Below, piece after piece: positions 1-64,000 of a stretch of 64,000 nucleotides of DNA. The DNA comes from Lindgomyces ingoldianus (taxonomy: Eukaryota; Ascomycota; Dothideomycetes; Pleosporales; Lindgomycetaceae): contig NW_022985174.1 of NCBI RefSeq assembly GCF_010093535.1, positions 488,103-552,102 on the forward strand, read 5' to 3'. The position numbers and the translations under genes were made by a program. Position 1 is the stretch's first letter. Each line of letters begins with the position of its first letter. The notes beneath the pieces are model-generated. The model was not told the DNA's origin. It saw nothing but the letters and a program-made list of their open reading frames with translations, and made no database searches.

Positions 1-312
1 ACGGGGTCGTGCCGCAGCGTGCTCGAGGGCCATACCGACATCGTCAACGCCGTCGCCTTCTCGCCAGACGGCCAGTATATCCAAACAGATTGCGGTAATA
101 TTCCTTTGCACTCGCCTAATACGTCATCGCCCTCGTTCCAACCAGCGCAACTGTCTCATTTCTTTGTACAAGACGAGTGGGTTTCTTCGAGCGAACAGCA
201 GTTGCTATGGCTTCCTTCTGAATATCGACCAACTTGCGCTACAGTCAACAGAAACGCAGTCTTTTTAGGGCATTCTTCAGGTCATACTACGTTCCTTAAA
301 TTTCATACATAG
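1..312 (+). CDS. C-terminal end of a NACHT/NLR-type WD40 protein (partial, cut by window edge)
   Basis: The frame is open from base 1 and ends at TAG 310-312. It begins with a classic high-identity fungal WD40 unit (LEGHTDIVNAVAFSPDGQY) and continues into the non-repeat tail usual for HET-E/NWD proteins: a hydrophilic stretch, then WLPSEYRPTC and a closing hydrophobic segment with GHSSGHTTFLKF. In this family the N-terminal effector and NACHT domains precede a WD40 sensor array, and the proteins act in fungal self/non-self recognition. Only the last repeat and the tail are visible, so the effector type cannot be known. No in-window start codon is claimed. Confidence 0.8.
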   Translation, partial: TGSCRSVLEGHTDIVNAVAFSPDGQYIQTDCGNIPLHSPNTSSPSFQPAQLSHFFVQDEWVSSSEQQLLWLPSEYRPTCATVNRNAVFLGHSSGHTTFLKFHT

Positions 313-2248
313 GCCTTGTACACACTTTCTTTATCTTATTATATATTTCTTTTCTAATCTCTATTTCATAGAGGGGGCCGGGGAGCAGCAAGTATTTATG
401 TTATTAGAGGGGCATCGAGAATCTTCTATTGTTATGAATGTAACCTTCTATGACCATGTGGCGACAGAAAACGCATGAGACACAGGCGGCGATGCAGCTC
501 ATAGACGCATCTAGAAGAGCGCCACATGGTTAGGTACGTTACGACATTTATTATAATACAAATCACTTATCATGTAGCGTATTATTATGTAAGCACGCTA
601 GCTCCCTACGCCAAGAGAATCTTAAGGCTACTTTGCACGGATAAATTCGGAGCGCATGTTCCTAGTGGCTAAGCTTCTTTAAATTCTAGGACTGTCTTCT
701 CTTATAACAGAAGTATTGTTCACGTACTCCGAAACATAAAAAGATGTTAATAGTTGTTGTGCGGCAGGGGTGCGAACCTAAAATCGATAAAGACGTCGTG
801 AACGGACCGATCGACAGCATGACCAAAACCGTTGTATTTTTCATACTGCAGACTAGTTCCTAGAAGAAAAATATCCTAGGAAAAATAAGATATTAACTAT
901 ATCTTGATAGAGTCGCGAGGAAAAGAGTTAAGATACCTAAACAAGAGGTTCATCTCGTTGCGGGGTGTTTCTCGACCCGCAGTGAGGGACGTTACTTTAC
1001 CTGTTAGGCCCTGGATGAGCATTGTGCGAGAGTGAATATGTTTGCAGTTACGAAGCTCCCTGAGCTCCGCCACTTGCTCATATACATGGAATCACTGCCG
1101 CCTACTAAGCGGCTTGCTGGCTAGCTTACCTCTTTACATATATAGACCCTTCGATACACTCTTCTAGCAATCAACTCAATTCCTCACCGAATTTGTGCTC
1201 TCAAAAGTTTCACATAATAGCATACTAGATATTGACCTACTAGGGTTTCGAGGTTACAATTCTGGTCCATATACCGGAAACCGGGAGCGGTGACCATCGC
1301 GCGATGATGTTGTCGCTTGGCCTGTCAATAACCTACGAACTTCGTCCTTGAACATTCTCATTCTTGGGAAGAAGATGTCAAATCTAGCAGGGCATATCGA
1401 GTCTAGGCACGACTAAATGAAGAAGAGACCAGCGAAGTCAAATCCCTTCGTACGGATGGTAATACATTTGCACAATTTTTCAATGGTGGATCCATGGTGG
1501 ATCCATGGTGCCAGCTATTGCTTGGATGGAACTATTCAAAGTTGACCAGCAGGGCACCCGTTCACTCACATATTGTCCGAAATATTTCACACCTTGCACT
1601 TTCTATCACCCGCTCGCCCGTATGACCTTGAACACCGCTGATAGCTGGGCAACTAATTCTAGAATCAGGTTGCAAGCGCATTGAGTGGCTGTGCACGAAA
1701 TAGAATGCATAGCATACACCTTTTCATTGCATAACCAGCTGAATACGGCGAAAACGAGAGCACAAAGACACAATGGTCCTCATTGTATTCATTTTGGATA
1801 TATAAGAGTAAAACTAGGTAACGAGTTTTCACCCCCCCAGTAGTCTGCCAATGAGCTGCTCCACAGCCTTGCCTTGGCAGCGGCCCAGTTTCTCAACGGC
1901 GAGGTGAGCGGAGGTGAGCGACAGCAAATGTTGTACAAATGTTGAGACCGGGCTGTTAGGTGACAATATTACTCGGCCCTCGAATTGTGTTCATGTAGCC
2001 TATTGCACCGTACCTCTCGTGTATTCTCCTTGAAGAATGAGGACTTGTGAACCTACGCATTCCCTAGAATGGCAGAACTCAAATACAAAATCCAGCCTCC
2101 GGGGTGCAACTTAATTCTGACGGCGGACCTCCAAAGGTCTGGAATCAGGCTTTGCACGAAAAAGGCGTCTGCAAACTCTCAGCTCTCTAGCTGCCTCGTG
2201 TGATATTTTTCCCACAGTTCGACGCCCACGAGCGAAAATTAAAGTTCC
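313..2248. other. Intergenic, no gene seen
   Basis: About 1.9 kb with stops in all frames and several AT-rich patches (for example 840-900). Two small direct repeats are visible: an 11-12 bp unit around GGTGGATCCAT repeated near 1484-1510, and GAGGTGAGCG twice near 1899-1920. No coding or RNA gene could be supported. Confidence 0.5.
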
Positions 2249-3474
2249 TCACAACTCGTCGTGCGTTTTGGCACCGGAACTTTCCGCCTCGATCTTTATC
2301 TCTGGGGCATCGTCACCAAAGACTTGTCCCGATGTCGCCCTCCCTTCAAGAATAGTCATCAACATAGCCTCGACATGGGCGGCAGTAACCTTTCGGGCCT
2401 GATTGTACGGAAACACCTGGTCATTCACCGGAGCGTGAACAACCACCGCTGGAAACCTTTCTTCTGAAAGGCCAAAGTTTTTCGCCATGGGACCGTATTC
2501 TACTGAATCTGCGACGCCGAATTTGACATATTGCTGGAGCTTCTTAGCGACGGGTGTGAGTTCGTGTCGCATAGTCGTCTGATCTCGTTCTGTGGATGCG
2601 AAAATGTAGACTGTGAGTTTACCCGGCTGGAGTTTTGTGAGTTAGAATATCTGTCTTTCGAAGCAAAGGAGCGGGGGATGTGGACTTACAACCATGTACT
2701 TGTCAATGTGCTTCTCACTAAACTCTCCAATCAGAGTAGGGGTCGCCATTGCCAGAAACTCCTCTATGTTACTTTCTGTGAAATGCCCGTTCATCACTCT
2801 GTTGTCACCGTCCGTATTCTTGTAGCATACAATCGACGGCATGGCAAGTCCTTCCGCGTCTGCACTCGGCATATCGGTAGTGAACCCAAAGACGAGGTCG
2901 CGATTGTTCTTCGCAGCTACACTACGAAAGCTTTTAAGGAGTGAGGTTTGGCCTGGGAGGAGGTAGGCGAGGATAACAATGTCATCGATAGTTTTGAACG
3001 AGGGAAGCGAGGAGGGTTGAACGTGGGTTACTGTAGGAAGCTCTTGTTTTGTCACATATGATTTAATTCTAATATTTCTTGTTAGACTCATCTTCGTTTG
3101 TGAATAAAAGAGGTGGGAAAAGGCACTTACGCGGAACTGGTTCTCCTTCCCCGATATCTGTTTGTTTCATTCCCATGATTCCTGAATAGTCGCACAGCTG
3201 GATATGCGTTCACATCGTGTTCTTTGCAAAGTTCTATCTCTTCTCCACAATCTACCGTTACGAAGGGCGTTTTAACGTCCTCAGATGCGAGTTCGAAATT
3301 TGTGTTGAAAGAAGAAAGGGATTCGATCGATTTTGAGGTGAACGCTGAGAAGACGAGTTTATTCTCGTTGAGAAGCTTATTGAATGTAGATTTTGAGGCA
3401 TGTTGTATTAGAACCGCGGAAGCCCAGAATGGCGAAAAGGCGAGTAGCAGCCTGAGGAAGATTAAGGATTTCAT
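2249..3474 (-). CDS. Redox-dead protein disulfide isomerase-like ER protein with HDEL
   Basis: Three exons: 3474-3131, 3068-2690 and 2626-2249 (introns 62 and 63 nt), giving 366 aa. Residues 1-20 form a signal peptide and the chain ends KTHDEL, a fungal ER-retention signal. Residues ~21-112 are a PDI a-type thioredoxin fold keeping the cis-Pro (YPAVRLF) and VDCGEEIELCKEHDV, but the CGHC position reads as Ser/Lys residues (about 45-52). Residues ~116-225 match domain b and ~226-345 domain b' (IGEFS, VYIFAS, FPAVVVHAP). A C-terminal a' domain is absent; the protein goes from b' to a short acidic tail and HDEL. Normal PDI is ~500 aa with two CXXC sites, so this should be a chaperone or scaffold rather than an oxidase, like mammalian ERp27. 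The start at 3474 puts the signal peptide first. It is divergent from the oxygenase at 3849. Confidence 0.85.
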
Positions 3475-3848
3475 AGTTGAGGTGGGCGAAGTTCGATTGC
3501 TGCGAAGTGGACGGGAGACAGTAGATAATAAGCGCGACGACAAAAGCCGACCGGAGTTGTTTATCGAGCTAGAAGGCGATCAGAGGTCATTCGATTTAAG
3601 AGAACCCCAATCCCAGATGTAGATCAGGCACATCTGCACGTGTCGAACGGTCCTGCAACCCTTGTCGTTTCACATTGGTAACGAAGCGGGCCTGAGGCAC
3701 AATAACAACCCCACCTGCAGATTGCTTGTATCAGATATCACACGCCATGCAAAAGATTCTTGTTCGCAAAATTTCCATGTAGATTGTCTCAAGTCTGACC
3801 GAACTTCCTCGATTGACCGAAATCACGACCATTCCAACCACAGACACC
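3475..3848. promoter_or_regulatory. Shared divergent promoter region (PDI-like / P4H-like)
   Basis: The 374 bp between the two opposed start codons contain no gene and must hold both promoters. I see no unambiguous TATA box. The short spacing makes co-regulation plausible, by inference only. Confidence 0.45.
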
Positions 3849-4634
3849 ATGCTATTCCTCCAAAGAGTCCTCCCGATTCCGCTGCTGGCTCTGCTCGCAG
3901 CGGCATCCATACCGGAAAACTACACTTGCCCGCACCACCTCTACAACATCCAGGTCTTCTCCCAGGACCCGCTGATCATTTACATCCCATCTTTCATCAC
4001 CGAAACGGAAGCCCAGCACCTCCAAGAGATCAGCCTAGGCAAGTTCCAATCCTCTCAAATCGCCGACCGATCGGGAAAAGAACAAAAGGCCTTCACACGA
4101 ACCTCGAGATCTACATCTTTGGCCACTGATTCGGTCATACGCTGTATTGAGGAGCGAGCACTTGCATTTCAGGGATATGAGACGCAGAGAGAACAACTAG
4201 AGCCGTTGCAGATTGTTGAGTATGAGATGGGCCAGAATTATCGTCCACATACAGATTGGTTTACGAGTCCTTCGCAAACTACCGCGGAGTTTGGTGGGAA
4301 TCGGATTTCCTCGTTTTTTGTGTACGTTGGTACGTCGGAGTCTATCATCGGGGGCGGTACACAATTTCCGTTTCTTGATGCGCCGAAGGATGAGCGCTGG
4401 TGCGGTGTCGTGAATTGTGATGCACCATGGGAAGAGGGAGTGACGTTCCGACCGATTGCAAGGAATGCAGTATTTTGGAGGAATATGAAGGCTGGGACGG
4501 ACAGCAAGTTGGAGGGTGATAGAAGGACTTTGCACGCGGGGTTACCTGTGCAGAGGGGGTGGAAGTTGGGGATGAATGTTTGGACTAGGGAGGGGGAATT
4601 GAATGCTAAGTATAGGAGTGACAATATTGAATGA
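3849..4634 (+). CDS. Prolyl 4-hydroxylase alpha-like 2-oxoglutarate/Fe(II) dioxygenase, secretory
   Basis: A single exon of 261 aa. The upstream in-frame codon at 3813 is TTG, so ATG 3849 is used; it begins a signal peptide (about residues 1-20). The C-terminal half is a P4Hc double-stranded beta-helix: QIVEYEMGQNYRPHTDWF gives the iron ligands His134 and Asp136, LHAGLPVQRGWKLGMNVW gives the distal His229 and the 2-oxoglutarate Lys239, with GGGTQFPFL in the core. The family hydroxylates proline using O2, Fe(II) and 2-oxoglutarate; the signal peptide points to the ER or beyond. It has no HDEL-type end (it ends SDNIE). It is divergent from the HDEL-bearing PDI-like gene and convergent with the GPI protein (68 bp gap). 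The substrate is unknown. Confidence 0.88.
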   Translation: MLFLQRVLPIPLLALLAAASIPENYTCPHHLYNIQVFSQDPLIIYIPSFITETEAQHLQEISLGKFQSSQIADRSGKEQKAFTRTSRSTSLATDSVIRCIEERALAFQGYETQREQLEPLQIVEYEMGQNYRPHTDWFTSPSQTTAEFGGNRISSFFVYVGTSESIIGGGTQFPFLDAPKDERWCGVVNCDAPWEEGVTFRPIARNAVFWRNMKAGTDSKLEGDRRTLHAGLPVQRGWKLGMNVWTREGELNAKYRSDNIE

Positions 4635-4702
4635 GATGGTGGAAGTGTAGGAATTGTGTTAAATGGCTATTCATGCATAGATTTTAAGGATAGAGCAATG
4701 GG

Positions 4703-6154
4703 CTATAGAGGTATCTTGCCAATTCCAATCGCTATTGCGCCTAATAGCAAGGCCCAAATCGATATGTGAGAAAAATGTTCAGCGGTGTTGGGAGCAACTT
4801 TGGCGGCGACTTGAGTGTTTCCCCCTGATGTCGATGTGCATTGTGCGCCGCATGAGTAGCCACTAGATTATGTTAGTTACAATTCAGCATTATTTTGTAC
4901 AGGAATGAGGCAAACGTACTCAAGACAACAATTCCCCCCAAGGCTTGCAGCACAACTATACCAACCAATAGGGCAAGATCCGCCTTGTCCGGCTGCGGTT
5001 GTTGCAAAAGAAGCTCCTGTGGGGGCTACAATCGTTACACCATTACTGACAATGACGGTAGCACTTGAGGTAGGGATGCAGGTGCCTGTAGTCTGACAGT
5101 CTCGACCTACTCTACAACAGCCGCTGGGGTAGTAGGCACTGCAGACGTAGAATCCAGTCGGGCACATGGATGGAAAGGCATCGCTCGAAGTTGGGGTAGC
5201 GGAAGTCGTGGCCGGGCCACTTGTTGGTCGGACAGGCGCTGAAGGGGTAACACTGCCGGTTGATGAACGGGTGTCGATACAGGATGTCCCACTGGCACAC
5301 TGGAGGCCATTCTGGCAGCATCCGCCATTGAGGCTCTGAGGGCAGGAGAACCAACCCGAACTACAGCTAGACGAAGAGCTCGGGACCGGGGTTGATGTTG
5401 GAGGTGCCGAGGGGGGTGTTGTTGGCACTACAACGACTGCTGTCGAAGTAGAGCTCGGTGGAGGAGTCGATGGCTGAACATAGGTTATGGATGTGCCAGC
5501 GGTAACGCATCCTACATCCAGACAACTGTACCCAGGCAAACAGCAGCCGCCATTAGGACTGCTAGGACAACTTGTATATCCATTCCCGGTATCACAGGAG
5601 ATGGCTCCGGCACACGTCTGGCCTTTCGGACAGCAAGCCACAGTACCAAAACCATTGTCCGGTATGTTCATGCAAACATCAGAAGCTCCGCAACAGCTAT
5701 TCGGAGCCCCAATTGATGAACAGTCACTTGTTCCTTCAGGGCATTGGAAACCTCGACTTGACAACAGGTCTCGTGGTGCAAAGCGACGCAGCTGATCGAA
5801 GATGCTGCTCTGGAAATGGGGACGCAAGGGAGAAAATGCCTGTATAGTAGAGTTTCTCGACTCTTCCAATTCAGATCTCTTTCCCACTTGTTCTTCATCA
5901 CCCACAAATATCCAATTGTCAAAGAAGAACATCTCCCCCTCATCACCACTCATTTTCTTTACACCAACTGGCTTCTCTCTCAGCATTCGTTCCTGTATGC
6001 TCAATCCTCTCTTCACATGCACTTCATCCTCCGGAAAGTACTTCATATGTTTGGGGAGGTTATGCGGCCATTGTTTTTCTGGGACGACGGGAGCAACACA
6101 GAGCAGAAGGATAACAGCGGTCGGAAGGGCGAGGAGGCTGTTTGACAGCTGCAT
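4703..6154 (-). CDS. GPI-anchored cysteine-rich, Pro/Ser/Thr-rich surface protein
   Basis: Two exons, 6154-4920 and 4862-4703, joined across a 57-nt intron, 464 aa. The start at 6154 directly precedes a signal peptide; an ATG nine codons earlier would bury it. About five Cys modules of the form CPxGxxSC...GGCCxxGxxCxxxxC lie from ~residue 135 onward, separated by Pro/Ser/Thr linkers such as STPPPSSTST and TPPSAPPTSTP. The second exon adds a final Cys pair and a hydrophobic tail (ISIWALLLGAIAIGIG), consistent with GPI attachment. Such proteins sit in the fungal cell wall or plasma membrane. The function is unknown. Without the splice the chain would end early and lose the anchor, which supports the intron. 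Confidence 0.78.
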
Positions 6155-8807
6155 CGGGGCTGACTTCGTATTGAGGCACAAATGCTCTAGATTTCAGTAA
6201 AATAGCAAGGTAAAAATATGGTAAGAATGTTGTGAGAGTAAGGACGACTGCTTGGAGTAAGGTGGTTGGGAGATGTCTACTGAGGTCCCGGGCACGAATC
6301 GGGAAATTGACGAGGCTGGGACGAGCTGGCGCAACGACCACGTGCCGCATCCATGATCGCAGGGTTCATCCTGGAGTTATATCGGCGCAAATAAAAGCTA
6401 GTTTTCCAAGTTGTAAACCGAGGAGGCTGAAGATGAGTCGAGGAGGTAAAGTTAATATTCCATTATGTCATGACAGCTGTTGAAATTCCGCTGGTTCCGA
6501 GTCTTGGCATTCTGCCACGTGCAGGCCTCGACCTTTCACATGGTGAAAGCCTCTTTCCACCTCAACAATGCATCACCATATACACTACATTTGGTGGTGG
6601 CGCAGTAGTCTCGTAATAACCAACTCCCCTGTCTTTACCCGAGTCACGGGTCAGTGGCCGAGTCACGTGGCATGAGGGATCCTCCGCAGGAGGACCCAGA
6701 TTTGTATGGGAAAATCCGCCTTCTCCTAACTTTAACGCGACCTACTATCTCTCAATTGCCCCTATTGCTAGGGTTAGCGCAAGAATAAATTAATTTATCT
6801 AATTCTATGTTAACGTTAGTATATTTTTAAAGCAAAATCGCACTATAGGTTGCATTAGTTAGATTACCCTAGGCTTGGCACGGGGTGTATAGGCTCCTCG
6901 GCCTCTGTACCTCTGCCTCCGACCCTAAGGTTTACTCTCGTTACACCCCCCTATCCTGTATTCACTCTCTGTGACCTGTGTTTCCTGCTCGATACCTCTC
7001 ACAATTAAAGGGTAGGCGTAGGTTTAGTTGTTAGGATTTATCTACTACTGTTAAGCTAACAACAGCAGGAGGATAAGAACTATAAATCGTTAATGTTCCT
7101 AGGGGGCACACTAAAATAGTTTACAAGCAGGAAACACATAAATTTGCGTTGTAGGTTAAGATAGTTTAGGCACGACTTAATTCTGCAGTTATCTGCGTAC
7201 CAAAATTTACACAGGCGACTAGACCCTCTGGAAGTGTTACGAATGATGATTCGGTCAGGACTCTGGACGTCGCTGCTCTCTTTGATAGGCTATCTCCCGG
7301 TATGGATGAAGACGCCCAGGAGCTAAGCGAATCCATATGGGACGATGATGACCTGGGCTATGAAGCCTATCACAACCTGGATACATGATCTGTCTTGGCT
7401 AGAAACCACAGATCACCCTGAAGCATATAGTTCCCGCGAATTGCTACTAGAGCAATTCCTAGTCAATCGATCATATTTCCCTGACGCTTGCTTTGCTACA
7501 ACTAGTATTGGAAATCACTTGTCCATTGCTCCTACCACCCATATCCTTTGTTCGTCACAACGGTTCGACCCTCCAAGCCTGACATAGCACTTGCGTACGG
7601 CAGCATCTTAGCCATAGGCATCTCCACCTCGTAACAGGGAGATAAGTGGTCACGTGGTAGAGCCACGAAAATCTCATGAGGCTGGTCATGTTATTACTAG
7701 ACTAGTAGAGTAGCGGAAGAGTCTGTATTGATGTGGAGCTTCCAGGAGCAGCGGTGATACATAGAGAGATACAGGCACTAATAGATAGTGGCTTGGCCTG
7801 GTTCCATTAGACTTAGACAGTCTTAAGATAATTTCAAACCTTACCATTTCCGGCCTGTTTGGTGCACTTTGAAGAGACACAATTCTTCACTGGAACTTGG
7901 TTCTGAAGCAACCCTTTATAAGTAATTGAACCCCGACACGCACAACAGTCTCGAATCCTGTCATTGTCCCTGGAACAACACTGAGAACATCATGTTTTGC
8001 TCCCAGATGTGAAGTTTATACAAGGTGCGTCACCGCCATAAGAGGAAATAATCTTCTTCCAACAGAAGAGATGAAAGGCGCAACACCAATCCTTCCGTCG
8101 GACTATACTGATAGCCGATGTTCCAATCCAGTTCTCTGCAGCAAAGAGTTGATGTATTTTGATGTTTAGACGGTTATGTGGTCCACCTAATCATATGATT
8201 ACCTAGTAACTACGGGCGGTCCAGCGTCTAGGAAGTTGTAGGAGGAAGGGAGCTGGTAGTATGTTCGTTCTGGTCCGGCTTGAAAATGCGACCTATTGAA
8301 GTCGAGAGCAGAGTGGGATGGCCAAAGGACCTATGACATTACCATCGGAGATTTATACAAGGCAACAGCCGCTACTCTTTTCGAACTACCTGGTTATGTC
8401 ACTAATTTATAAGTAGTCATCATCTAGCGAGTGAAGCGCTGAGACACAGCATTCAAGGAGGCCCAGGTGATCAACCAGTTTTACAACAGCATCTACTGGA
8501 CAGAGTTGAAATTAATGCTCCACCAAGGCGACCTCCCTATACAGACGGGTGAAGATACACCTATTTGATGATTTTCACCACTCTGTATTAAACTAGATTA
8601 AGGTCAGAACTTGGGTTAGGTACTCTATTTTCTCCCATATTCCACATAATGGACGCTTATATTATTCTTAGAAATTTCCGTAGAACGCCTAATTTCTCAA
8701 TGAGAAGGGACGAAATTGTTTGCACCTTTGAAGGTTTGCTTAACCGCAGTGGTCTAGTGCAATTTTATTCGCGGCATTAGAGCTGACGTCCATATTCTAG
8801 TCATCTA
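6155..8807. other. Gene-poor, AT-rich intergenic region
   Basis: Apart from the small open fragment at 7209-7388, nothing coding could be supported. The segment 6770-7200 is rich in TA steps and looks RIP-mutated. A single TAGGGTTAG at 6768 is not a telomeric array. Confidence 0.5.
7209..7388 (+). pseudogene. Unrecognised coding-like fragment
   Basis: A 59-codon open stretch ending in TGA has clear protein-like composition (DSVRTLDVAALFDRLSPGMD, then DLGYEAYHNL) with an acidic patch. No start codon or neighbouring exon could be joined, and the following 200 bp read as broken frames, including a KPDIALAYG stretch near 7577-7610 in another frame. I read it as the remnant of a gene whose family I do not recognise. 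Confidence 0.3.
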
Positions 8808-9779
8808 CTATCCCCTGGCGGTTATCTCTTGACCATGGTTCCATCCATCCAACCCCTTTACAAACTCCACCAAATCTCTCAACATGTCTGCCGAATACCA
8901 ATGCCCAAGCTCTGAATATTGCTTCCAACTTACATTTACGCCAACCTTTTTCAGAAATTCAGTCGCCTTCTTCCCTAAGTCGCATTGCACCTTCTCATCC
9001 TCCGTCCCATGGCCCATGAACACTGGGATATTTTTCACTGTAATTTCTTCACCATATCGGGAGACAGGAGCATTCATTTCCAGTTCTTCTCGAAGCCACT
9101 CTACCACTCGTTCAAGATTGCTTTTCTTCTCCTTCCCTTCGTCCTCACTCCTCTCAAATAGGAAATCGTCCCCAGTGTCCTCTTTCCCTTCCTCATCATC
9201 GTCTAGTGCCTGCAACATCCCCTTCCGAAAAGGCAGCCAGCCACACATCCCCGCAAAGCCCGCAATACCCTCCGTCCTCCTCTCTGCCTTAGCCTCTCTA
9301 TCCCACAGCATCAACGTCACTAACCCAACCGCACAACCTTGACTCAATCCCACAAGCACTACATTCCCTCCCCCAACCTCCCTCACCGCCTCTTCCAGCA
9401 ATCCCTGCAAATATCCCGCACTCTCCCGCAAACCCAGCACACTCAGTCCCTCCCGATACTCCGGCGAATGTGTAGCGATTTCCCACATATCGAACCATTG
9501 GTGGGTGAGGCTGCGTTTGTAAACGACGGCGCGCCGCAGTGATGCAGTAGGGAAAATAAATTTAGTGTGTGGGAAATGAGATTGGAAAGGTTGTGATGGA
9601 GAGGGGAAGGGAGTGTTTGGGAGTGGGGTTACTGGATGCGAGAGGAAAGGCGAGGCGAATTTAGAGGCTGTGGAGCCGCGACCGTGGAGGATGATCATAG
9701 TAGATTTGTGAGTTTGTTTAGGGAGTATTGTTATGGGTTGTGGATAGGCTGATGTTTTAGAGGGGGTTGAAGAAGCCAT
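8808..9779 (-). CDS. Acyl-protein thioesterase / carboxylesterase-like serine hydrolase
   Basis: A single exon of 323 aa in the phospholipase/carboxylesterase (APT1-like) family. MIILHGRGSTASKF near residue 28 is the oxyanion-side LHGxGd motif; VLVGLSQGCAVGL carries the nucleophile Ser146 in GLSQG; MGHGTEDEKV provides the acid and ELGHWYSADM the His. Enzymes of this family remove acyl groups from lipids or from palmitoylated proteins in the cytosol. The protein is longer than the ~230 aa core because of an acidic, Lys-rich insertion (about residues 190-225) and a Pro-rich loop at residues 50-65. No signal peptide is seen. The substrate cannot be told from sequence. Confidence 0.82.
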   Translation of the reverse strand: MASSTPSKTSAYPQPITILPKQTHKSTMIILHGRGSTASKFASPFLSHPVTPLPNTPFPSPSQPFQSHFPHTKFIFPTASLRRAVVYKRSLTHQWFDMWEIATHSPEYREGLSVLGLRESAGYLQGLLEEAVREVGGGNVVLVGLSQGCAVGLVTLMLWDREAKAERRTEGIAGFAGMCGWLPFRKGMLQALDDDEEGKEDTGDDFLFERSEDEGKEKKSNLERVVEWLREELEMNAPVSRYGEEITVKNIPVFMGHGTEDEKVQCDLGKKATEFLKKVGVNVSWKQYSELGHWYSADMLRDLVEFVKGLDGWNHGQEITARG

Positions 9780-10147
9780 GAATCGAACCTTGTGCTCCGA
9801 AGGTGGTATTAATGATATCGTTCTCCGTGCCTCAGAACGAATAGAATATTGAAAATTCTAGTTAAAGAAGGGTTTAGGCTCTCGATGCTCTTCCGAGAGA
9901 CCTTGAGCATCGAGGTTTGAAGGATGGCTGCCTAATTACTAAGCTGTTTACGTACCGTGTTTCATCGCACGGCCCCTCGTAACGCACAGTTTTTAGATGC
10001 TACCCATTAACTCTTAAGGCTGTACAGCTCTATAGAGCTTATTGTAAGGATGGGGCTCTATAACACTGCGCCAATACAACCAAAAAGGTGCGAATAATCA
10101 ACCAACAGTTGATTCTGCGTACAGAATAGTATATATACCTGTCGCGC

Positions 10148-10233
10148 GTAAGGACCCTAGTACAGGCCGCTTCCGGCCTTACGGTGCATTATCGCCCTTG
10201 TAAGGACCAGCGGCCTTACACCAGCGGCCTTAC
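10148..10233. repeat. Cluster of short GTAAGG/CCTTAC inverted repeats
   Basis: GTAAGG...CCTTAC hairpin-like units occur at about 10148-10182 and 10200-10219, followed by a further CCAGCGGCCTTAC copy ending at 10233. The spacers are GC-rich (GGCCGC, CAGCGG) in otherwise AT-rich sequence. The units may be subterminal repeats of a mobile element; no target duplication was found. Confidence 0.45.
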
Positions 10234-10559
10234 ACTTATAAAATAAAGAAGTTTTCTAGAGTTACAAGAAAAGCTCGCTAATTACTTAATCTATTATACA
10301 AGAAATTTTTTAGGAAGGTTAATCTGCCTGTTATATTAACTTTAGGCTTGTTGAATGGGCTCCATGCTAGCTATGCAAAGCAAAGAGGTTTGCACGGTGT
10401 ACACATCGCGCGGGGGGGTTGCAGGTAACTGGTGTTGATTCTTCTTGTTCTAATTCTGTGCGAAGGAAAGGGGTATTTATCTGTCTGTGCGTACGACCGT
10501 GACACAAGACCATGACACGTGACGCCCAACCGCGTATCCAAATACTGCTATTCGGACAA

Positions 10560-10930
10560 GGCTAGTATAAGCGCAGCAACCTCCATAACTCACTTATCCT
10601 AATATAATCTTCCTTCTTATCCTTATTGCTAGTAATTAGCGTAGAAGCCTTCTTCTTGCCTAGCTAACTAGATGTCCTTCTTAAGTTGCGCAGCAGCTTC
10701 TTAGGCAAACTTTGCCTCTTTTTTTTAAGCTGCCTTAACGCGCTGCTCTTAGAGTTAGATTTTTTTTTTGCTACTACCTTTATGCACTTTCTCTTTTTTG
10801 GCATACACGCTTTCTCTACCTTCTCTGCCTTTTTAAGCTTTATTTTTTCTCCTTAGTTATCAAGCTTTCTTATTAAGATCTTTTTAAGCTTAAAGATTAC
10901 ATGCTTTATGTACTTTATTTAGTAACTAAA
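10560..10930 (-). mobile_element. Possible degenerate DDE transposase C-terminus (pogo/Fot-like)
   Basis: On the minus strand this block translates, between stops, into strongly basic helical sequence (KKAEKVEKACMPKKRKC, then KKKSNSKSSALRQLKKKRQ), resembling the Lys/Arg/Gln-rich tail of fungal Tc1/pogo-type transposases. No DDE catalytic region, terminal repeats or target duplication are visible and the frame is broken. The call rests on composition and could be wrong. Confidence 0.28.
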
Positions 10931-11112
10931 AGACTGCTCTACTTATTATGCAGAATCGCCTGAGGGCCATTGTAACTGGGGATTTAGGCTGGGTGGAAAA
11001 CAGGGAGAGCCTTCCGCAATCGAACGCCAATGCGGCACTGCCCCCAAAAGCAAGCATTTTGCCTTGCGTTAATAAAGTTATCGTATTTTAGTTGTCCATT
11101 TGCACCTCCATC

Positions 11113-12881
11113 ATGTCTACTCCACCAGCAAGTATAATGAATATTTCTCCAGAAACCGGGGTTCACGCTCAAGTACCTTCCCCAGGGTATTCGGCTCAAG
11201 CGCCCAACCCTACCGCCAGTAGTTCATCGTCTAAGAACAAATTCAGTGCCAATACTGGGACGTCCAAGTCTCTGAACGGCCTCTCCACTAGCGTTCTGTC
11301 TCAAAGTGTCGGAGGCCAGACTATTACACGACCTGCGGAATACGAGACCTTTGTCCATGATTCCGCACAAAATTTCTCTCATCTCAAACCATTGGGCAGC
11401 TTCCTTTCTTGGAACTCTGAAGCTGAGGCAGAGATCACACTGGTTAAGTTTAGGAAAGGCCTTGAACCAGTATTCGAGCGCAGCATTCCGGAAACGGATT
11501 TGGAAACTTGGCTCGAAAAAGATACTGAGCAACAGCTCTACGTTGTGGAGAACATCTCCCCGAACGTAGTGAGGCTACTTGGTGGCTACTTCAAGATCGA
11601 CCCTCAATTTTTCGTTGACTACCTCGATATCGTCCTCCTAGACGAGTCTAAAAAAGGAAAGGCCAGAGAGGGCAGAGTGGCAGGTCCGCGCCCTTGGTAC
11701 CGTTTGGGTGATATCGAGAATCACCTACCTTCACTACGATCTGTAGATGGCACGAAAGACCATGTCTTCATCCGCTTCGTTGGGCCGAGGGAATATCATC
11801 CAAAGGTTGATGGTGCAGCAGCAATTGAGTTGCGCGAAAGACTGGACCCCGACCCAAAGTCTGCAAATGTAGAAAGAATCGCCGGTGGCCATAATCCGAT
11901 CCAGCTTGATGACAGCACAGTTTGGCCGGTGGCTCTGGCTCGTCACTCTGCTGCGGCGTGGTTTAGTAGAAGTCCTCAAGCTACTTCTGGCGACTGGCTA
12001 AAGGGTGAGTATTGAGAACTCTATCTCTATCTCAAATTGGATAGGGCGATTGATGGATCGTGGTGACAGGTGTTATTCTTCTCGATCCACCTTTCGAGTC
12101 CAGCCAGGCGTCACTCGACAGACAAAGATCCAAGTACCGATCTTTTGCAAATCTTCCTTTACCGGGACAGAAGAAGACTCCGCACGATTTTCGCGACACG
12201 TACCTCACGTCGCTCCTTCATTGCTTCCGCGCAAACGAAGCGCTAAAGCAAGCCAATCCTTCGCCAATAGCGGTATTACAGGACGTGTATCGGATCGTAG
12301 CTTCGGAATGGATAGCCGTGAACGCATACCTCGAGCGGGATCTAAATGCTATTGAGTGGAAGTTTGAACAAAAGACCCCCGATCTCGACTTGCTCGAGAT
12401 TCTTAATAAGCTATTCATGCTAAGGCGTCGAACGAGAAAGTACCAAGCACTAGTAAACGATCAGCTGCAGTTGAGGCTTCCTGATCATTGGCAAAACAAT
12501 TCCGCTAGCGCCCAGGATCTAGTGCGCGCTGCCATGAAGACTGATTTCGAGCAAGTCCAAGATCTCATCCGCGCCAATGATGACCGAATCACTCAAACTA
12601 CAAATCTCATCACGTCAGTCATGTCCGTTCTCGAGGGACAGAAATCGGTTGCACAGAATAAGAGACTCACATTTCTCACTATCCTGGCGGCGATCTTCGT
12701 ACCATTTAACGGCGTCGCCGCCATCCTTGGGATGCAGACAACTTTTGGCCCCGGCGGAAAACATTTCTGGGGATTTTGGGCTATTTCTGTTGGAATAGTT
12801 ACTTGTAGTGTGCTTGTCTATGGTGCCATTCACAACAAATTTCGCCCAAAGAAAATACTTGGACGAGTCGCCCGCGGATAA
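11113..12881 (+). CDS. CorA-like divalent cation transporter family protein (GMQ variant)
   Basis: Two exons, 11113-12004 and 12070-12881 (65-nt intron, GTGAGT donor), 567 aa. The start is ATG 11113; the upstream TTG at 11092 is not a start. The N-terminus (1-60) is Ser/Thr-rich and disordered, a large cytoplasmic domain with long helices follows, and two C-terminal hydrophobic helices (about 500-520 and 529-550) end in a basic tail. The loop after the first membrane helix reads GMQTTFGPGG, where canonical CorA Mg2+ channels have GMN. Fungal CorA-like proteins of this layout are common, often associated with NLR-like or ankyrin modules; transport has not been shown for most. It stands alone between repeat-rich and empty regions. 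Confidence 0.8.
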
Positions 12882-13882
12882 AACGAACACTAATTATGAG
12901 CCTAAATAGTAGTGAAATCTCCATCTGGCTTCCGTGATGACTATAGCAGCAATTCATGTTAGATAGGGCCTATCTACCTAGCAGACAAAGAGTTACTTTT
13001 CCAAATTGCTTCTCTGTAACCGTTCTTTTGGATAGTTACTTCCTGTATACTGGGAGTAGTGGCAGGAGGAACAGGAAGTAACATTAATGTGCCAGAAAGT
13101 AACAGTCTTGCTGGGGAAGAACAGGCAACTCACAACACTAAGCTTGGCGTATGCATTGAACAATTTTCATTGATTCTATATGCGCCGCCCACCCCTTCGC
13201 CCGTCCGCCCACAAACCATCCCACCTCCCTCCAACTCTATGGAATTCCTTTATACTTGGGAGTCGGCAAATACCCCTTTCATGAAGACCATTGATGCACT
13301 ACACAAAACTTGGATTATATCCCAACATGCAATCCAACATTCAGTGAGTGAAATATTGCGTGCCGTTGGGAGATATATGATAGTTGTACATATAATGTGC
13401 AAGGATAGTACCCCATTTAGCACCTAGCCAGCAGTTTTTGTCGTCCCGAACTCGTGAAAGCGGATCGATCCTAGGTTTCGAGAGCCGAATCCCGCAGGAT
13501 CCTGTAGGATTTCGTTGAGTTCGGCAAGTGTAGCTAGGTATATCCGGTGGGCATGCCTTTTACATGGATGGGACACGGGAAGTGTCCATATGTTTGGTCT
13601 AAGTTGAGATTCCAGAATGCAACCAGTGCAGCAACCGTTCGCCTCGAGTACTTGTATCGATGCTACTAACTGTCCAAGCAATAGAGGCTCGCCTATCGCA
13701 CATGACATATGAACAAGAAGCTGCTAGTACCAAGTACCTGGAGGGCACGGTAACCCCGATAAATAGGGCGAGATACATGACTTTTATCCGCATTTGGAGT
13801 ACAGTTGCTAGGCCCATTAGGCGGAGGTTACCCAAACATCAACGTATCCGCTTCATTAACCCCTCGCACCGCAGCCCTATAG
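12882..13882. other. Intergenic, no gene seen
   Basis: A 1.0 kb stretch between the 3' ends of the CorA-like and HeLo-E2 genes. Short open frames here lack ATG starts, conserved motifs or usable splice joins. Confidence 0.5.
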
Positions 13883-15430
13883 TTATGGTAATAAGTTTCT
13901 TTGTCTAATCGTATCTACTTCTTTGGCGCATAATTCTAAGCACCTATCAATGACATCCGGGGTAGGATTGATGTCCCTAGCAAATTGCTGAGTATACTTT
14001 CGCGCACATTCTTCGTATAAAGCCCGGTTGCGTATATACTGCTCCGCAATTTCTGGAACCAGTGGGTCCTCGAGTCCTGGATCCACTAGGAGTGAAGTGA
14101 GAGAGATCAACACGGCCTGTAGATGAGAATGAGGACCCCACGCATTGGCGAGAACATCTACGCAAATCTCGCCGCTAGCATTGATGTTAGGATGGTAGAC
14201 ACGGGTGAGAAACCTGAACGATGGGGGCTTGAAGGGATAGCCTTCTGAGACTATGATCAGGAGGTGGAAGATGCCGCCGTGGTATGGTGAACCAGGTGGT
14301 CCTTCTATGCTTCCAAAGAGGAATCGCAATTTTCCTGCAATCGAATGCAAGTTGAAATACAGCAGTGGCTCACCCTTTCTGACTATTTCCAATTCCTTGG
14401 CCAACCTCTTCCATGTCTTAACAGAAGTACTAGGTGGCCCAGAAGCGAAAACCTCGGGGAAATCAGCGGCCTTTCTATCAAATTCGTCGAGATACAAACG
14501 ATTTATCAGCCTGCCCACGGATGAGGTATCGATGGGCAGGGTTGGTTGTATTGTGTTCTTGAGGGATGACTGAGCTAGTAAGTTCTCCATAATGCGCATA
14601 TGTTGAGATGAAGTGGATATAGAAGGAGAAGGTTCGTCAAAGTTTTGAATTGGGGGAAGCGGCATATGGGACTCGAGCGCTGTCTGGTATGATTCGGAGG
14701 TGTGTTCGGTGTCGGGGATGGAATAGAGATCGCGATTTTCCCTTCGTGCGCATGCTGAACCTCTTATGCTGCTCAAGTGAACGCTCGCAGTATCAGATAC
14801 GACATCAACCGAGCCAACACGAGAAGCTTCGATGATCTCAAGTGTTTCAGTGTCAGAAATCGATTCGATTTCGTACTGCACCAGGATCCTTTGTCGTGCG
14901 GGAACCCCAAGGTCTTTGGTAAGATATTCCAAGTCTCCAACTAAGTCGCTAGGGTGCTTGACTAAGTCGTCTAGTTTTCTCTTATCTGCCAGAGCCCATT
15001 TCGTAGCCTCCTTAAAGCCTGAATGTTTGGTGCTTTTGCGAAGTCGTTCTTTTACAGCAGTCCAAGACCACCGAGCTGCAGTCCCTCGTAGCAGCACATT
15101 GGCGGCCTTCTCCGTCGGATCTGTCTCGTACGATTCAATAACGGTAATTCCCGAGTCCAAGACAAGCTTTATACTCCACAGAGTACGCTCGATGTTCGGT
15201 TTGAATTGGGCGTCGTCTAGTTGGGGATCGTATCCATTTGGATATCCAAGCCCACATGCTTCGCCCCATTTCGTGAATCGTAGCTGCTGATTACTGAACT
15301 TTGTCGTTAGAATGAGTAGGTCTCGCTCTATATTCCGCCCACATTGGATGAGTTCGAAGCATTGCACGCAGGACATGAAGATACCGGGGAGGCTGATAAC
15401 AACTGCTCCTGCACTGAGGGGGTCTTCCAT
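13883..15430 (-). CDS. HeLo-domain / ubiquitin-conjugating enzyme (E2) fusion protein
   Basis: A single exon of 515 aa. ATG 15430 begins MEDPLSAGAVVISLPGIFMS, the typical start of a HeLo (HET-s N-terminal, prion-inhibition/propagation) domain; upstream in-frame codons show no such signature. HeLo features run to about residue 200 (CVQCFELIQCGRNIERDLL, RFTKWGEACGL). A Ser/Thr-rich linker (~205-330) leads to a UBCc domain at ~335-485: GPPGSPYHGGIF, GYPFKPPSFRF, the HPN triad at 413-415, catalytic Cys423 in GEICVDVL, WGP at 431-433, and DPLVPEIAEQY. These match UBC4/UBE2D-type E2s, so the enzyme looks competent for thioester formation. A helical tail follows (486-515). HeLo domains mediate membrane-targeted cell death in heterokaryon incompatibility; joining one to an E2 suggests ubiquitin transfer tied to an incompatibility or stress signal, which is inference. 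It is divergent from the desaturase. Confidence 0.87.
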   Translation of the reverse strand: MEDPLSAGAVVISLPGIFMSCVQCFELIQCGRNIERDLLILTTKFSNQQLRFTKWGEACGLGYPNGYDPQLDDAQFKPNIERTLWSIKLVLDSGITVIESYETDPTEKAANVLLRGTAARWSWTAVKERLRKSTKHSGFKEATKWALADKRKLDDLVKHPSDLVGDLEYLTKDLGVPARQRILVQYEIESISDTETLEIIEASRVGSVDVVSDTASVHLSSIRGSACARRENRDLYSIPDTEHTSESYQTALESHMPLPPIQNFDEPSPSISTSSQHMRIMENLLAQSSLKNTIQPTLPIDTSSVGRLINRLYLDEFDRKAADFPEVFASGPPSTSVKTWKRLAKELEIVRKGEPLLYFNLHSIAGKLRFLFGSIEGPPGSPYHGGIFHLLIIVSEGYPFKPPSFRFLTRVYHPNINASGEICVDVLANAWGPHSHLQAVLISLTSLLVDPGLEDPLVPEIAEQYIRNRALYEECARKYTQQFARDINPTPDVIDRCLELCAKEVDTIRQRNLLP

Positions 15431-16126
15431 AGAACCGAAAGGGACATGAGCTATGCAAGCACGATCTGGTACGAAAGATAATGGGTTCTCTGAGGGTTTG
15501 GCGAGGAAAGTAAGGAATACGTGCAATGGAATATGGGCAGCTGAACTCGAAGTCTCCTCGGATGGGGAAGTGGTTGTGGCTAAGGTGCAGCCGCCGTCGC
15601 CATCGCTTGGCTGGACTGCGCCACCTGTATTAGATACTGGCCAATGAAGACTTACTCCAGTCGAGCCTCCATAGTGCAAGAATCTACAGTTTAACGACAA
15701 CTACAGTGTTGGAGGAGAGCCAACGTCATTTGAATGCGGCAATTGGAGAAGCCTGAAAGTCCAGATCACCAACAAAGGGACTTTGAGGGGGTTATATGTT
15801 AGTGAGTAAGGATGAATCTGCACGCTGCTCAAGTTAGAAGGGTTGGTGGGTGATTGTGTCACCAGATGTGAGAATTCATGCATCGTCGTGGGGGGGATAG
15901 GAAGGCGAAATATTCACCGCCAAAAGATTCACAGAGAGGGTTGTGGTGGGTTGGCCTTTCACTCCTACGATCAGCCTATCACCGCGCGATTCTCGCCCCA
16001 CGCTTGCCCAATTAGCGTGCCAAGCCTAAGTATCGCCCAGAACGAACTCCTCGACCTTTTTTTTGCCGTCCATATTCCATAACCACCACCCTCTTATCCC
16101 TCTCAAATAGTTTTCTGGCGGCTACA
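15431..16126. promoter_or_regulatory. Divergent promoter region (HeLo-E2 / desaturase)
   Basis: 696 bp between opposed start codons with no supported gene. Both genes must have their 5' control sequences here. No clear TATA box was found. Confidence 0.4.
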
Positions 16127-17389
16127 ATGCGATCACCCGTCGCTGTCACGCCCGAGAAGCCGGCCAAGAGCGTCCTGGCAGCCGCGCCGCAGGAAGAGGA
16201 GGATGCGAAGAGCTTCGTTGCATCCGACCATGACCGCTTTTTCTGGACATACACCGAGGAGCCGCACCGGACGAGGCGTATGGCTATAATCAAGGCCCAC
16301 CCCGAGGTACTGTAGCTCCCTATACTCTCAACCCGCTATACTAACCATTGTTTCGCCTAGGTTACGAAACTATGTGGTCCCGAGCCTCTGACTAAGTACC
16401 TTGTTGTCTTCGTCGTTTCCCTTCAGGTACTCTGCGGGTTCCTTCTTCGAGACACGCCCATTATATCATGGCCATTCTTCCTCACAGCATACGTCATCGG
16501 AGCTACAGCGAACCAGAATCTCTTCCTCGCGATCCATGAAATATCACACAACCTGGCGTTCCGGAGTCCACTCGCAAATAGGGTGTTTGCGGTATTCGCA
16601 AATCTGCCAATTGGCATACCTTATAGTGCATCATTCAGGGTGAGTATCTTGCGTTGGACTTGAAAGCGGCGAAGCTAACTGGAGTAGCCTTATCACCTCA
16701 CACATCACAAATCTCTTGGCGTTGACGGCCTCGATACCGATCTCCCTACTCCTCTGGAAGCCATCTTCCTTGATTCTGTCCTAGGGAAAGCCTTCTTCTG
16801 TACTTTCCAAATCCTTTTCTATGCTATCCGCCCCATGTTTGTTTATAATCTCCCTATCACGAAGACCCACCTGTTCAACATTGCCGCCCAATTTGCTTTT
16901 GACTATGCGTTGGTCAAGTTTTTCGGGGGGCATGCATTAGCATACATGATCATGAGTTCCTTCTTGGCAGGATCCCTACATCCCTGTGCTGCTCATTTCA
17001 TCGCCGAGCACTATGTCTTCGAGAAGCAACCCGCCGCAGCAAGAGACCCATCCAACAAGGTCCCTCTTCCAGAGACCTTTTCCTACTACGGACCACTGAA
17101 TATCCTAACATACAATGTTGGCCTCCATAATGAGCACCACGACTTTCCTGCTGTGCCCTGGACAAGACTACACGCGCTTAATCGCATTGCACATGAGTTT
17201 TACGATGAGCTACCAGCTCATAAGAGCTGGGTATATGTGATTTGGCAATTCATCTGGGACAAGGACGTTAGTCTGTGGTGTCGCGTTAAGAGGAGCGAAG
17301 GTGGGCGGAGGGTCGGTGGAGGCGGTGGCTGGAATGAGGAAGAGCTGGGTGCGAATGAGAAGAAGGGTCCCATTCCCGGAGTTAGATAG
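16127..17389 (+). CDS. Sphingolipid delta(4)-desaturase (DES family)
   Basis: Three exons, 16127-16306, 16361-16639 and 16688-17389 (introns 54 and 48 nt), 386 aa. The N-terminus has the DES-specific HDRFFWTYTEEPHRTRRMAIIKAHPEV. The three membrane-desaturase histidine boxes are present: HEISH (119-123), HLTHH (156-160) and HNEHH (300-304), with the hydrophobic helices of an ER multi-span protein between them. The enzyme introduces the delta-4 trans double bond into dihydroceramide (here probably for glucosylceramide synthesis), using O2 and cytochrome b5. The C-terminal ~35 residues are Gly-rich and variable. All catalytic motifs are intact, so I expect a functional gene. Confidence 0.93.
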
Positions 17390-18450
17390 ACGGAAAATTG
17401 TGCAAGAATATTGATTTGGCCTTTGGAAAGGATCGCGCACCGCGTTTGCATTTCCTAGGATATAGATGTGTGATGGGAATGCTAACGCGGGTCTAGGGAT
17501 ATATCACTTCTCTCCATGTCCATCGTTTCGGTTATCTTCATCGCCTCCGAATACGCTCACACGAGCTTTAGTTTTGAAAGCATGAACTTCAATTCATGGC
17601 TCCTAGCGTATATAAAACCCGTCTCCACTCGCGCTGAATGCTTGTCTCCTCGCGTTCAACAGAGCGCACGGAAAGGCAACAACAAAATTAGCGGCCCGTG
17701 ATGGACACGGAGCTCTGGATTACCCAAAAGCGAAATGAAATATATTGTTCCTTGCGTTGACCGCTCAACGCATATATAATGTCTCTCTGCAGATTTCAAA
17801 CCACGTATTAGGACCACGATGGAACGGTGGTTTGCCCTTGGTCGACAACCTTGCTCTAGATCAGAAGATGTATATTCACTCCAATGTAGGATTCGTCAGC
17901 AAAATGGGCCTGGCGTCTCTTGCCTCAACATCTATATAGGCTTGATCCTCGGCATGCCAGGCTCTACCTTCATACTTCCACTCAAGCTCGAAACTGGACA
18001 AAAACTGAACTCCTTGAAAAAGAAGCATCGGTAGCAATGCATGGAGTCTTACCTTCTGGATCCGAATTTGAATTCAAATCTCGAACTTGCACTTCGCATT
18101 TACTATGGCGATACTAATCGACTCGACACCGCAGTTATGGTGCTGTCTTCCTGGATTTGGCGACTTGGCTAACTTCTCAGGGAAAAAGAAAAGTAGCTAG
18201 CCATAAATCATGCTTGGAGACTGCCCCCGAGTCTGGGGTCCCCAGCAGCGGTACTCCCACGTCCATTCTCTACAAGAGACTTTCTTGCTCCACGCCACAA
18301 TTGACTTCCCGACTGGATCAAAAACCCATCACAATGGCTATTATATAAAGCTTGTGCTCGGTCTGAAAGCATAAAACCGCAGATCTAAGTACTTCTTCGT
18401 CAATAGCAGAAGGCACGATCCCAGTGAAATGGTCTTTCTGTGGAAGGAAT
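17390..18450. other. Intergenic, no gene seen
   Basis: 1.06 kb downstream of the desaturase. Only short open frames without family resemblance. The region ends at the left end of a MITE. Confidence 0.5.
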
Positions 18451-19298
18451 CAGGGCTTCCAACGGGCCGTACTACGGTCCGTACAAAGTGAACCATAACG
18501 ATCACATGTTCAGTACGAACGTACTAAGTTCGTGAGCCGTACCGTACGTTTAATGATGCCCTAGGTACGGTACGTAGTACGGATTGTATTACCCTTTTAG
18601 AAAGTTTGTATAGGGGTTCTGGAGGGGTAGGGGGGCTCTGGCGAGCAGGAGGCCTGCAGACGCTTAAATCTCTTTCTAAGAGTTTTAATCTATCTATCTG
18701 CAGTCTGTTGTCTTAAAAATGCCTATTACAGACTATTTTATATTACAGAGGTATCTATCTACACCTCTTACCTCCTTACAGGCCTTATCTAGTTAATTAG
18801 ATCCCTCTATTATTAGTCTTGTAAGTTGCAGAAGTTAAAAGCCCTCTACACTGCGTCTCCTGCCTTATCCTGTAATAGTACACAGTTTATAGCTAAAGAT
18901 TAATTACAGTAGTCCCTAGAGGACTATAATCACGTTGTAAAGCAATTATACGCTATTAAAGGTGTAAGCTTATAGCGCAGGTATAACGCTCCTAGAGGAG
19001 TAGGGCAAGGTAATCCGCCTCTAGCTCTACTGTTAGTGTTATAAGTAGACCTATCTATTTTATAGTTAATTAGACCTTAATCTTGCGTCTTTAGAGACCT
19101 ATAGTCCTAGCTGTTTTAGCTAGAGTACAGCGTACTTTAATTAAATTGTACTACTTGTATAGATCACGTGAGCTGTAACAGTTACAATACGTACACCTAC
19201 CTCTCCTCCTCCCTACTGTACAAACGTACACAAAATCTCACCTGTACAGGCCTTAGAATCGCCCAATCGTACAGTACTACGCCTCGTTGGAAGCCCTG
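18451..19298 (+). mobile_element. hAT-type MITE, copy 1 (848 bp)
   Basis: The element starts CAGGGCTTCCAAC and ends with the inverse GTTGGAAGCCCTG. It is flanked by GAAGGAAT (18443-18450) and GAGGGAAT (19299-19306), an 8-bp target duplication with one mismatch. CAGGG-type ends plus 8-bp duplications are diagnostic of the hAT superfamily. There is no transposase reading frame, so it is non-autonomous. GTAC and CGTAC motifs are dense at both subterminal regions and may be transposase binding sites. The interior (18660-19180) is very AT-rich, suggesting RIP. It is homologous, in inverted orientation, to the element at 55211-55908. Confidence 0.88.
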
Positions 19299-22200
19299 GA
19301 GGGAATTCATGGTAAAGGTTCTACACGGCCTTCCTGGATTCGGCCACGTATCTGCCTCTTTGGTTTCGGACAAAATCAGAAGGTTATGCAAAAACATGTG
19401 GAGCGCGCTCAACATTCCCAACTTTTCAACCAGCGGGTCAATATGTGCAGCCTTTTCCGCGCCGTTCGTCTCGAAGTAAAATACGATGAAAATCCTCGCA
19501 CTAGAGTCTATCGAGAGAAGTCCTTCGGCGTAGCTATTTAGACCTGCTTGCTTTTTGAAATACAATTAAACTGTCAGGCTGCATGACTTCGTTTGGATTA
19601 AATTACCATTGATCTTTTGGTATGGAGAGTCCGCGCTCTTGAGTCGATCTATCCATCCTTATTCCTCAGCACAAGATGGTTTATTACCATGATCATATCG
19701 GCTCTAGTTGACTATAAGTTCCTCTGAAGGTTTATGCAGGGTTTCCACATACTTGGTTATTCTTACCTGTGTGGGTCTACGTTGTTTCCCAGGGATATTA
19801 AAATAAGAAGCTTCGTGTTCGTGCGTTAGACATATATCCGGAATTGAAAACAACCGATTGCCTTTGGCCTGCCTACAATCTACTACAAGATCTAAGGATT
19901 TTCCCCTATGGAATTCGACAGAACACCGTAGTAACCGCAAATCCCTTACTAAAAAAGAAAACACCTGTGATAGTTCCATTTCCCGAAAACTCAGGCCATT
20001 CTCAGGAATGAATGCTCCTCAGTTTTGGGATCGCTCCCTCAGAGCATCACTATTCCAGCTCGAAATTTGGCGTGGGGTTTTTAAATATGGGCCGCATTCC
20101 AAAGCGCTAAGTAACGTCCATATTTCCATTCTTAGGGCAAAAGATTGAAAAGGCACCACTATTATCCCCATGTCACGATGAAATCAAATACCAAACTTAC
20201 TCAATCGATGGTGGGCTTAGTGTGATTCTAAAAATATTCAATAACACTAGAATAAACAGCCGTATGGAAATCAAGGCGCTGTACTAGAATCGGAATCGAG
20301 GAGATCCAGATGCCATGAAGAGCTTCTCAGCAACGAACATAAAGGCGAGGCTATGCAATCGCTCCTGTTAGAGATGCAAAATCAAAGTTATAGCAAGATT
20401 ATGAGATGCGGCTCCTTTGGAGCGATAGCACGCTTCCTAGCGATACCAGAAAAGCTTAGCAAAAACTCATTGCAAAAAGAAATCTTCTAAGGAAATATTC
20501 TATGCTGACGGCTGGATCTGGGGGCTCGGGCCTTGCCTGCTTGAACTAAACAACTCCCGACATCGGCACTTGACTATACTTAAAAATACACACCAGGTTG
20601 AAGGATTCTTTAAACCGAAATGCAACCTAGATTTATTCCAGGGTCTTTCCTAATTCCCTCTTCCCTTCCGTATATCGAAAACGAGAAGGACTTCGTGCTA
20701 TGCATCTCATGGTTAGACAGATCAAGGTAAACAGCAGTGGTCAGTCTTTAGGACTATGCTATTTTCCTCAAAAATGCCGAGGGTTGAAACGCATTTTTCT
20801 GTTACCACAAAAGGAGATACAACTCCTTGATGCTCTTTTGGCGCCGAAGCCCGCGCTTTACACCCGGGGTAGATCTCCGCATGAGTATTCCAGAACTAAA
20901 ACGCGAAACAGCTCGACAAATGGCTGGAACGACGCCTGCAAATTCACCGTCCTCACAGACTGGAAACGTCACCGAGCATTTCCCTCAACTCACTGGGGAA
21001 ATAAATATATTATATCTTCTCTGAGCCTCGAAATGAGTCAAGCCTTCATTGCGCGTCTCCTTTTCGATTGTCCAACCTTTTTTTCTAGAGGAATATAAAT
21101 GCCTAGCGCCGTATTGACCAAAAGGCTCAGCGACAAGACCTACTTCTTAGAGCCGACGAGGAAGACACTATCTTTCAGGGGACGATATGGCCCTGTCATG
21201 GCTAATTTTTTTTTGTCCTGCAATCTATGAGCCCCAAACTAGCTTTCGTTCCTAGAAAATTGTTTCCTCAGATTGTTGTGGGCACCAAGATTTAGAAACT
21301 CTCACGCTTGTTGACCCATGTTTATGGTGTATTTCGCAACCCGGCTCTTCAACATGGCAAAACATTCGAAACGATGATTCGAACCAACCGCGGTCTGGTT
21401 AGCTTGGGCCTTCTTTGGGCCTGAGGAAGTATCAATCTGACTTTCTTGAATCCGTTCCATTCTACACAATGGATTAAATACATTATCTCTCTTCTGCGGA
21501 CGCGATTGCTTTTCCTTTGACTTAAAACCCTCAAGTCTATCGTATGACCTGGCACTTCATAGACTTTGCTAAGCTCTCTCTCGAAATGTGCAGCAAGGCT
21601 GTTTCTTCGTTGATTTGAATTGACGACTAGTATTCCCACAATATTCTAGAACAACAAGACGCGGCAAGCGACTAAGCAGAAGGTAAAACCATTAACGTAA
21701 CGGCAGTGTATCAGGGGGGAGGGGAGGGGTGGAAGTAGATCATCAAGTGACTAGAGATCGGAGATCTCTGTTACTGCAAACAAGAACTGCTTTCCTTTCA
21801 CCTTCATATCGTGTGCTAAACTCTGCGCCTGTGCCGAACATCAAATATACGTTAGTGTCTACAAAAAATCACACATTCGGAAATGGAGAGGGATAATGCT
21901 ATAGAGAGCATTCTTAGCGGAGACGGTGGCACTGCCTGTCTTTAGGCCCAAACTCCGTATTCGAGCAATAAACAGAAGTGGAATTTGAACCTCCCTCACT
22001 ACAGGGCTGGGGTGACAAGTATATCGAGAAATCAATAGGACCCGCTCTGAGTCAATAAAGTTTCAATAATTATAATTTTAAATTATCTACAATTCCTTTA
22101 CATAGAGCCTGAAGCCGTCTAGAATGTACGCGTGAAATAGAATATCTGAGCACGGCCTCAGGCTTGCGGATGCAGCGTTGGGCAGAAACTTGGTGAATGG

Positions 22201-23258
22201 AAACAAAAGAGGCTGAAGGTTCCTCTTCGTCCTTCTGAAACTACTCTTTAAATAGCAGACAGGTCTATGTGGGTGCTGGAACTGGGCTTATGGGGAGTGG
22301 GTTGATAGAAATCTCGACCAGCGGGTTGAAGATACGAGCGATCACCACCTGGTAAGAAAAATGTTGATACATTCAAGACGTACGTGCTTCAAGACGTATA
22401 ACTGCGGGCATTTATTTTTCTACAATAATAATCATCGTCACCCCGGCTCATTCCCGATACATGAGTGATTCAGAACCCTATGGTCCATGACGGAATCGAA
22501 TGATTTTCGAGGCCTCGGCTGCTCATCTGCTATTTCAAATCAGCATAAAGATGATAACGGTTACATTTACATTCGAAGACCGTTGAGCCCATCTCCACAG
22601 ACACCGGCCTCTGGCCATGATCTCAAACCCTCTAGCTTTACAGCAGGATCGGAGCCATAGTGTTTATGAAGCTATTGGGAGCACCAGAGCCACGAGGGAC
22701 TGAGTTGATGGCTAAAATAGTGTACTTAGGGGTATACATGCAAAGAAAAGGGGTGGGTCTCGGAAAAATGCGACTATCGTGTTGTGCGTGACTACTGCAA
22801 GCAATATCGCTCGTATTTGCGACATAGAATTTAAGGCACTGAAGAAGATTTTGAAGAGGAATCTTGGATTTTCGACCCTGGCGGGTAATTCCGCTATATG
22901 CTGGACATAGAAGCTAGAACAACACACTCATAGATGAGATAAACTAGGGCTTTATGAACCCATCTCAGAGCCCACAGATTTCCTTGACCAAATACTGGTC
23001 CAAGTGCCGGGTTTCAGGTTCCCCATGAAGGGTGTTATTCAGGGCTTTGTTGCGCTACGAGAGAATGAAGTCAGAGTGTTGCTGAAAGAAGGAGAAAGAA
23101 GCCAGCTTTTAAAATGAACAATTGTATCACCCATTTAGGGTAAGGGGTTTTGGCCTTTCAGGTAATGAGGTGGAGTCCCGTATGGAAAAGAAGGTCTTAT
23201 GAATAGCCAATCCCACAATTATTCTTTGTTCCCGACATCAACTGAACTTAATCCCAGA
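19299..23258. other. 4-kb gene desert
   Basis: Short open frames on both strands, none with recognisable motifs, joinable exons or signal peptides. Base composition is mixed, with many TA-rich tracts. I looked for split genes like the neighbouring LPMO and found none. Confidence 0.45.
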
Positions 23259-24418
23259 TCAACCAGTCCACACAGGAGGGCCAGGAGGAACATATTTAAG
23301 CAAGCCTCCACTGATTACACCAGGTGTGAGTAGTGTCAAATCCATTTCTGGTGGGATTTGAATTCCTACCCCATCATGATTAGTCAATGCTCAATTGAAA
23401 TTGGCGGGGGTAGTACCTGGATCACTAATGTTGTATGCTCCAGGAAACTTGACAAATCTGGTCGGTGTTCCTAGACGTCTAGTATAAGCACTAACACGTG
23501 GAGAAGTACTGGATATGAAAGTGGATAAGAAACGAGAAGAGCATACCACCTCCAGGCCCAACAACCTTCACATGAGCGCAGTTGACATACCACTGACTCG
23601 TATTGAAGAGTCGGTACGGCTGGAACTGTTCGATTCGGAGGAGGTATTTTCCCGGTGGAGTGGTTTTTGGGATGGAGAAATTCCACTGTAGCATCGAAAA
23701 AGTTAGTCTAAAGCTGAGGTAGCTCTGGATTTTTATAAAAGCGACGCTCGGGAAGGAGTTATTGGAAAAGATATTACCCCATTCTTCCCTTTGAGCTTCC
23801 AAGCAGTATCACTCTTCGGCCCAATATATCCAACCTTGAACCAATCCCCTTTTCCATCATAATGCTCTAAATCATCGTTTGGGGCCCGAGACATGAATGC
23901 TTGGGCCGGTCCGTCGTGGAAGATGAGATCTTGGGTGGGTTGCTGCGTAAACCAGTGTGTCAGATATAGTCACGACAAGCTGTCGACCGGAGCTCTGCTC
24001 ACTTTAATAATCTCCGCAAGCTTAAACCCTACCTCACTTCCTGCAATCACAGTCGCCGTCTCCGTATTCGCAGCCGCCCTCTCAGCCGAGCGACCGCATA
24101 CCATGTTTGGAGAATAGATGTCGAAGAAGGGAACACGTTTGGCGTATTGTGGTATATTGGTTAGGTTTTCATAATCAGGTGCACCAGCTACATCACTAAG
24201 AAAATTTAGTCTAGCCCAGAGATATAGTACAGAAACAGGGTGTCGATACCGGACGTATTTCCATTCAGGCGCGATAGTGCCGTTGACGACGAAGTGCGCG
24301 AATGTTCCTAGGGACTAAGGCTAGTCTGAGCTGATGGAAGGAAGAGGAGGGACGTACCATGTGCCCAAACACCGTGTATGGAGAGAGACAGGAAGGCCAG
24401 TACAACGAGGATCTCCAT
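23259..24418 (-). CDS. AA9 lytic polysaccharide monooxygenase (seven exons)
   Basis: Exons 24418-24358, 24307-24250, 24195-24003, 23942-23778, 23685-23547, 23470-23417 and 23365-23259, with six introns of 50-92 nt, encode 258 aa in one frame. The signal peptide ends ...GVWA, leaving His1 of the copper histidine brace at the mature N-terminus. AA9 hallmarks follow: YVRDVAGAP, FFDIYSPNMVCGR, GSEVGF, the second brace His in IFHDGPAQAFMSRAP, GDWFKVGYIGP, IPKTTPPGKYLLRIEQ, the axial QWY-type site in SQWYVNCAHVKV, and the closing KFPGAYNISDPG and PGPPVWTG. The enzyme oxidatively cleaves cellulose or related beta-glucans outside the cell. There is no CBM. High intron density explains why no long open frame marks the gene. 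The His usual in the LRxEhIALH segment is replaced (LRIEQFQPY). Confidence 0.88.
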
Positions 24419-26375
24419 CGTGGTAGTAAGTGCATATAGCTATGGACGTTGCGAATTGATCTTCCGCAAAGGCAACAACGGGGCTATATAGAACGCCTAG
24501 ACGTGTCTCACTGTAATACTTACTACTGCGTCTAAATTATGCTTTCGAAATAGCCGTATATTAAACCCTGCGGAGAAGTAGCATGCGGGTGCTTGGAGGA
24601 GTCGGTTAAACCAGCGGGGCGTATGCGTAATAGAAGGCATGACCAGACTCTCGGGATAACACATCGTGAATATTGGATGTCTAAACCCCGTTTAACACGA
24701 TTAGTTATTTAAATACAATGGGACATGAGTAAGGGAAAGGAAGTAAGAGGCCAGTCCTTAGGAATAACGTACTGAGAACTTGGCGACTCGTCCTCGCCCG
24801 TCACAGTCCCACCATGATCGTCACTCCCGCAGCTATGGATTTAGTGCTGGCTTCTCCCAGCCAAATAATATAGAGCAATTGAACCTACACAAAACATACT
24901 CGATCACTTGATAACATCTTTAGTGAATAGAGAATACAGTAAAGCGACACTGATGCAGTAGTTGACATCTCGTGCAAGAGCCAATATGAGAACGCAAGCA
25001 CACATTTGTCCAAACGTATACTTGGAGAGATGATAAATCTGTGCACCTCTGGCGACCTTGTTGGAGTGTATAACGCCGGTATCCCTCCAACAGATCTCCA
25101 TACCTTCACACTTACCTTGGTGCCGATTACAGTCAATAAAAATCGGAACCAGTCAATGTATGTGTGCCGGGTAAGGAGAGAGATCAAAGCATAACGATAG
25201 ATTGGATCCTGAGTATGGACCACCTAAAGGCTCCTGGAAGCCTTTACAGCTGTGTTTGGAAAGATGAAGAAAAGTCCACAAGATCTATGACACTCACTAC
25301 CGGCTGTCAATGTTCACCGTCTCTACCAACGAGCGAGCGAGACTGGGTCGCTTCCCTAGAAACCGGCAGGTCTGGAGATGCTAAACCCGTCTTTTGCGAA
25401 TTTAGCAATTATTCATTTGAAATTCCAGAAATGAGAAAGCAATTTAGTTTTCCTCCCCGCACCACTCACAGATGCCTGAGGAGTCTCGTTAAATTTAGAA
25501 TCATGGGAGCGAATCCATGGGGATGGCAATTCAGAATTTTATAATCCCCCAGTCTCTAACATGCTCCTATCCAGTGGCTTAAACCAACCCAGCCCACACG
25601 GTTGAGTCCATTAATAATTTGGAAGGCATTTTATAGATGCTTAGATATAGCTATAAGTCGAGTTTTGTGTCGTTTTAGTCCAGTCCAGAAGAGCATATGC
25701 GTGAAACTTGTGGCTGAACTTTTTAGAAACAGACATGATTGTGTTGCGGTACACTTTTCCGAGAGGCTCGTACACACCATGTTTGCTATTTCACAGGTGT
25801 TAAGTCCCTAGTAGTAGTCAGAGTGATTTGTGAGGACTACAACCTAGGGCCGGAGCGTTTATATACCCGCCTCTCGGAGGAGGAAAGATAGTCAAACTTA
25901 TCGCGAAGGATCCCAAGACTCAGTGCTCGGTCAATGCTCGTGGAGGCCACGCATAGACCTTTATTCGGACATTGGAAAGAATTTCTTCACTGCGAAATGT
26001 GCCTAAGTTGGATAGACCCTAAAACTCAAAGCAAGACGTCTCCAATATGGAGGGTTAGAGTGCTCATAAAATCCCACCTACTTCGCTTAATGGTAGTGGA
26101 GGGGCTCTGGAGACATACGGCTATTAACCCAAGTGTGTGTAAACTAAGCTGACGAGAGGTCCAAGATGACGGGTAGGTGGGGCGTTGGGGATATTGAGGG
26201 TAGGGACGAGCGGGGTCCATCATGATCACCACACCCACCAAGGCAGTAGTGAGCAACGCTGAAAGAAATTGACGAAGGGCAGGCTTAGAACAAGACAGTT
26301 TGGACAGATAGATGTTCTTCCCATGAAACAACTACAAAGAATATACAGTGCTAGTAGATACTTCCCTCGTCTACC
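24419..26375. other. Intergenic; LPMO promoter, otherwise no gene seen
   Basis: About 2 kb between the LPMO start and the mS23 3' end. The first few hundred bases are the LPMO upstream region. The remainder shows only short frames without motifs. Confidence 0.45.
24484..24491 (-). promoter_or_regulatory. TATA box of the AA9 gene
   Basis: CTATATAG lies 66-73 bp upstream of the LPMO start codon. A GCGGGG hexamer at 24614-24619, further upstream, fits the CreA carbon-repressor consensus SYGGRG, as expected for a cellulolytic gene, but such a hexamer is common by chance. Confidence 0.45.
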
Positions 26376-27204
26376 TCACGGATGCAAAGCTGGCCCCCCC
26401 GACGCAGGTTGAGCCTCTTTCAATTCCGACACAGCTGGCTGGACCTCCTCTAGAGCTTCTTCCAGTTCCGGAGCACTCAGCTCATCCTGCGGGCCGGAGA
26501 ACATCTGCGCGCGAGTTTGCTGCTCATCCTCGATCTGCCGCTCAGCCCAGGCCTTCCAGCTCTCCCATGTTCTGTCTTCCAATTCCATACCAATCTCTAG
26601 TGGGCCCTTGCCAAAGTATGCGCCGGTGGATAAAGCTTCTTCTTTAGCCACCCGTTGCCGGATTTCTTCGAGGTGTCGGTGCTGGTAGAATTCGCGACGA
26701 GCGACGTCGTAAGCTTTGGCTTTGGGATATTGTTTATGCTTCATGAGCCACATTTGGCGCTGGACGACACTGTAGCATACATATCAGTATTATACCAGTA
26801 TTATATCAGTTTTCGGCCGCGCTGTGGATAGGCATGCCAACCCACCTCTCGCCATCCAACTGCTTCCCCGGCTGCACAATTTTACTCCAGTCATAGCCCT
26901 TCGCATCATTCCCACTATCCTCGACTAATATCCTCGGCCTCGCTAATTCCCACGGGTGGTCTCCGAAGAACTCGGACCGTAGCTTGTCTTCTGGGTGGTG
27001 GATTGGGAGGGGTTGGAACATGCGGCTTGGCTTCTTTCCGCCTTTCGGCCGCGGGGCGCGGAGAATGGGCCGCGCGAGAGTTTCTGAGGGCGGGATATTG
27101 CCAATGGTGTCGTACCAGCACGGGAGGGAGGCATTGCGTTTGGTATCGAAGAGGGCTTTAGCGGTTTGGCGGACGCGGAGGGGACGGAAGTCGTAGCGGC
27201 CCAT
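26376..27204 (-). CDS. RSM25: Mitochondrial small-subunit ribosomal protein mS23 (Rsm25)
   Basis: Two exons, 27204-26846 and 26769-26376 (76-nt intron), 250 aa. The start MGRYDFRPLRVRQTAKALF and the segment LDGE-S-VVQRQMWLMKHK, created by the splice, are characteristic of fungal mS23/Rsm25. The first residues are basic and amphipathic, suitable for mitochondrial import. The C-terminal ~60 residues are Glu/Pro/Ala-rich and poorly conserved. The protein is a component of the mitochondrial 37S subunit. It is divergently transcribed from the PPR gene, which is probably also mitochondrial. Confidence 0.88.
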
Positions 27205-27557
27205 TGTGGGCGGAGAGGGTTGTTGCAGCGCAGTATATGGCGCGCGTTATAGAGTTAGTATATTCCCCAATACGATTGAAGAGTATTCAGACACTAGGGA
27301 AGCCGCAATGAGATGTGGTTGTGCTGTCGAGGCTCTCACCAGGTCGCAGAGAAGCGCCGGAGTGCGGAACTTGCCGATGAAGAAAAGTTCCCAGGCCATA
27401 GATCGCATCGAATCGCCTCGCCATCAAGCTTCACCCCTCCACAAACGCCACTGCTCTCAGTCGGACCTGGTCAATGGGTCTTTTCTGATCCCTTGGATTC
27501 CTTTTGTAAATGGAAACCCGTCGCACGACCTCTCGTTGACACAATGATCTCCATCTC
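27205..27557. promoter_or_regulatory. Bidirectional promoter region, mS23 / PPR
   Basis: 353 bp between opposed starts of two mitochondrial-expression genes. No TATA box is evident. Shared control is inferred from the arrangement. Confidence 0.4.
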
Positions 27558-29327
27558 ATGTCCCTTTTCCACACCCTCGAGAGGACGACCAACACAGTTG
27601 TCTCCAACGTAGGGCGACCGATATTGACTTTTCTATGTCCCTCCTTGTTGTCGCGCCCCTTCCGACGCATGTTCCGCCCATCCGCCGCAGATAGACGGCC
27701 GAGAATATCGCTGCCATCCACCGAACTCATGGACACTCTCTTCATCCAGGCATTGGCGTGTGCGGGATCCTGCGAGCAACATGCAAGGCAGATATCGACT
27801 ATGCGAAAAATCATACCATTCGCATCAAAACACCATAAGATCCGACGGAAGAGCACGTTCAATGACGATCGGCGAGAATTCCAATCCTCCCGTTCCGAAC
27901 GTCGCCCTTTCAATAGATTCAAGAAGTTTGCGGAGAGGGAATTGAAGGCATTAGTGGACTACTATGGCATTCAATTAGATTCCGGCCCGGAAGGAGACCA
28001 GTTCGTGGATGATGGGCCGCTTATATGGAACATTGGGGACGAGCACCAGCCCTGGCCTGTGCGTGAAGAACTTCACAAGGCATACATTGAGAAATTGGTG
28101 GAACTGTTGGTGGATGAAGAAACCCCGCACAAAGAGGTCTACTCCACTTATAAATTGCTTCCATCTCCCGGCGTGGTCTATCTCGACATCAAAACAATCC
28201 GCGCCCTTCTCCACCATCTCTCCATCGTAGAGCGAGCGGACCAACTCTCCATGCAGCGTTTTCTTTCTATATTAGACGACATGAAAGATGCACACATCCA
28301 CATCATCCGCTCGGAATGGACCTCTGCTATTTACTTTGCAGGACGCTTCATGGGCAAGGTATCCGAAGACGAAGTCGAATCGTCACTCTTCATCTGGCGG
28401 GAAATGGAGAAACGCGCCGGCCTAAAAGGCGGCACTGTCACCATGAGCGTTCTCTTCGACATCTGCGTTAAGGCTGGAAAGTATACTTTAGCCGAAGCCT
28501 TCCTAAAAGAGATCCAGGCCCGGAAGCTCAAGATCCATCGGCACTTTCGTGTGAGTCTGATATATTACTATGGCGTTCTGCAGAACGGGAACGGTGTTCG
28601 AAAAACATACCAGGACCTCGTCTCTGCGGGCGACATTGTAGACACCGTCGTCATGAACGCCGTCATAGCAGCCCTGTTCCGAGCCGGGGAGCCCGCAGCC
28701 GCCGAACACGTCTTCGAACGCATGAAGCGCTTGCATGCGACCAAAAAAAACCCGAAACCGCCTCCTCGGCGCTGGCGTGATGCCCGCAAATTCGGTCTCG
28801 ATCTTACATACAACGGCAGACGTTTTCACGAGCAAAAAGACGCCGAAGCACTCAAAAACGCCCAGGACTTCGCCCCTATAGCTCCAGATACACGAACCTA
28901 TGGTCTCCTGATTCGACACTATGCAGCCATAGCCGGCAACATCGACCGTGTAACCGAACTCCTCAATGAAATGCATTTAAACAGCATCCCACCTGACGGC
29001 ACCATCTTCATTGTCATCCTCTATGGGTTTTCCTCCTTCGGGGGCGTACGCTACTCCTCCTGGACCCGCGACCGTCTCGAATCCCTATGGCAACAGTATC
29101 TCCAAGCCACGCAAATCGGCGCTCAGAGAACATGGATTAGTTCGATGGCGGTCGTTGCCGCGTTGAAGGCGTTTAAGAAGTGTACGGATAGCGAGAGGAC
29201 GCTGAAAGCTTGGGAAGAGGTGAGGAGGGTTTGGGATCCAACGCCTGAGGAAGTGGAGATGTGTTTGAAGGCGTTGAGAAGGCTGGTTCCAGAACAAGGG
29301 TTCTTTGAGGGGAATGTGCGCAGGTGA
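27558..29327 (+). CDS. Pentatricopeptide-repeat protein, probably mitochondrial
   Basis: A single exon of 589 aa. The first ~110 residues are rich in Arg, Ser and Leu with almost no acidic residues until later, as in a mitochondrial presequence. From ~200 onward the sequence is alpha-helical with PPR-like units, for example TMSVLFDICVKAGKYTLAEAFLKEIQAR, VVMNAVIAALFRAGEPAAAEHVFERMKR and TYGLLIRHYAAIAGNIDRVTELLNEM. PPR proteins bind organellar RNA and act in processing, stability or translation. The specific target is unknown. An earlier start is possible, but this ATG gives a plausible presequence. Confidence 0.8.
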   Translation: MSLFHTLERTTNTVVSNVGRPILTFLCPSLLSRPFRRMFRPSAADRRPRISLPSTELMDTLFIQALACAGSCEQHARQISTMRKIIPFASKHHKIRRKSTFNDDRREFQSSRSERRPFNRFKKFAERELKALVDYYGIQLDSGPEGDQFVDDGPLIWNIGDEHQPWPVREELHKAYIEKLVELLVDEETPHKEVYSTYKLLPSPGVVYLDIKTIRALLHHLSIVERADQLSMQRFLSILDDMKDAHIHIIRSEWTSAIYFAGRFMGKVSEDEVESSLFIWREMEKRAGLKGGTVTMSVLFDICVKAGKYTLAEAFLKEIQARKLKIHRHFRVSLIYYYGVLQNGNGVRKTYQDLVSAGDIVDTVVMNAVIAALFRAGEPAAAEHVFERMKRLHATKKNPKPPPRRWRDARKFGLDLTYNGRRFHEQKDAEALKNAQDFAPIAPDTRTYGLLIRHYAAIAGNIDRVTELLNEMHLNSIPPDGTIFIVILYGFSSFGGVRYSSWTRDRLESLWQQYLQATQIGAQRTWISSMAVVAALKAFKKCTDSERTLKAWEEVRRVWDPTPEEVEMCLKALRRLVPEQGFFEGNVRR

Positions 29328-30468
29328 AGATGTGGTGTTTTGATTGTGTGTATACGTGTACAATAACAAGTAAAAATTTAGGTAGCAATGATTGGTAGAG
29401 AACATTGATGCATATAGATGCCTTTGGAGGAGAACATCCATATACTACAATGCCATTATTTACTGCACACTTGCTTACAGGTGTTCCTAGCTGCTTCCCT
29501 GTTTGGAACCTATCCACGCTCGCCCCTTCCAGCTTCCTCGCCATTTCCAGCTTCCACTGCACCTTTCTCTTCTCTGCCCTCCACCCTCTAGGCCTTACCC
29601 CGTCATCATAGCCCATCCTATCCGTTTCAATTCTATTAGTGTCGCCTATAGATATTAAACACACACAAGATCAACTCAGGAAGGTTGCAGAAAAACCCCA
29701 ATCCTGGTTCGGTAGGGATCTCCCGATGGAACTGTGCAGCGGTCAGGACCTAAGATGGCTCGGAGCCTAAGTCCATGCAGGCCGCGTGTAAACTCTTTCC
29801 TTTCTTTTTAGGAGGGAAGGGGTCGGAGGAAAGAATCTGGGAGAATTGCATTATACAGCCCTTCAAATCACGGTCTCGAGGTTTGTCCCACCAATGTTAA
29901 GGTAGTAGTGATTGTCAGCCTGCATCACGAAATAGGGTTCAGGCGGTCCTCAGCTGAGGGTTGGTGAACTATAAGTCAACACCACATTACATTCATCCAA
30001 AATTTCAATTGGAAGAATTCTCATTATCATTCAGCTGCGGCCGTACCAGAATCTCAGTACAAGATATTTTACTTTAATGTCATTATTTGGTGTGGAGGTG
30101 GTTTACTCATGTCCATATGCACACCAGGTGTTGAGTATGGAATCTGGCAAGAGGCAAGATGCGGAGACATCATTGTGCCGAGGCATTTCTTAATTATTCC
30201 TCAAAATATAATCGTATACGGCGTTGACAACCCAATTCCGGGGCGCGTGAACCAGCGATGTGGAGAAGTTGATTAGTGAACTGGATGATTAGTATTCGGT
30301 CCCAGGGCATCCACGAGGCCGTCATCAAGTTTGCCGGTATAAAGGAGAAGTTGAATTTAAACTTAAAGCCACAACACAAGCGAAACAACGTCTAAAGGTA
30401 ACTCTAAGCATATCAGCAAACCAGCAAACCAGTAAAATACCAGCTCGTTCTACATCAAACACTACGCA
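29328..30468. other. Intergenic, no gene seen
   Basis: 1.1 kb between the PPR gene and the tautomerase. Open frames on the minus strand at 29085-29664 are shadows of the PPR gene or lack motifs. The last few hundred bases should hold the tautomerase promoter. Confidence 0.5.
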
Positions 30469-30957
30469 ATGCCTCTCTGGATAATCTACCATCCACCCAC
30501 CACCTTCACCACCCCCTCCACCAAATCCGCCCTCTCACAGGCCATAACCAAAATCTATACCGCTGCCAACCTCCCCGCCTTCTACGTAAACGTCCTCTTC
30601 ATCCCCATCGAACCCAACTCCTACTACATTGGTGGCGTCTCCCGCCCCTCCGCGTCCGCGAAACCCTGGATCCGCATCACGATCCAGAATATCGCTCGCA
30701 CGTTGCCGAACGAGGAAGTGCGGGACAAGTTCTTGGGTAGGATTGATGAGGCACTGAAGCCGTTTATTGAAGACCAAGGGTATGATTGGGAGTACAGCGT
30801 TGAGGAGACTAGGAGGGATTTGTGGAAGATGAATGGGCTTGTACCGCCGATGCCGGGGACGAAGGCTGAGGCGAAGTGGGCTGAGGAGAATAGGGCTGTT
30901 AAGTTCGAGAAGGAGGAGGGGGGCCTGGGAGAGGGGCAGGTATGGGGTGGGAAGTGA
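30469..30957 (+). CDS. Tautomerase (cis-CaaD / oxalocrotonate tautomerase-like)
   Basis: A single exon of 162 aa beginning Met-Pro, so Pro2 becomes the catalytic N-terminal proline. The fold signature is that of the fungal Tautomerase_3 family: MPLWIIYHPP, AITKIYTAANLPAFYVNVLFI, YYIGG, IRITIQNIARTLP and a C-terminal WEYSVEETRRDLWKMNGLVPP. Related enzymes isomerise or dehalogenate small unsaturated acids. The C-terminal ~25 residues (KFEKEEGGLGEGQVWGG) are a flexible tail. It is convergent with the NmrA-like gene (150 bp apart), so the two may not be co-regulated. The natural substrate is unknown. Confidence 0.87.
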   Translation: MPLWIIYHPPTTFTTPSTKSALSQAITKIYTAANLPAFYVNVLFIPIEPNSYYIGGVSRPSASAKPWIRITIQNIARTLPNEEVRDKFLGRIDEALKPFIEDQGYDWEYSVEETRRDLWKMNGLVPPMPGTKAEAKWAEENRAVKFEKEEGGLGEGQVWGGK

Positions 30958-31107
30958 ATGGGAAAAACAGGGGAAGGAGGTAGAAATGTTTGTAGAGAGA
31001 GGGAGGTTGCGGAGGGAATTGTATGGTACTATTCTATCATTTTGAGCGGTTCTAGGTGTTAGAGATGGAAATTATGTTAGAATTATTGGCCAGCCTCCAA
31101 CTTACTC

Positions 31108-32025
31108 TTATTTTTGCCCCTCAACTGCATCCCTAAGGACACTCTCCAAATCCTCCTCTTCAAGGCCCAATAGGCCATTTGCAAAGCCTTCCTTCCCTCT
31201 CCAATCACTACTCACAATGCCCCAAGGACTAACGACTTCCTCAGTCGCCTCCTTATCACCCGCCAACATCCTCCGTCTCGCCTCTGGAATCAATACTTTA
31301 GTATCCTGTTGTATCCTCTCCCACTTCTCGCCCGTGAGCCTCTCGAGAATAGCGAGAACAGCAAGCTGAGTTGTCGAATGACTGTGAATATACAACAGCT
31401 GGTTCTCTGTTTCCTTCGGCCTTTCCAGGACCCTCACAACCGCCTTTCCAATAAACCCCAAATTCGAAGCCGAAAACGTGACATCCCCACCATCCAAGAG
31501 ATAAGCCTTCCTCGCCCTCACATCAAATTTCATCAATCGTGTCGCCATCCCATAGTCAAAGAAATGCCCGGTCACAAGACTCGTCCACGTCATCTTTCCC
31601 ATACCTTCTTCCCTCTCTTTCCCACAAACCTCCTGCAAAAACTCTCGCACGCGCTTCTTGCCTTCCATAAGCGGGAGCAGCTGATTCGTAGCTTCATCTG
31701 CAGAATCACAGCTCCCGAATTCCGCGGGCATGACGCGTTGCACGCCGGCGTTGAAGGCGGCTTCAATGAGGCGTTTTTGTTCGGAGACGTACGAACCTGC
31801 GATTGTCATTACAAGCGCATCAATGGCGTGTGAGCGGAAGAGGGTGGTGAGGGTTGGGACATTGAGATCATCCGGTATGGTAATTGTGCTGGTGTTTGGG
31901 TATGTGGATTTTGAGGATGCGCGGTTGAGAACGAAGACTTCGAATGGGGAGGATTGGAGGGCATGGAGGACGGATGGACCCAGGGTGCCGGCGGCCCCGA
32001 TTAGGGCGACGTTTTTAATTGGCAT
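31108..32025 (-). CDS. NmrA-like / isoflavone-reductase-like NAD(P)-binding protein
   Basis: A single exon of 305 aa. The N-terminus IKNVALIGAAGTLGPSVL is a Rossmann GxxGxxG dinucleotide site, followed by FEVFVLNRASS, the end of the second strand. MPAEFGSCD and SLVTGHFFDYGMATRLM are typical of the PCBER/isoflavone-reductase-like subgroup common in fungi. The family includes reductases of secondary metabolites and redox-sensing regulators such as NmrA. No signal peptide is present. The length is normal for the family (~300-320 aa). Which role applies cannot be decided. Confidence 0.87.
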   Translation of the reverse strand: MPIKNVALIGAAGTLGPSVLHALQSSPFEVFVLNRASSKSTYPNTSTITIPDDLNVPTLTTLFRSHAIDALVMTIAGSYVSEQKRLIEAAFNAGVQRVMPAEFGSCDSADEATNQLLPLMEGKKRVREFLQEVCGKEREEGMGKMTWTSLVTGHFFDYGMATRLMKFDVRARKAYLLDGGDVTFSASNLGFIGKAVVRVLERPKETENQLLYIHSHSTTQLAVLAILERLTGEKWERIQQDTKVLIPEARRRMLAGDKEATEEVVSPWGIVSSDWRGKEGFANGLLGLEEEDLESVLRDAVEGQK

Positions 32026-32703
32026 TCTGGCTTAGGGGGGTGGATTGAATCGGGACTAGAAAGAGCTCGTAGGTGGGATACTTTGTGCTGGAATCTTAGG
32101 TTTACGCTAAGTTGTAACGGATCCGAGGGGTGCGAAGTGAGAAGGTTTGGGAAGGAGAGGTGGAGTCGTGGTGAGCGAAACCGATTTCGGTGGCGCAAGG
32201 ATTGAGATTTAGGAGAACCTTTTCACTCGACTTGAAGAAGGGCAAAATTAGTGGTCTCTATACAAACAGTCATCAAAGGGTGCTGATAACAGACGGAGAG
32301 TTCTCGGAGTTAGGCTCGGAGTTGGGAGTTTCTCGGATTGGAGGTAAAGCTTTTGACTTCTCGAGTGATCGAAGTGCCCGAGTCACCTCTTTACCTGCAA
32401 GTATTAATTCTAAGCCCTGCGGTTTTTCCTTTGACGACTGCTCTTATAATTTGTGGAACTGAGCGGGTTGAAGGAGCGCGAGGTGATTTATAGATGCTTA
32501 ACTAATTAGGGCTGGCGAGATTGCAGAAGCACGTGACCTTAAGACTCAGCCGTAGAGTACGCTGTTTATTGCTGCACCAAGCGTACAGGGAGCTATTTCA
32601 ATGATGTAATTGTGGATATATGCATTTGGCGATATGGGTGTCTCCTGGTTTACAAGCAGCGAATTTCCAAGCATCCCCTAACGCTATTGACCTTATCCAT
32701 TCT
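32026..32703. other. Intergenic, no gene seen
   Basis: 678 bp containing the NmrA-like promoter and the 3' flank of the next minus-strand gene. No other feature is supported. Confidence 0.45.
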
Positions 32704-33369
32704 TCACAGCCAGTTGCGCCGACCTTTCTCTTTAAGTATCAGCTTCAAAACAGCAAGAATTCTATCCTCTTCTTCGGCCGTAAACCACTGTTTCCGAGGA
32801 ATAAAATCTTTAGCATCAAGAAGCGCACCATTAACTATCCGGGCAAGCGTAGATAGACTTCCATCGTTGTCGTATATGTGGTGGATCACATCGCGCGAAA
32901 TCGAACCCTTCAACCCTCCTATAGCGGCATTAAGAAGAGCTATGCGGGAGATGGTGTCTGCGATCCTCTCGATCTCGCGGAGATCTTCTACCTCTTTCAC
33001 CGATATCAGCCTGATAGGGAACTCTGACCTAGCATTTAATGCCAGTGCAATTTTTGAGAAAATATCTAAGTAATCCGATGGACTATCGTATTTTGGAAGT
33101 GGATCTTTTGTGGCGGCGAGCTTGGTCAACAGTGTCTGGAGGGCGTTGAGATGCTGGCACGGTTCTGAGTCCTGGCCATCGCAGTGCAGTTGAAGTCGTT
33201 TCTTGAGTGCAATGGCGGTAGATTCTAATGAGTCGCAATCAAGCTCTAGGACAATTTCGTCGCGAAGATCTCGTACTCTTCTTTTTCCGGGGTTTTCTTC
33301 CTCTTCTAAATCCTCGTCTTCATCGTCGTGATAAAAGCATTCTGGCCCATGAGTTACCCGGGCAGACAT
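32704..33369 (-). CDS. Hypothetical protein, helical, acidic N-terminus
   Basis: A single exon of 221 aa from ATG 33369; the longer frame upstream begins with TTG and is not used. An acidic run (YHDDEDEDLEEEENPGKRRVRD) at residues ~13-35 precedes a predominantly helical region with many Leu/Ile (LIVNGALL-type segments, DLREIERIADTISRIALLNAAIGGLKG) and a basic end (KEKGRRNWL). A cluster of Cys and His (LHCDGQDSEPCQHL) is not a recognised zinc motif. No signal peptide or membrane helix. I do not recognise the family; conservation would be needed to confirm that it is a gene. Confidence 0.6.
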   Translation of the reverse strand: MSARVTHGPECFYHDDEDEDLEEEENPGKRRVRDLRDEIVLELDCDSLESTAIALKKRLQLHCDGQDSEPCQHLNALQTLLTKLAATKDPLPKYDSPSDYLDIFSKIALALNARSEFPIRLISVKEVEDLREIERIADTISRIALLNAAIGGLKGSISRDVIHHIYDNDGSLSTLARIVNGALLDAKDFIPRKQWFTAEEEDRILAVLKLILKEKGRRNWL

Positions 33370-34269
33370 ATTCGCGCTAATTGAATGAACCAAAGCACTT
33401 CTGGTTGAACACGTGAGTAGATGTCTCGTGCTTTGCGAAGATTACGACTTACATGCCCTGATTAGCACCCGGATCCGAGCCGCTCCCCCCGTGAAAACTC
33501 CGAGTTGCATTAACGGCTGATTGTTTCCAGCTCCGATTTGATGTGATAGACAAACGAGGCGATCCATACCCAAGAACAAGGCCAATTCTCCGTGACGAGT
33601 TCGTGCCAAGGAACGCTCTCCACGCCATGGACCCAGTTAGTATTTAGATATTATCCAGAAGCAAGGTCGAAACGTGTCTTATATATAGGTGCGTGTTAAA
33701 ATTTGTAAGTTCGGAACAGAGCCTCGCGAAAATCAAGGTGGGTGCCTGAGTGGCTTGTGCATCGTGCAGCTGTGGCTGTGGCGTAGCCTCCTTGGATGTT
33801 CTGGGTAACTTAAATACATAGGATTGTTTTGATTCTGTGAAAATCTTGTAGTTGAACGACGGAGGCGTTTAGCGAGCGCAAAGGGGAAGATCAAGATGCG
33901 CTCGAACCTCCAGGATGAAGCCGTGGGGAAGTAACGATACCTGTTACGTCAGGATGAAACTTCCGGCCGTGCACAAGCGCTTGAGATAAGTGATCAACCT
34001 CCATGGGCGACAACGGCGAATCCTGCCACATTCTCGGTCACATCTCTCCGGAATACCAACTATGCCTGTTTGCTTTCACTGGTGACAAAAGGTCCTTCGA
34101 CTATAGGATTTTCATGCCAGATAATTGGCAGCTTAGACTAGACAAGCTATTACGCCTTCAATTCGTTCAAAATCATTTGATATTGATGTATCTCTAGCCG
34201 ACCAGCAACAACATCTTGTATTAACGACTTCCATCACTATGTTTCCGTGCCTTGAGACCGCTACCTTTC
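33370..34269. other. Intergenic, no gene seen
   Basis: 900 bp holding the upstream region of the preceding minus-strand gene and the 3' flank of the transcription-factor gene. No further gene, tRNA or repeat could be supported. Confidence 0.45.
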
Positions 34270-36133
34270 TCAATCAATCTTTGAAAGAGTCATCTTAGAT
34301 TGAACGAGCTCCCAAAGACTGTAGGAAAACTGATCGTCCATCCTCGGACTCCAAACGAACTCCCGAAAACAATTCCTCAGCTCTTCAACCTCCGCCAATC
34401 CCAACTCAAGCATCAACACCGATATCCTCTTTGCGTACCATTCCTGGTTAACCGAAGCTATTCCACCAACCCACAAGATCCAAAGAAGCATTCTCCGCTG
34501 ATGAGTATCGGTCATATCGCCATAGAGAGACTCTAGAGATTTGAGAATCGGCATAAGCCGTTTTTGCAGACCCATGAGGGTCGCAGATAGAGGCCGAAAG
34601 TCGCGGAAATTGCAGGACATACAGATGGTGAGGGCTAGGCGGGCTGAATCGTATAAGAGGGCCTGGGGCTCAGGCGGGAATGGAGATGGAACTTTGATGT
34701 TAAAGAGGCGGTGTTCTACGGCTACAATTAAGTCTGTTAGAGATAATACGGAGGATATTGTGGTCGAAGGATCCTTAAGGAGTCTGAGCTGGGTAGATGC
34801 TAGTGGAGTGATTATTCCCATCATTGTCCTTATTTCGCGGCCGAGGGACGCGGTGTCGATAGTGGGAGGCGCAGGTTGTAAGATACTTGGAGGCAATTCA
34901 GCAACAAGCCTATTAGAGCGGATATCAGGGGCACTCAGGTTGGGTCGCGAGTCTGATATTGTAGCTCTTATTGAATCTCCACTAAAGATAGGTGAGAGGT
35001 CTTCGAAAATAGCAAGGTCCATTACTTACACTAGTAGAAGCATCGCTAGCACGCCTTGCCATCCGAGGTTACTCAATCCACCTCTCATTCTTATCATATC
35101 CTGAAGCGCTTGGGTATGTGCCATGTCAGACTGAGTGTCACCGGTAATGTTCTAAGGTGCAATGATCTAGTTAGCATACTGACTTCTCACTCCGAATCGC
35201 TCTCAACCTAGAGCTTAGCTTACCCCAGAAGCCGCCAAAAATCCAACCATAGCAACTGACGAATCACTGATTGCATTCTGCGGAGACCTGAGACGTTCGT
35301 TCAAAATACGAACCGTCTCTCCGTGATGATAAAGAGTTGGTGCGCTCCAGAGCTTACCGCTTAGCGCATCTGTATGAAGTCCGGCATGGAACAAGACCGT
35401 GGAGAGCAGGCCTGAATCCTCTAATATTTGTCGAGCAAGGAAATAGTTGATGGAGATTCTGCTAAGATTGCTTCCAACGGGTTGGAGTTTCGGGGCAATC
35501 CTATGGACGACTGTGATGCGTTAGCCGGATATGGTTCAATAGAGATTTCCCCTTCTAGTGGACCGACTAAGGGGTTCTGTCAATAAGAGACATCCTAGCA
35601 GAAGGCCAAAAGTTTCAGCACCATCTACTCTACCTTGCCGATTTTACCGAACCATATTGTGACCAGATGGCCTACAAGTCCTCCATACCGGCAAACGAGG
35701 CAAAAAGGCTCGGCGCTTTCCATGGGCGAAAAATAATAATAATAAAGGTGGACATACAATGGTGAAACAGTTGCTGAGAGTCATGGTGGTCTGGCAGCAC
35801 CGTCGAAGTAAAAGGATCGAATCCGAGTCCTGGCCCCTTCAACGACATGATCTCCCAAGACCTGTCAAAACACCCCCGTAGCACGACCTCTTGGTCATGG
35901 TGTGCCTGTTGCTCCCGGTTCCTGTTTGCCATAGCATCTGCATCCCGGTGCGTGCTTGCATGCTCGGTTCCGCTTTGTGCTTGTTTCTGTTTCTCAAACT
36001 CCTTCATCCTAGCCAATCGTTCGCTTCGCCGAAAGTCCCGCATAGCATTCTCTCGTATAATTCTCCGGGATTGTTCATCATCGGCTTTCCCGCCTCCATT
36101 AGTAGAGACGAATTGCCAATTTTTCGAAGACAT
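34270..36133 (-). CDS. Fungal-specific transcription-factor-domain protein without Zn2Cys6 cluster
   Basis: Four exons: 36133-35758, 35510-35224, 35151-35030 and 34981-34270 (introns 247, 72 and 48 nt), 498 aa. The start MSSKNWQFVSTNGGGK is followed by a basic helix (RRIIRENAMRDFRRSERLARMKEFEKQK, residues ~20-50), the usual N-terminus of the Zn-cluster-less members of the fungal_trans_2 family. Core motifs are LLSTVLFHAGLHTDALSG, HHGETVRILNERLRSP, ISDSSVAMVGFLAASG, QALQDMIRMRGGLSNLG and a C-terminal LWILWVGGIASV. The basic segment might bind nucleic acid or serve as a nuclear signal. Splices were chosen because LFHH-FVHRIAPKLQPVG and NITGDTQSDMAHTQ restore family order. Target genes are unknown. 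Confidence 0.78.
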
Positions 36134-37041
36134 CTTTTTCAACGATCATGTTGCAAGAGGATATCGGGAAAGATGAAAGAAATACTCAACGGAAGTAGCA
36201 TCCAATTTGAGTCTTCTTTTTCTTTGCCTGATTCGAACGGACCTTTTTGGGCGCGGGAACATGGCTCACTGGAAAGATGCAGAATGATGTGCAATGAAAG
36301 AGTAGGTGAGGCTGTGTTGAGGTCGGGTTTAGGTCATCCAACGACGTTTAGCCCCATAAGCGCTAACCACGAGATTGGCTATGCAAGGATTAATCGACTG
36401 CCGTTTCCAGTCACTGATCCTCTTGGCTCGCCTATTTTAACGTCCAAGGATGACGAGGCGGTCAACTTTGATTTCCCAACTGTTCAATAGTTCCCTTTCA
36501 AAGCTCGATCCCAGCCTCACAAACTTTCTCACCTCCGAATAACGCTGTTCGGCTGAAGTAGCAACCGGGACTACTGCGCCCTATATCTTTCGTCCGCAGT
36601 GGCTGTGGACGAGAAATTTGATTGATATAATTTCTCATTGGCTTACATGTCTCCTTGCTATACTATGGACTGGCCTTTTCAGACATTGCCAAGACGAGCA
36701 TTACGTCTGAATGGAAAGCGATAGGAAGCACAGCTTCATCCCGCAAAACTGAATGGCCCTAGTCGGCTCACCGCACAGATACTTTGGTGGATATGCCCAC
36801 AAAGGAGCGATGTCGTTGGAACTCAGCCTTATTCTAGTTCGGTAATACTGTTAGTCCGCATTAGATACATCCTGGTATCCAATTTCATCAGTCTCGATAG
36901 TCGTATAAAAGCTGGTCTTTCCCTCTGAAACTGACATCTCTCATCATCATCTTTAGCTACTTCTAATCGTCCCACCACCCCTTTTCCTGTTACTTCGATT
37001 CATCTCCAAGTCATCAATTCAGTCACTATATCTCACCCGCA
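36134..37041. promoter_or_regulatory. Divergent intergenic region with TATA box for the hydrolase
   Basis: 908 bp between the transcription-factor gene and the secreted hydrolase. TATAAAA at 36904-36910 lies 132 bp upstream of the hydrolase ATG, followed by a pyrimidine-rich leader (TCTCATCATCATC, CCACCACCCC). An open frame at 35891-36490 overlaps the transcription factor antisense and is not considered real. Confidence 0.45.
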
Positions 37042-38342
37042 ATGAAACCTATTCATATCTCTCTGCTCTTGTCTCTGATAGCAGGCGCAAATGCAAAATA
37101 CATCCTAGGCTCAGAACCAATATGCAAGGAAATCAAGCTATCGATCACAGCGACCGCTGAGAACTGGGCCCTTCCGGGTTTCCCAAACACCACCGATCCG
37201 AAAGCAATTGGCACTTACTTGGGGTCTTTCAATGCTAGCACATTGCCGAAGAAGAATGTCTCGGGGACTTACAACATTGCTGGGACATACTGTGTGCTTG
37301 CAAATAAAATGCCAGAGCGAGAAGGTTCAATTCAATTACTCTTGCACGGGCTGGCATACACGAAGGTGAGTCTTGCACAGATGTTCTCATTCCTCATCGC
37401 ATCTCGCGAAGCAACTAAATAGAGAGTCAAATCGATCCTCGAAGTTTCTGATAAGAATCTTATAACAATTCAGCGCTAACCTGAAGCTAGGAGTACTGGA
37501 ACGGGATCAAGTACCCCAACACCACCTTCCCCGGAGAGTTCTCTTGGGTACACCACGCTACCGCTCAGGGCTACTCTACGCTTGCTATTGACAACCTGGG
37601 AAATGGGGACTCGGACTTTCCAGATCCCATCAATACCGTCCAGCTGCCTTTGCAATTAGAAGTCATCCGCGAAATCATCAAAGGCCTGCGATCCCAATCC
37701 TTCTCTTGCATACAAGCCAAATACAACAAAGTCATCTTCGTAACGCACTCCTATGGGTCCCTGGTAGGTCGCGCAATGGCACAGGACTACCCCAACCCCG
37801 CCGACGGAGCCGACGCATACATCCTCACAGCATCGTCTACAAACCTCGTCGGAATTAAGGCCGCTGGCGCAAATTTTCGGCCTCGCGCTGCCAGCATCCA
37901 AAACCCCAAAAGATTTGGCCATCTCCCTCCAGCATACGTCCATATGGATCCAACTGCGCTCCGGGAGATTGTGTACTCACTCAAAGGCGAGTACGACCCC
38001 GGAATGCTGGCCTGGGATATGATGCAACCCCACTCCTTTGCTATTGGTGAACTCGCTACATTCAAGAAAAATGACACATCCGAATTCGCTGGACCGGTCA
38101 TGTACTTGACGGGAAGGATCGATGCGATTGTCTGCGATGCGGCCGGAAATACGACGATCTCGATCCCAAATTGCGGTGTACGGAGGTCTTCAAACCCGGG
38201 ATTGAGTGTTGAGAGGTTTCCCAGGGCGAAGCCGTTTGGGGTATATGTCCCAGATCAGACGGGCCATAATTTGAACCTCGGATACTCTGCCCCCGAGACC
38301 TTTGGTGCTGTGAATCAGTTTTTGGATCTTGCAGGATTCTAG
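37042..38342 (+). CDS. Secreted alpha/beta hydrolase
   Basis: Two exons, 37042-37365 and 37491-38342 (125-nt intron), 391 aa. MKPIHISLLLSLIAGANA is a signal peptide. The mature protein has an alpha/beta hydrolase layout: QLLLHGLAYTK (oxyanion HG), AIDNLGNGDS, VIFVTHSYGS with nucleophile Ser195 in T-H-S-Y-G, GRIDAIVC for the acid, and DQTGHNLNLGYSA with the catalytic His. Several N-glycosylation sequons (NTT, NAS, NVS) fit secretion. The family in ascomycetes is uncharacterised; lipase or esterase activity is likely. The nucleophile elbow has Thr in place of the first Gly, seen in other members of this group. Confidence 0.85.
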
Positions 38343-39847
38343 AGGGGATGGAACTTGGCTTGATTATAGAATTTTAGCTAGCCAGTAATGATATCAGAAG
38401 TGGTCTCTACAATTCCAGACTATCGCATCTCGTCCAATACTATCTAGTACTGAATCTTTTTCGTTCATGTAAGCTTAATCCTCATAATGTATTCTATCAC
38501 CTTAGTCACATAGACCGGAAGGGAAGAAAATGCTATACCTAATCCAGCAGGAACATAGCGAGTCTGTCAACAAGGATTCACACGGTAAACCCATCCTAGG
38601 GGTCCCGAGTGCTGTACGTTAGAGTTAGGCCGATCGCCTGTTTCACCCTTTGTCAAGTTTTCTTGTGGTGAGGAGCGAGGACAGAAGAGACCGGGCCGAG
38701 CTCTCATTCACCCCCAAAATTTCCGCTCCTTTTTGAATGCTCTTCGTTATCTAGAACTTCTTTTCTATCGGAGGAGTACTCGTCGTAAGCAACGGATATA
38801 ATGGGTCTTGCAGAGTCCTTGAAGATCCAAAAAAATCCTTTCGCGCTATATTTAGAGACTTGGTGGAATTGGGGAGCCGTGTGTTCTCCTCCTGATATCC
38901 GCCGCCGATGAGAGTGTGTCTCCGAGACGCTGAAGGTCCTCAACATTGACCTCTGGAAGCTGAGGTTTGGTTTGGAGAGCAGTTTTGAGATTGAGCAATG
39001 TCTACTCGGTAGTTGAATTTGCATTGGGGAGTTCTGCCTTGGAACTGAGAAGGATTTGGGATGGCCGTTCATGATGGCCGTTCGTGATGCTTGTATTTAT
39101 TTCGGTGTAGCAGTTAAACAAGCTGGATGGGGCACATTAAAGACTCTCATTTTTCGTTGATGTGAGGGATTTTCAGCGGAATACGCTTGCTAAGGGACTT
39201 CCTTTCCTTGGTGAGGGATTGGGGAATGGCTGTCAAGCACAGCGCACAGAAAATATTTGAAGTGCTGTGGTTCAGCGCAGCAGAAAGCTTGAGTGAGCAA
39301 ACGATGGTACAGCACTGACACTATATCCTTCCTCTGCTATTTTTCTCCTCCTTTTCTCTTTTTTTCTGATAATACTAACTTATTAACTTTACTAAACACT
39401 TTTACTACCAAACTCATGCAAACTAACTTAACTCTTAACTAGTTATCTGAAGTTCTAAATTCAAAATTCGAGGTGCAGCGCGGAGCAGAATGAGGTCCCA
39501 GCTTCGAGCTTCACACAAATCAACTCATCGGCCGGTGCTGCACGTCCCTCCCCCTCTCCTTGAATCGGTATAAATCTAAGATCGACTAGCATTTGACATT
39601 AGTGCCCTGGAAGGTCTAGCTATCTTAAATATCTGTCGTCGTTTTTAACTTCCCTATTCGGCGAAACTTACTCTGGTGGCGGACAAGGGTTATGAAGGCG
39701 GGGATGCCTCGGCTTGTTGCACATGCACTCCACTTGCCGAGTCGAGTTTTGTTGTTCCAGTTAAGCCGATTTGAATGCGAGGGTGATGAGCATTTAAATG
39801 GACTCTCCGCCTTACACTTCACTATACGTTAGTTACACTGATCTGTC
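38343..39847. other. Intergenic, no gene seen; AT-rich tract
   Basis: 1.5 kb. A minus-strand open frame at 38704-39072 lacks motifs. 39350-39470 is an AT-rich pyrimidine/purine tract. The final part should contain the acyl-CoA dehydrogenase promoter. Confidence 0.45.
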
Positions 39848-41445
39848 ATGACTTCACCATGCTTTGGCAGCACACTTCCATGGGCGGAACCGAGCTGGTA
39901 AGGAAATGTAGACAGTGAAAGGTTGGGTGCAGAGGGCATTAACGAAGAATAGGTATACTGGGCGTCCTTCTCCATACTACAAAGAGAGTCATCGTCGGCT
40001 GAGAGATGCTGTAAGGCAGTGGTGTGACGAGGTGAGCCAAGGCCCGTTTCTCCATGCATCAGGTAGTCAGCTTTAGAATTATGGCTTTCCAATCTAATAT
40101 ATCTTTCTACTCTGTTAGAATTTACCTCGCCCCTTTGCCCTTAATTATGTGTACGCATTCTAACCATTTCCAAGCACGTCGCCCCCTACAATGAAGAGTG
40201 GGTTGAAGAAGGCGCTATCCCCGCATCGCTCTATTCCGAGTGCGCAAAAGCTGGCCTGCTCATTCCCATCGCGGCCGGGAAATCCATCCCGAAAGAATGG
40301 TCTCACTATCCTATTATCGGCGGCATTAAGGCAGAGGAATGGGATGGCTTCCACGACCTCGTTCTCTGGGATGAACTTGTTCGTGGCGGCAGCATTGCTA
40401 GCTTGTTCATCGGACTGACTGTCGGTGCGCCTCCACTCCGGCAATTTGCTAGCAAGCAACTGCAGGACAAGATCTTCCCTGAGATTCTGTCTGGAGAGAA
40501 GAGGATCTGTCTCGCCGTGACCGAGCCTGCTTGCGGGAGCGATGTTCGCAACCTGACCACAACGGCCGAGAGAACACCGGACGGAAAATATTTTATGGTG
40601 AACGGCGAAAAGAAATGGATTACCAATGGCATGTTTTCCGACTACTTCATGACTGCAGTGCGAACTGGTGGTCCCGGTGCTGAAGGAATTTCTATGTTGC
40701 TGATTCCTCGCTCTGAGGGTCTCCGCACGCGCCCTGTTTCCGTTATTGCTGGGCCGCTGTCTGCAACCACCTATGTCACCTTCGAAGACGTTAAGGTTCC
40801 TGCAGAATACCTAATTGGAGCCGAAGGCGCCGGGTTCAGGCAAACAATGGTAAACTTTAACCACGAGAGGTTGTGGATAGTTTTCCAGGGGTTGAGAGGA
40901 TGTCGAACCGCGGTTCACGATGCGTTTCAATGGGCGCTAAAACGGGAGGCTTTTGGCAAGAAATTGATAGAACAGCCCGTCGTTCGATACAAATTTGGAA
41001 ACATGGGGCGACAGATTGAAGCACTGCAGGCTTGGACAGAGCAGGTTGTCTACGAGCTGGAGCATTTGAGTGACAAGGATGGCGCTAGACTGCTTGGTGG
41101 AGTTACGGCGTTGCTCAAGGTTGAGGGCGGACTTGTATGCAAGTACGTTGCGGAAGAATGCTTGAAGATTATGGGAGGGTTAGTATTCCATTCTTGCATA
41201 CTCTCATCTGGAAGCTCTTCTGAACATCATAGGCTGGGTCTTACGAAGACGGGACAAGGAGCCCGAATCGAAGCGTTCTATCGCAGCACACCAAGCTTAG
41301 TGGTTCCGGGTAAGTTTGCATCCTGCTGGGTCGTGCAGTCTATTGAACATCAACAGGCGGTTCCGAAGACGTGTTGATTGATCTTGGGGTGAGGGAGGCC
41401 TTGAAGCTGAGCCTCCAGGATGAAAAGGAAAAGGCGAAACTTTAA
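39848..41445 (+). CDS. Acyl-CoA dehydrogenase, peroxisomal (AKL end)
   Basis: Five exons: 39848-39897, 39953-40031, 40175-41178, 41233-41309 and 41357-41445 (introns 55, 143, 54 and 47 nt), 432 aa. The short first exons restore the family start: WAEPSWYTGRPSPYYKESHRRLRDAVRQW. FAD and substrate motifs follow: LAVTEPACGSDVRNL, WITNGMFSDYFMTAVRTG, VPAEYLIGAEGAGF, NHERLWIVFQGLRGCR, then IMGGLGLTKTGQGARIEAFYR and VVPGGSEDVLIDL. The C-terminus KAKL is a PTS1-type signal, so the protein is probably peroxisomal and acts in acyl-CoA oxidation; chain-length preference is unknown. An open frame seems to begin only at ~40175 because the 5' exons are small. Confidence 0.88.
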
Positions 41446-42150
41446 TACCATTGCGCCAATATCGCTCATGGCGCCAAAAGGACTGGATATGGTGCTTCGC
41501 CGAGCCCTTGTGCTGTTTTGCTAAGTGCTGGTTATATGCGGGGCAACCCTCTAAAGGGATAAGAGAAGGAGGAAGCCCAATCATCGGTCAATACGAAAAA
41601 GCAAAGTGATACCTAAAATGCCCTTCTGCATCGTGAGCACCTCATGTACGGATCCGTAGTGTTTCAAAATAAAAGAAATAGGAGGAAGGGGACGCTAGTA
41701 ATCGAGCCGGAACGATTGCATCTCTCAAATAACGCTGTTCATTTCCCAAAGCATCGCGAATCGAGAAGTGGAGACCATTGTCACTGCCATTTTTGCTTGA
41801 CGATGTCGGATTCTTACGGAATGCATGGATGACTAAGGGGTCGCGGCTTCTTTGCCGGGCTGAATCCGACGAGTGGTCAGACCTTGACTTCCAAAAGTCA
41901 CGCCATCTCATCCACGATTCCCCGTTTGCCAGAGCTTTTTCAAAAAGGCGCTCACTATGGATGTCTCATCACTGAATGAAGGCCAGTCGTATATAAGAGC
42001 TGGTCTCGTGCCCTCCACCCTCTCACACTTCCTACCCTGATTCTTCTTCCATCGTGGAGATTGCACAGCCGAAATCAGCGTGAAGATCGTATTCGGACGC
42101 TGCCAACACTGGAAGTGTCCACCCGTTCGGTTGTCTTCTGAGCTATCACA
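41446..42150. promoter_or_regulatory. Intergenic region with TATA box of the protoglobin gene
   Basis: 705 bp. TATATAAG at 41990-41997 lies about 155 bp upstream of the protoglobin ATG, followed by a pyrimidine-rich leader near 42010-42050. No gene is otherwise seen. Confidence 0.45.
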
Positions 42151-43169
42151 ATGACTCCCCTTCAGCGCCGGCCGATGCAGCACATCGATCGCAAGGACCT
42201 CTACATTAACCTTGAGGCGCGAATCCAGTATTTGCACTCATTCCTCGACTTCAGCTCCAGTAAGTACTCAGTCCTGCATGGATTCCCATGCTTTCGTGTG
42301 ACCCTCGCTCACCTCGCCTAGATGACATTGAGGCTCTCATCACTGGTAGCAAGTACATCAAAGCGCTAATCCCCGCAATCGTAAACATTGTCTACAAGAA
42401 GCTCCTCCAATATGACATCACGACCCGGGCGTTCGAGACTCGCTCTACCTCGTACGAAGGACCTGTCGACCCGAATCTTACCGAGAACTCACCACAAATT
42501 CTTCACCGGAAGATGTTCCTGCGTGGCTACCTGAATAAGCTATGCAGCGATCCAAGTAGAATGGAGTTCTGGGAATACTTGGACAAGGTTGGGATGATGC
42601 ACGTCGGCCAAGCACGAATTCACCCACTTCATATCGAGTATGTCCATATTGGAGCGACGTTGGCCTTCATCCAAGACGTGCTCACCGAAGCCATTCTCTC
42701 GCACCCACGACTGAGACTGGACCGGAAGATTGCGCTCGTGAAGGCTTTGGGCAAGGTCATCTGGATCCAAAACGATCTCTTCGCAAAATGGTACGTCCGC
42801 GATGGAGACGAGTTTGCAGACGAGGTCATCATTCCCGAGATCGAGCGTGAGGGGTACTTACATGGAAAGAAAATTCTACACGATGGCAGTGAGAGCGAGA
42901 GCGAAGCGGAGTCTGCGGAGTCTTCAGGAGGGTGTCCGTTTAAAGGAATGGCAGTGAACACGAATGGTGGAGATGTTGCTGGGATGACAAGAAACATGGG
43001 CAGGATGAACGTGCGAGAGAATGGAAATGGTGGATCGAATGCCGAAGCCTCTCGGAGCAATATTGCGTCACCTGCACAACCTGCTACCCCAACTCCCACG
43101 CCTGCATCGCCAAGCCCGAAACCGTTTGTTTCCAGCGCGATCCCGCGACCTACCGGCGGCAGCCCATAG
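42151..43169 (+). CDS. Protoglobin-domain heme protein with disordered C-terminal tail
   Basis: Two exons, 42151-42259 and 42322-43169 (62-nt intron), 318 aa. Residues ~10-215 are a protoglobin / globin-coupled-sensor fold: HIDRKDLYINLEARIQYLHSFLDFSSNDIEAL, then VGMMHVGQARIHPLHIEYVHIGATLAFIQDVL, in which His130 is the likely proximal heme ligand, and ALGKVIWIQNDLFAKWY. No methyl-accepting, cyclase or other effector domain is attached; residues 225-318 are acidic-Ser then Pro/Thr/Ser-rich. A lone GGCPFKGM motif (Cys241-Pro242) sits at their start. Protoglobins bind O2, CO and NO and may act as gas sensors. The fungal role is unknown. Confidence 0.87.
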
Positions 43170-44908
43170 ACTCATTGCGACATGCTCATTCCCGTCCTTA
43201 AGCTACGGCCAATGATTGAATTCATGGGTTTCCGTGTTCTTTGGAGGTCAGACAAGGCATCTGCCTTGCCATATGGGTTGTTTCCATCGCGACTTTACAC
43301 TGGGGTTCACAAAAGGTGCACTGTTCTACTTTTCCCTTTCCAAGACTCTCAGGTTAGTCGGGAGTAATTATCAACATGATCTTAATCTAAGTTATGTTGC
43401 CCTCACATGCTGCATCTTGTCACCTAACGTGGAACAGGACAGCAGTAATTTAGGACAGAAATTTGCATCCAATCGACAATCCACATCATTCTAGCAAGCA
43501 GTGTAGTAGAGAAACTCTGCCTTAATTATGTTCCACATCAAAAAAATAATATGCTGTACGTCTTGCGTTGCGTCGTGTGGTAGCAGCCCACATCTTGCTT
43601 ACAAATTCGAACGGTAGATACTACGGGACATAACTGGTTGTTGGGAACCAGAGCCAAATCACATGACCGCACACGACGAACATCGTCATGGTGTTGAGGA
43701 ATTGATGATGTTTCAGCCTAGGTGGCGGCTTCGTCGAGAAGTGGAGCCGACCGGATGGCCCAGAAGCTGGTGGAACCGTCGGCGGCTTGGCCCCGATGGC
43801 TGCCGAGGGGCAACCAAACTTGGAAAACTTGTGCAGGAGGTCCCAGTCTTGCTCAACAAGGGTGGACGAGCGGAACCGTGCTGATACGCCGCCCTGGCGA
43901 CGTTTGGTATGCGCCGCACCTCGCTGCTTGGAGGGGTTTCGCTGCGGCGTCCAGCTGTCTCGTCGTGTCCGGGCATGACATGATCTTCGCGAGACGGTTT
44001 GACTTGTTGACTTGTCTCTCAACGTTTGCTGTGATGGGGGCGCCGGCTAAGGGTATCCTTGGTTGCTGGCGCGGCCACCGGTTGCCTGGTGGGCGCACGC
44101 ACAAAGGAAGTTCTGCACTCTCTGTGGTCCCCGGGCTGCTCCGTATCTTTGAAATAAATGAAAACAAAAGCAGCCATAGCGACGATGATGTTATGCTGCC
44201 AAGATGCATTCCGTCGCCCTTCGAGAATTAGGAATCGCATAACATAACGGGAGGATGCAGACTAACGGCCTATCAGACCGCCTGCTGACACCCACTCGTC
44301 TACTTGGCACGGAAGCCCTGCTCGTCGCTGCCTCGTCGTGCCCAGTGCGTAAGATTTATCGCTATTTCGGGCTAGCCAGCTGTGCCGCTGCGCCGGGTCG
44401 CATCTCTCAGAGAAGCGGCCTGCCCCCCCCCCGACTCTCGTCGCCTCTTCACTCCCACCACAACACCATCGCTCCATCACCACCACCTCTGCACCTCTCC
44501 CACCCACCACAACGCCTGTCAACGGCCCCAGCTGCGCTGCACTCCTGCTGCACGCCCTTCTCTGTTAGACTCACCATTTTACAATTCGCATTTTCCGCTG
44601 CAGGTCGCTTTTTGGCCCTTATCTCGTGCGTAGGCGATCGTTCGCGACACCTTGCACCTCACTAATTTTCTACCACGTCACCACCTCTCCCTTTTTTTTT
44701 CTTCTTCCGCTCCTTTGCGCACCCTTTTCCCACTACATATTTTAATTATTTCCACGTTTAACGACTCTTTTCCTTCGAGCGAACGTTGCCGAGCCATATC
44801 TGTGCTCCGACGTCACCTTTTCGTGTGATAAGACTCTGTAACCCGATGCGCCCGACTCTTGCCACGACAGATGAGCGCTGCGTCTACTAGGCTTCCACTT
44901 CTCTCGCA
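43170..44908. other. Long intergenic region upstream of AHC1-like gene
   Basis: 1.7 kb. A GC-rich block at 43620-44230 is open in several frames on both strands without motifs, typical of chance. From 44440 a CT-rich leader with a T-tract (44690-44700) precedes the next ATG and is probably its promoter and 5' UTR. Confidence 0.45.
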
Positions 44909-46858
44909 ATGCAGTCCATGTTTCGCCTCCCTTGGAGCACCGAGGCCCCAGGGGACAAAATCATGGAGAAGGCTACCCTTCATAAGTCAAGACCACTGCC
45001 CGTTGTTGAGATCCCAACCTTCGTGAACAAGCTTAAGAGGAAGAGGACCGATAGTCCCGAGCCCGCGTCCCCGCACCATGCGCACGTCGTGAAGAGGCGG
45101 AAAAGCGTGTTGGGTGAAGTGAAGCCTGCTGGGGTTGGGATTGGAAGTGCGGACCGTGTTCATGTTGTTGACGGATTGGTGACTGAATCTTCGAAGCCCG
45201 TGGACCCTTTAGTACAGACTCCGAAAGCTGCTCCCCCTGAGATATTGGAATCGCGACCCAAAGCGCAGCCCTCGAAAAAGGAAGGCGCAAACAAGCCCAA
45301 GATTCCTAAATCTCAGAGGCCTACTGCTAAACCTGAACCTCCATCTGCCGACAACCCCACGCCTGCTATGAAATCGGACCTCACCCGCGCGCAGCAGGCG
45401 ATTGAGGCCCAGTTCAACTACGAGATTCTATTGAAGCACAACGAACTTCGCCTGATCGAGCAAGAGCTAGCCAAGTGTCAAGTCGCGTTGGAGCAGCTGA
45501 GGCGTTGTTCGCTCATTCCGTATCCGGGTAGTCAAGGGCTATCTGAAAATGTTAGCGGTGGTGTTGGCGCTGCCCTTCAACCACCTCTCGGCTATACGGA
45601 ACCCGAGTATGCAGCACCTTGGGGAGTCACCGATGGACCCTACACCCGCCATTATGCCAAGTGGTTAATCCCGGACCCCAAATTTGATTCCATGCCAGAG
45701 CGGATGCTCGCTCAACAGTCTCAGGGTTACTTTGGTGTAGGAGAGGGCCGTGCTACCCGTGGAAGCTTTGCAGAGTTTGGCTCCACTGGCAAGGCCCGCA
45801 CGTCTCGAACTTCAACTGGAACGCTGAAGCTTCAGGCGCTTGGTGAAACTCCAGCACCTGCACCCAAGATTGATCCACTACTCCATAAGCGATCTACCGA
45901 TGGCCAATGGGTCCGGTTGTACTGCGCACAGTGTGGCCACAGCAACTTCTCCAACACGCAAGGATTTCTTAACCATTGTCGTATCAAGCACAATCAAGTT
46001 TTCAAGAGCCACGACCAGGCAGCAATCGCATGCGGCATCCCCGTCGATATCAATGAAGTGGGCAACCCTGTTTCGGCCACCGAACCTCCGTCAACAACCG
46101 TAACGACCCCAGCAGCGACATTCCCGCCACCAACGACACCTGGTTTCGTTCATCCGCTTGTTCGGACGAATCCAACGGAACTTGCCAAGGAAGTTCATCG
46201 GGATTTTAACAAATCAACCCGTGATGAGTCGAAACAGAGTGCGCCGGTGCCGAAGCCAGGATTCACTGGGGCTCCAGCAATGCCGTACATGAATTCGCTA
46301 CTCCAGAAACGTGGCTTTGGTGGCGACTTGAAGCGGATGGTCGATACAGTGCGGACGAAGATTGATCTCGACTCGATAGAGACATCGGACGATGAACTCG
46401 CCGACTCGGCTGTTCAGACCCCGACCACGGCCAAGCCAACATCATTGCCACTGGCGCGTCTTCCTGTCGGCGCTCCAAACATGACCCCAGCCAGCAAAGC
46501 TCCATCAGCACGGCCAGGCAGCAAGAAGAGCCAACCAAACGGTCACGCGCGACATCCTATTTCCTTCCCTTCGCGAGTTAGCGTTAACGGATCAAGCCAC
46601 GTCAGTGGACACCACTTGCCAGCCTCACCGGTAGATCTCAGCCCCAATACTGTTGAGTCTAACCCTGGCTTAGTGAGCGACCATGATGACGACGACGAAG
46701 AGGATGGATATGACGCCCACAGTCAGCCAGATCTTGTCATGAACGATGATGTTGTTGTCGAGGACGCCAGTGATGTCGAAGGTGTTGAGGAGAGGACTGG
46801 ATCGCGCAAGGGGCTTGGGGGTTGCTTCGAGAAAGGAGAGGGGAGTCGCAAGCATTAG
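44909..46858 (+). CDS. AHC1: AHC1-like C2H2 zinc-finger protein (ADA histone acetyltransferase complex)
   Basis: A single exon of 649 aa. The centre holds WVRLYCAQCGHSNFSNTQGFLNHCRIKHNQVFKSHDQAAIACG (about residues 330-375, read here in parts), the AHC1-like C2H2 zinc-finger: C-x2-C then H and C/H ligands. Nuclear-type basic motifs (KLKRKRTDSPEP, VKRRKSVLGE) lie near the N-terminus, with a helix (QFNYEILLKHNELRLIEQELAKCQVALEQLRR) around 170-200. The rest is Pro/Ser/Thr-rich and ends with an acidic DHDDDDEEDGYD run. Yeast Ahc1 is a structural subunit of the ADA complex; orthology beyond the finger is assumed. The 3' end is convergent with KSH1. Confidence 0.75.
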   Translation: MQSMFRLPWSTEAPGDKIMEKATLHKSRPLPVVEIPTFVNKLKRKRTDSPEPASPHHAHVVKRRKSVLGEVKPAGVGIGSADRVHVVDGLVTESSKPVDPLVQTPKAAPPEILESRPKAQPSKKEGANKPKIPKSQRPTAKPEPPSADNPTPAMKSDLTRAQQAIEAQFNYEILLKHNELRLIEQELAKCQVALEQLRRCSLIPYPGSQGLSENVSGGVGAALQPPLGYTEPEYAAPWGVTDGPYTRHYAKWLIPDPKFDSMPERMLAQQSQGYFGVGEGRATRGSFAEFGSTGKARTSRTSTGTLKLQALGETPAPAPKIDPLLHKRSTDGQWVRLYCAQCGHSNFSNTQGFLNHCRIKHNQVFKSHDQAAIACGIPVDINEVGNPVSATEPPSTTVTTPAATFPPPTTPGFVHPLVRTNPTELAKEVHRDFNKSTRDESKQSAPVPKPGFTGAPAMPYMNSLLQKRGFGGDLKRMVDTVRTKIDLDSIETSDDELADSAVQTPTTAKPTSLPLARLPVGAPNMTPASKAPSARPGSKKSQPNGHARHPISFPSRVSVNGSSHVSGHHLPASPVDLSPNTVESNPGLVSDHDDDDEEDGYDAHSQPDLVMNDDVVVEDASDVEGVEERTGSRKGLGGCFEKGEGSRKH

Positions 46859-47660
46859 ATGGGGAGCGAGTTAAGTCGGGCTCTCTGTCATTTCTGAAAA
46901 GATTGTGTCTTTGTTATTCCTGTTTTCATATCTGTCCTCGAACTCCCACCTATGCTCTAGAAACATTTCCCTATCTCGACCCTTCCATATGTCTCTCTCC
47001 TCGGCGGCTGGTTTTGGTTTCTTAGGGGATATACAGGTACCAGCAATGGACGGGCGGGTGGCCTGCCTGCAGGCTGGATGAGAACCGGTCTCATCCCTTT
47101 TCCGAGAACATCACGAGAAATCTGTTTGACATCTCTTCTCTCATGTGCGCCTGAACCACGGGTGTTCAATAGGCGCTGGGTACGTCTGTGTGTATTATTG
47201 TTTGTATGGTTTTGGAATGTCATGGTAGTCATTAGTAGACTGGGTTGCGGGAAGTTGGGGTTTGGAGGTTTGGGGGATTTAGGTTAGGGGACAAAAATTA
47301 GTGGGCGGGGTGCCTGCTGTTTGTATATACTTTTAATGATAGCTATGGATTGGATTGGATTCGAATTTGGATACGTGTGTTCATTAAAGTTGTGTAACTT
47401 GTTTCAGTTGTGTTTAATGTGGTCATTGTGTAGCTTCGACTCCTGACAAGTTGAGTGCGGCCTGGGGGCCTTTTGTGACGAATGAAGCTGTAATATTCCG
47501 ACCATGATTCTTGCTGATAATATGAATCAGAATTCCTGCCACAATCCCTTCACCTCCCAATCATACGCCGAACGCCATGCTTGTTGAAGACTGTTGTGTC
47601 GAAAGTCGATTGCCTTGACACGATACACACATTAGTGATCTCCCCTTCTTCGTTTATCCG
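46859..47660. other. Convergent intergenic region (3' flanks)
   Basis: 802 bp between the 3' ends of the AHC1-like and KSH1 genes. It should hold both 3' UTRs. No gene or strong terminator motif is claimed. Confidence 0.45.
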
Positions 47661-48070
47661 TCACCATTGCCCCATGAACTTCGAGGCCTAGAATTAAGTT
47701 CTGTTAGCTTGTATCCACGACATTCTCAACCATATGGTGTCCTAGTGTTGGAAGGACGCATTCCCGCCACGTACTGCTTCACTTCCCAACACCCCATTCA
47801 ATGAAAACCGTATACATACCGCCATAACAACACAGGCCAAACTAACATACGGACTCAATCTCTCCCCAACACGCGCGCATTTCCAGAATACAGATACGAC
47901 GTAGTTGTCTTTGTTACGGTCCATGATGCCCGGAAACACGTAGTGTGCGTAGGTAGAAGTGCAGATGGTGAGGAGGATTACGAGGAGCAGGGATTGGAAG
48001 TTAAATAGTGCGGTCTGGAGGGGGGTAGGTTAGCTAGGATGATGAAGGGGAAGGGGAAAAGATGTACCAT
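47661..48070 (-). CDS. KSH1: Kish (KSH1/TMEM167) small secretory-pathway membrane protein
   Basis: Three exons: 48070-48068, 48014-47820 and 47687-47661 (introns 53 and 132 nt), 74 aa. The first exon is the ATG alone. The join yields M-TALFNFQSLLLVILLTICTSTYAHYVFPGIMDRNKD and then FWKCARVGERLSPYVSLACVVMA, closely matching the conserved Kish proteins, including the FNFQSLL start and the GERLSPYVSLAC helix; the final exon adds ASKFMGQW. Two membrane helices are evident. Yeast Ksh1 is an essential ER/Golgi protein of the early secretory pathway. The length (~72-74 aa) is normal. It is divergent from TAF13. Confidence 0.88.
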
Positions 48071-48656
48071 GATGGACACTAATGGTCGCGGAAGTCGTGA
48101 TGGGTTGAACGTGGCAAAGACAGTCGGTGTGGTAGTGCGCGAATGCGTGAGGAATCTTAGGAGTGTAGAGATAGTGGGAGATGTGCGCTAGACTAGATTT
48201 GAGATGCGCACAAGGCGTCGTAGACTGCTAGCCTTGATGTCGAAGCTGTGCCGGTGTCAACTTCGTCGGAATAAGGAAAATCGTTCACTCCGGTTCCATC
48301 TCTGAAGGTCTGTGCGGCCCGTCAATCGCCCGCAGATGCAGCTATGACGGCTAGTCCCGATTGACCGTATTCATTGATTCATTCTTTCTATTCAGGGACA
48401 TTTACTTTTCTATTGTGTTTATAGCGCATGAGGTCTTTCCTTCAGCGCTACCTCCTTTCACTCTAGTCCCCAACACACATCAGGGCGCCGTTACTGCACG
48501 CAACCAACCACGACAACAGGTGCCTCCCCATCACAAACCATCGACCGACCAGCGAACTGCGACAACGCCCGAACATCCTCCTGTATTAAATCTCATACAC
48601 CCAAGGGAAACAGGGCCTGACTCTGGACGAGTCGGAGCGGAGGATACACGGGCAGA
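48071..48656. promoter_or_regulatory. Divergent promoter region, KSH1 / TAF13
   Basis: 586 bp between opposed start codons of two essential housekeeping genes. No TATA box is evident, as is common for such genes. Confidence 0.4.
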
Positions 48657-49703
48657 ATGACAGAACCGCGAATGAGGTTGCGGCAGAAAGGACAGCAGTT
48701 TCCGACGCAGGATTGTGAGTTGATTTTTTTTGTGAATAGATGATAATAGAGAAGTGGGGTGGGGAATTTTATTTTCACTTCCACTTTAGGGAGTGTAGAG
48801 TGCTCGCGCTTTGTGGCTTCTTTTCATTCTTGTCTCCGACTTTCATCTTGTTACCCGCAATTCAAGCACCTTCGATACCGTACTACTACTCGTTGCACTT
48901 CCTCCGCGACTCTACGACCCACCACAACTCCTCCCACTATCTTCCTCATCTCTCCACCCTTCCTCCGTTGTACCCCACCATGGATCCCACGGTTGAATCC
49001 AACCACACAAACCGAAGCAAAGTCGGGAAGAATTCACATCTGACAAATCGACAGTAGAGCAGTTCCTCATCGCGTTTGGCGATGACGATCGTCCATTGCA
49101 GGAAACGGTTAAATGTCTTGATGAAATTGTTACAGAGTACGTTTTCCCTAATCCCACCTCCCCTCTCTTTCTCGCGCCTACCACACTCACATCCTCACGC
49201 CTCCCCAACACAGCTACAAAAGAAACTCTGCACAGAAAGAAACTAGTTGTTGACGTCCCTGGTGTCACAGCTTCATCATAGAATCCTGCCACGAAGCTGC
49301 CTCAATCGCGCACCACGCACGCCGCGCCAAAATCAAAGTGGACGACTTCAAATTCATGCTACGCCGGGATCCGACAAAACTAGGTCGAGTGAGTGAGTTG
49401 TTGGAAGCGGATAAGGAGTTGAAAAGAAAGAGGAAAGCGTTTGATACGGATGAGGGGGCAGTCGCGAAGGAAAATGTTGTTGGGAAGGATGGTGCCACTG
49501 CTGGTGCTGCTGGTGTTGGTGCTGGAGTTGGTGGGGCGACTGATGGGGCAGAGGGGAAGAAGGGGGATGGGGGTGGCGGCAAAGAGAAGGAGAGAGAGGA
49601 GGGTGAGAGGAGGAAGAAAAAGAAAAAGAGGAATAAGGAGGGGAGGGATGGTGGTGGAGGAGGTACGGGTGGTGATGATGCGAGTACTGTGCGGAGCGGT
49701 TGA
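48657..49703 (+). CDS. TAF13: TFIID subunit TAF13
   Basis: Three exons: 48657-48714, 49055-49136 and 49271-49703 (introns 340 and 134 nt), 190 aa. The start is MTEPRMRLRQKGQQFPTQD; the join adds LEQFLIAFGDDDRPLQETVKCLDEIVT, then DFIIESCHEAASIAHHARRAK and IKVDDFKFMLRRDPTKLGRVSELL, the TAF13 histone-fold in full. The chosen acceptor (49053-49054) is preceded by a CTGAC branch site and keeps the spacing of the first helix; an ATG at 48980 inside intron 1 runs into a stop. TAF13 pairs with TAF11 in TFIID. The C-terminal ~85 residues are Gly/Ala then Lys/Arg/Glu-rich (GERRKKKKKRNKEGRDG), unlike the short tails of most orthologues. Confidence 0.87.
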
Positions 49704-50170
49704 TAGTTGAGGTTATATTGTACCAATAAGAGTGGGTTGCATTGGTCACGGGACAGCACTACCAGGCGTTTATGGCTTGGGTCAGAGGAGGCATTATTGG
49801 CGTTGAAAGGGTCGGTGAACCGCGAAAGGTATTATACATGTACAGCAACTTCCGAACTCTCACTGTGTGTGGTAGCTTCATGTCGTTCTGTGAAGTCCAC
49901 CTACTGATTCTCTAGACATGAGGTGCAGGAACAGATGATGGGTATCCTAGGCCACAGATTGACCTGGAGAAAGGGAGAGAGAGAGAGATGCAAGTATTTT
50001 TATAATACAACACACTGGGCGTGTATTTCTGATAGCAACGCTCACACAAATAGTCTTTGGGGACTACTACACACCTTCGGTGATTCCAAGAATTCACATG
50101 CAGCCACATGATCGAACATGCACTTATACTAGCATCCAGCCAGGGTGCACTCAGAAACCCCAATCCCCAC
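49704..50170. other. Convergent intergenic region
   Basis: 467 bp between the 3' ends of TAF13 and UTP25. A short purine-rich GA run occurs at 49972-49990. No gene is seen. Confidence 0.45.
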
Positions 50171-52418
50171 CTAAACAAAATCAAAAACATCCCCCACCTC
50201 CCTAACCATCCTCCCCACCCTAGTGCTCCCAACCACCCGCTCCAACTCTAACCCATCCCACCTCGAAAACAACACCCTAACCGCCGCCCCCATCCCCATC
50301 GTCACCTCCCCCCTCTCAATCTCCTTTCCAATCCACCCCACCACCTCTTCATAAAACCGTGGATTCTCTGGAACCCCATAAAACCACACCCTCTTAACCC
50401 CCCTTATCTGATAGCGATGGAAATGATGCGCGCGGCCTGTATATAAAAGGAGAGAATGTCTCCCAGACATGAAATGCGAACGTGCTTTACGGATATCAGT
50501 GAGATCGGTGTATTCCGATATCGAGGCATACGAAAGAGGAGAGTCGACGAGGGAGTTGCGGACGCGGACGAAGTCAAGGTAAGATGGGATGAAGAGGATG
50601 ACACCAAGCCCTCCCTTCGCGGGTTTGGGGAGTTGGAGAATGGCGGGGAGGACGGTTGTTTGGAAGAATTTGAAACGAGCATCGGGGTCGGATGTATGAG
50701 CGGGGGAGTCGAAGCGCGTGAAGGTTTGCGGAATGGAGAGATGTGCTAGGGTGGAGATGGCGCCGTGAGGGTAGATGGGGGTGTATTTAAGACGGCCGGA
50801 GATGTTTTTCATGGCTTTATTGTATAGCGCGTTTATTTTGGGGGTTAGGTATGCGGAGAGGACTATGGTCTGTCGGTAGTTTGCGGCGTGGCCGTCGAGA
50901 TACCAGTTCCGGACGCGAGAGAAGTCGCAGCCGTGTGCCTCGCGTGGTTGTAGGTTGAGGTGGGAGAAGACGTATTCTGCGTGTTCCCAGTTTTGCATGA
51001 GCGTTGCGTCGGCTTGGTCCATGATCACTATTTCGATGGAGCTGAGGAAGTCGTAGTCTTTCTTCTTGGGATCGCCGGATTCGATGGCGCGGCGGAGGCC
51101 GAGGGTGGAGGCGATGATGATGTCGGAGTTGTAGAATTTAGAGTAGAGCTTTAGGGTCTTGCGGGTGAATTTCAGGCCGATTCGGAATTCGTTTTCGTCG
51201 TTGCCTTCGAAGAGTTCTCGGAAATCTTCGGGCTTGTTGTCAGAGAATTTGTCCTCTTCCAAAGAGAAGCTGTCGAGAAACCGCTTTTTGTTCTCTTGTT
51301 GCTCAAACTCGCAGAGTTGGGTGATGGCGTTTACGACTCGTACACAAGCCTGCTTTGTCTCAAGCAGGAAAAGTACTTTTGGACGAGTGAAACCCTGGTC
51401 CCGATACTCAACGCTCTCGTTCTCCGGTTCACGGGACAGCTTTGCGTTGTTCTTGATAACGCGATCGCGGGTCTTGAATATGTGGTTCAAGGCGTGGAGA
51501 CATGTTATATGGCGGAGGCGGGGAGCGTTCTGGACAGTCCGACCGCAGAAGAGCACGTCATGGTAGTCGAAGATGCGCGGAACAATAGCCTGTTCGAGGG
51601 TGGAGAATTGGCCGATGATGTTTTGCGCATTTGACACCAGTCGAGACTTCAGCTTCACATCTCTAACCGTCTTCGCCTTCAGGTTGGATGCCGCTTTCTG
51701 TTCTGTCCCCGGTACCTGCAGTGTGCACTTTCCCTCGCCGTCAACATCCACCTTCTCTGGCATCCACGCATTCGCCTCGATAGCCTTCAGTCTCCTCGCC
51801 AAGTCTTTTTCATCCACGATTGCGAAATGCTGTTCGAAGGGGTCTGAAGCATCCCCTTCGTCCTCATCTTCGATCTCACCCACCTGAACCTCGATTAATC
51901 GTTCATCGCCCTCGGCACCTTCATCACCTTCAGCTTCTCCCGCTTCGTCTGCGTTATGCTGTTCCTGTTGCCCATACTCTTTATCTTCAGAGAGAGTAGA
52001 GATATGGTTCAGCTTCCGCCTCTTCCTCCGTGGATTGTCCTTTGCCGCGACCTGGTGAAAGGACTGCAGCAACGAGTGGAAGGCGCTCGCTGGAGGTTGC
52101 AAGTTTTCGTCTTCTGCGGAATATTCTGACGTCGCCACGGACTCGTTGTCGGATTCAGGGAACTCGGGAACATCCAAGTGTCTTTTCAGTGTCAGCCACC
52201 CCTGATCTCTCCCCAATTGGAGACGGATAATCCACTTACTCTTCTGCAACAGCTTCTTCAACCCTCGCAGTAGAAAACACCCCTTCCCTACCATCTCTCG
52301 AGCGCATATCACCTCGCACTCTCCCTCTCTCCCTCCCGCTCCCCCGTCCCTTCCCCATTCCTCTCCCCATTCCTCTCCCCTTTCCTCGAAAGCTTCCTCG
52401 TCCACGAAAAGGTGCCAT
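50171..52418 (-). CDS. UTP25: UTP25, SSU processome component (DEF/DUF1253 family)
   Basis: Two exons, 52418-52240 and 52181-50171 (58-nt intron), 729 aa. Exon 1 encodes an Arg/Gly-rich start ([16 protein letters not shown] and more RG repeats). Acidic segments with a nuclear basic patch ([13 protein letters not shown]) follow, then the conserved Utp25 helicase-like core: [100 protein letters not shown] and [25 protein letters not shown]. The family lost Walker motifs (IMDQAD where helicases have DEAD). It takes part in 18S rRNA maturation in the nucleolus with U3 snoRNP. Divergent from eIF3f, with 234 bp between starts. Confidence 0.92.
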
Positions 52419-52652
52419 GTCGCGATAAATAAAAATTGTTATTGCCCAGAACCTAATTCCTCCTGCTCAAAAAAATATCCCATCCAGTGGCCCGAGCTCA
52501 AAAATTTAACGAGAGGGTCCGCACGCGCCAAGATTTTCTTCCTCCCAATATACCACTCCCGCGCCCCGCCAACCCGCTCCCACGCCCACGCCCTCACCAC
52601 CACCGCTCGCTTTTTGCACCGTCAGACCCGCCTGTCTGTCTGGACGCCTACC
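52419..52652. promoter_or_regulatory. Compact bidirectional promoter, UTP25 / eIF3f
   Basis: Only 234 bp separate the two start codons, so ribosome-biogenesis and translation-initiation genes share one control region. The sequence is CA/CCGC-rich with no TATA box. Confidence 0.5.
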
Positions 52653-53838
52653 ATGTCGCAAAAAGATTCTTTTCTACATCTCGCGCGGCCTCTAGGACCC
52701 GCCCCAGTTGGCACACAACCCTCGACAGCCCCGCTGAGCGTCGTGATCCAACCCCCAGTACGTCCACGGCCACAGCCCTCCCAAACCACCCTGAATAATA
52801 CCCTCCTGATGAAATGAGCGTGAACAGGCCATCTTCTCCATCCTCGACCATTCTCTCCGCCGCCCCTCAGACCAAGACCGCGTAATCGGCACCCTCCTCG
52901 GCACCCGCAGTGAAGATGGCACCGAAGTCGAGATCCGTAACTGCTACGCCGTGCCCCACACCGAAACTGCCGAACAGGTCGAAGTAGACATGGACTACCA
53001 AAAGCAAATGCTGGCTCTCCATCTGCGCGCGAATCCACGAGAAGTCTTGGTAGGCTGGTACGCCACGAGTAACGAACTCAACACGTTCAGCGCACTTATT
53101 CAGAATTTCTACGGGCAGCAGGGCGATGGTACGTGGCCGTACCCGGCGGTCCACTTGACGGTCAGTACGGTGCCGGGACAGGAGATTGAGGCACGCACGT
53201 ATATATCCGCACCAATTGGTGTCACGGCGGAGCGTGCAGCAGACAGTTGTTTATTCATTCCCGTACCATATGAAATCAAGTACGGAGAGGCGGAGAAGTC
53301 TGGGTTGGAGCTTATTTCTAGCGCTAAAGACCGCGAGGATCGGAGTCAGGGGATTATCACGGATTTGGAGAGTTTGGAGCGCGCTGTGCAGCATGTGCTG
53401 GATATGTTGGAACGCGTCAGCAATTATGTGAATAATGTGCTGGATGAGGAAGCGACGCCGAGTTCGGCCTTGGGCCAGTTCCTGATGAATGCGCTGAGTT
53501 TGGCGCCGAAGGTTGATGCTGCAGATATTGAGAGAGATTTGTATGCGCACACCCCCCCCTCTTGGTTCCTTCTTTGGGTATATGCAAGTAGAGCTAATGC
53601 GATGGATTGCAGCAACAACCACATCCAAGACGTCCTTGTAGTATCCTACCTCGCCAACACCATCCGCATACAAATCGACCTATCAAACCGTCTCGCCACC
53701 GCCGCCCTCACTCTCGGTACTGGAGACGCCTTGACCGGCGAAGGAGGCGGTGGGCATCGTGAAGGAGGGGGTGACCGAGGGGGTAGAGGAGGTGGAAGAG
53801 GTGGAAAAGGGAGACAAGCTAGGACGGTTGAAGCTTGA
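52653..53838 (+). CDS. EIF3F: Translation initiation factor eIF3 subunit f (MPN domain)
   Basis: Three exons: 52653-52757, 52828-53540 and 53613-53838 (introns 70 and 72 nt), 347 aa. The N-terminus is Pro-rich ([17 protein letters not shown]). The MPN domain starts at the exon-2 join ([12 protein letters not shown]) and includes [29 protein letters not shown] and [14 protein letters not shown]; the JAMM metal-ligand pattern is incomplete, as usual for eIF3f. The C-terminal helices ([29 protein letters not shown], formed by the last splice) are family-typical. The chain ends in a Gly/Arg-rich RGG-like tail ([15 protein letters not shown]), which can bind RNA. It is part of the cytoplasmic eIF3 complex. 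Confidence 0.92.
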
Positions 53839-54239
53839 ACGGGATTCTCTCCACATTTGACGACGTAGGTGGGTGGAAGTGTTGGGATGCGGGAACGAGG
53901 TTGCATGAGAGAGACTAGAACGAGGGCATGAGTGTTATCAGAAGGTAAGATGCGCTGCTCTTGGTGCGAGCAGGACAGTACCCCAGGCGGGATGGGATAA
54001 AAGGCGCGCCACGGGCATAAAGAGAGAGAGAGTGCGCGTGACATGATTTTAGGCCCTGGAAAGGCTGGCTCTGTATGAGTAGTACCCATTCCACGCTTGA
54101 CATAGATATCGGGCGCTGAGCCATTGCCCGCTGTACCCGAATTTGTGTGCCCGCCCAGGCAAATTCCACTTCAATCCCAAATGCTCCCGTAGAGAAGGAT
54201 AAGCCAAGAAGATAATTCGCATGCTAACGCTGTTGACAC
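53839..54239. other. Intergenic, no gene seen
   Basis: 401 bp downstream of eIF3f with its probable 3' UTR, including a GA-rich patch at 54018-54034. No gene is supported. Confidence 0.45.
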
Positions 54240-55016
54240 TTAAAGGTCTTGTTCGCCAGACGCTCGAATTGTCAACGACTCTCCGGGTGTCAGTTCGTCA
54301 CTAGTGTTCGGTTTGTCGCAGAAACTTGGATGAATTTTACGAAGACCTACCGTAGCTGCACCGCAGTTGCCTCCTGGGATGTAGGAATGAAAATTCGGGG
54401 CCGTGTTTTGATCACCACCGCTGTTGGGGGTTTTAGGGCACTTGTTCAAATAGACCTACATAGGCCAATATGTGTTTCATTGTTGGGTCTAGACCATTGG
54501 GAAGCACGGAACAACGTGCAAGCAACGGTGCTCCCGCAGCGAGACAGACCTGGAAACAAACCTCTGCCAAGGGGAGGAGAACAGCTGGCAAAATGCACTA
54601 GAAATGGTACCTAGACGTGGACCACGTACCTGTGTTGTCCTCGGGATTGACTCTGAGAAGGTCGGCTTGGCCATCTGGAGAATATCAATAAGCCTTTGGA
54701 GAGGCGCTGATATCTATTGCCCAAGCTAATATCCGGCATCTAGAAATCTTTCGTAAACTGTAAATTCAGGAAAAGTGTTGGACGAATCATAATCCATGAA
54801 GTATCCGCTTAATCTTTGGTCTATATCATTATAGAGCTTGCCCATTGGTCTCCATTCACAGATGCCTCCCTTCAATCGACCTCGATCTTCCTCTACTCTC
54901 TGGCCTAGATTATACCAGACGTGAGTTTTTCCAGTAGACTTGTCGACCCAAAGAAAATCGCTTCTAAGTGAGCTTAGCAGGGTTCGTTTGAAAGAAAAGA
55001 AAGCCTCGCCTCCCAT
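54240..55016 (-). pseudogene. Remnant of an FG-GAP/VCBS-repeat secreted esterase gene
   Basis: Separated minus-strand segments read as parts of one decayed protein: SDFLWVDKSTGKTHVWYNLG (a VCBS/FG-GAP unit), then in another frame YSPDGQADLLRVNPEDNTG, then CPKTPNSGGDQNTAPNFHSYIPGGNCGA and a short end ...ASGEQDL. Intervening stops and frame changes leave no intact chain, although some gaps look like former introns. The same repeat types occur in the CE3-like gene at 56409 onward, so I regard both as relics of one family. A MITE lies about 200 bp beyond the upstream end. Confidence 0.6.
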
Positions 55017-55210
55017 CTCCTATTGTTATAGCTGTGCATTAGCGTAATGATCAAATTACCGGCGCAGTCATGCTTTTTTTCCCAGTGACCTGTTCATGTC
55101 ATCAGTTACTTAGACATGGCCCATACTCTTTGAAGGCAAACTTACATCCAAAAATCTGTGATTTGCCCTATCTTTGTTCTCAGAGAACTTTATTTGTCCT
55201 ATCGGTCGAG

Positions 55211-55908
55211 CAGCGCTTCCAACGAGGCGTATTACCGTACGATTGGGCAATTTTGAGGCCTGTGCGGGTGAGATTTGGTGTACGTTCGTACGACAAGGAG
55301 GAGGAGAGATAGGTGTACGTATCGTAACTGGTACAGCTCTCGTGATCTGTACAAGTAGTACGATTCAATTAAAGTACGCCGTACTCTAGTTAAAACAGCT
55401 AAGGCTATAGGTCTCTAGAGACGCAGCATTAAGATCTAATTAGCTATAAAATAACTAATTCTCCCTAGTAACAAAAGCAGAGAGGTCTAAAAGCTTACTG
55501 CTTACTACCTTGTGCTGTAGAAATTAAAGGCCAGTTAACCTAATGCTCCCTTAGTAGGTGCTGACCACCTTTGCAGCGCCTTGACAGCCTTACTCATGAC
55601 ACTAACAGCAGAGCTAGAGGCAAATTACCTTGCCCTGCTCCTCTAGGAGCGCTAAATCCGTCCCATGAGCCCACGCCTTTAACGGCATGCGATTGCCTTG
55701 CAACATTGTCCCCGCGAAACTCTCACCCAATCAGAGCCCTAGAAAACTCCTGGATGCTTCCTGCAGGCCTATTGATCCGCACTACGTACCGTACCTAGGG
55801 CATCATTAAACGTACGGTGCGGCTCACGAACTCGGTACGTCCGTACTGAACACGTGACCATTACGGTTCACTTTGTACCGACCGTAGTACGGCCTGTTGG
55901 AAGCCCTG
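55211..55908 (-). mobile_element. hAT-type MITE, copy 2 (698 bp, inverted relative to copy 1)
   Basis: Ends are CAGCGCTTCCAAC (one mismatch to copy 1) and GTTGGAAGCCCTG. The flanks are identical 8-mers, CGGTCGAG at 55203-55210 and 55909-55916, a perfect hAT-type target duplication. Its reverse complement follows copy 1 (18451-19298) throughout, including the GTAC-rich subterminal zones and the middle segment with GCCCTGCTCCTCTAGGAGCG; it is ~150 bp shorter through internal deletions. It is less AT-rich than copy 1, so it is probably less mutated or younger. No transposase frame. Confidence 0.92.
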
Positions 55909-56208
55909 CGGTCGAGTGCCCTCTTTGTAATTCATGATAGCTGTCAAGTGCTTGGTAATTACCTATCGACAAAGTTGCATACTCATGTACTTTCAGTTCG
56001 TCCATTGCAATCCATGCAGCTGTAGTCGACTCTGAAATATGTCAGTCCATGTGCCCATTGAACCTCTTCCACGCCATCTGCCGAAGTTCGCTCGAAATCC
56101 CGGACCGCGCATTTCGGCCGGGATGTATCTAAATATAAGTACCTTCTCAAGTGCCACGGACTTTGCGCCGCATTCCACAAAATGAGGATTTGGGGCGTAC
56201 GCCCAACG

Positions 56209-56336
56209 GAGCCGCACCGGCGCTGAAGGCGGCGTTGGAATTCTTATGATATATGCTCACCACAACACCACGCGCTCAACTGGGCCGCACTAGCACTGAG
56301 GGCAGTGCTTGAAACTTTCATAATATATGCCGGCCA
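56209..56336. repeat. Diverged direct duplication (~54 bp x2) in an upstream region
   Basis: Units 56209-56262 and 56282-56336 align with about three quarters identity: both have GCCGCAC, CTGA(A/G)GGC and end in TTC(T/A)TA(T/A)GATATATGC-like sequence. Differences are mostly transitions. Each unit ends in an ATATATGC element that could serve as a TATA box for the esterase gene at 56409. Confidence 0.5.
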
Positions 56337-56360
56337 TCTTGCTGTCAAGATGTGTCCGTT

Positions 56361-56392
56361 CATCTCAAACTCTGCTCATCTCAAACTCTGCT
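56361..56392. repeat. 16-bp tandem duplication before the esterase start codon
   Basis: CATCTCAAACTCTGCT occurs twice in immediate succession (56361-56376, 56377-56392), followed by a third CAT. It lies 17 bp upstream of the ATG at 56409 and is probably in the 5' leader. Confidence 0.75.
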
Positions 56393-56408
56393 CATTGCCC
56401 GCTCCAAC

Positions 56409-57495
56409 ATGCGGTTCAAGATTGATGGACTCGTTGCAACTATTACCGTCTTTTCCCTACCCTACTTCATAGGCAGTGGCCTAGCTTCCACTTCGAATGA
56501 GTTCAACCTGCCTCAAGGCATTCGGGGTGGCAGTACTAATGGCCTCTTCAATTTCGCCTCTGATCTACATCGTCGCCAGAGTACTGACCCTGAATGGCTT
56601 CGGATAATGCCTTTGGGAGCATCGATTGTCGCAGGTGTTGCATCTTCTCCTAGTGATGGCTTTCGCAAGCCCTTGCGTGATCATTTGAGATCCATCGGGT
56701 ACAAGGTCAATATGGTCGGAAGCCAGTAAGAGAACATTTCCCGGTATCCTCTCCGATAACACAATTAGGTAACAAGAAACCTTGCCAGATTCAACATGGA
56801 TGGCAGCATGCGAGATGGTGATCATGAAGGGCATCCGGGACATCGCATCGATCAGATCGTCAATGACATTGATCTGTCCAACGATACTAAGCCGAATCTC
56901 TATCTTATCAATGCTGGCACTAACGACTGTCAACAAAACTACTTGGAGATGAGGGGCACCATCAACCGCCTACGCGGTCTGGTAGAAAAAGCTTGGGATA
57001 TGTCGACGAGAGCAACGATAATCCTTTCAACTCTCCTTCCGTCAGACAATGAGGATCAGGTTCCCGGTGCCAACGAACGCGTTAGTCAACTTAATATTGA
57101 AATACGAGAGTGTAAGTTCCCTATTGATGCAATGACCCATGTACAGAGTTATTACGCATCAGACACTGAGTGCTAGCTAATGGAATCTATGTATAGTAGC
57201 TTCGTTTTTGAATAGGACTGGTAGCAGGATCGAACTTGCAGAAATGAACGATGGTGAGTACAATACTATCTCATGGCGACGCGTGCAGTTTTTTTCCAGA
57301 CACAATTTGACTGACTGTACAGGCTTCATTACCAACGCCGACTTGAGCTGTGACGGAATCCATCCCACCAATGCTGGGTACCGAAAGATGGCTGTCGTTT
57401 GGAACGCCGCAATCGCCAAAGCACAGGCAGCCCACTTTTTGCAAGACCCAGAAGACAATGGTATACCGGATGGTACGCCTAATAATAGAAACTAG
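56409..57495 (+). CDS. CE3-type SGNH esterase, apparently truncated after the catalytic domain
   Basis: Exons 56409-56725, 56789-57111, 57197-57253 and 57323-57495 (introns 63, 85 and 69 nt) give a continuous 289-aa frame. A signal peptide (MRFKIDGLVATITVFSLPYF...) precedes the SGNH core: block I RIMPLGASIVAGVASSPSDGFRKPLR with the Ser in GAS, EGHPGHRIDQI, block III LINAGTNDC with Asn, and block V DGIHPTNAGYRKMA with the Asp and His. The family (CE3, acetyl-xylan-esterase-like) normally continues into FG-GAP repeats; here the frame stops just after NGIPDGTPNNRN. The esterase domain may still be functional. The start ATG 56409 is used; a longer frame begins with GTG. Confidence 0.65.
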
Positions 57496-58907
57496 ATCGC
57501 GGGCAGGCAGATGGGCCTTACTGGACCTAGAAAGGCTACGGCTCCTTCGACAATAGCCCGTATCGCTATAACGGCACCAAGATAGGGGGCTACATTCCCT
57601 ACGCTTCTTTCCAATAAATATGATAGACTTGAGAAAAGAATCGCGTTTGCTCAGATTATCAATGTGGGTAGAAATCTATATCCTGAGGGAGCATTTGAAG
57701 ACATGTTGTATTGGGTCAGGGACACTCAAGGGAAAATGGTGATTAGGATCATGGTTTTTAGCGAGGACGGGAATACTATAAGCATTTGAAAGAATATCTA
57801 CCTTTTGGCTGTCCTTCTGATGATGGTAGGTAGGCCGATGTAACTTTTATGCCCTCTAGGGTGGCCGTGTATTTTTTACCGCAAGAATAAACTTCTCTCA
57901 CTTTTAGATGAATGGTGAGCACATACCAATCTCTGGAAAAGGGTTTGTAAATAAAAGATTTATGCAATCACTAACGAAAAAAAGGCGGTTTCCTTGACGA
58001 CTACGTTTGTGTTCACGTGGACGCAAAGTTACATGTAGGCGTGAACACCGGCACAGGTTCTAACGGAGAAATTGTCTTTAAAGAAGTCGGATTTCCTGTC
58101 TCAGCTCATGCTGGCTTTGAAGACAGACATGCCCACTTTAGGTAAGGACCATGATGTTTATCAAAATTTTCCATCCGCTGCTGCTTACCTTTGACCAAAT
58201 CGATATTGGCGGGGATGGAAGAACAAGTACGTTCTCGCTATTCCGGAAGTTCTCGAAGATACACCAGATATGTCTTCTGTACAAGGAATCTGGGTTACTT
58301 TGTGCCGGTTGGATGTCCTAGTTGCAGAGATACGTAGTGACTACCCTCACTAGATTATTGTTTGATCATCAGTCGCAATGGATACACCCGCTGCTAGCGT
58401 AAGAGCGAACTCAGTGACTCAGCAGGATGTTAGCAAGGCCTTCCGTGATGTTTCCTCCCTAAGGGAAGGGAGATCCGTCGAACGGGATTTGTTGATATCA
58501 ATGGTGATGGCCGATCCGAATAGATTGTAAGAAGAGTTCCGAGCGAAATGTGATTACATCAACTAATCAATCATTAGTGGGTCGATGACAAAGGCGATAC
58601 CGACGCCTACACCAATATGAGAGGTCTAGAATCCAAATATAGAGAGAAATTTAGCCTTATGCCAAATTGGCTTCATGCCTAGGCTTTCCATGGTGGCATG
58701 GACGCTGAGTGAGTGCGCGATAAGATACATTTCGCCCGCATTTTGACTAAGGACGGGAAGGGAAGGCGTGACTATGTGTGGGTTAAGATGATACCTGTGG
58801 AAACACTACATTTGGCGATACCGCATCCCAATTTAATGTTTGGCGGAATCATAATTCAGGAGGTACTCAACGGAAAAGTGACAAGGACAGATATACTATT
58901 GATATAG
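57496..58907 (+). pseudogene. Decayed FG-GAP-repeat tail of the CE3-type esterase
   Basis: Downstream of the premature stop, pieces of the expected C-terminal half survive in changing frames: YGSFDNSPYRYNGTKIGGY, KRIAFAQIINVGRNLYPEGAFEDMLYWV, VGVNTGTGSNGEIVFKEVGFP, DIGGDGRTSTF, FVDINGDGRSE, WVDDKGDTDAY and HFARILTKDGKGRRDYVWVK. Several units keep the DxNGDGRxD calcium-binding pattern of FG-GAP/VCBS repeats. In-frame stops (after PYWT, NGDGRSE, WLHA, DAE) and frameshifts separate them, so this is not an intact gene end. Confidence 0.65.
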
Positions 58908-58959
58908 TAGTCGCATTCCGGAGTCACCCCGAAGAGCTTTTTTGCTAACGGACTCGTAA

Positions 58960-59911
58960 ATGACAGTCCAGCGATGGGCTAGCTTTCATCTCCTTCTAGC
59001 TTACCAAGTGATAAGTGGTGTTCTTGCAGCAAAGATGATTACCTACAGATCCGGCCCAACGTCGACATCGATATGTGGGAAAATATGGCCAGTCCTCTAC
59101 AATGAGTGGATAGGCCTAGCTACAGACACAAGATCTGAAACATTTGCTAACTATACCCCCAAGAACAGGCGAGGAATCATTACCAGCATCGTGCCAGTGG
59201 ATCCGAGATTCGTGCATATCTGTGACTATGTAACATAGACGCCACACCGTTACTTGAGGGCTCCGATTTTATGCTGACACTCATAGGGCGGTGACAGCAA
59301 ACTAGAAATCCTAAAAGTGAATCGAGATAATAGCGCCTTCACAGTATTTCCCAATACATACAAAGGGTCTAGTCAAATTATATTCGGCAAACCGTTTACT
59401 ATGGGTACTCTGAACCACAGGCGCGAGAAGCAGGGATGGACTACCGAAATATTTGATCTCGTCGTACAGTTTGCAGACTTAAGGGAGATACCGAGCGCCA
59501 CATTGAGCGACAGGTTCAGGAGTCGGTTGCAACTGAGGCCGGAGCTGAGACTCAGACTGAGCGACATTCGACCGCAGAGACCACTGAGGCACCACCTGAG
59601 ACTGACGCTGAGGGCGAGAAGATAGACGGTGTAACTATCACGAAAAACGAGGCCCGCTCCGAGACTGAGTCCCACAAATCCTACCAAGCAACCATCGAGG
59701 ACGACTTCGAAGACCTAGGTACTGAGACCGCTTCCACTATCTCTGGGACCTACACGCCTCCCACTACCACCGAGGCTCCGGTTGAACAGTAGCAGAAGTC
59801 AGAATTTTCCGCTCAGCAAGAGCAATAGCAGGAGCATACTGAGGAGAGCCCTCAATTTCTTTCGAACGGTCTTTCCGCTTCCCAGCCAAGATTGATGCAG
59901 AGAATGTGAGG
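58960..59911 (+). pseudogene. Frameshifted secreted protein with acidic Thr/Glu-rich tail
   Basis: ATG 58960 begins a signal peptide (MTVQRWASFHLLLAYQVISGVLAA). A 57-nt intron (59230-59286) joins ICDY to GGDSKLEILKVNRDNSAFTVFP and EIFDLVVQFADL, weakly FG-GAP-like. A one-base frame change then separates this from a clearly protein-coding frame, GDTERHIERQVQESVATEAG to PTTTEAPVEQ, rich in Glu and Thr. That frame meets TAG where Gln codons are expected (59790 and 59826), consistent with C-to-T changes. The family is not recognised with confidence. It may be another relic of the neighbouring secreted FG-GAP group. Confidence 0.5.
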
Positions 59912-60326
59912 GCTAAGCTTCAGGATGGAGCGCTTTCTATTAGTGTTCCCAGAGGCAGGCTCAGGGGATCAAGAATATTACCATTAAATAAGTGGCTATT
60001 TGGGAGAGAAAGAGACCCAGAGAAGTAATTACGGGAAATTAATCAATGGGAGTGATAGATATGGAGGATTTGTAACTGTACTGGATTGATAATGGATTGA
60101 AGTGTACGATACTTAGATATCGGTAATGTGCGCTACATTCCTGTTGTCCCACCTAATCTGAGAGTACTAGATAATGAAAGGCTATTCACAATCAGAAGCT
60201 GCCGAAAACCTGTTACTACAAATCTAGTCATGTGGAGGGACTGGAAGGTAAAATCGATACCCTCGCATTCACGACCACGAAGACGGCAAATATCTATTTC
60301 AGCGTTCTTTCGCCATGCGTAGCCCT
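59912..60326. other. Intergenic, no gene seen
   Basis: 415 bp of mixed, partly AT-rich sequence between the frameshifted gene and the 3' end of the PPPDE-like gene. Confidence 0.45.
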
Positions 60327-61289
60327 CTAAGCACCACCTCCTGCCATGCCTGGTTGCATCATGATCTGTTGCTGCATTTGTAGTTGTATTTGTTGCTGAA
60401 TCTGTTGCTGAATCTGTTGCTGAATCTGTTGCTGGATCTGTTGCTGGACCTGTTGCTGGACTTGTTGCTGGACTTGTTGCTGGACCTGTTGCTGGACCTG
60501 TTGCTGAACCTGCATTTGAATTTGCTGTTGTTGCATTACCTGCTGCATTGCCTGCGCACTGGCCCGTGCTGATTCCAACCATCGCATCAGCATCTCTACT
60601 GGGGGCGGCGTCAAAAGCGTATCCTTGTGATACTTTGTCTTCGTGTTATCCGCGAACCATGGATAATCCGCCGCGCGCGCAACAAGTATGCATTGAGTAA
60701 GCATACGTAGGAAATCTTGACAGTTGTTCCAGAGAAGGTTGTATTTGCCGAAGGATTTGAAGGCTTCTTCGCACGCTGAATCGACTTGATCTTTGGACAT
60801 TCGCGTCCAGCCAATCAGGCAGACAAAGTAGCCGTCCTGCTCTGGCATCTTCATTTCCGATTGTAAGGCCTCACGCTGTTCTTGGTCGATCGTGAACGGC
60901 TTGCTGAAGAACGTAAATTCCCCCGTCGGTTTTCCCTGGCTCCCTGCCGGGTTCTCCTCAACATTCCTGCTGCGCCGCAACTCATATTTTGTTCCGTGTG
61001 TAAGAAGGACCCAGTGTCGCAGTCTTCCATTCGCCACATAGCGCGAAAACCACACCTTCTCCCCCTTAGTCGTGTCTTGTTCTTCCCGTCGCCGCAAATC
61101 AGCGCCCTCTCGCAATTTCGCTTCACGCTTTTCCATGTATTTCCGCATGCGCTTTGAATTCATCATTTTTTGGCCGCGCTTAGATTCGGCGAACTTCTTA
61201 GCTTGTTCTTCGCGCTTCTTGCGCTGTTTGAGTGCGAATTCGGGGCTTGCAGCCTCGATCAGTTTGCCGATGAACCCGAGGCTGGACAT
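60327..61289 (-). CDS. PPPDE/LRAT-like papain-fold protein with Gln-repeat tail
   Basis: A single exon of 320 aa. Residues 1-75 are basic and helical (KQRKKREEQAKKFAESKRGQKMMNSKRMRKYMEKREAKLRE, shown in part). A permuted papain-like module follows: RHWVLLTHGTKYELRR with His92, then FVCLIGWTRMSKDQVD and KYNLLWNNCQDFLRMLTQCIL with Cys190, the His-then-Cys order of PPPDE and LRAT/NlpC-like proteins (deubiquitinating or deSUMOylating peptidases, acyltransferases). Both candidate catalytic residues are present. Residues ~249-309 are a Gln-rich repeat made of VQQQ and IQQQ units, encoded by a 12-bp minisatellite. No signal peptide. Exact activity is unknown. Confidence 0.72.
   Translation of the reverse strand: MSSLGFIGKLIEAASPEFALKQRKKREEQAKKFAESKRGQKMMNSKRMRKYMEKREAKLREGADLRRREEQDTTKGEKVWFSRYVANGRLRHWVLLTHGTKYELRRSRNVEENPAGSQGKPTGEFTFFSKPFTIDQEQREALQSEMKMPEQDGYFVCLIGWTRMSKDQVDSACEEAFKSFGKYNLLWNNCQDFLRMLTQCILVARAADYPWFADNTKTKYHKDTLLTPPPVEMLMRWLESARASAQAMQQVMQQQQIQMQVQQQVQQQVQQQVQQQVQQQVQQQIQQQIQQQIQQQIQQQIQLQMQQQIMMQPGMAGGGA
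60384..60512 (-). repeat. 12-bp coding minisatellite (QQQV/QQQI)
   Basis: About ten consecutive copies of a CAGCAACAGRTY-type 12-mer (minus strand) within the PPPDE-like gene. The first group encodes VQQQ, the second IQQQ. A 12-bp unit keeps the frame when copies are gained or lost, so length polymorphism is expected. It is not a CRISPR: there are no unique spacers. Confidence 0.85.
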
Positions 61290-63354
61290 TTTCGTGGATG
61301 ATAGAGAGTATTGTTAGAGTGGCAGTGGAGAATCAGCAGTGGAAGAGGACAGGTAATGACGAGGTCTGACTTTTGACAGGTGGGTGAAACAGCAGTTGGG
61401 GGCCAAATACTTTCCAGTTCAGCGGACGGAGTCTAGAGAACCCACTTTTAAGCCAGAACCAATCACAGAGTCGACCGTGCCAGAATCACATCAGTATTAC
61501 ATGTCATTACATTTCAGAATTCTGCCTGACTGATTTCTGGAACGTCTCAGGGGAGTCCAAGAAATGTAGAGCGGTGACTTTAACCCCTTGTTTAGCTTTT
61601 CAAGAAGCACCTACGCACCCAGTAGCACTATTGAGCAAGGCGAAATATGGATGTACGAGATTTCCGCATTATCTAAGATGACCGGAGCTCAGACCTAGTA
61701 GTGCAGAAACTCCTGCAAAGCCTTCTGCAAAGCTTTCACCAGCCTTCTTTAATTTGAATCATTAATATGCAGTTGATTTATAGCAACGAAGAGGTATGAC
61801 AGGCTTTGTATTTCATTCAGCAATGGGGTAACGTGTGCCCGATTGCTTCACCAATATTTCTTATCTCACGGGTCAGACGCTCCTCTGAGGTTTATCTAAC
61901 GCGGTGGCTATTGAGGCCACGTCTTTAGAACCGTCTGCGGAGCGTCTAAGGAGAAATAGAGTAATTTTGTATGTATCTCTTGTAAAGAAGAAGGTTGTGG
62001 TACAGTGTATTGAGTTGTAATGGGCTGGTGCCCATGTGTATCAGCCAGAGATTAGCTGGCAGCGTTAGGAAGGGCGTGAAGCAAACTGCAACAAACTGGA
62101 GTAATTACAGCAACATGGAGCAAACTGTGGTATCCATCGTTTGTATTGCAAGAGGTACTAAGCTAGTTAGGTGTCGCGGTATAAAACCTAGTTCCGTAGC
62201 GAGGACACAGTTATTCCTCTTCATCGACTGTTATTAGGCAATTGCCAGCTGCGCCGAGCCATTACATTAGTGATGCGAGTGAGTTTTGTCCCTTCACTAG
62301 TTAATAGTCCCCTGTAGTGGTTAGGGCAGTGCTTTAATGCTTCTTGTCTTTTCTATTTTAGCGAATTTGCGTTGCTACTTTTAGGTAGAGAAACCATTGC
62401 TAGTGCCAACATTACCACTTCCTCCACTACTACCACTACTGCCAATACTGATTTCACAGCTGATTTCGTTGCCTAAGTTCGTGTTAGTCATTCTAAAACG
62501 CTTTTCTAAGCAAGTTGTCGCATACAATTATCCGCCTATATATATCCTTCTGCTGTGCTAGCTGGGAGGTTGACCTTTTGGCGACGCAACACATGTTAAA
62601 TCTATAACTTTAGTTCTATGCGGCACGATTGCAACATTTCCTCTACTCTCTAGCTGCGTAGTTAATCTAGGCCTAAACCTGGAGCACTATTAATATTCCA
62701 GTATACGTATCATTCCTATACAATACCCTCTTTAAGGTATGACGTTAAAATAATTACTTTAGCTTAGAAGACATGTTATTGTAAGGCATATACTATTCTA
62801 CATAGGAATCAAGTGTAGGTTGATTGTTCATATCTTTTTCGTTGTGATGGTGGGCTCCGTCTTTTTTTATAGCGCATGTAAGTAATTATTGTAAATACGA
62901 ACTAGATAGCTTAATGGCAAGGTGTAGCCTATATTTACCTAACCTATGTTTCTAGAGCATGCTCCTCTAAAACGCGGTACGGGTCTTGTCAGAGTGGGTT
63001 TCGAGGGCTATGGTTTGGTACGCCTTCCTGATATTCTTTGCTATTGCTTTGCGTTCGACGTTGAGGATCTTGTAGTGATTCAGCATCGTTACTGATGAAA
63101 TAGAGAGGAAGAGGTTGAAAGGGAAACATTAGCCCGGTGCATGATTTATTTGCGGCCGTGGAGGTGAAGGTGACAGGTATTATTCTAAGACTTGGCTTGC
63201 TTTCGATGTGGTTGCGCGCTCCACAGGTTTCTTGACTCACATTGCCCTTTGTCTCACTTCGCTGAATGCTACTAGACGGCAAAAAGAATGCCCTCATATA
63301 CCTTATTTTGAGGCTTTACAATGTATGTTTACTTCTAAGGCATTCCTCATCGCC
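61290..63354. other. Gene-poor region, AT-rich from ~62.3 kb
   Basis: 2.07 kb without a supported gene. 62230-62960 is AT-rich and repeat-like (possibly an old LTR-element remnant) but no LTR ends, primer-binding site or polyprotein motifs could be identified. The first 100-200 bp are the PPPDE-like promoter. Confidence 0.45.
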
Positions 63355-64000
63355 TTAGCTATGATGATCCCGCTCTTTTGACTTTGACTTTTGAAATGAC
63401 TCAACCTCAAGGCTCCTCAGAACATACAGTTCCTCTTCTCCACGACTGGGCTGCTCCAATCTTGCACCCAATACTTGGAGATCGTTTGTACTGGCGGAGC
63501 TCTTCGTTGACGTGCTCTTTTCCGAGCCGAGGAAAGTCGATATGGTGGATAAGGGCATCGAAAGGAAAGTAAATGCTGCGGTAATCTGCTTCTGTTTCGC
63601 TTGAAGCAGTTTGGGTAGAGTGAGCGCACATGCGACGATGAAACCAAGTGCAATCTCGGCCTCTGACCAAAGCCCAATCCATAGACCATTTAGGGACACG
63701 TCAGCCTCCGAAAGCTTAGGTGCAATCTTAACGGTGAAAAAGATTCGCATAACCGAAGCACCGCAAGCCCTAAGTAGCCGGGATAGCGCCTGTAAGTCTC
63801 ACTACGTCACTTGAAAAGGGAAGGATGGCTTACAATAGGCCCGTCCCGAAAAGCAGGGAGACTGAGATTTTCTTTCCGATCGGCACCCGTAGCTTCCAGA
63901 GAGAGGAGGTTGGAAGAAGCAGAATGATAACGTCGGAAACCATATTGAATATCCCTGAGCTGATCACAATCGGGCTATGATCATGACAATGCCCGCCAGG
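63355..64000 (-). CDS. PTH11-like / fungal rhodopsin-domain membrane protein (partial, 5' end outside window)
   Basis: Two exons are visible: 64000-63834 (continuing beyond the window) and 63769-63355, joined over a 64-nt intron. The join gives SLLFGTGLLACGASVMRIFFTVK, a transmembrane helix typical of this family. Others are VIISSG-like helix 5 (NMVSDVIILLLPTSSLWKLRVP) and GLWSEAEIALGFIVACALTLPKLL (helix 7). The C-terminal ~75 residues are Ser/Glu/Lys-rich and cytoplasmic. Members are seven-helix plasma-membrane proteins related to the Pth11 receptor, abundant in plant-associated ascomycetes. The ligand is unknown; N-terminal CFEM or other domains cannot be assessed. Confidence 0.8.

Follow-up and report, generated by a model that had tools for sequence, protein, structure and literature searches.

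A HeLo domain joined to a Ubc4/5-type ubiquitin-conjugating enzyme in one predicted protein of Lindgomyces ingoldianus

Results

Gene and reading frame

The window, i.e., the whole 64,000-nucleotide stretch that was analyzed, carries on its minus strand a gene for a protein with a HeLo domain and a ubiquitin-conjugating (E2) domain. Its features, and the nearest NLR gene, are as follows:

13883..15430, minus strand: HeLo-E2 gene, 515 codons plus stop, readable without any intron (based on translation, ORF list, Pfam, and full-length relatives)
15329..15430, minus strand: hydrophobic N-terminal segment, residues 1–34, corresponding to the stretch of HET-S for which membrane entry has been reported
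14756..15430, minus strand: HeLo module, residues 1–225 (Pfam HeLo at 11–199 plus an extension matching HET-s up to residue 224)
14420..14755, minus strand: linker, residues 226–337, of low confidence at 230–272 and then with short predicted helices; motifs SYxTA (247–251) and QxxRxM (276–281)
13976..14419, minus strand: Ubc4/5-type E2 domain, residues 338–485
14186..14194, minus strand: HPN motif, residues 413–415, kept in 64 of 65 family E2 domains
14162..14164, minus strand: codon of catalytic Cys423, kept in 63 of 65 family E2 domains
13883..13975, minus strand: C-terminal helix, residues 486–515, and stop codon; some relatives are longer (proteins of up to 872 aa)
1..312 and upstream (L062:5230-9415), plus strand: 3' end of an NLR gene of the PigL_N/SesA-like–NACHT–WD40 type

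The frame opens with an ATG at position 15430 and runs down to 13883 without a stop, so that the translation and the ORF list bear out the uninterrupted 515-aa frame described in an earlier sequence-only reading of this DNA. Upstream of this ATG, an in-frame stop is reached after 273 bases, with no other in-frame ATG on the way. Two intron-like patterns occur within the frame, and splicing one of them out would delete the conserved EIESISD segment. A repeat scan of positions 13000–16200 gave only short, weak repeats, and the protein had no match in NCBIfam. From base composition alone, the chance of a 515-codon open frame is about 8e-12. A chance frame or a merger of two genes was ruled out by the uninterrupted frame, these odds, and the two-domain relatives; two genes read as one are unlikely in particular because the nine best database relatives have both domains. 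An artefact of any such kind, whether a pseudogene or two genes read as one, is hardly credible against a single frame open throughout, relatives that match over nearly the whole length with about 50% identity, and 57 database proteins with both domains.

The HeLo half

The N-terminal 200 residues match HeLo in a profile search (Pfam PF14479, E 3.5e-33, 115.6 bits versus a curated cut-off of 23.2), confirming the proposed HET-s/HeLo-type N-terminus. Structure prediction likewise returned both the HeLo and the E2 fold expected from the earlier reading. In the full-length model (pTM 0.52), the relative pose of the two domains is not fixed. Since VIA-align on this model gave E2 chains only, and was thus uninformative on HeLo, the HeLo part was folded apart; its predicted structure showed the HET-s/HET-S HeLo fold.

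HET-S residues 1–34 have been reported, in the part of the source consulted, as the membrane-entering segment (PMC3531502). The window protein reaches a Kyte–Doolittle maximum of 1.87 over 19 residues in its N-terminus, and values of at least 1.6, a measure of hydropathy only, were found in 41 of 42 sequences, the window protein included. Position 33, where H33P renders HET-S non-toxic according to the passages seen (PMC3531502, PMC3321046), is never proline (0/43). At position 23, the family has E, Q, or D, whereas entry 2wvq names an alanine there in its title (D23A, P33H). The position equivalent to HET-S E86, whose change to K is described in the text available as abolishing incompatibility (PMC3531502), is Q, S, C, A, or H in all 43 sequences. 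These sets of 42 and 43 sequences include the HeLo-only proteins P0011, P0012, and P0053. A RHIM-like pattern matched in 4/65 sequences, each time at residue 28 within the first HeLo helix, and these matches were regarded as fortuitous.

Linker and tail

Within the linker, residues 230–272 have a pLDDT below 50, and helices were modelled at 276–288 and in short stretches between 307 and 329. SYxTA-like and QNxRxM-like motifs recur in 61 and 50 of the 65 family members, respectively; these patterns are loose, some matches are perhaps due to chance, and some rows are truncated. The HET-s prion-domain family was absent among the Pfam matches of the window protein at E-values up to 1, and a scan with the known sigma-type amyloid patterns gave matches in 0/65 family members. 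With linker and tail lacking a known amyloid motif in both kinds of search, the amyloid part of the amyloid/NLR signalling once proposed for this protein gained no support, although a motif of a new kind may be present.

The E2 half

Pfam UQ_con matches residues 342–479 far above the cut-off (E 1.3e-34), and the predicted E2 fold has both HPN and the catalytic cysteine. The UBC4-like E2 was thus read correctly from the sequence, with HPN and Cys423 in place, WGP at residues 431–433, and DPLVPEIA at 455–462. The window protein also keeps the YPFKPP loop of Ubc4, which contacts E3s. Identity of the E2 domain to the best 50 structures is 37–44%. Within the family, the active-site motifs persist even though identity with the E2 of the window protein goes down to 36%. 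By these features the E2 half looks like a working, catalytically competent enzyme; kept motifs do not prove turnover.

The E2 domains of the family group with Ubc4/5 rather than with other E2 classes in a sequence tree of 93 rows and 146 columns, for which 13 of 26 non-family matches were used and 17 rows were derived from 36 matches in the same genome, 15 of them being kept. A branch of 79 rows (65 HeLo-E2, 12 Ubc4/5-like, and 2 from the same genome) has support of 93/91; inside it, the 65 HeLo-E2 rows plus P0084 reach 98/91 and the HeLo-E2 rows alone 70/90. The family thus adjoins Ubc4/5 (UBE2D), with which it shares the E2 fold, HPN, the cysteine, and DPLVPEIA; it differs in the fusion to HeLo and linker and in 21–27 extra residues beside the active site, after the cysteine, in 28 of the 65 members, 26 of which also have a loop shorter by three residues. 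Extra residues and a mostly cut loop before the active site characterize the Sordariomycete branch, and ordinary use of E3s may be altered in those members.

The E2 domain could also serve mainly as a bait or guard. Immune proteins often gain sensors as extra domains; here an intruder or foreign allele interfering with host E2s would act on the displayed E2 and free the HeLo killer, catalysis being secondary. The remodelled active-site surroundings would fit, as would the close relatives P0023 and P0027, in which arginine replaces the catalytic cysteine and the E2 domain is still kept. However, with cysteine and HPN so widely retained, conservation seems to exceed what a bait would require, and we judge this explanation quite improbable.

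Two further E2 loci of the genome were seen. A 781-aa frame on the minus strand (L063:2339-4684; G000:C56) combines a U-box (E 6.5e-21), VWA (3.4e-7), and, truncated by the end of the frame, an E2 domain (1.5e-24), uniting E3-type and E2 domains in a single fungal protein. A Ubc4-like E2 copy (L042; G000:C6:1096798-1097016) has no cysteine at the catalytic column of the matched row; it is possibly an inactive paralogue or a wrong frame at an exon edge.

Relatives and co-inheritance

A database query for proteins with both domains, as the earlier reading had suggested, yielded 57 by precomputed annotation (50 of 60 matches and 7 more from a further search), and a Pfam rescan of ten relatives found both domains in all ten. 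The nine best relatives (P0002–P0010) share 43–51% identity, are 505–598 aa long, and all have both domains. With the HeLo half alone (residues 1–230) as query, 12 proteins were retrieved, nine with E2 and the three HeLo-only proteins, which may reflect true loss of the E2 or gene models that were split. As judged from sequence, the pairing occurs across several classes of filamentous fungi; sources include Xylographa (Lecanoromycetes) and Trypethelium subeluteriae (Dothideomycetes). In P0050 (Paramyrothecium foliicola), HeLo-E2 is followed by C-terminal ankyrin repeats and a Cys-rich tail that by eye resembles a small zinc finger.

Divergence of HeLo and E2 was correlated over 49 proteins (Mantel r 0.83; 0/1000 permutations as high), with the signal coming mainly from close relatives (r 0.30 among 900 distant pairs), and mostly reflects shared descent. 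Three of 52 HeLo-E2 rows were left out of this comparison for their short HeLo parts. As the halves diverge together and the E2s cluster in one group, the two domains have stayed together as a pair. Of the two halves, HeLo is the better conserved in the nine nearest relatives (57–67% versus 45–53% identity for E2), and the reverse holds for the remaining relatives with enough HeLo to compare. In the HeLo tree, which includes rows from 10 of 12 loci taken from 18 other HeLo matches in the same genome, the HeLo halves do not form one clade, and other HeLo proteins stand between two HeLo-E2 groups under a weakly placed midpoint root; a single clade (49 HeLo-E2 plus the three HeLo-only proteins) was not rejected (p-AU 0.41).

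Genome setting

Six-frame profile searches, exon by exon, of the genome (G000; 68.4 Mb, 99 contigs) gave at least 19 HeLo, 36 E2, 69 NACHT, 37 NB-ARC, and 122 NPHP3_N matches. They revealed no second locus with HeLo and E2, though a gene cut by introns could escape. Other HeLo proteins of this genome carry DUF7580 (L014, L017, L020; L016 below the cut-off) or LisH domains, one has a weak kinase match (L015), and others lie near NLR-type NTPase matches. In the LisH protein (L010:1267-2517, plus strand; C-terminal LisH, E 8e-5), the segment after HeLo resembles that of HeLo-E2 by eye.

NACHT, NB-ARC, and NPHP3_N profiles had no match within the window. The nearest NLR-type match (C13:484873-485394) belongs to the NLR listed above, whose WD40 part was recognized by eye, whose repeat stretch is partly masked as N, and whose last frame ends at about base 312, some 13.6 kb from the HeLo-E2 gene; the interval contains a 2OG-oxygenase, an abhydrolase, a CorA-like gene, and an ORF that belongs to no family. 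Direct NLR pairing of the het-S/nwd2 kind is thus not seen at this locus in this genome, and the suggested link to a nearby NLR found no adjoining gene to rest on. Pfam scans covered 16 other window ORFs of at least 200 aa and one of 184 aa, where genes of short exons may escape; the Pfam-matching neighbours are ordinary genes. One window gene (42288–43169, plus strand) encodes a Protoglobin domain (E 1.1e-48) in a fungal genome.

Elsewhere in the genome, six of the 18 other HeLo matches have an NLR-type NTPase match no more than 0.8 kb away (C1, C3, C6, C20, C21, C27). Three are near NACHT/NPHP3_N on divergent strands like het-S/nwd2 (C1 ~35500, C6 ~2051600, C27 ~435600), and three are on the same strand, resembling HeLo-NLR genes (C3 ~1410200, C20 ~792600, C21 ~476000). 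Several HeLo pieces of these six loci contain stop codons.

This setting would suit a plain membrane-anchored E2, in which HeLo only tethers or assembles the enzyme for some housekeeping role of ubiquitin without link to death or non-self: a single HeLo-E2 locus was found, the window has no NLR-type NTPase match, the protein no amyloid motif, and the neighbours are ordinary. Against it, the hydrophobic N-terminus and the C-terminal HeLo helices used in the HET-S switch are conserved, and presence of HeLo-E2 may be patchy, because the HeLo table of Podospora anserina, in the part of the paper available, lists Rho, Pkc-like, P-loop, and prion-domain partners and no E2 (PMC3689799). A housekeeping role of this sort seems distinctly unlikely.

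Discussion

HeLo followed by a second domain is known, and E2 as the partner is undescribed in the literature searched. No paper describing the fusion was found among titles and abstract beginnings of open-licence literature, and it goes unmentioned in the available parts of fungal NLR-effector surveys and of a fungal cell-death review from 2025 (PMC9815663, PMC12258605, PMC4986451, PMC12881547, PMC3321046, PMC3531502). Both Pfam accessions co-occur in one paper, in the portion seen only as separate rows of one table. Domain databases already list both domains on HeLo-E2 proteins; the statement that no function is described for the architecture agrees with this partial literature. Overall, the sequence-only reading stands for the domains, the motifs, and their fusion, and found no support in this genome for the amyloid and adjoining-NLR route.

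The closest comparison is HET-S/HET-s of P. anserina, the HeLo-PFD protein of the het-S/nwd2 pair, with the same HeLo, hydrophobic N-terminus, and C-terminal helices through HET-s residue 224. HeLo-E2 differs in having a linker and a Ubc4/5 E2 where HET-S has its prion-forming domain, and in lacking a known amyloid motif and an adjoining NLR gene. Fungal HeLo-DUF7580/kinase-like proteins and HeLo-NLRs likewise have an N-terminal HeLo, but continue toward the C-terminus with a DUF7580/kinase-like part or an NLR NTPase instead of an E2.

Because both the active site and the hydrophobic N-terminus are kept, both halves are probably in use. We favour, at a little under an even chance, a reading in which HeLo carries an active E2 to the membrane and clusters it, so that ubiquitin is transferred where HeLo assembles. 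The protein would be a HeLo-family member with a Ubc4/5-type E2 behind a linker in place of the HET-S prion-forming domain, and its HeLo module would stay soluble until some trigger frees the hydrophobic N-terminus. The freed HeLo would dock and assemble on the membrane, concentrating E2 that E1 has charged with ubiquitin, and this clustering would drive transfer to neighbours and possibly to the HeLo bundle too. Several observations weigh against this reading: arginine instead of the catalytic cysteine in P0023 and P0027, the residues at position 23 and at the equivalent of HET-S E86, the weak joint divergence among distant pairs, the loose relative pose of the domains, the HeLo-only relatives, and the HeLo tree. 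A non-self or stress setting would follow from general HeLo biology by analogy. During incompatibility in P. anserina, according to the sections consulted, seven of nine HeLo genes are up; the genes induced in both P. anserina and N. crassa show an enrichment of ubiquitin-degradation domains (PMC3689799).

If the HeLo bundle itself were the substrate, ubiquitin might act as a brake in cis that restrains, removes, or re-routes the activated protein. Residues 1–225 offer 14 lysines, and MLKL, with the related animal domain, provides a precedent: in the text available, K63 chains on its HeLo domain direct it to endosomes, and a K50R mutant is more necroptotic (PMC8816944). However, that ubiquitin is placed by a separate E3, ITCH, as far as the same source was seen (PMC8816944), the second domain of animal and plant MLKL is a kinase fold and not an E2, and the model leaves the pose of E2 on HeLo unfixed; a brake of this kind is rather unlikely.

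Beyond membrane-localized transfer, HeLo-E2 might form a class of fungal immune or allorecognition effectors in which membrane assembly of the death bundle switches on the attached E2, making attack and ubiquitin signal one act, and in which the Sordariomycete branch may bypass ordinary RING E3s; this is conceivable but doubtful. HeLo/MLKL-type bundles are a death module common to fungi, plants, and animals, and ubiquitin controls MLKL. In the HeLo-E2 family, a ubiquitin enzyme appears hard-wired onto such a module, with its active site kept over long divergence, so that a handful of point mutants, made in a laboratory fungus, could test whether membrane attack and ubiquitylation are coupled.
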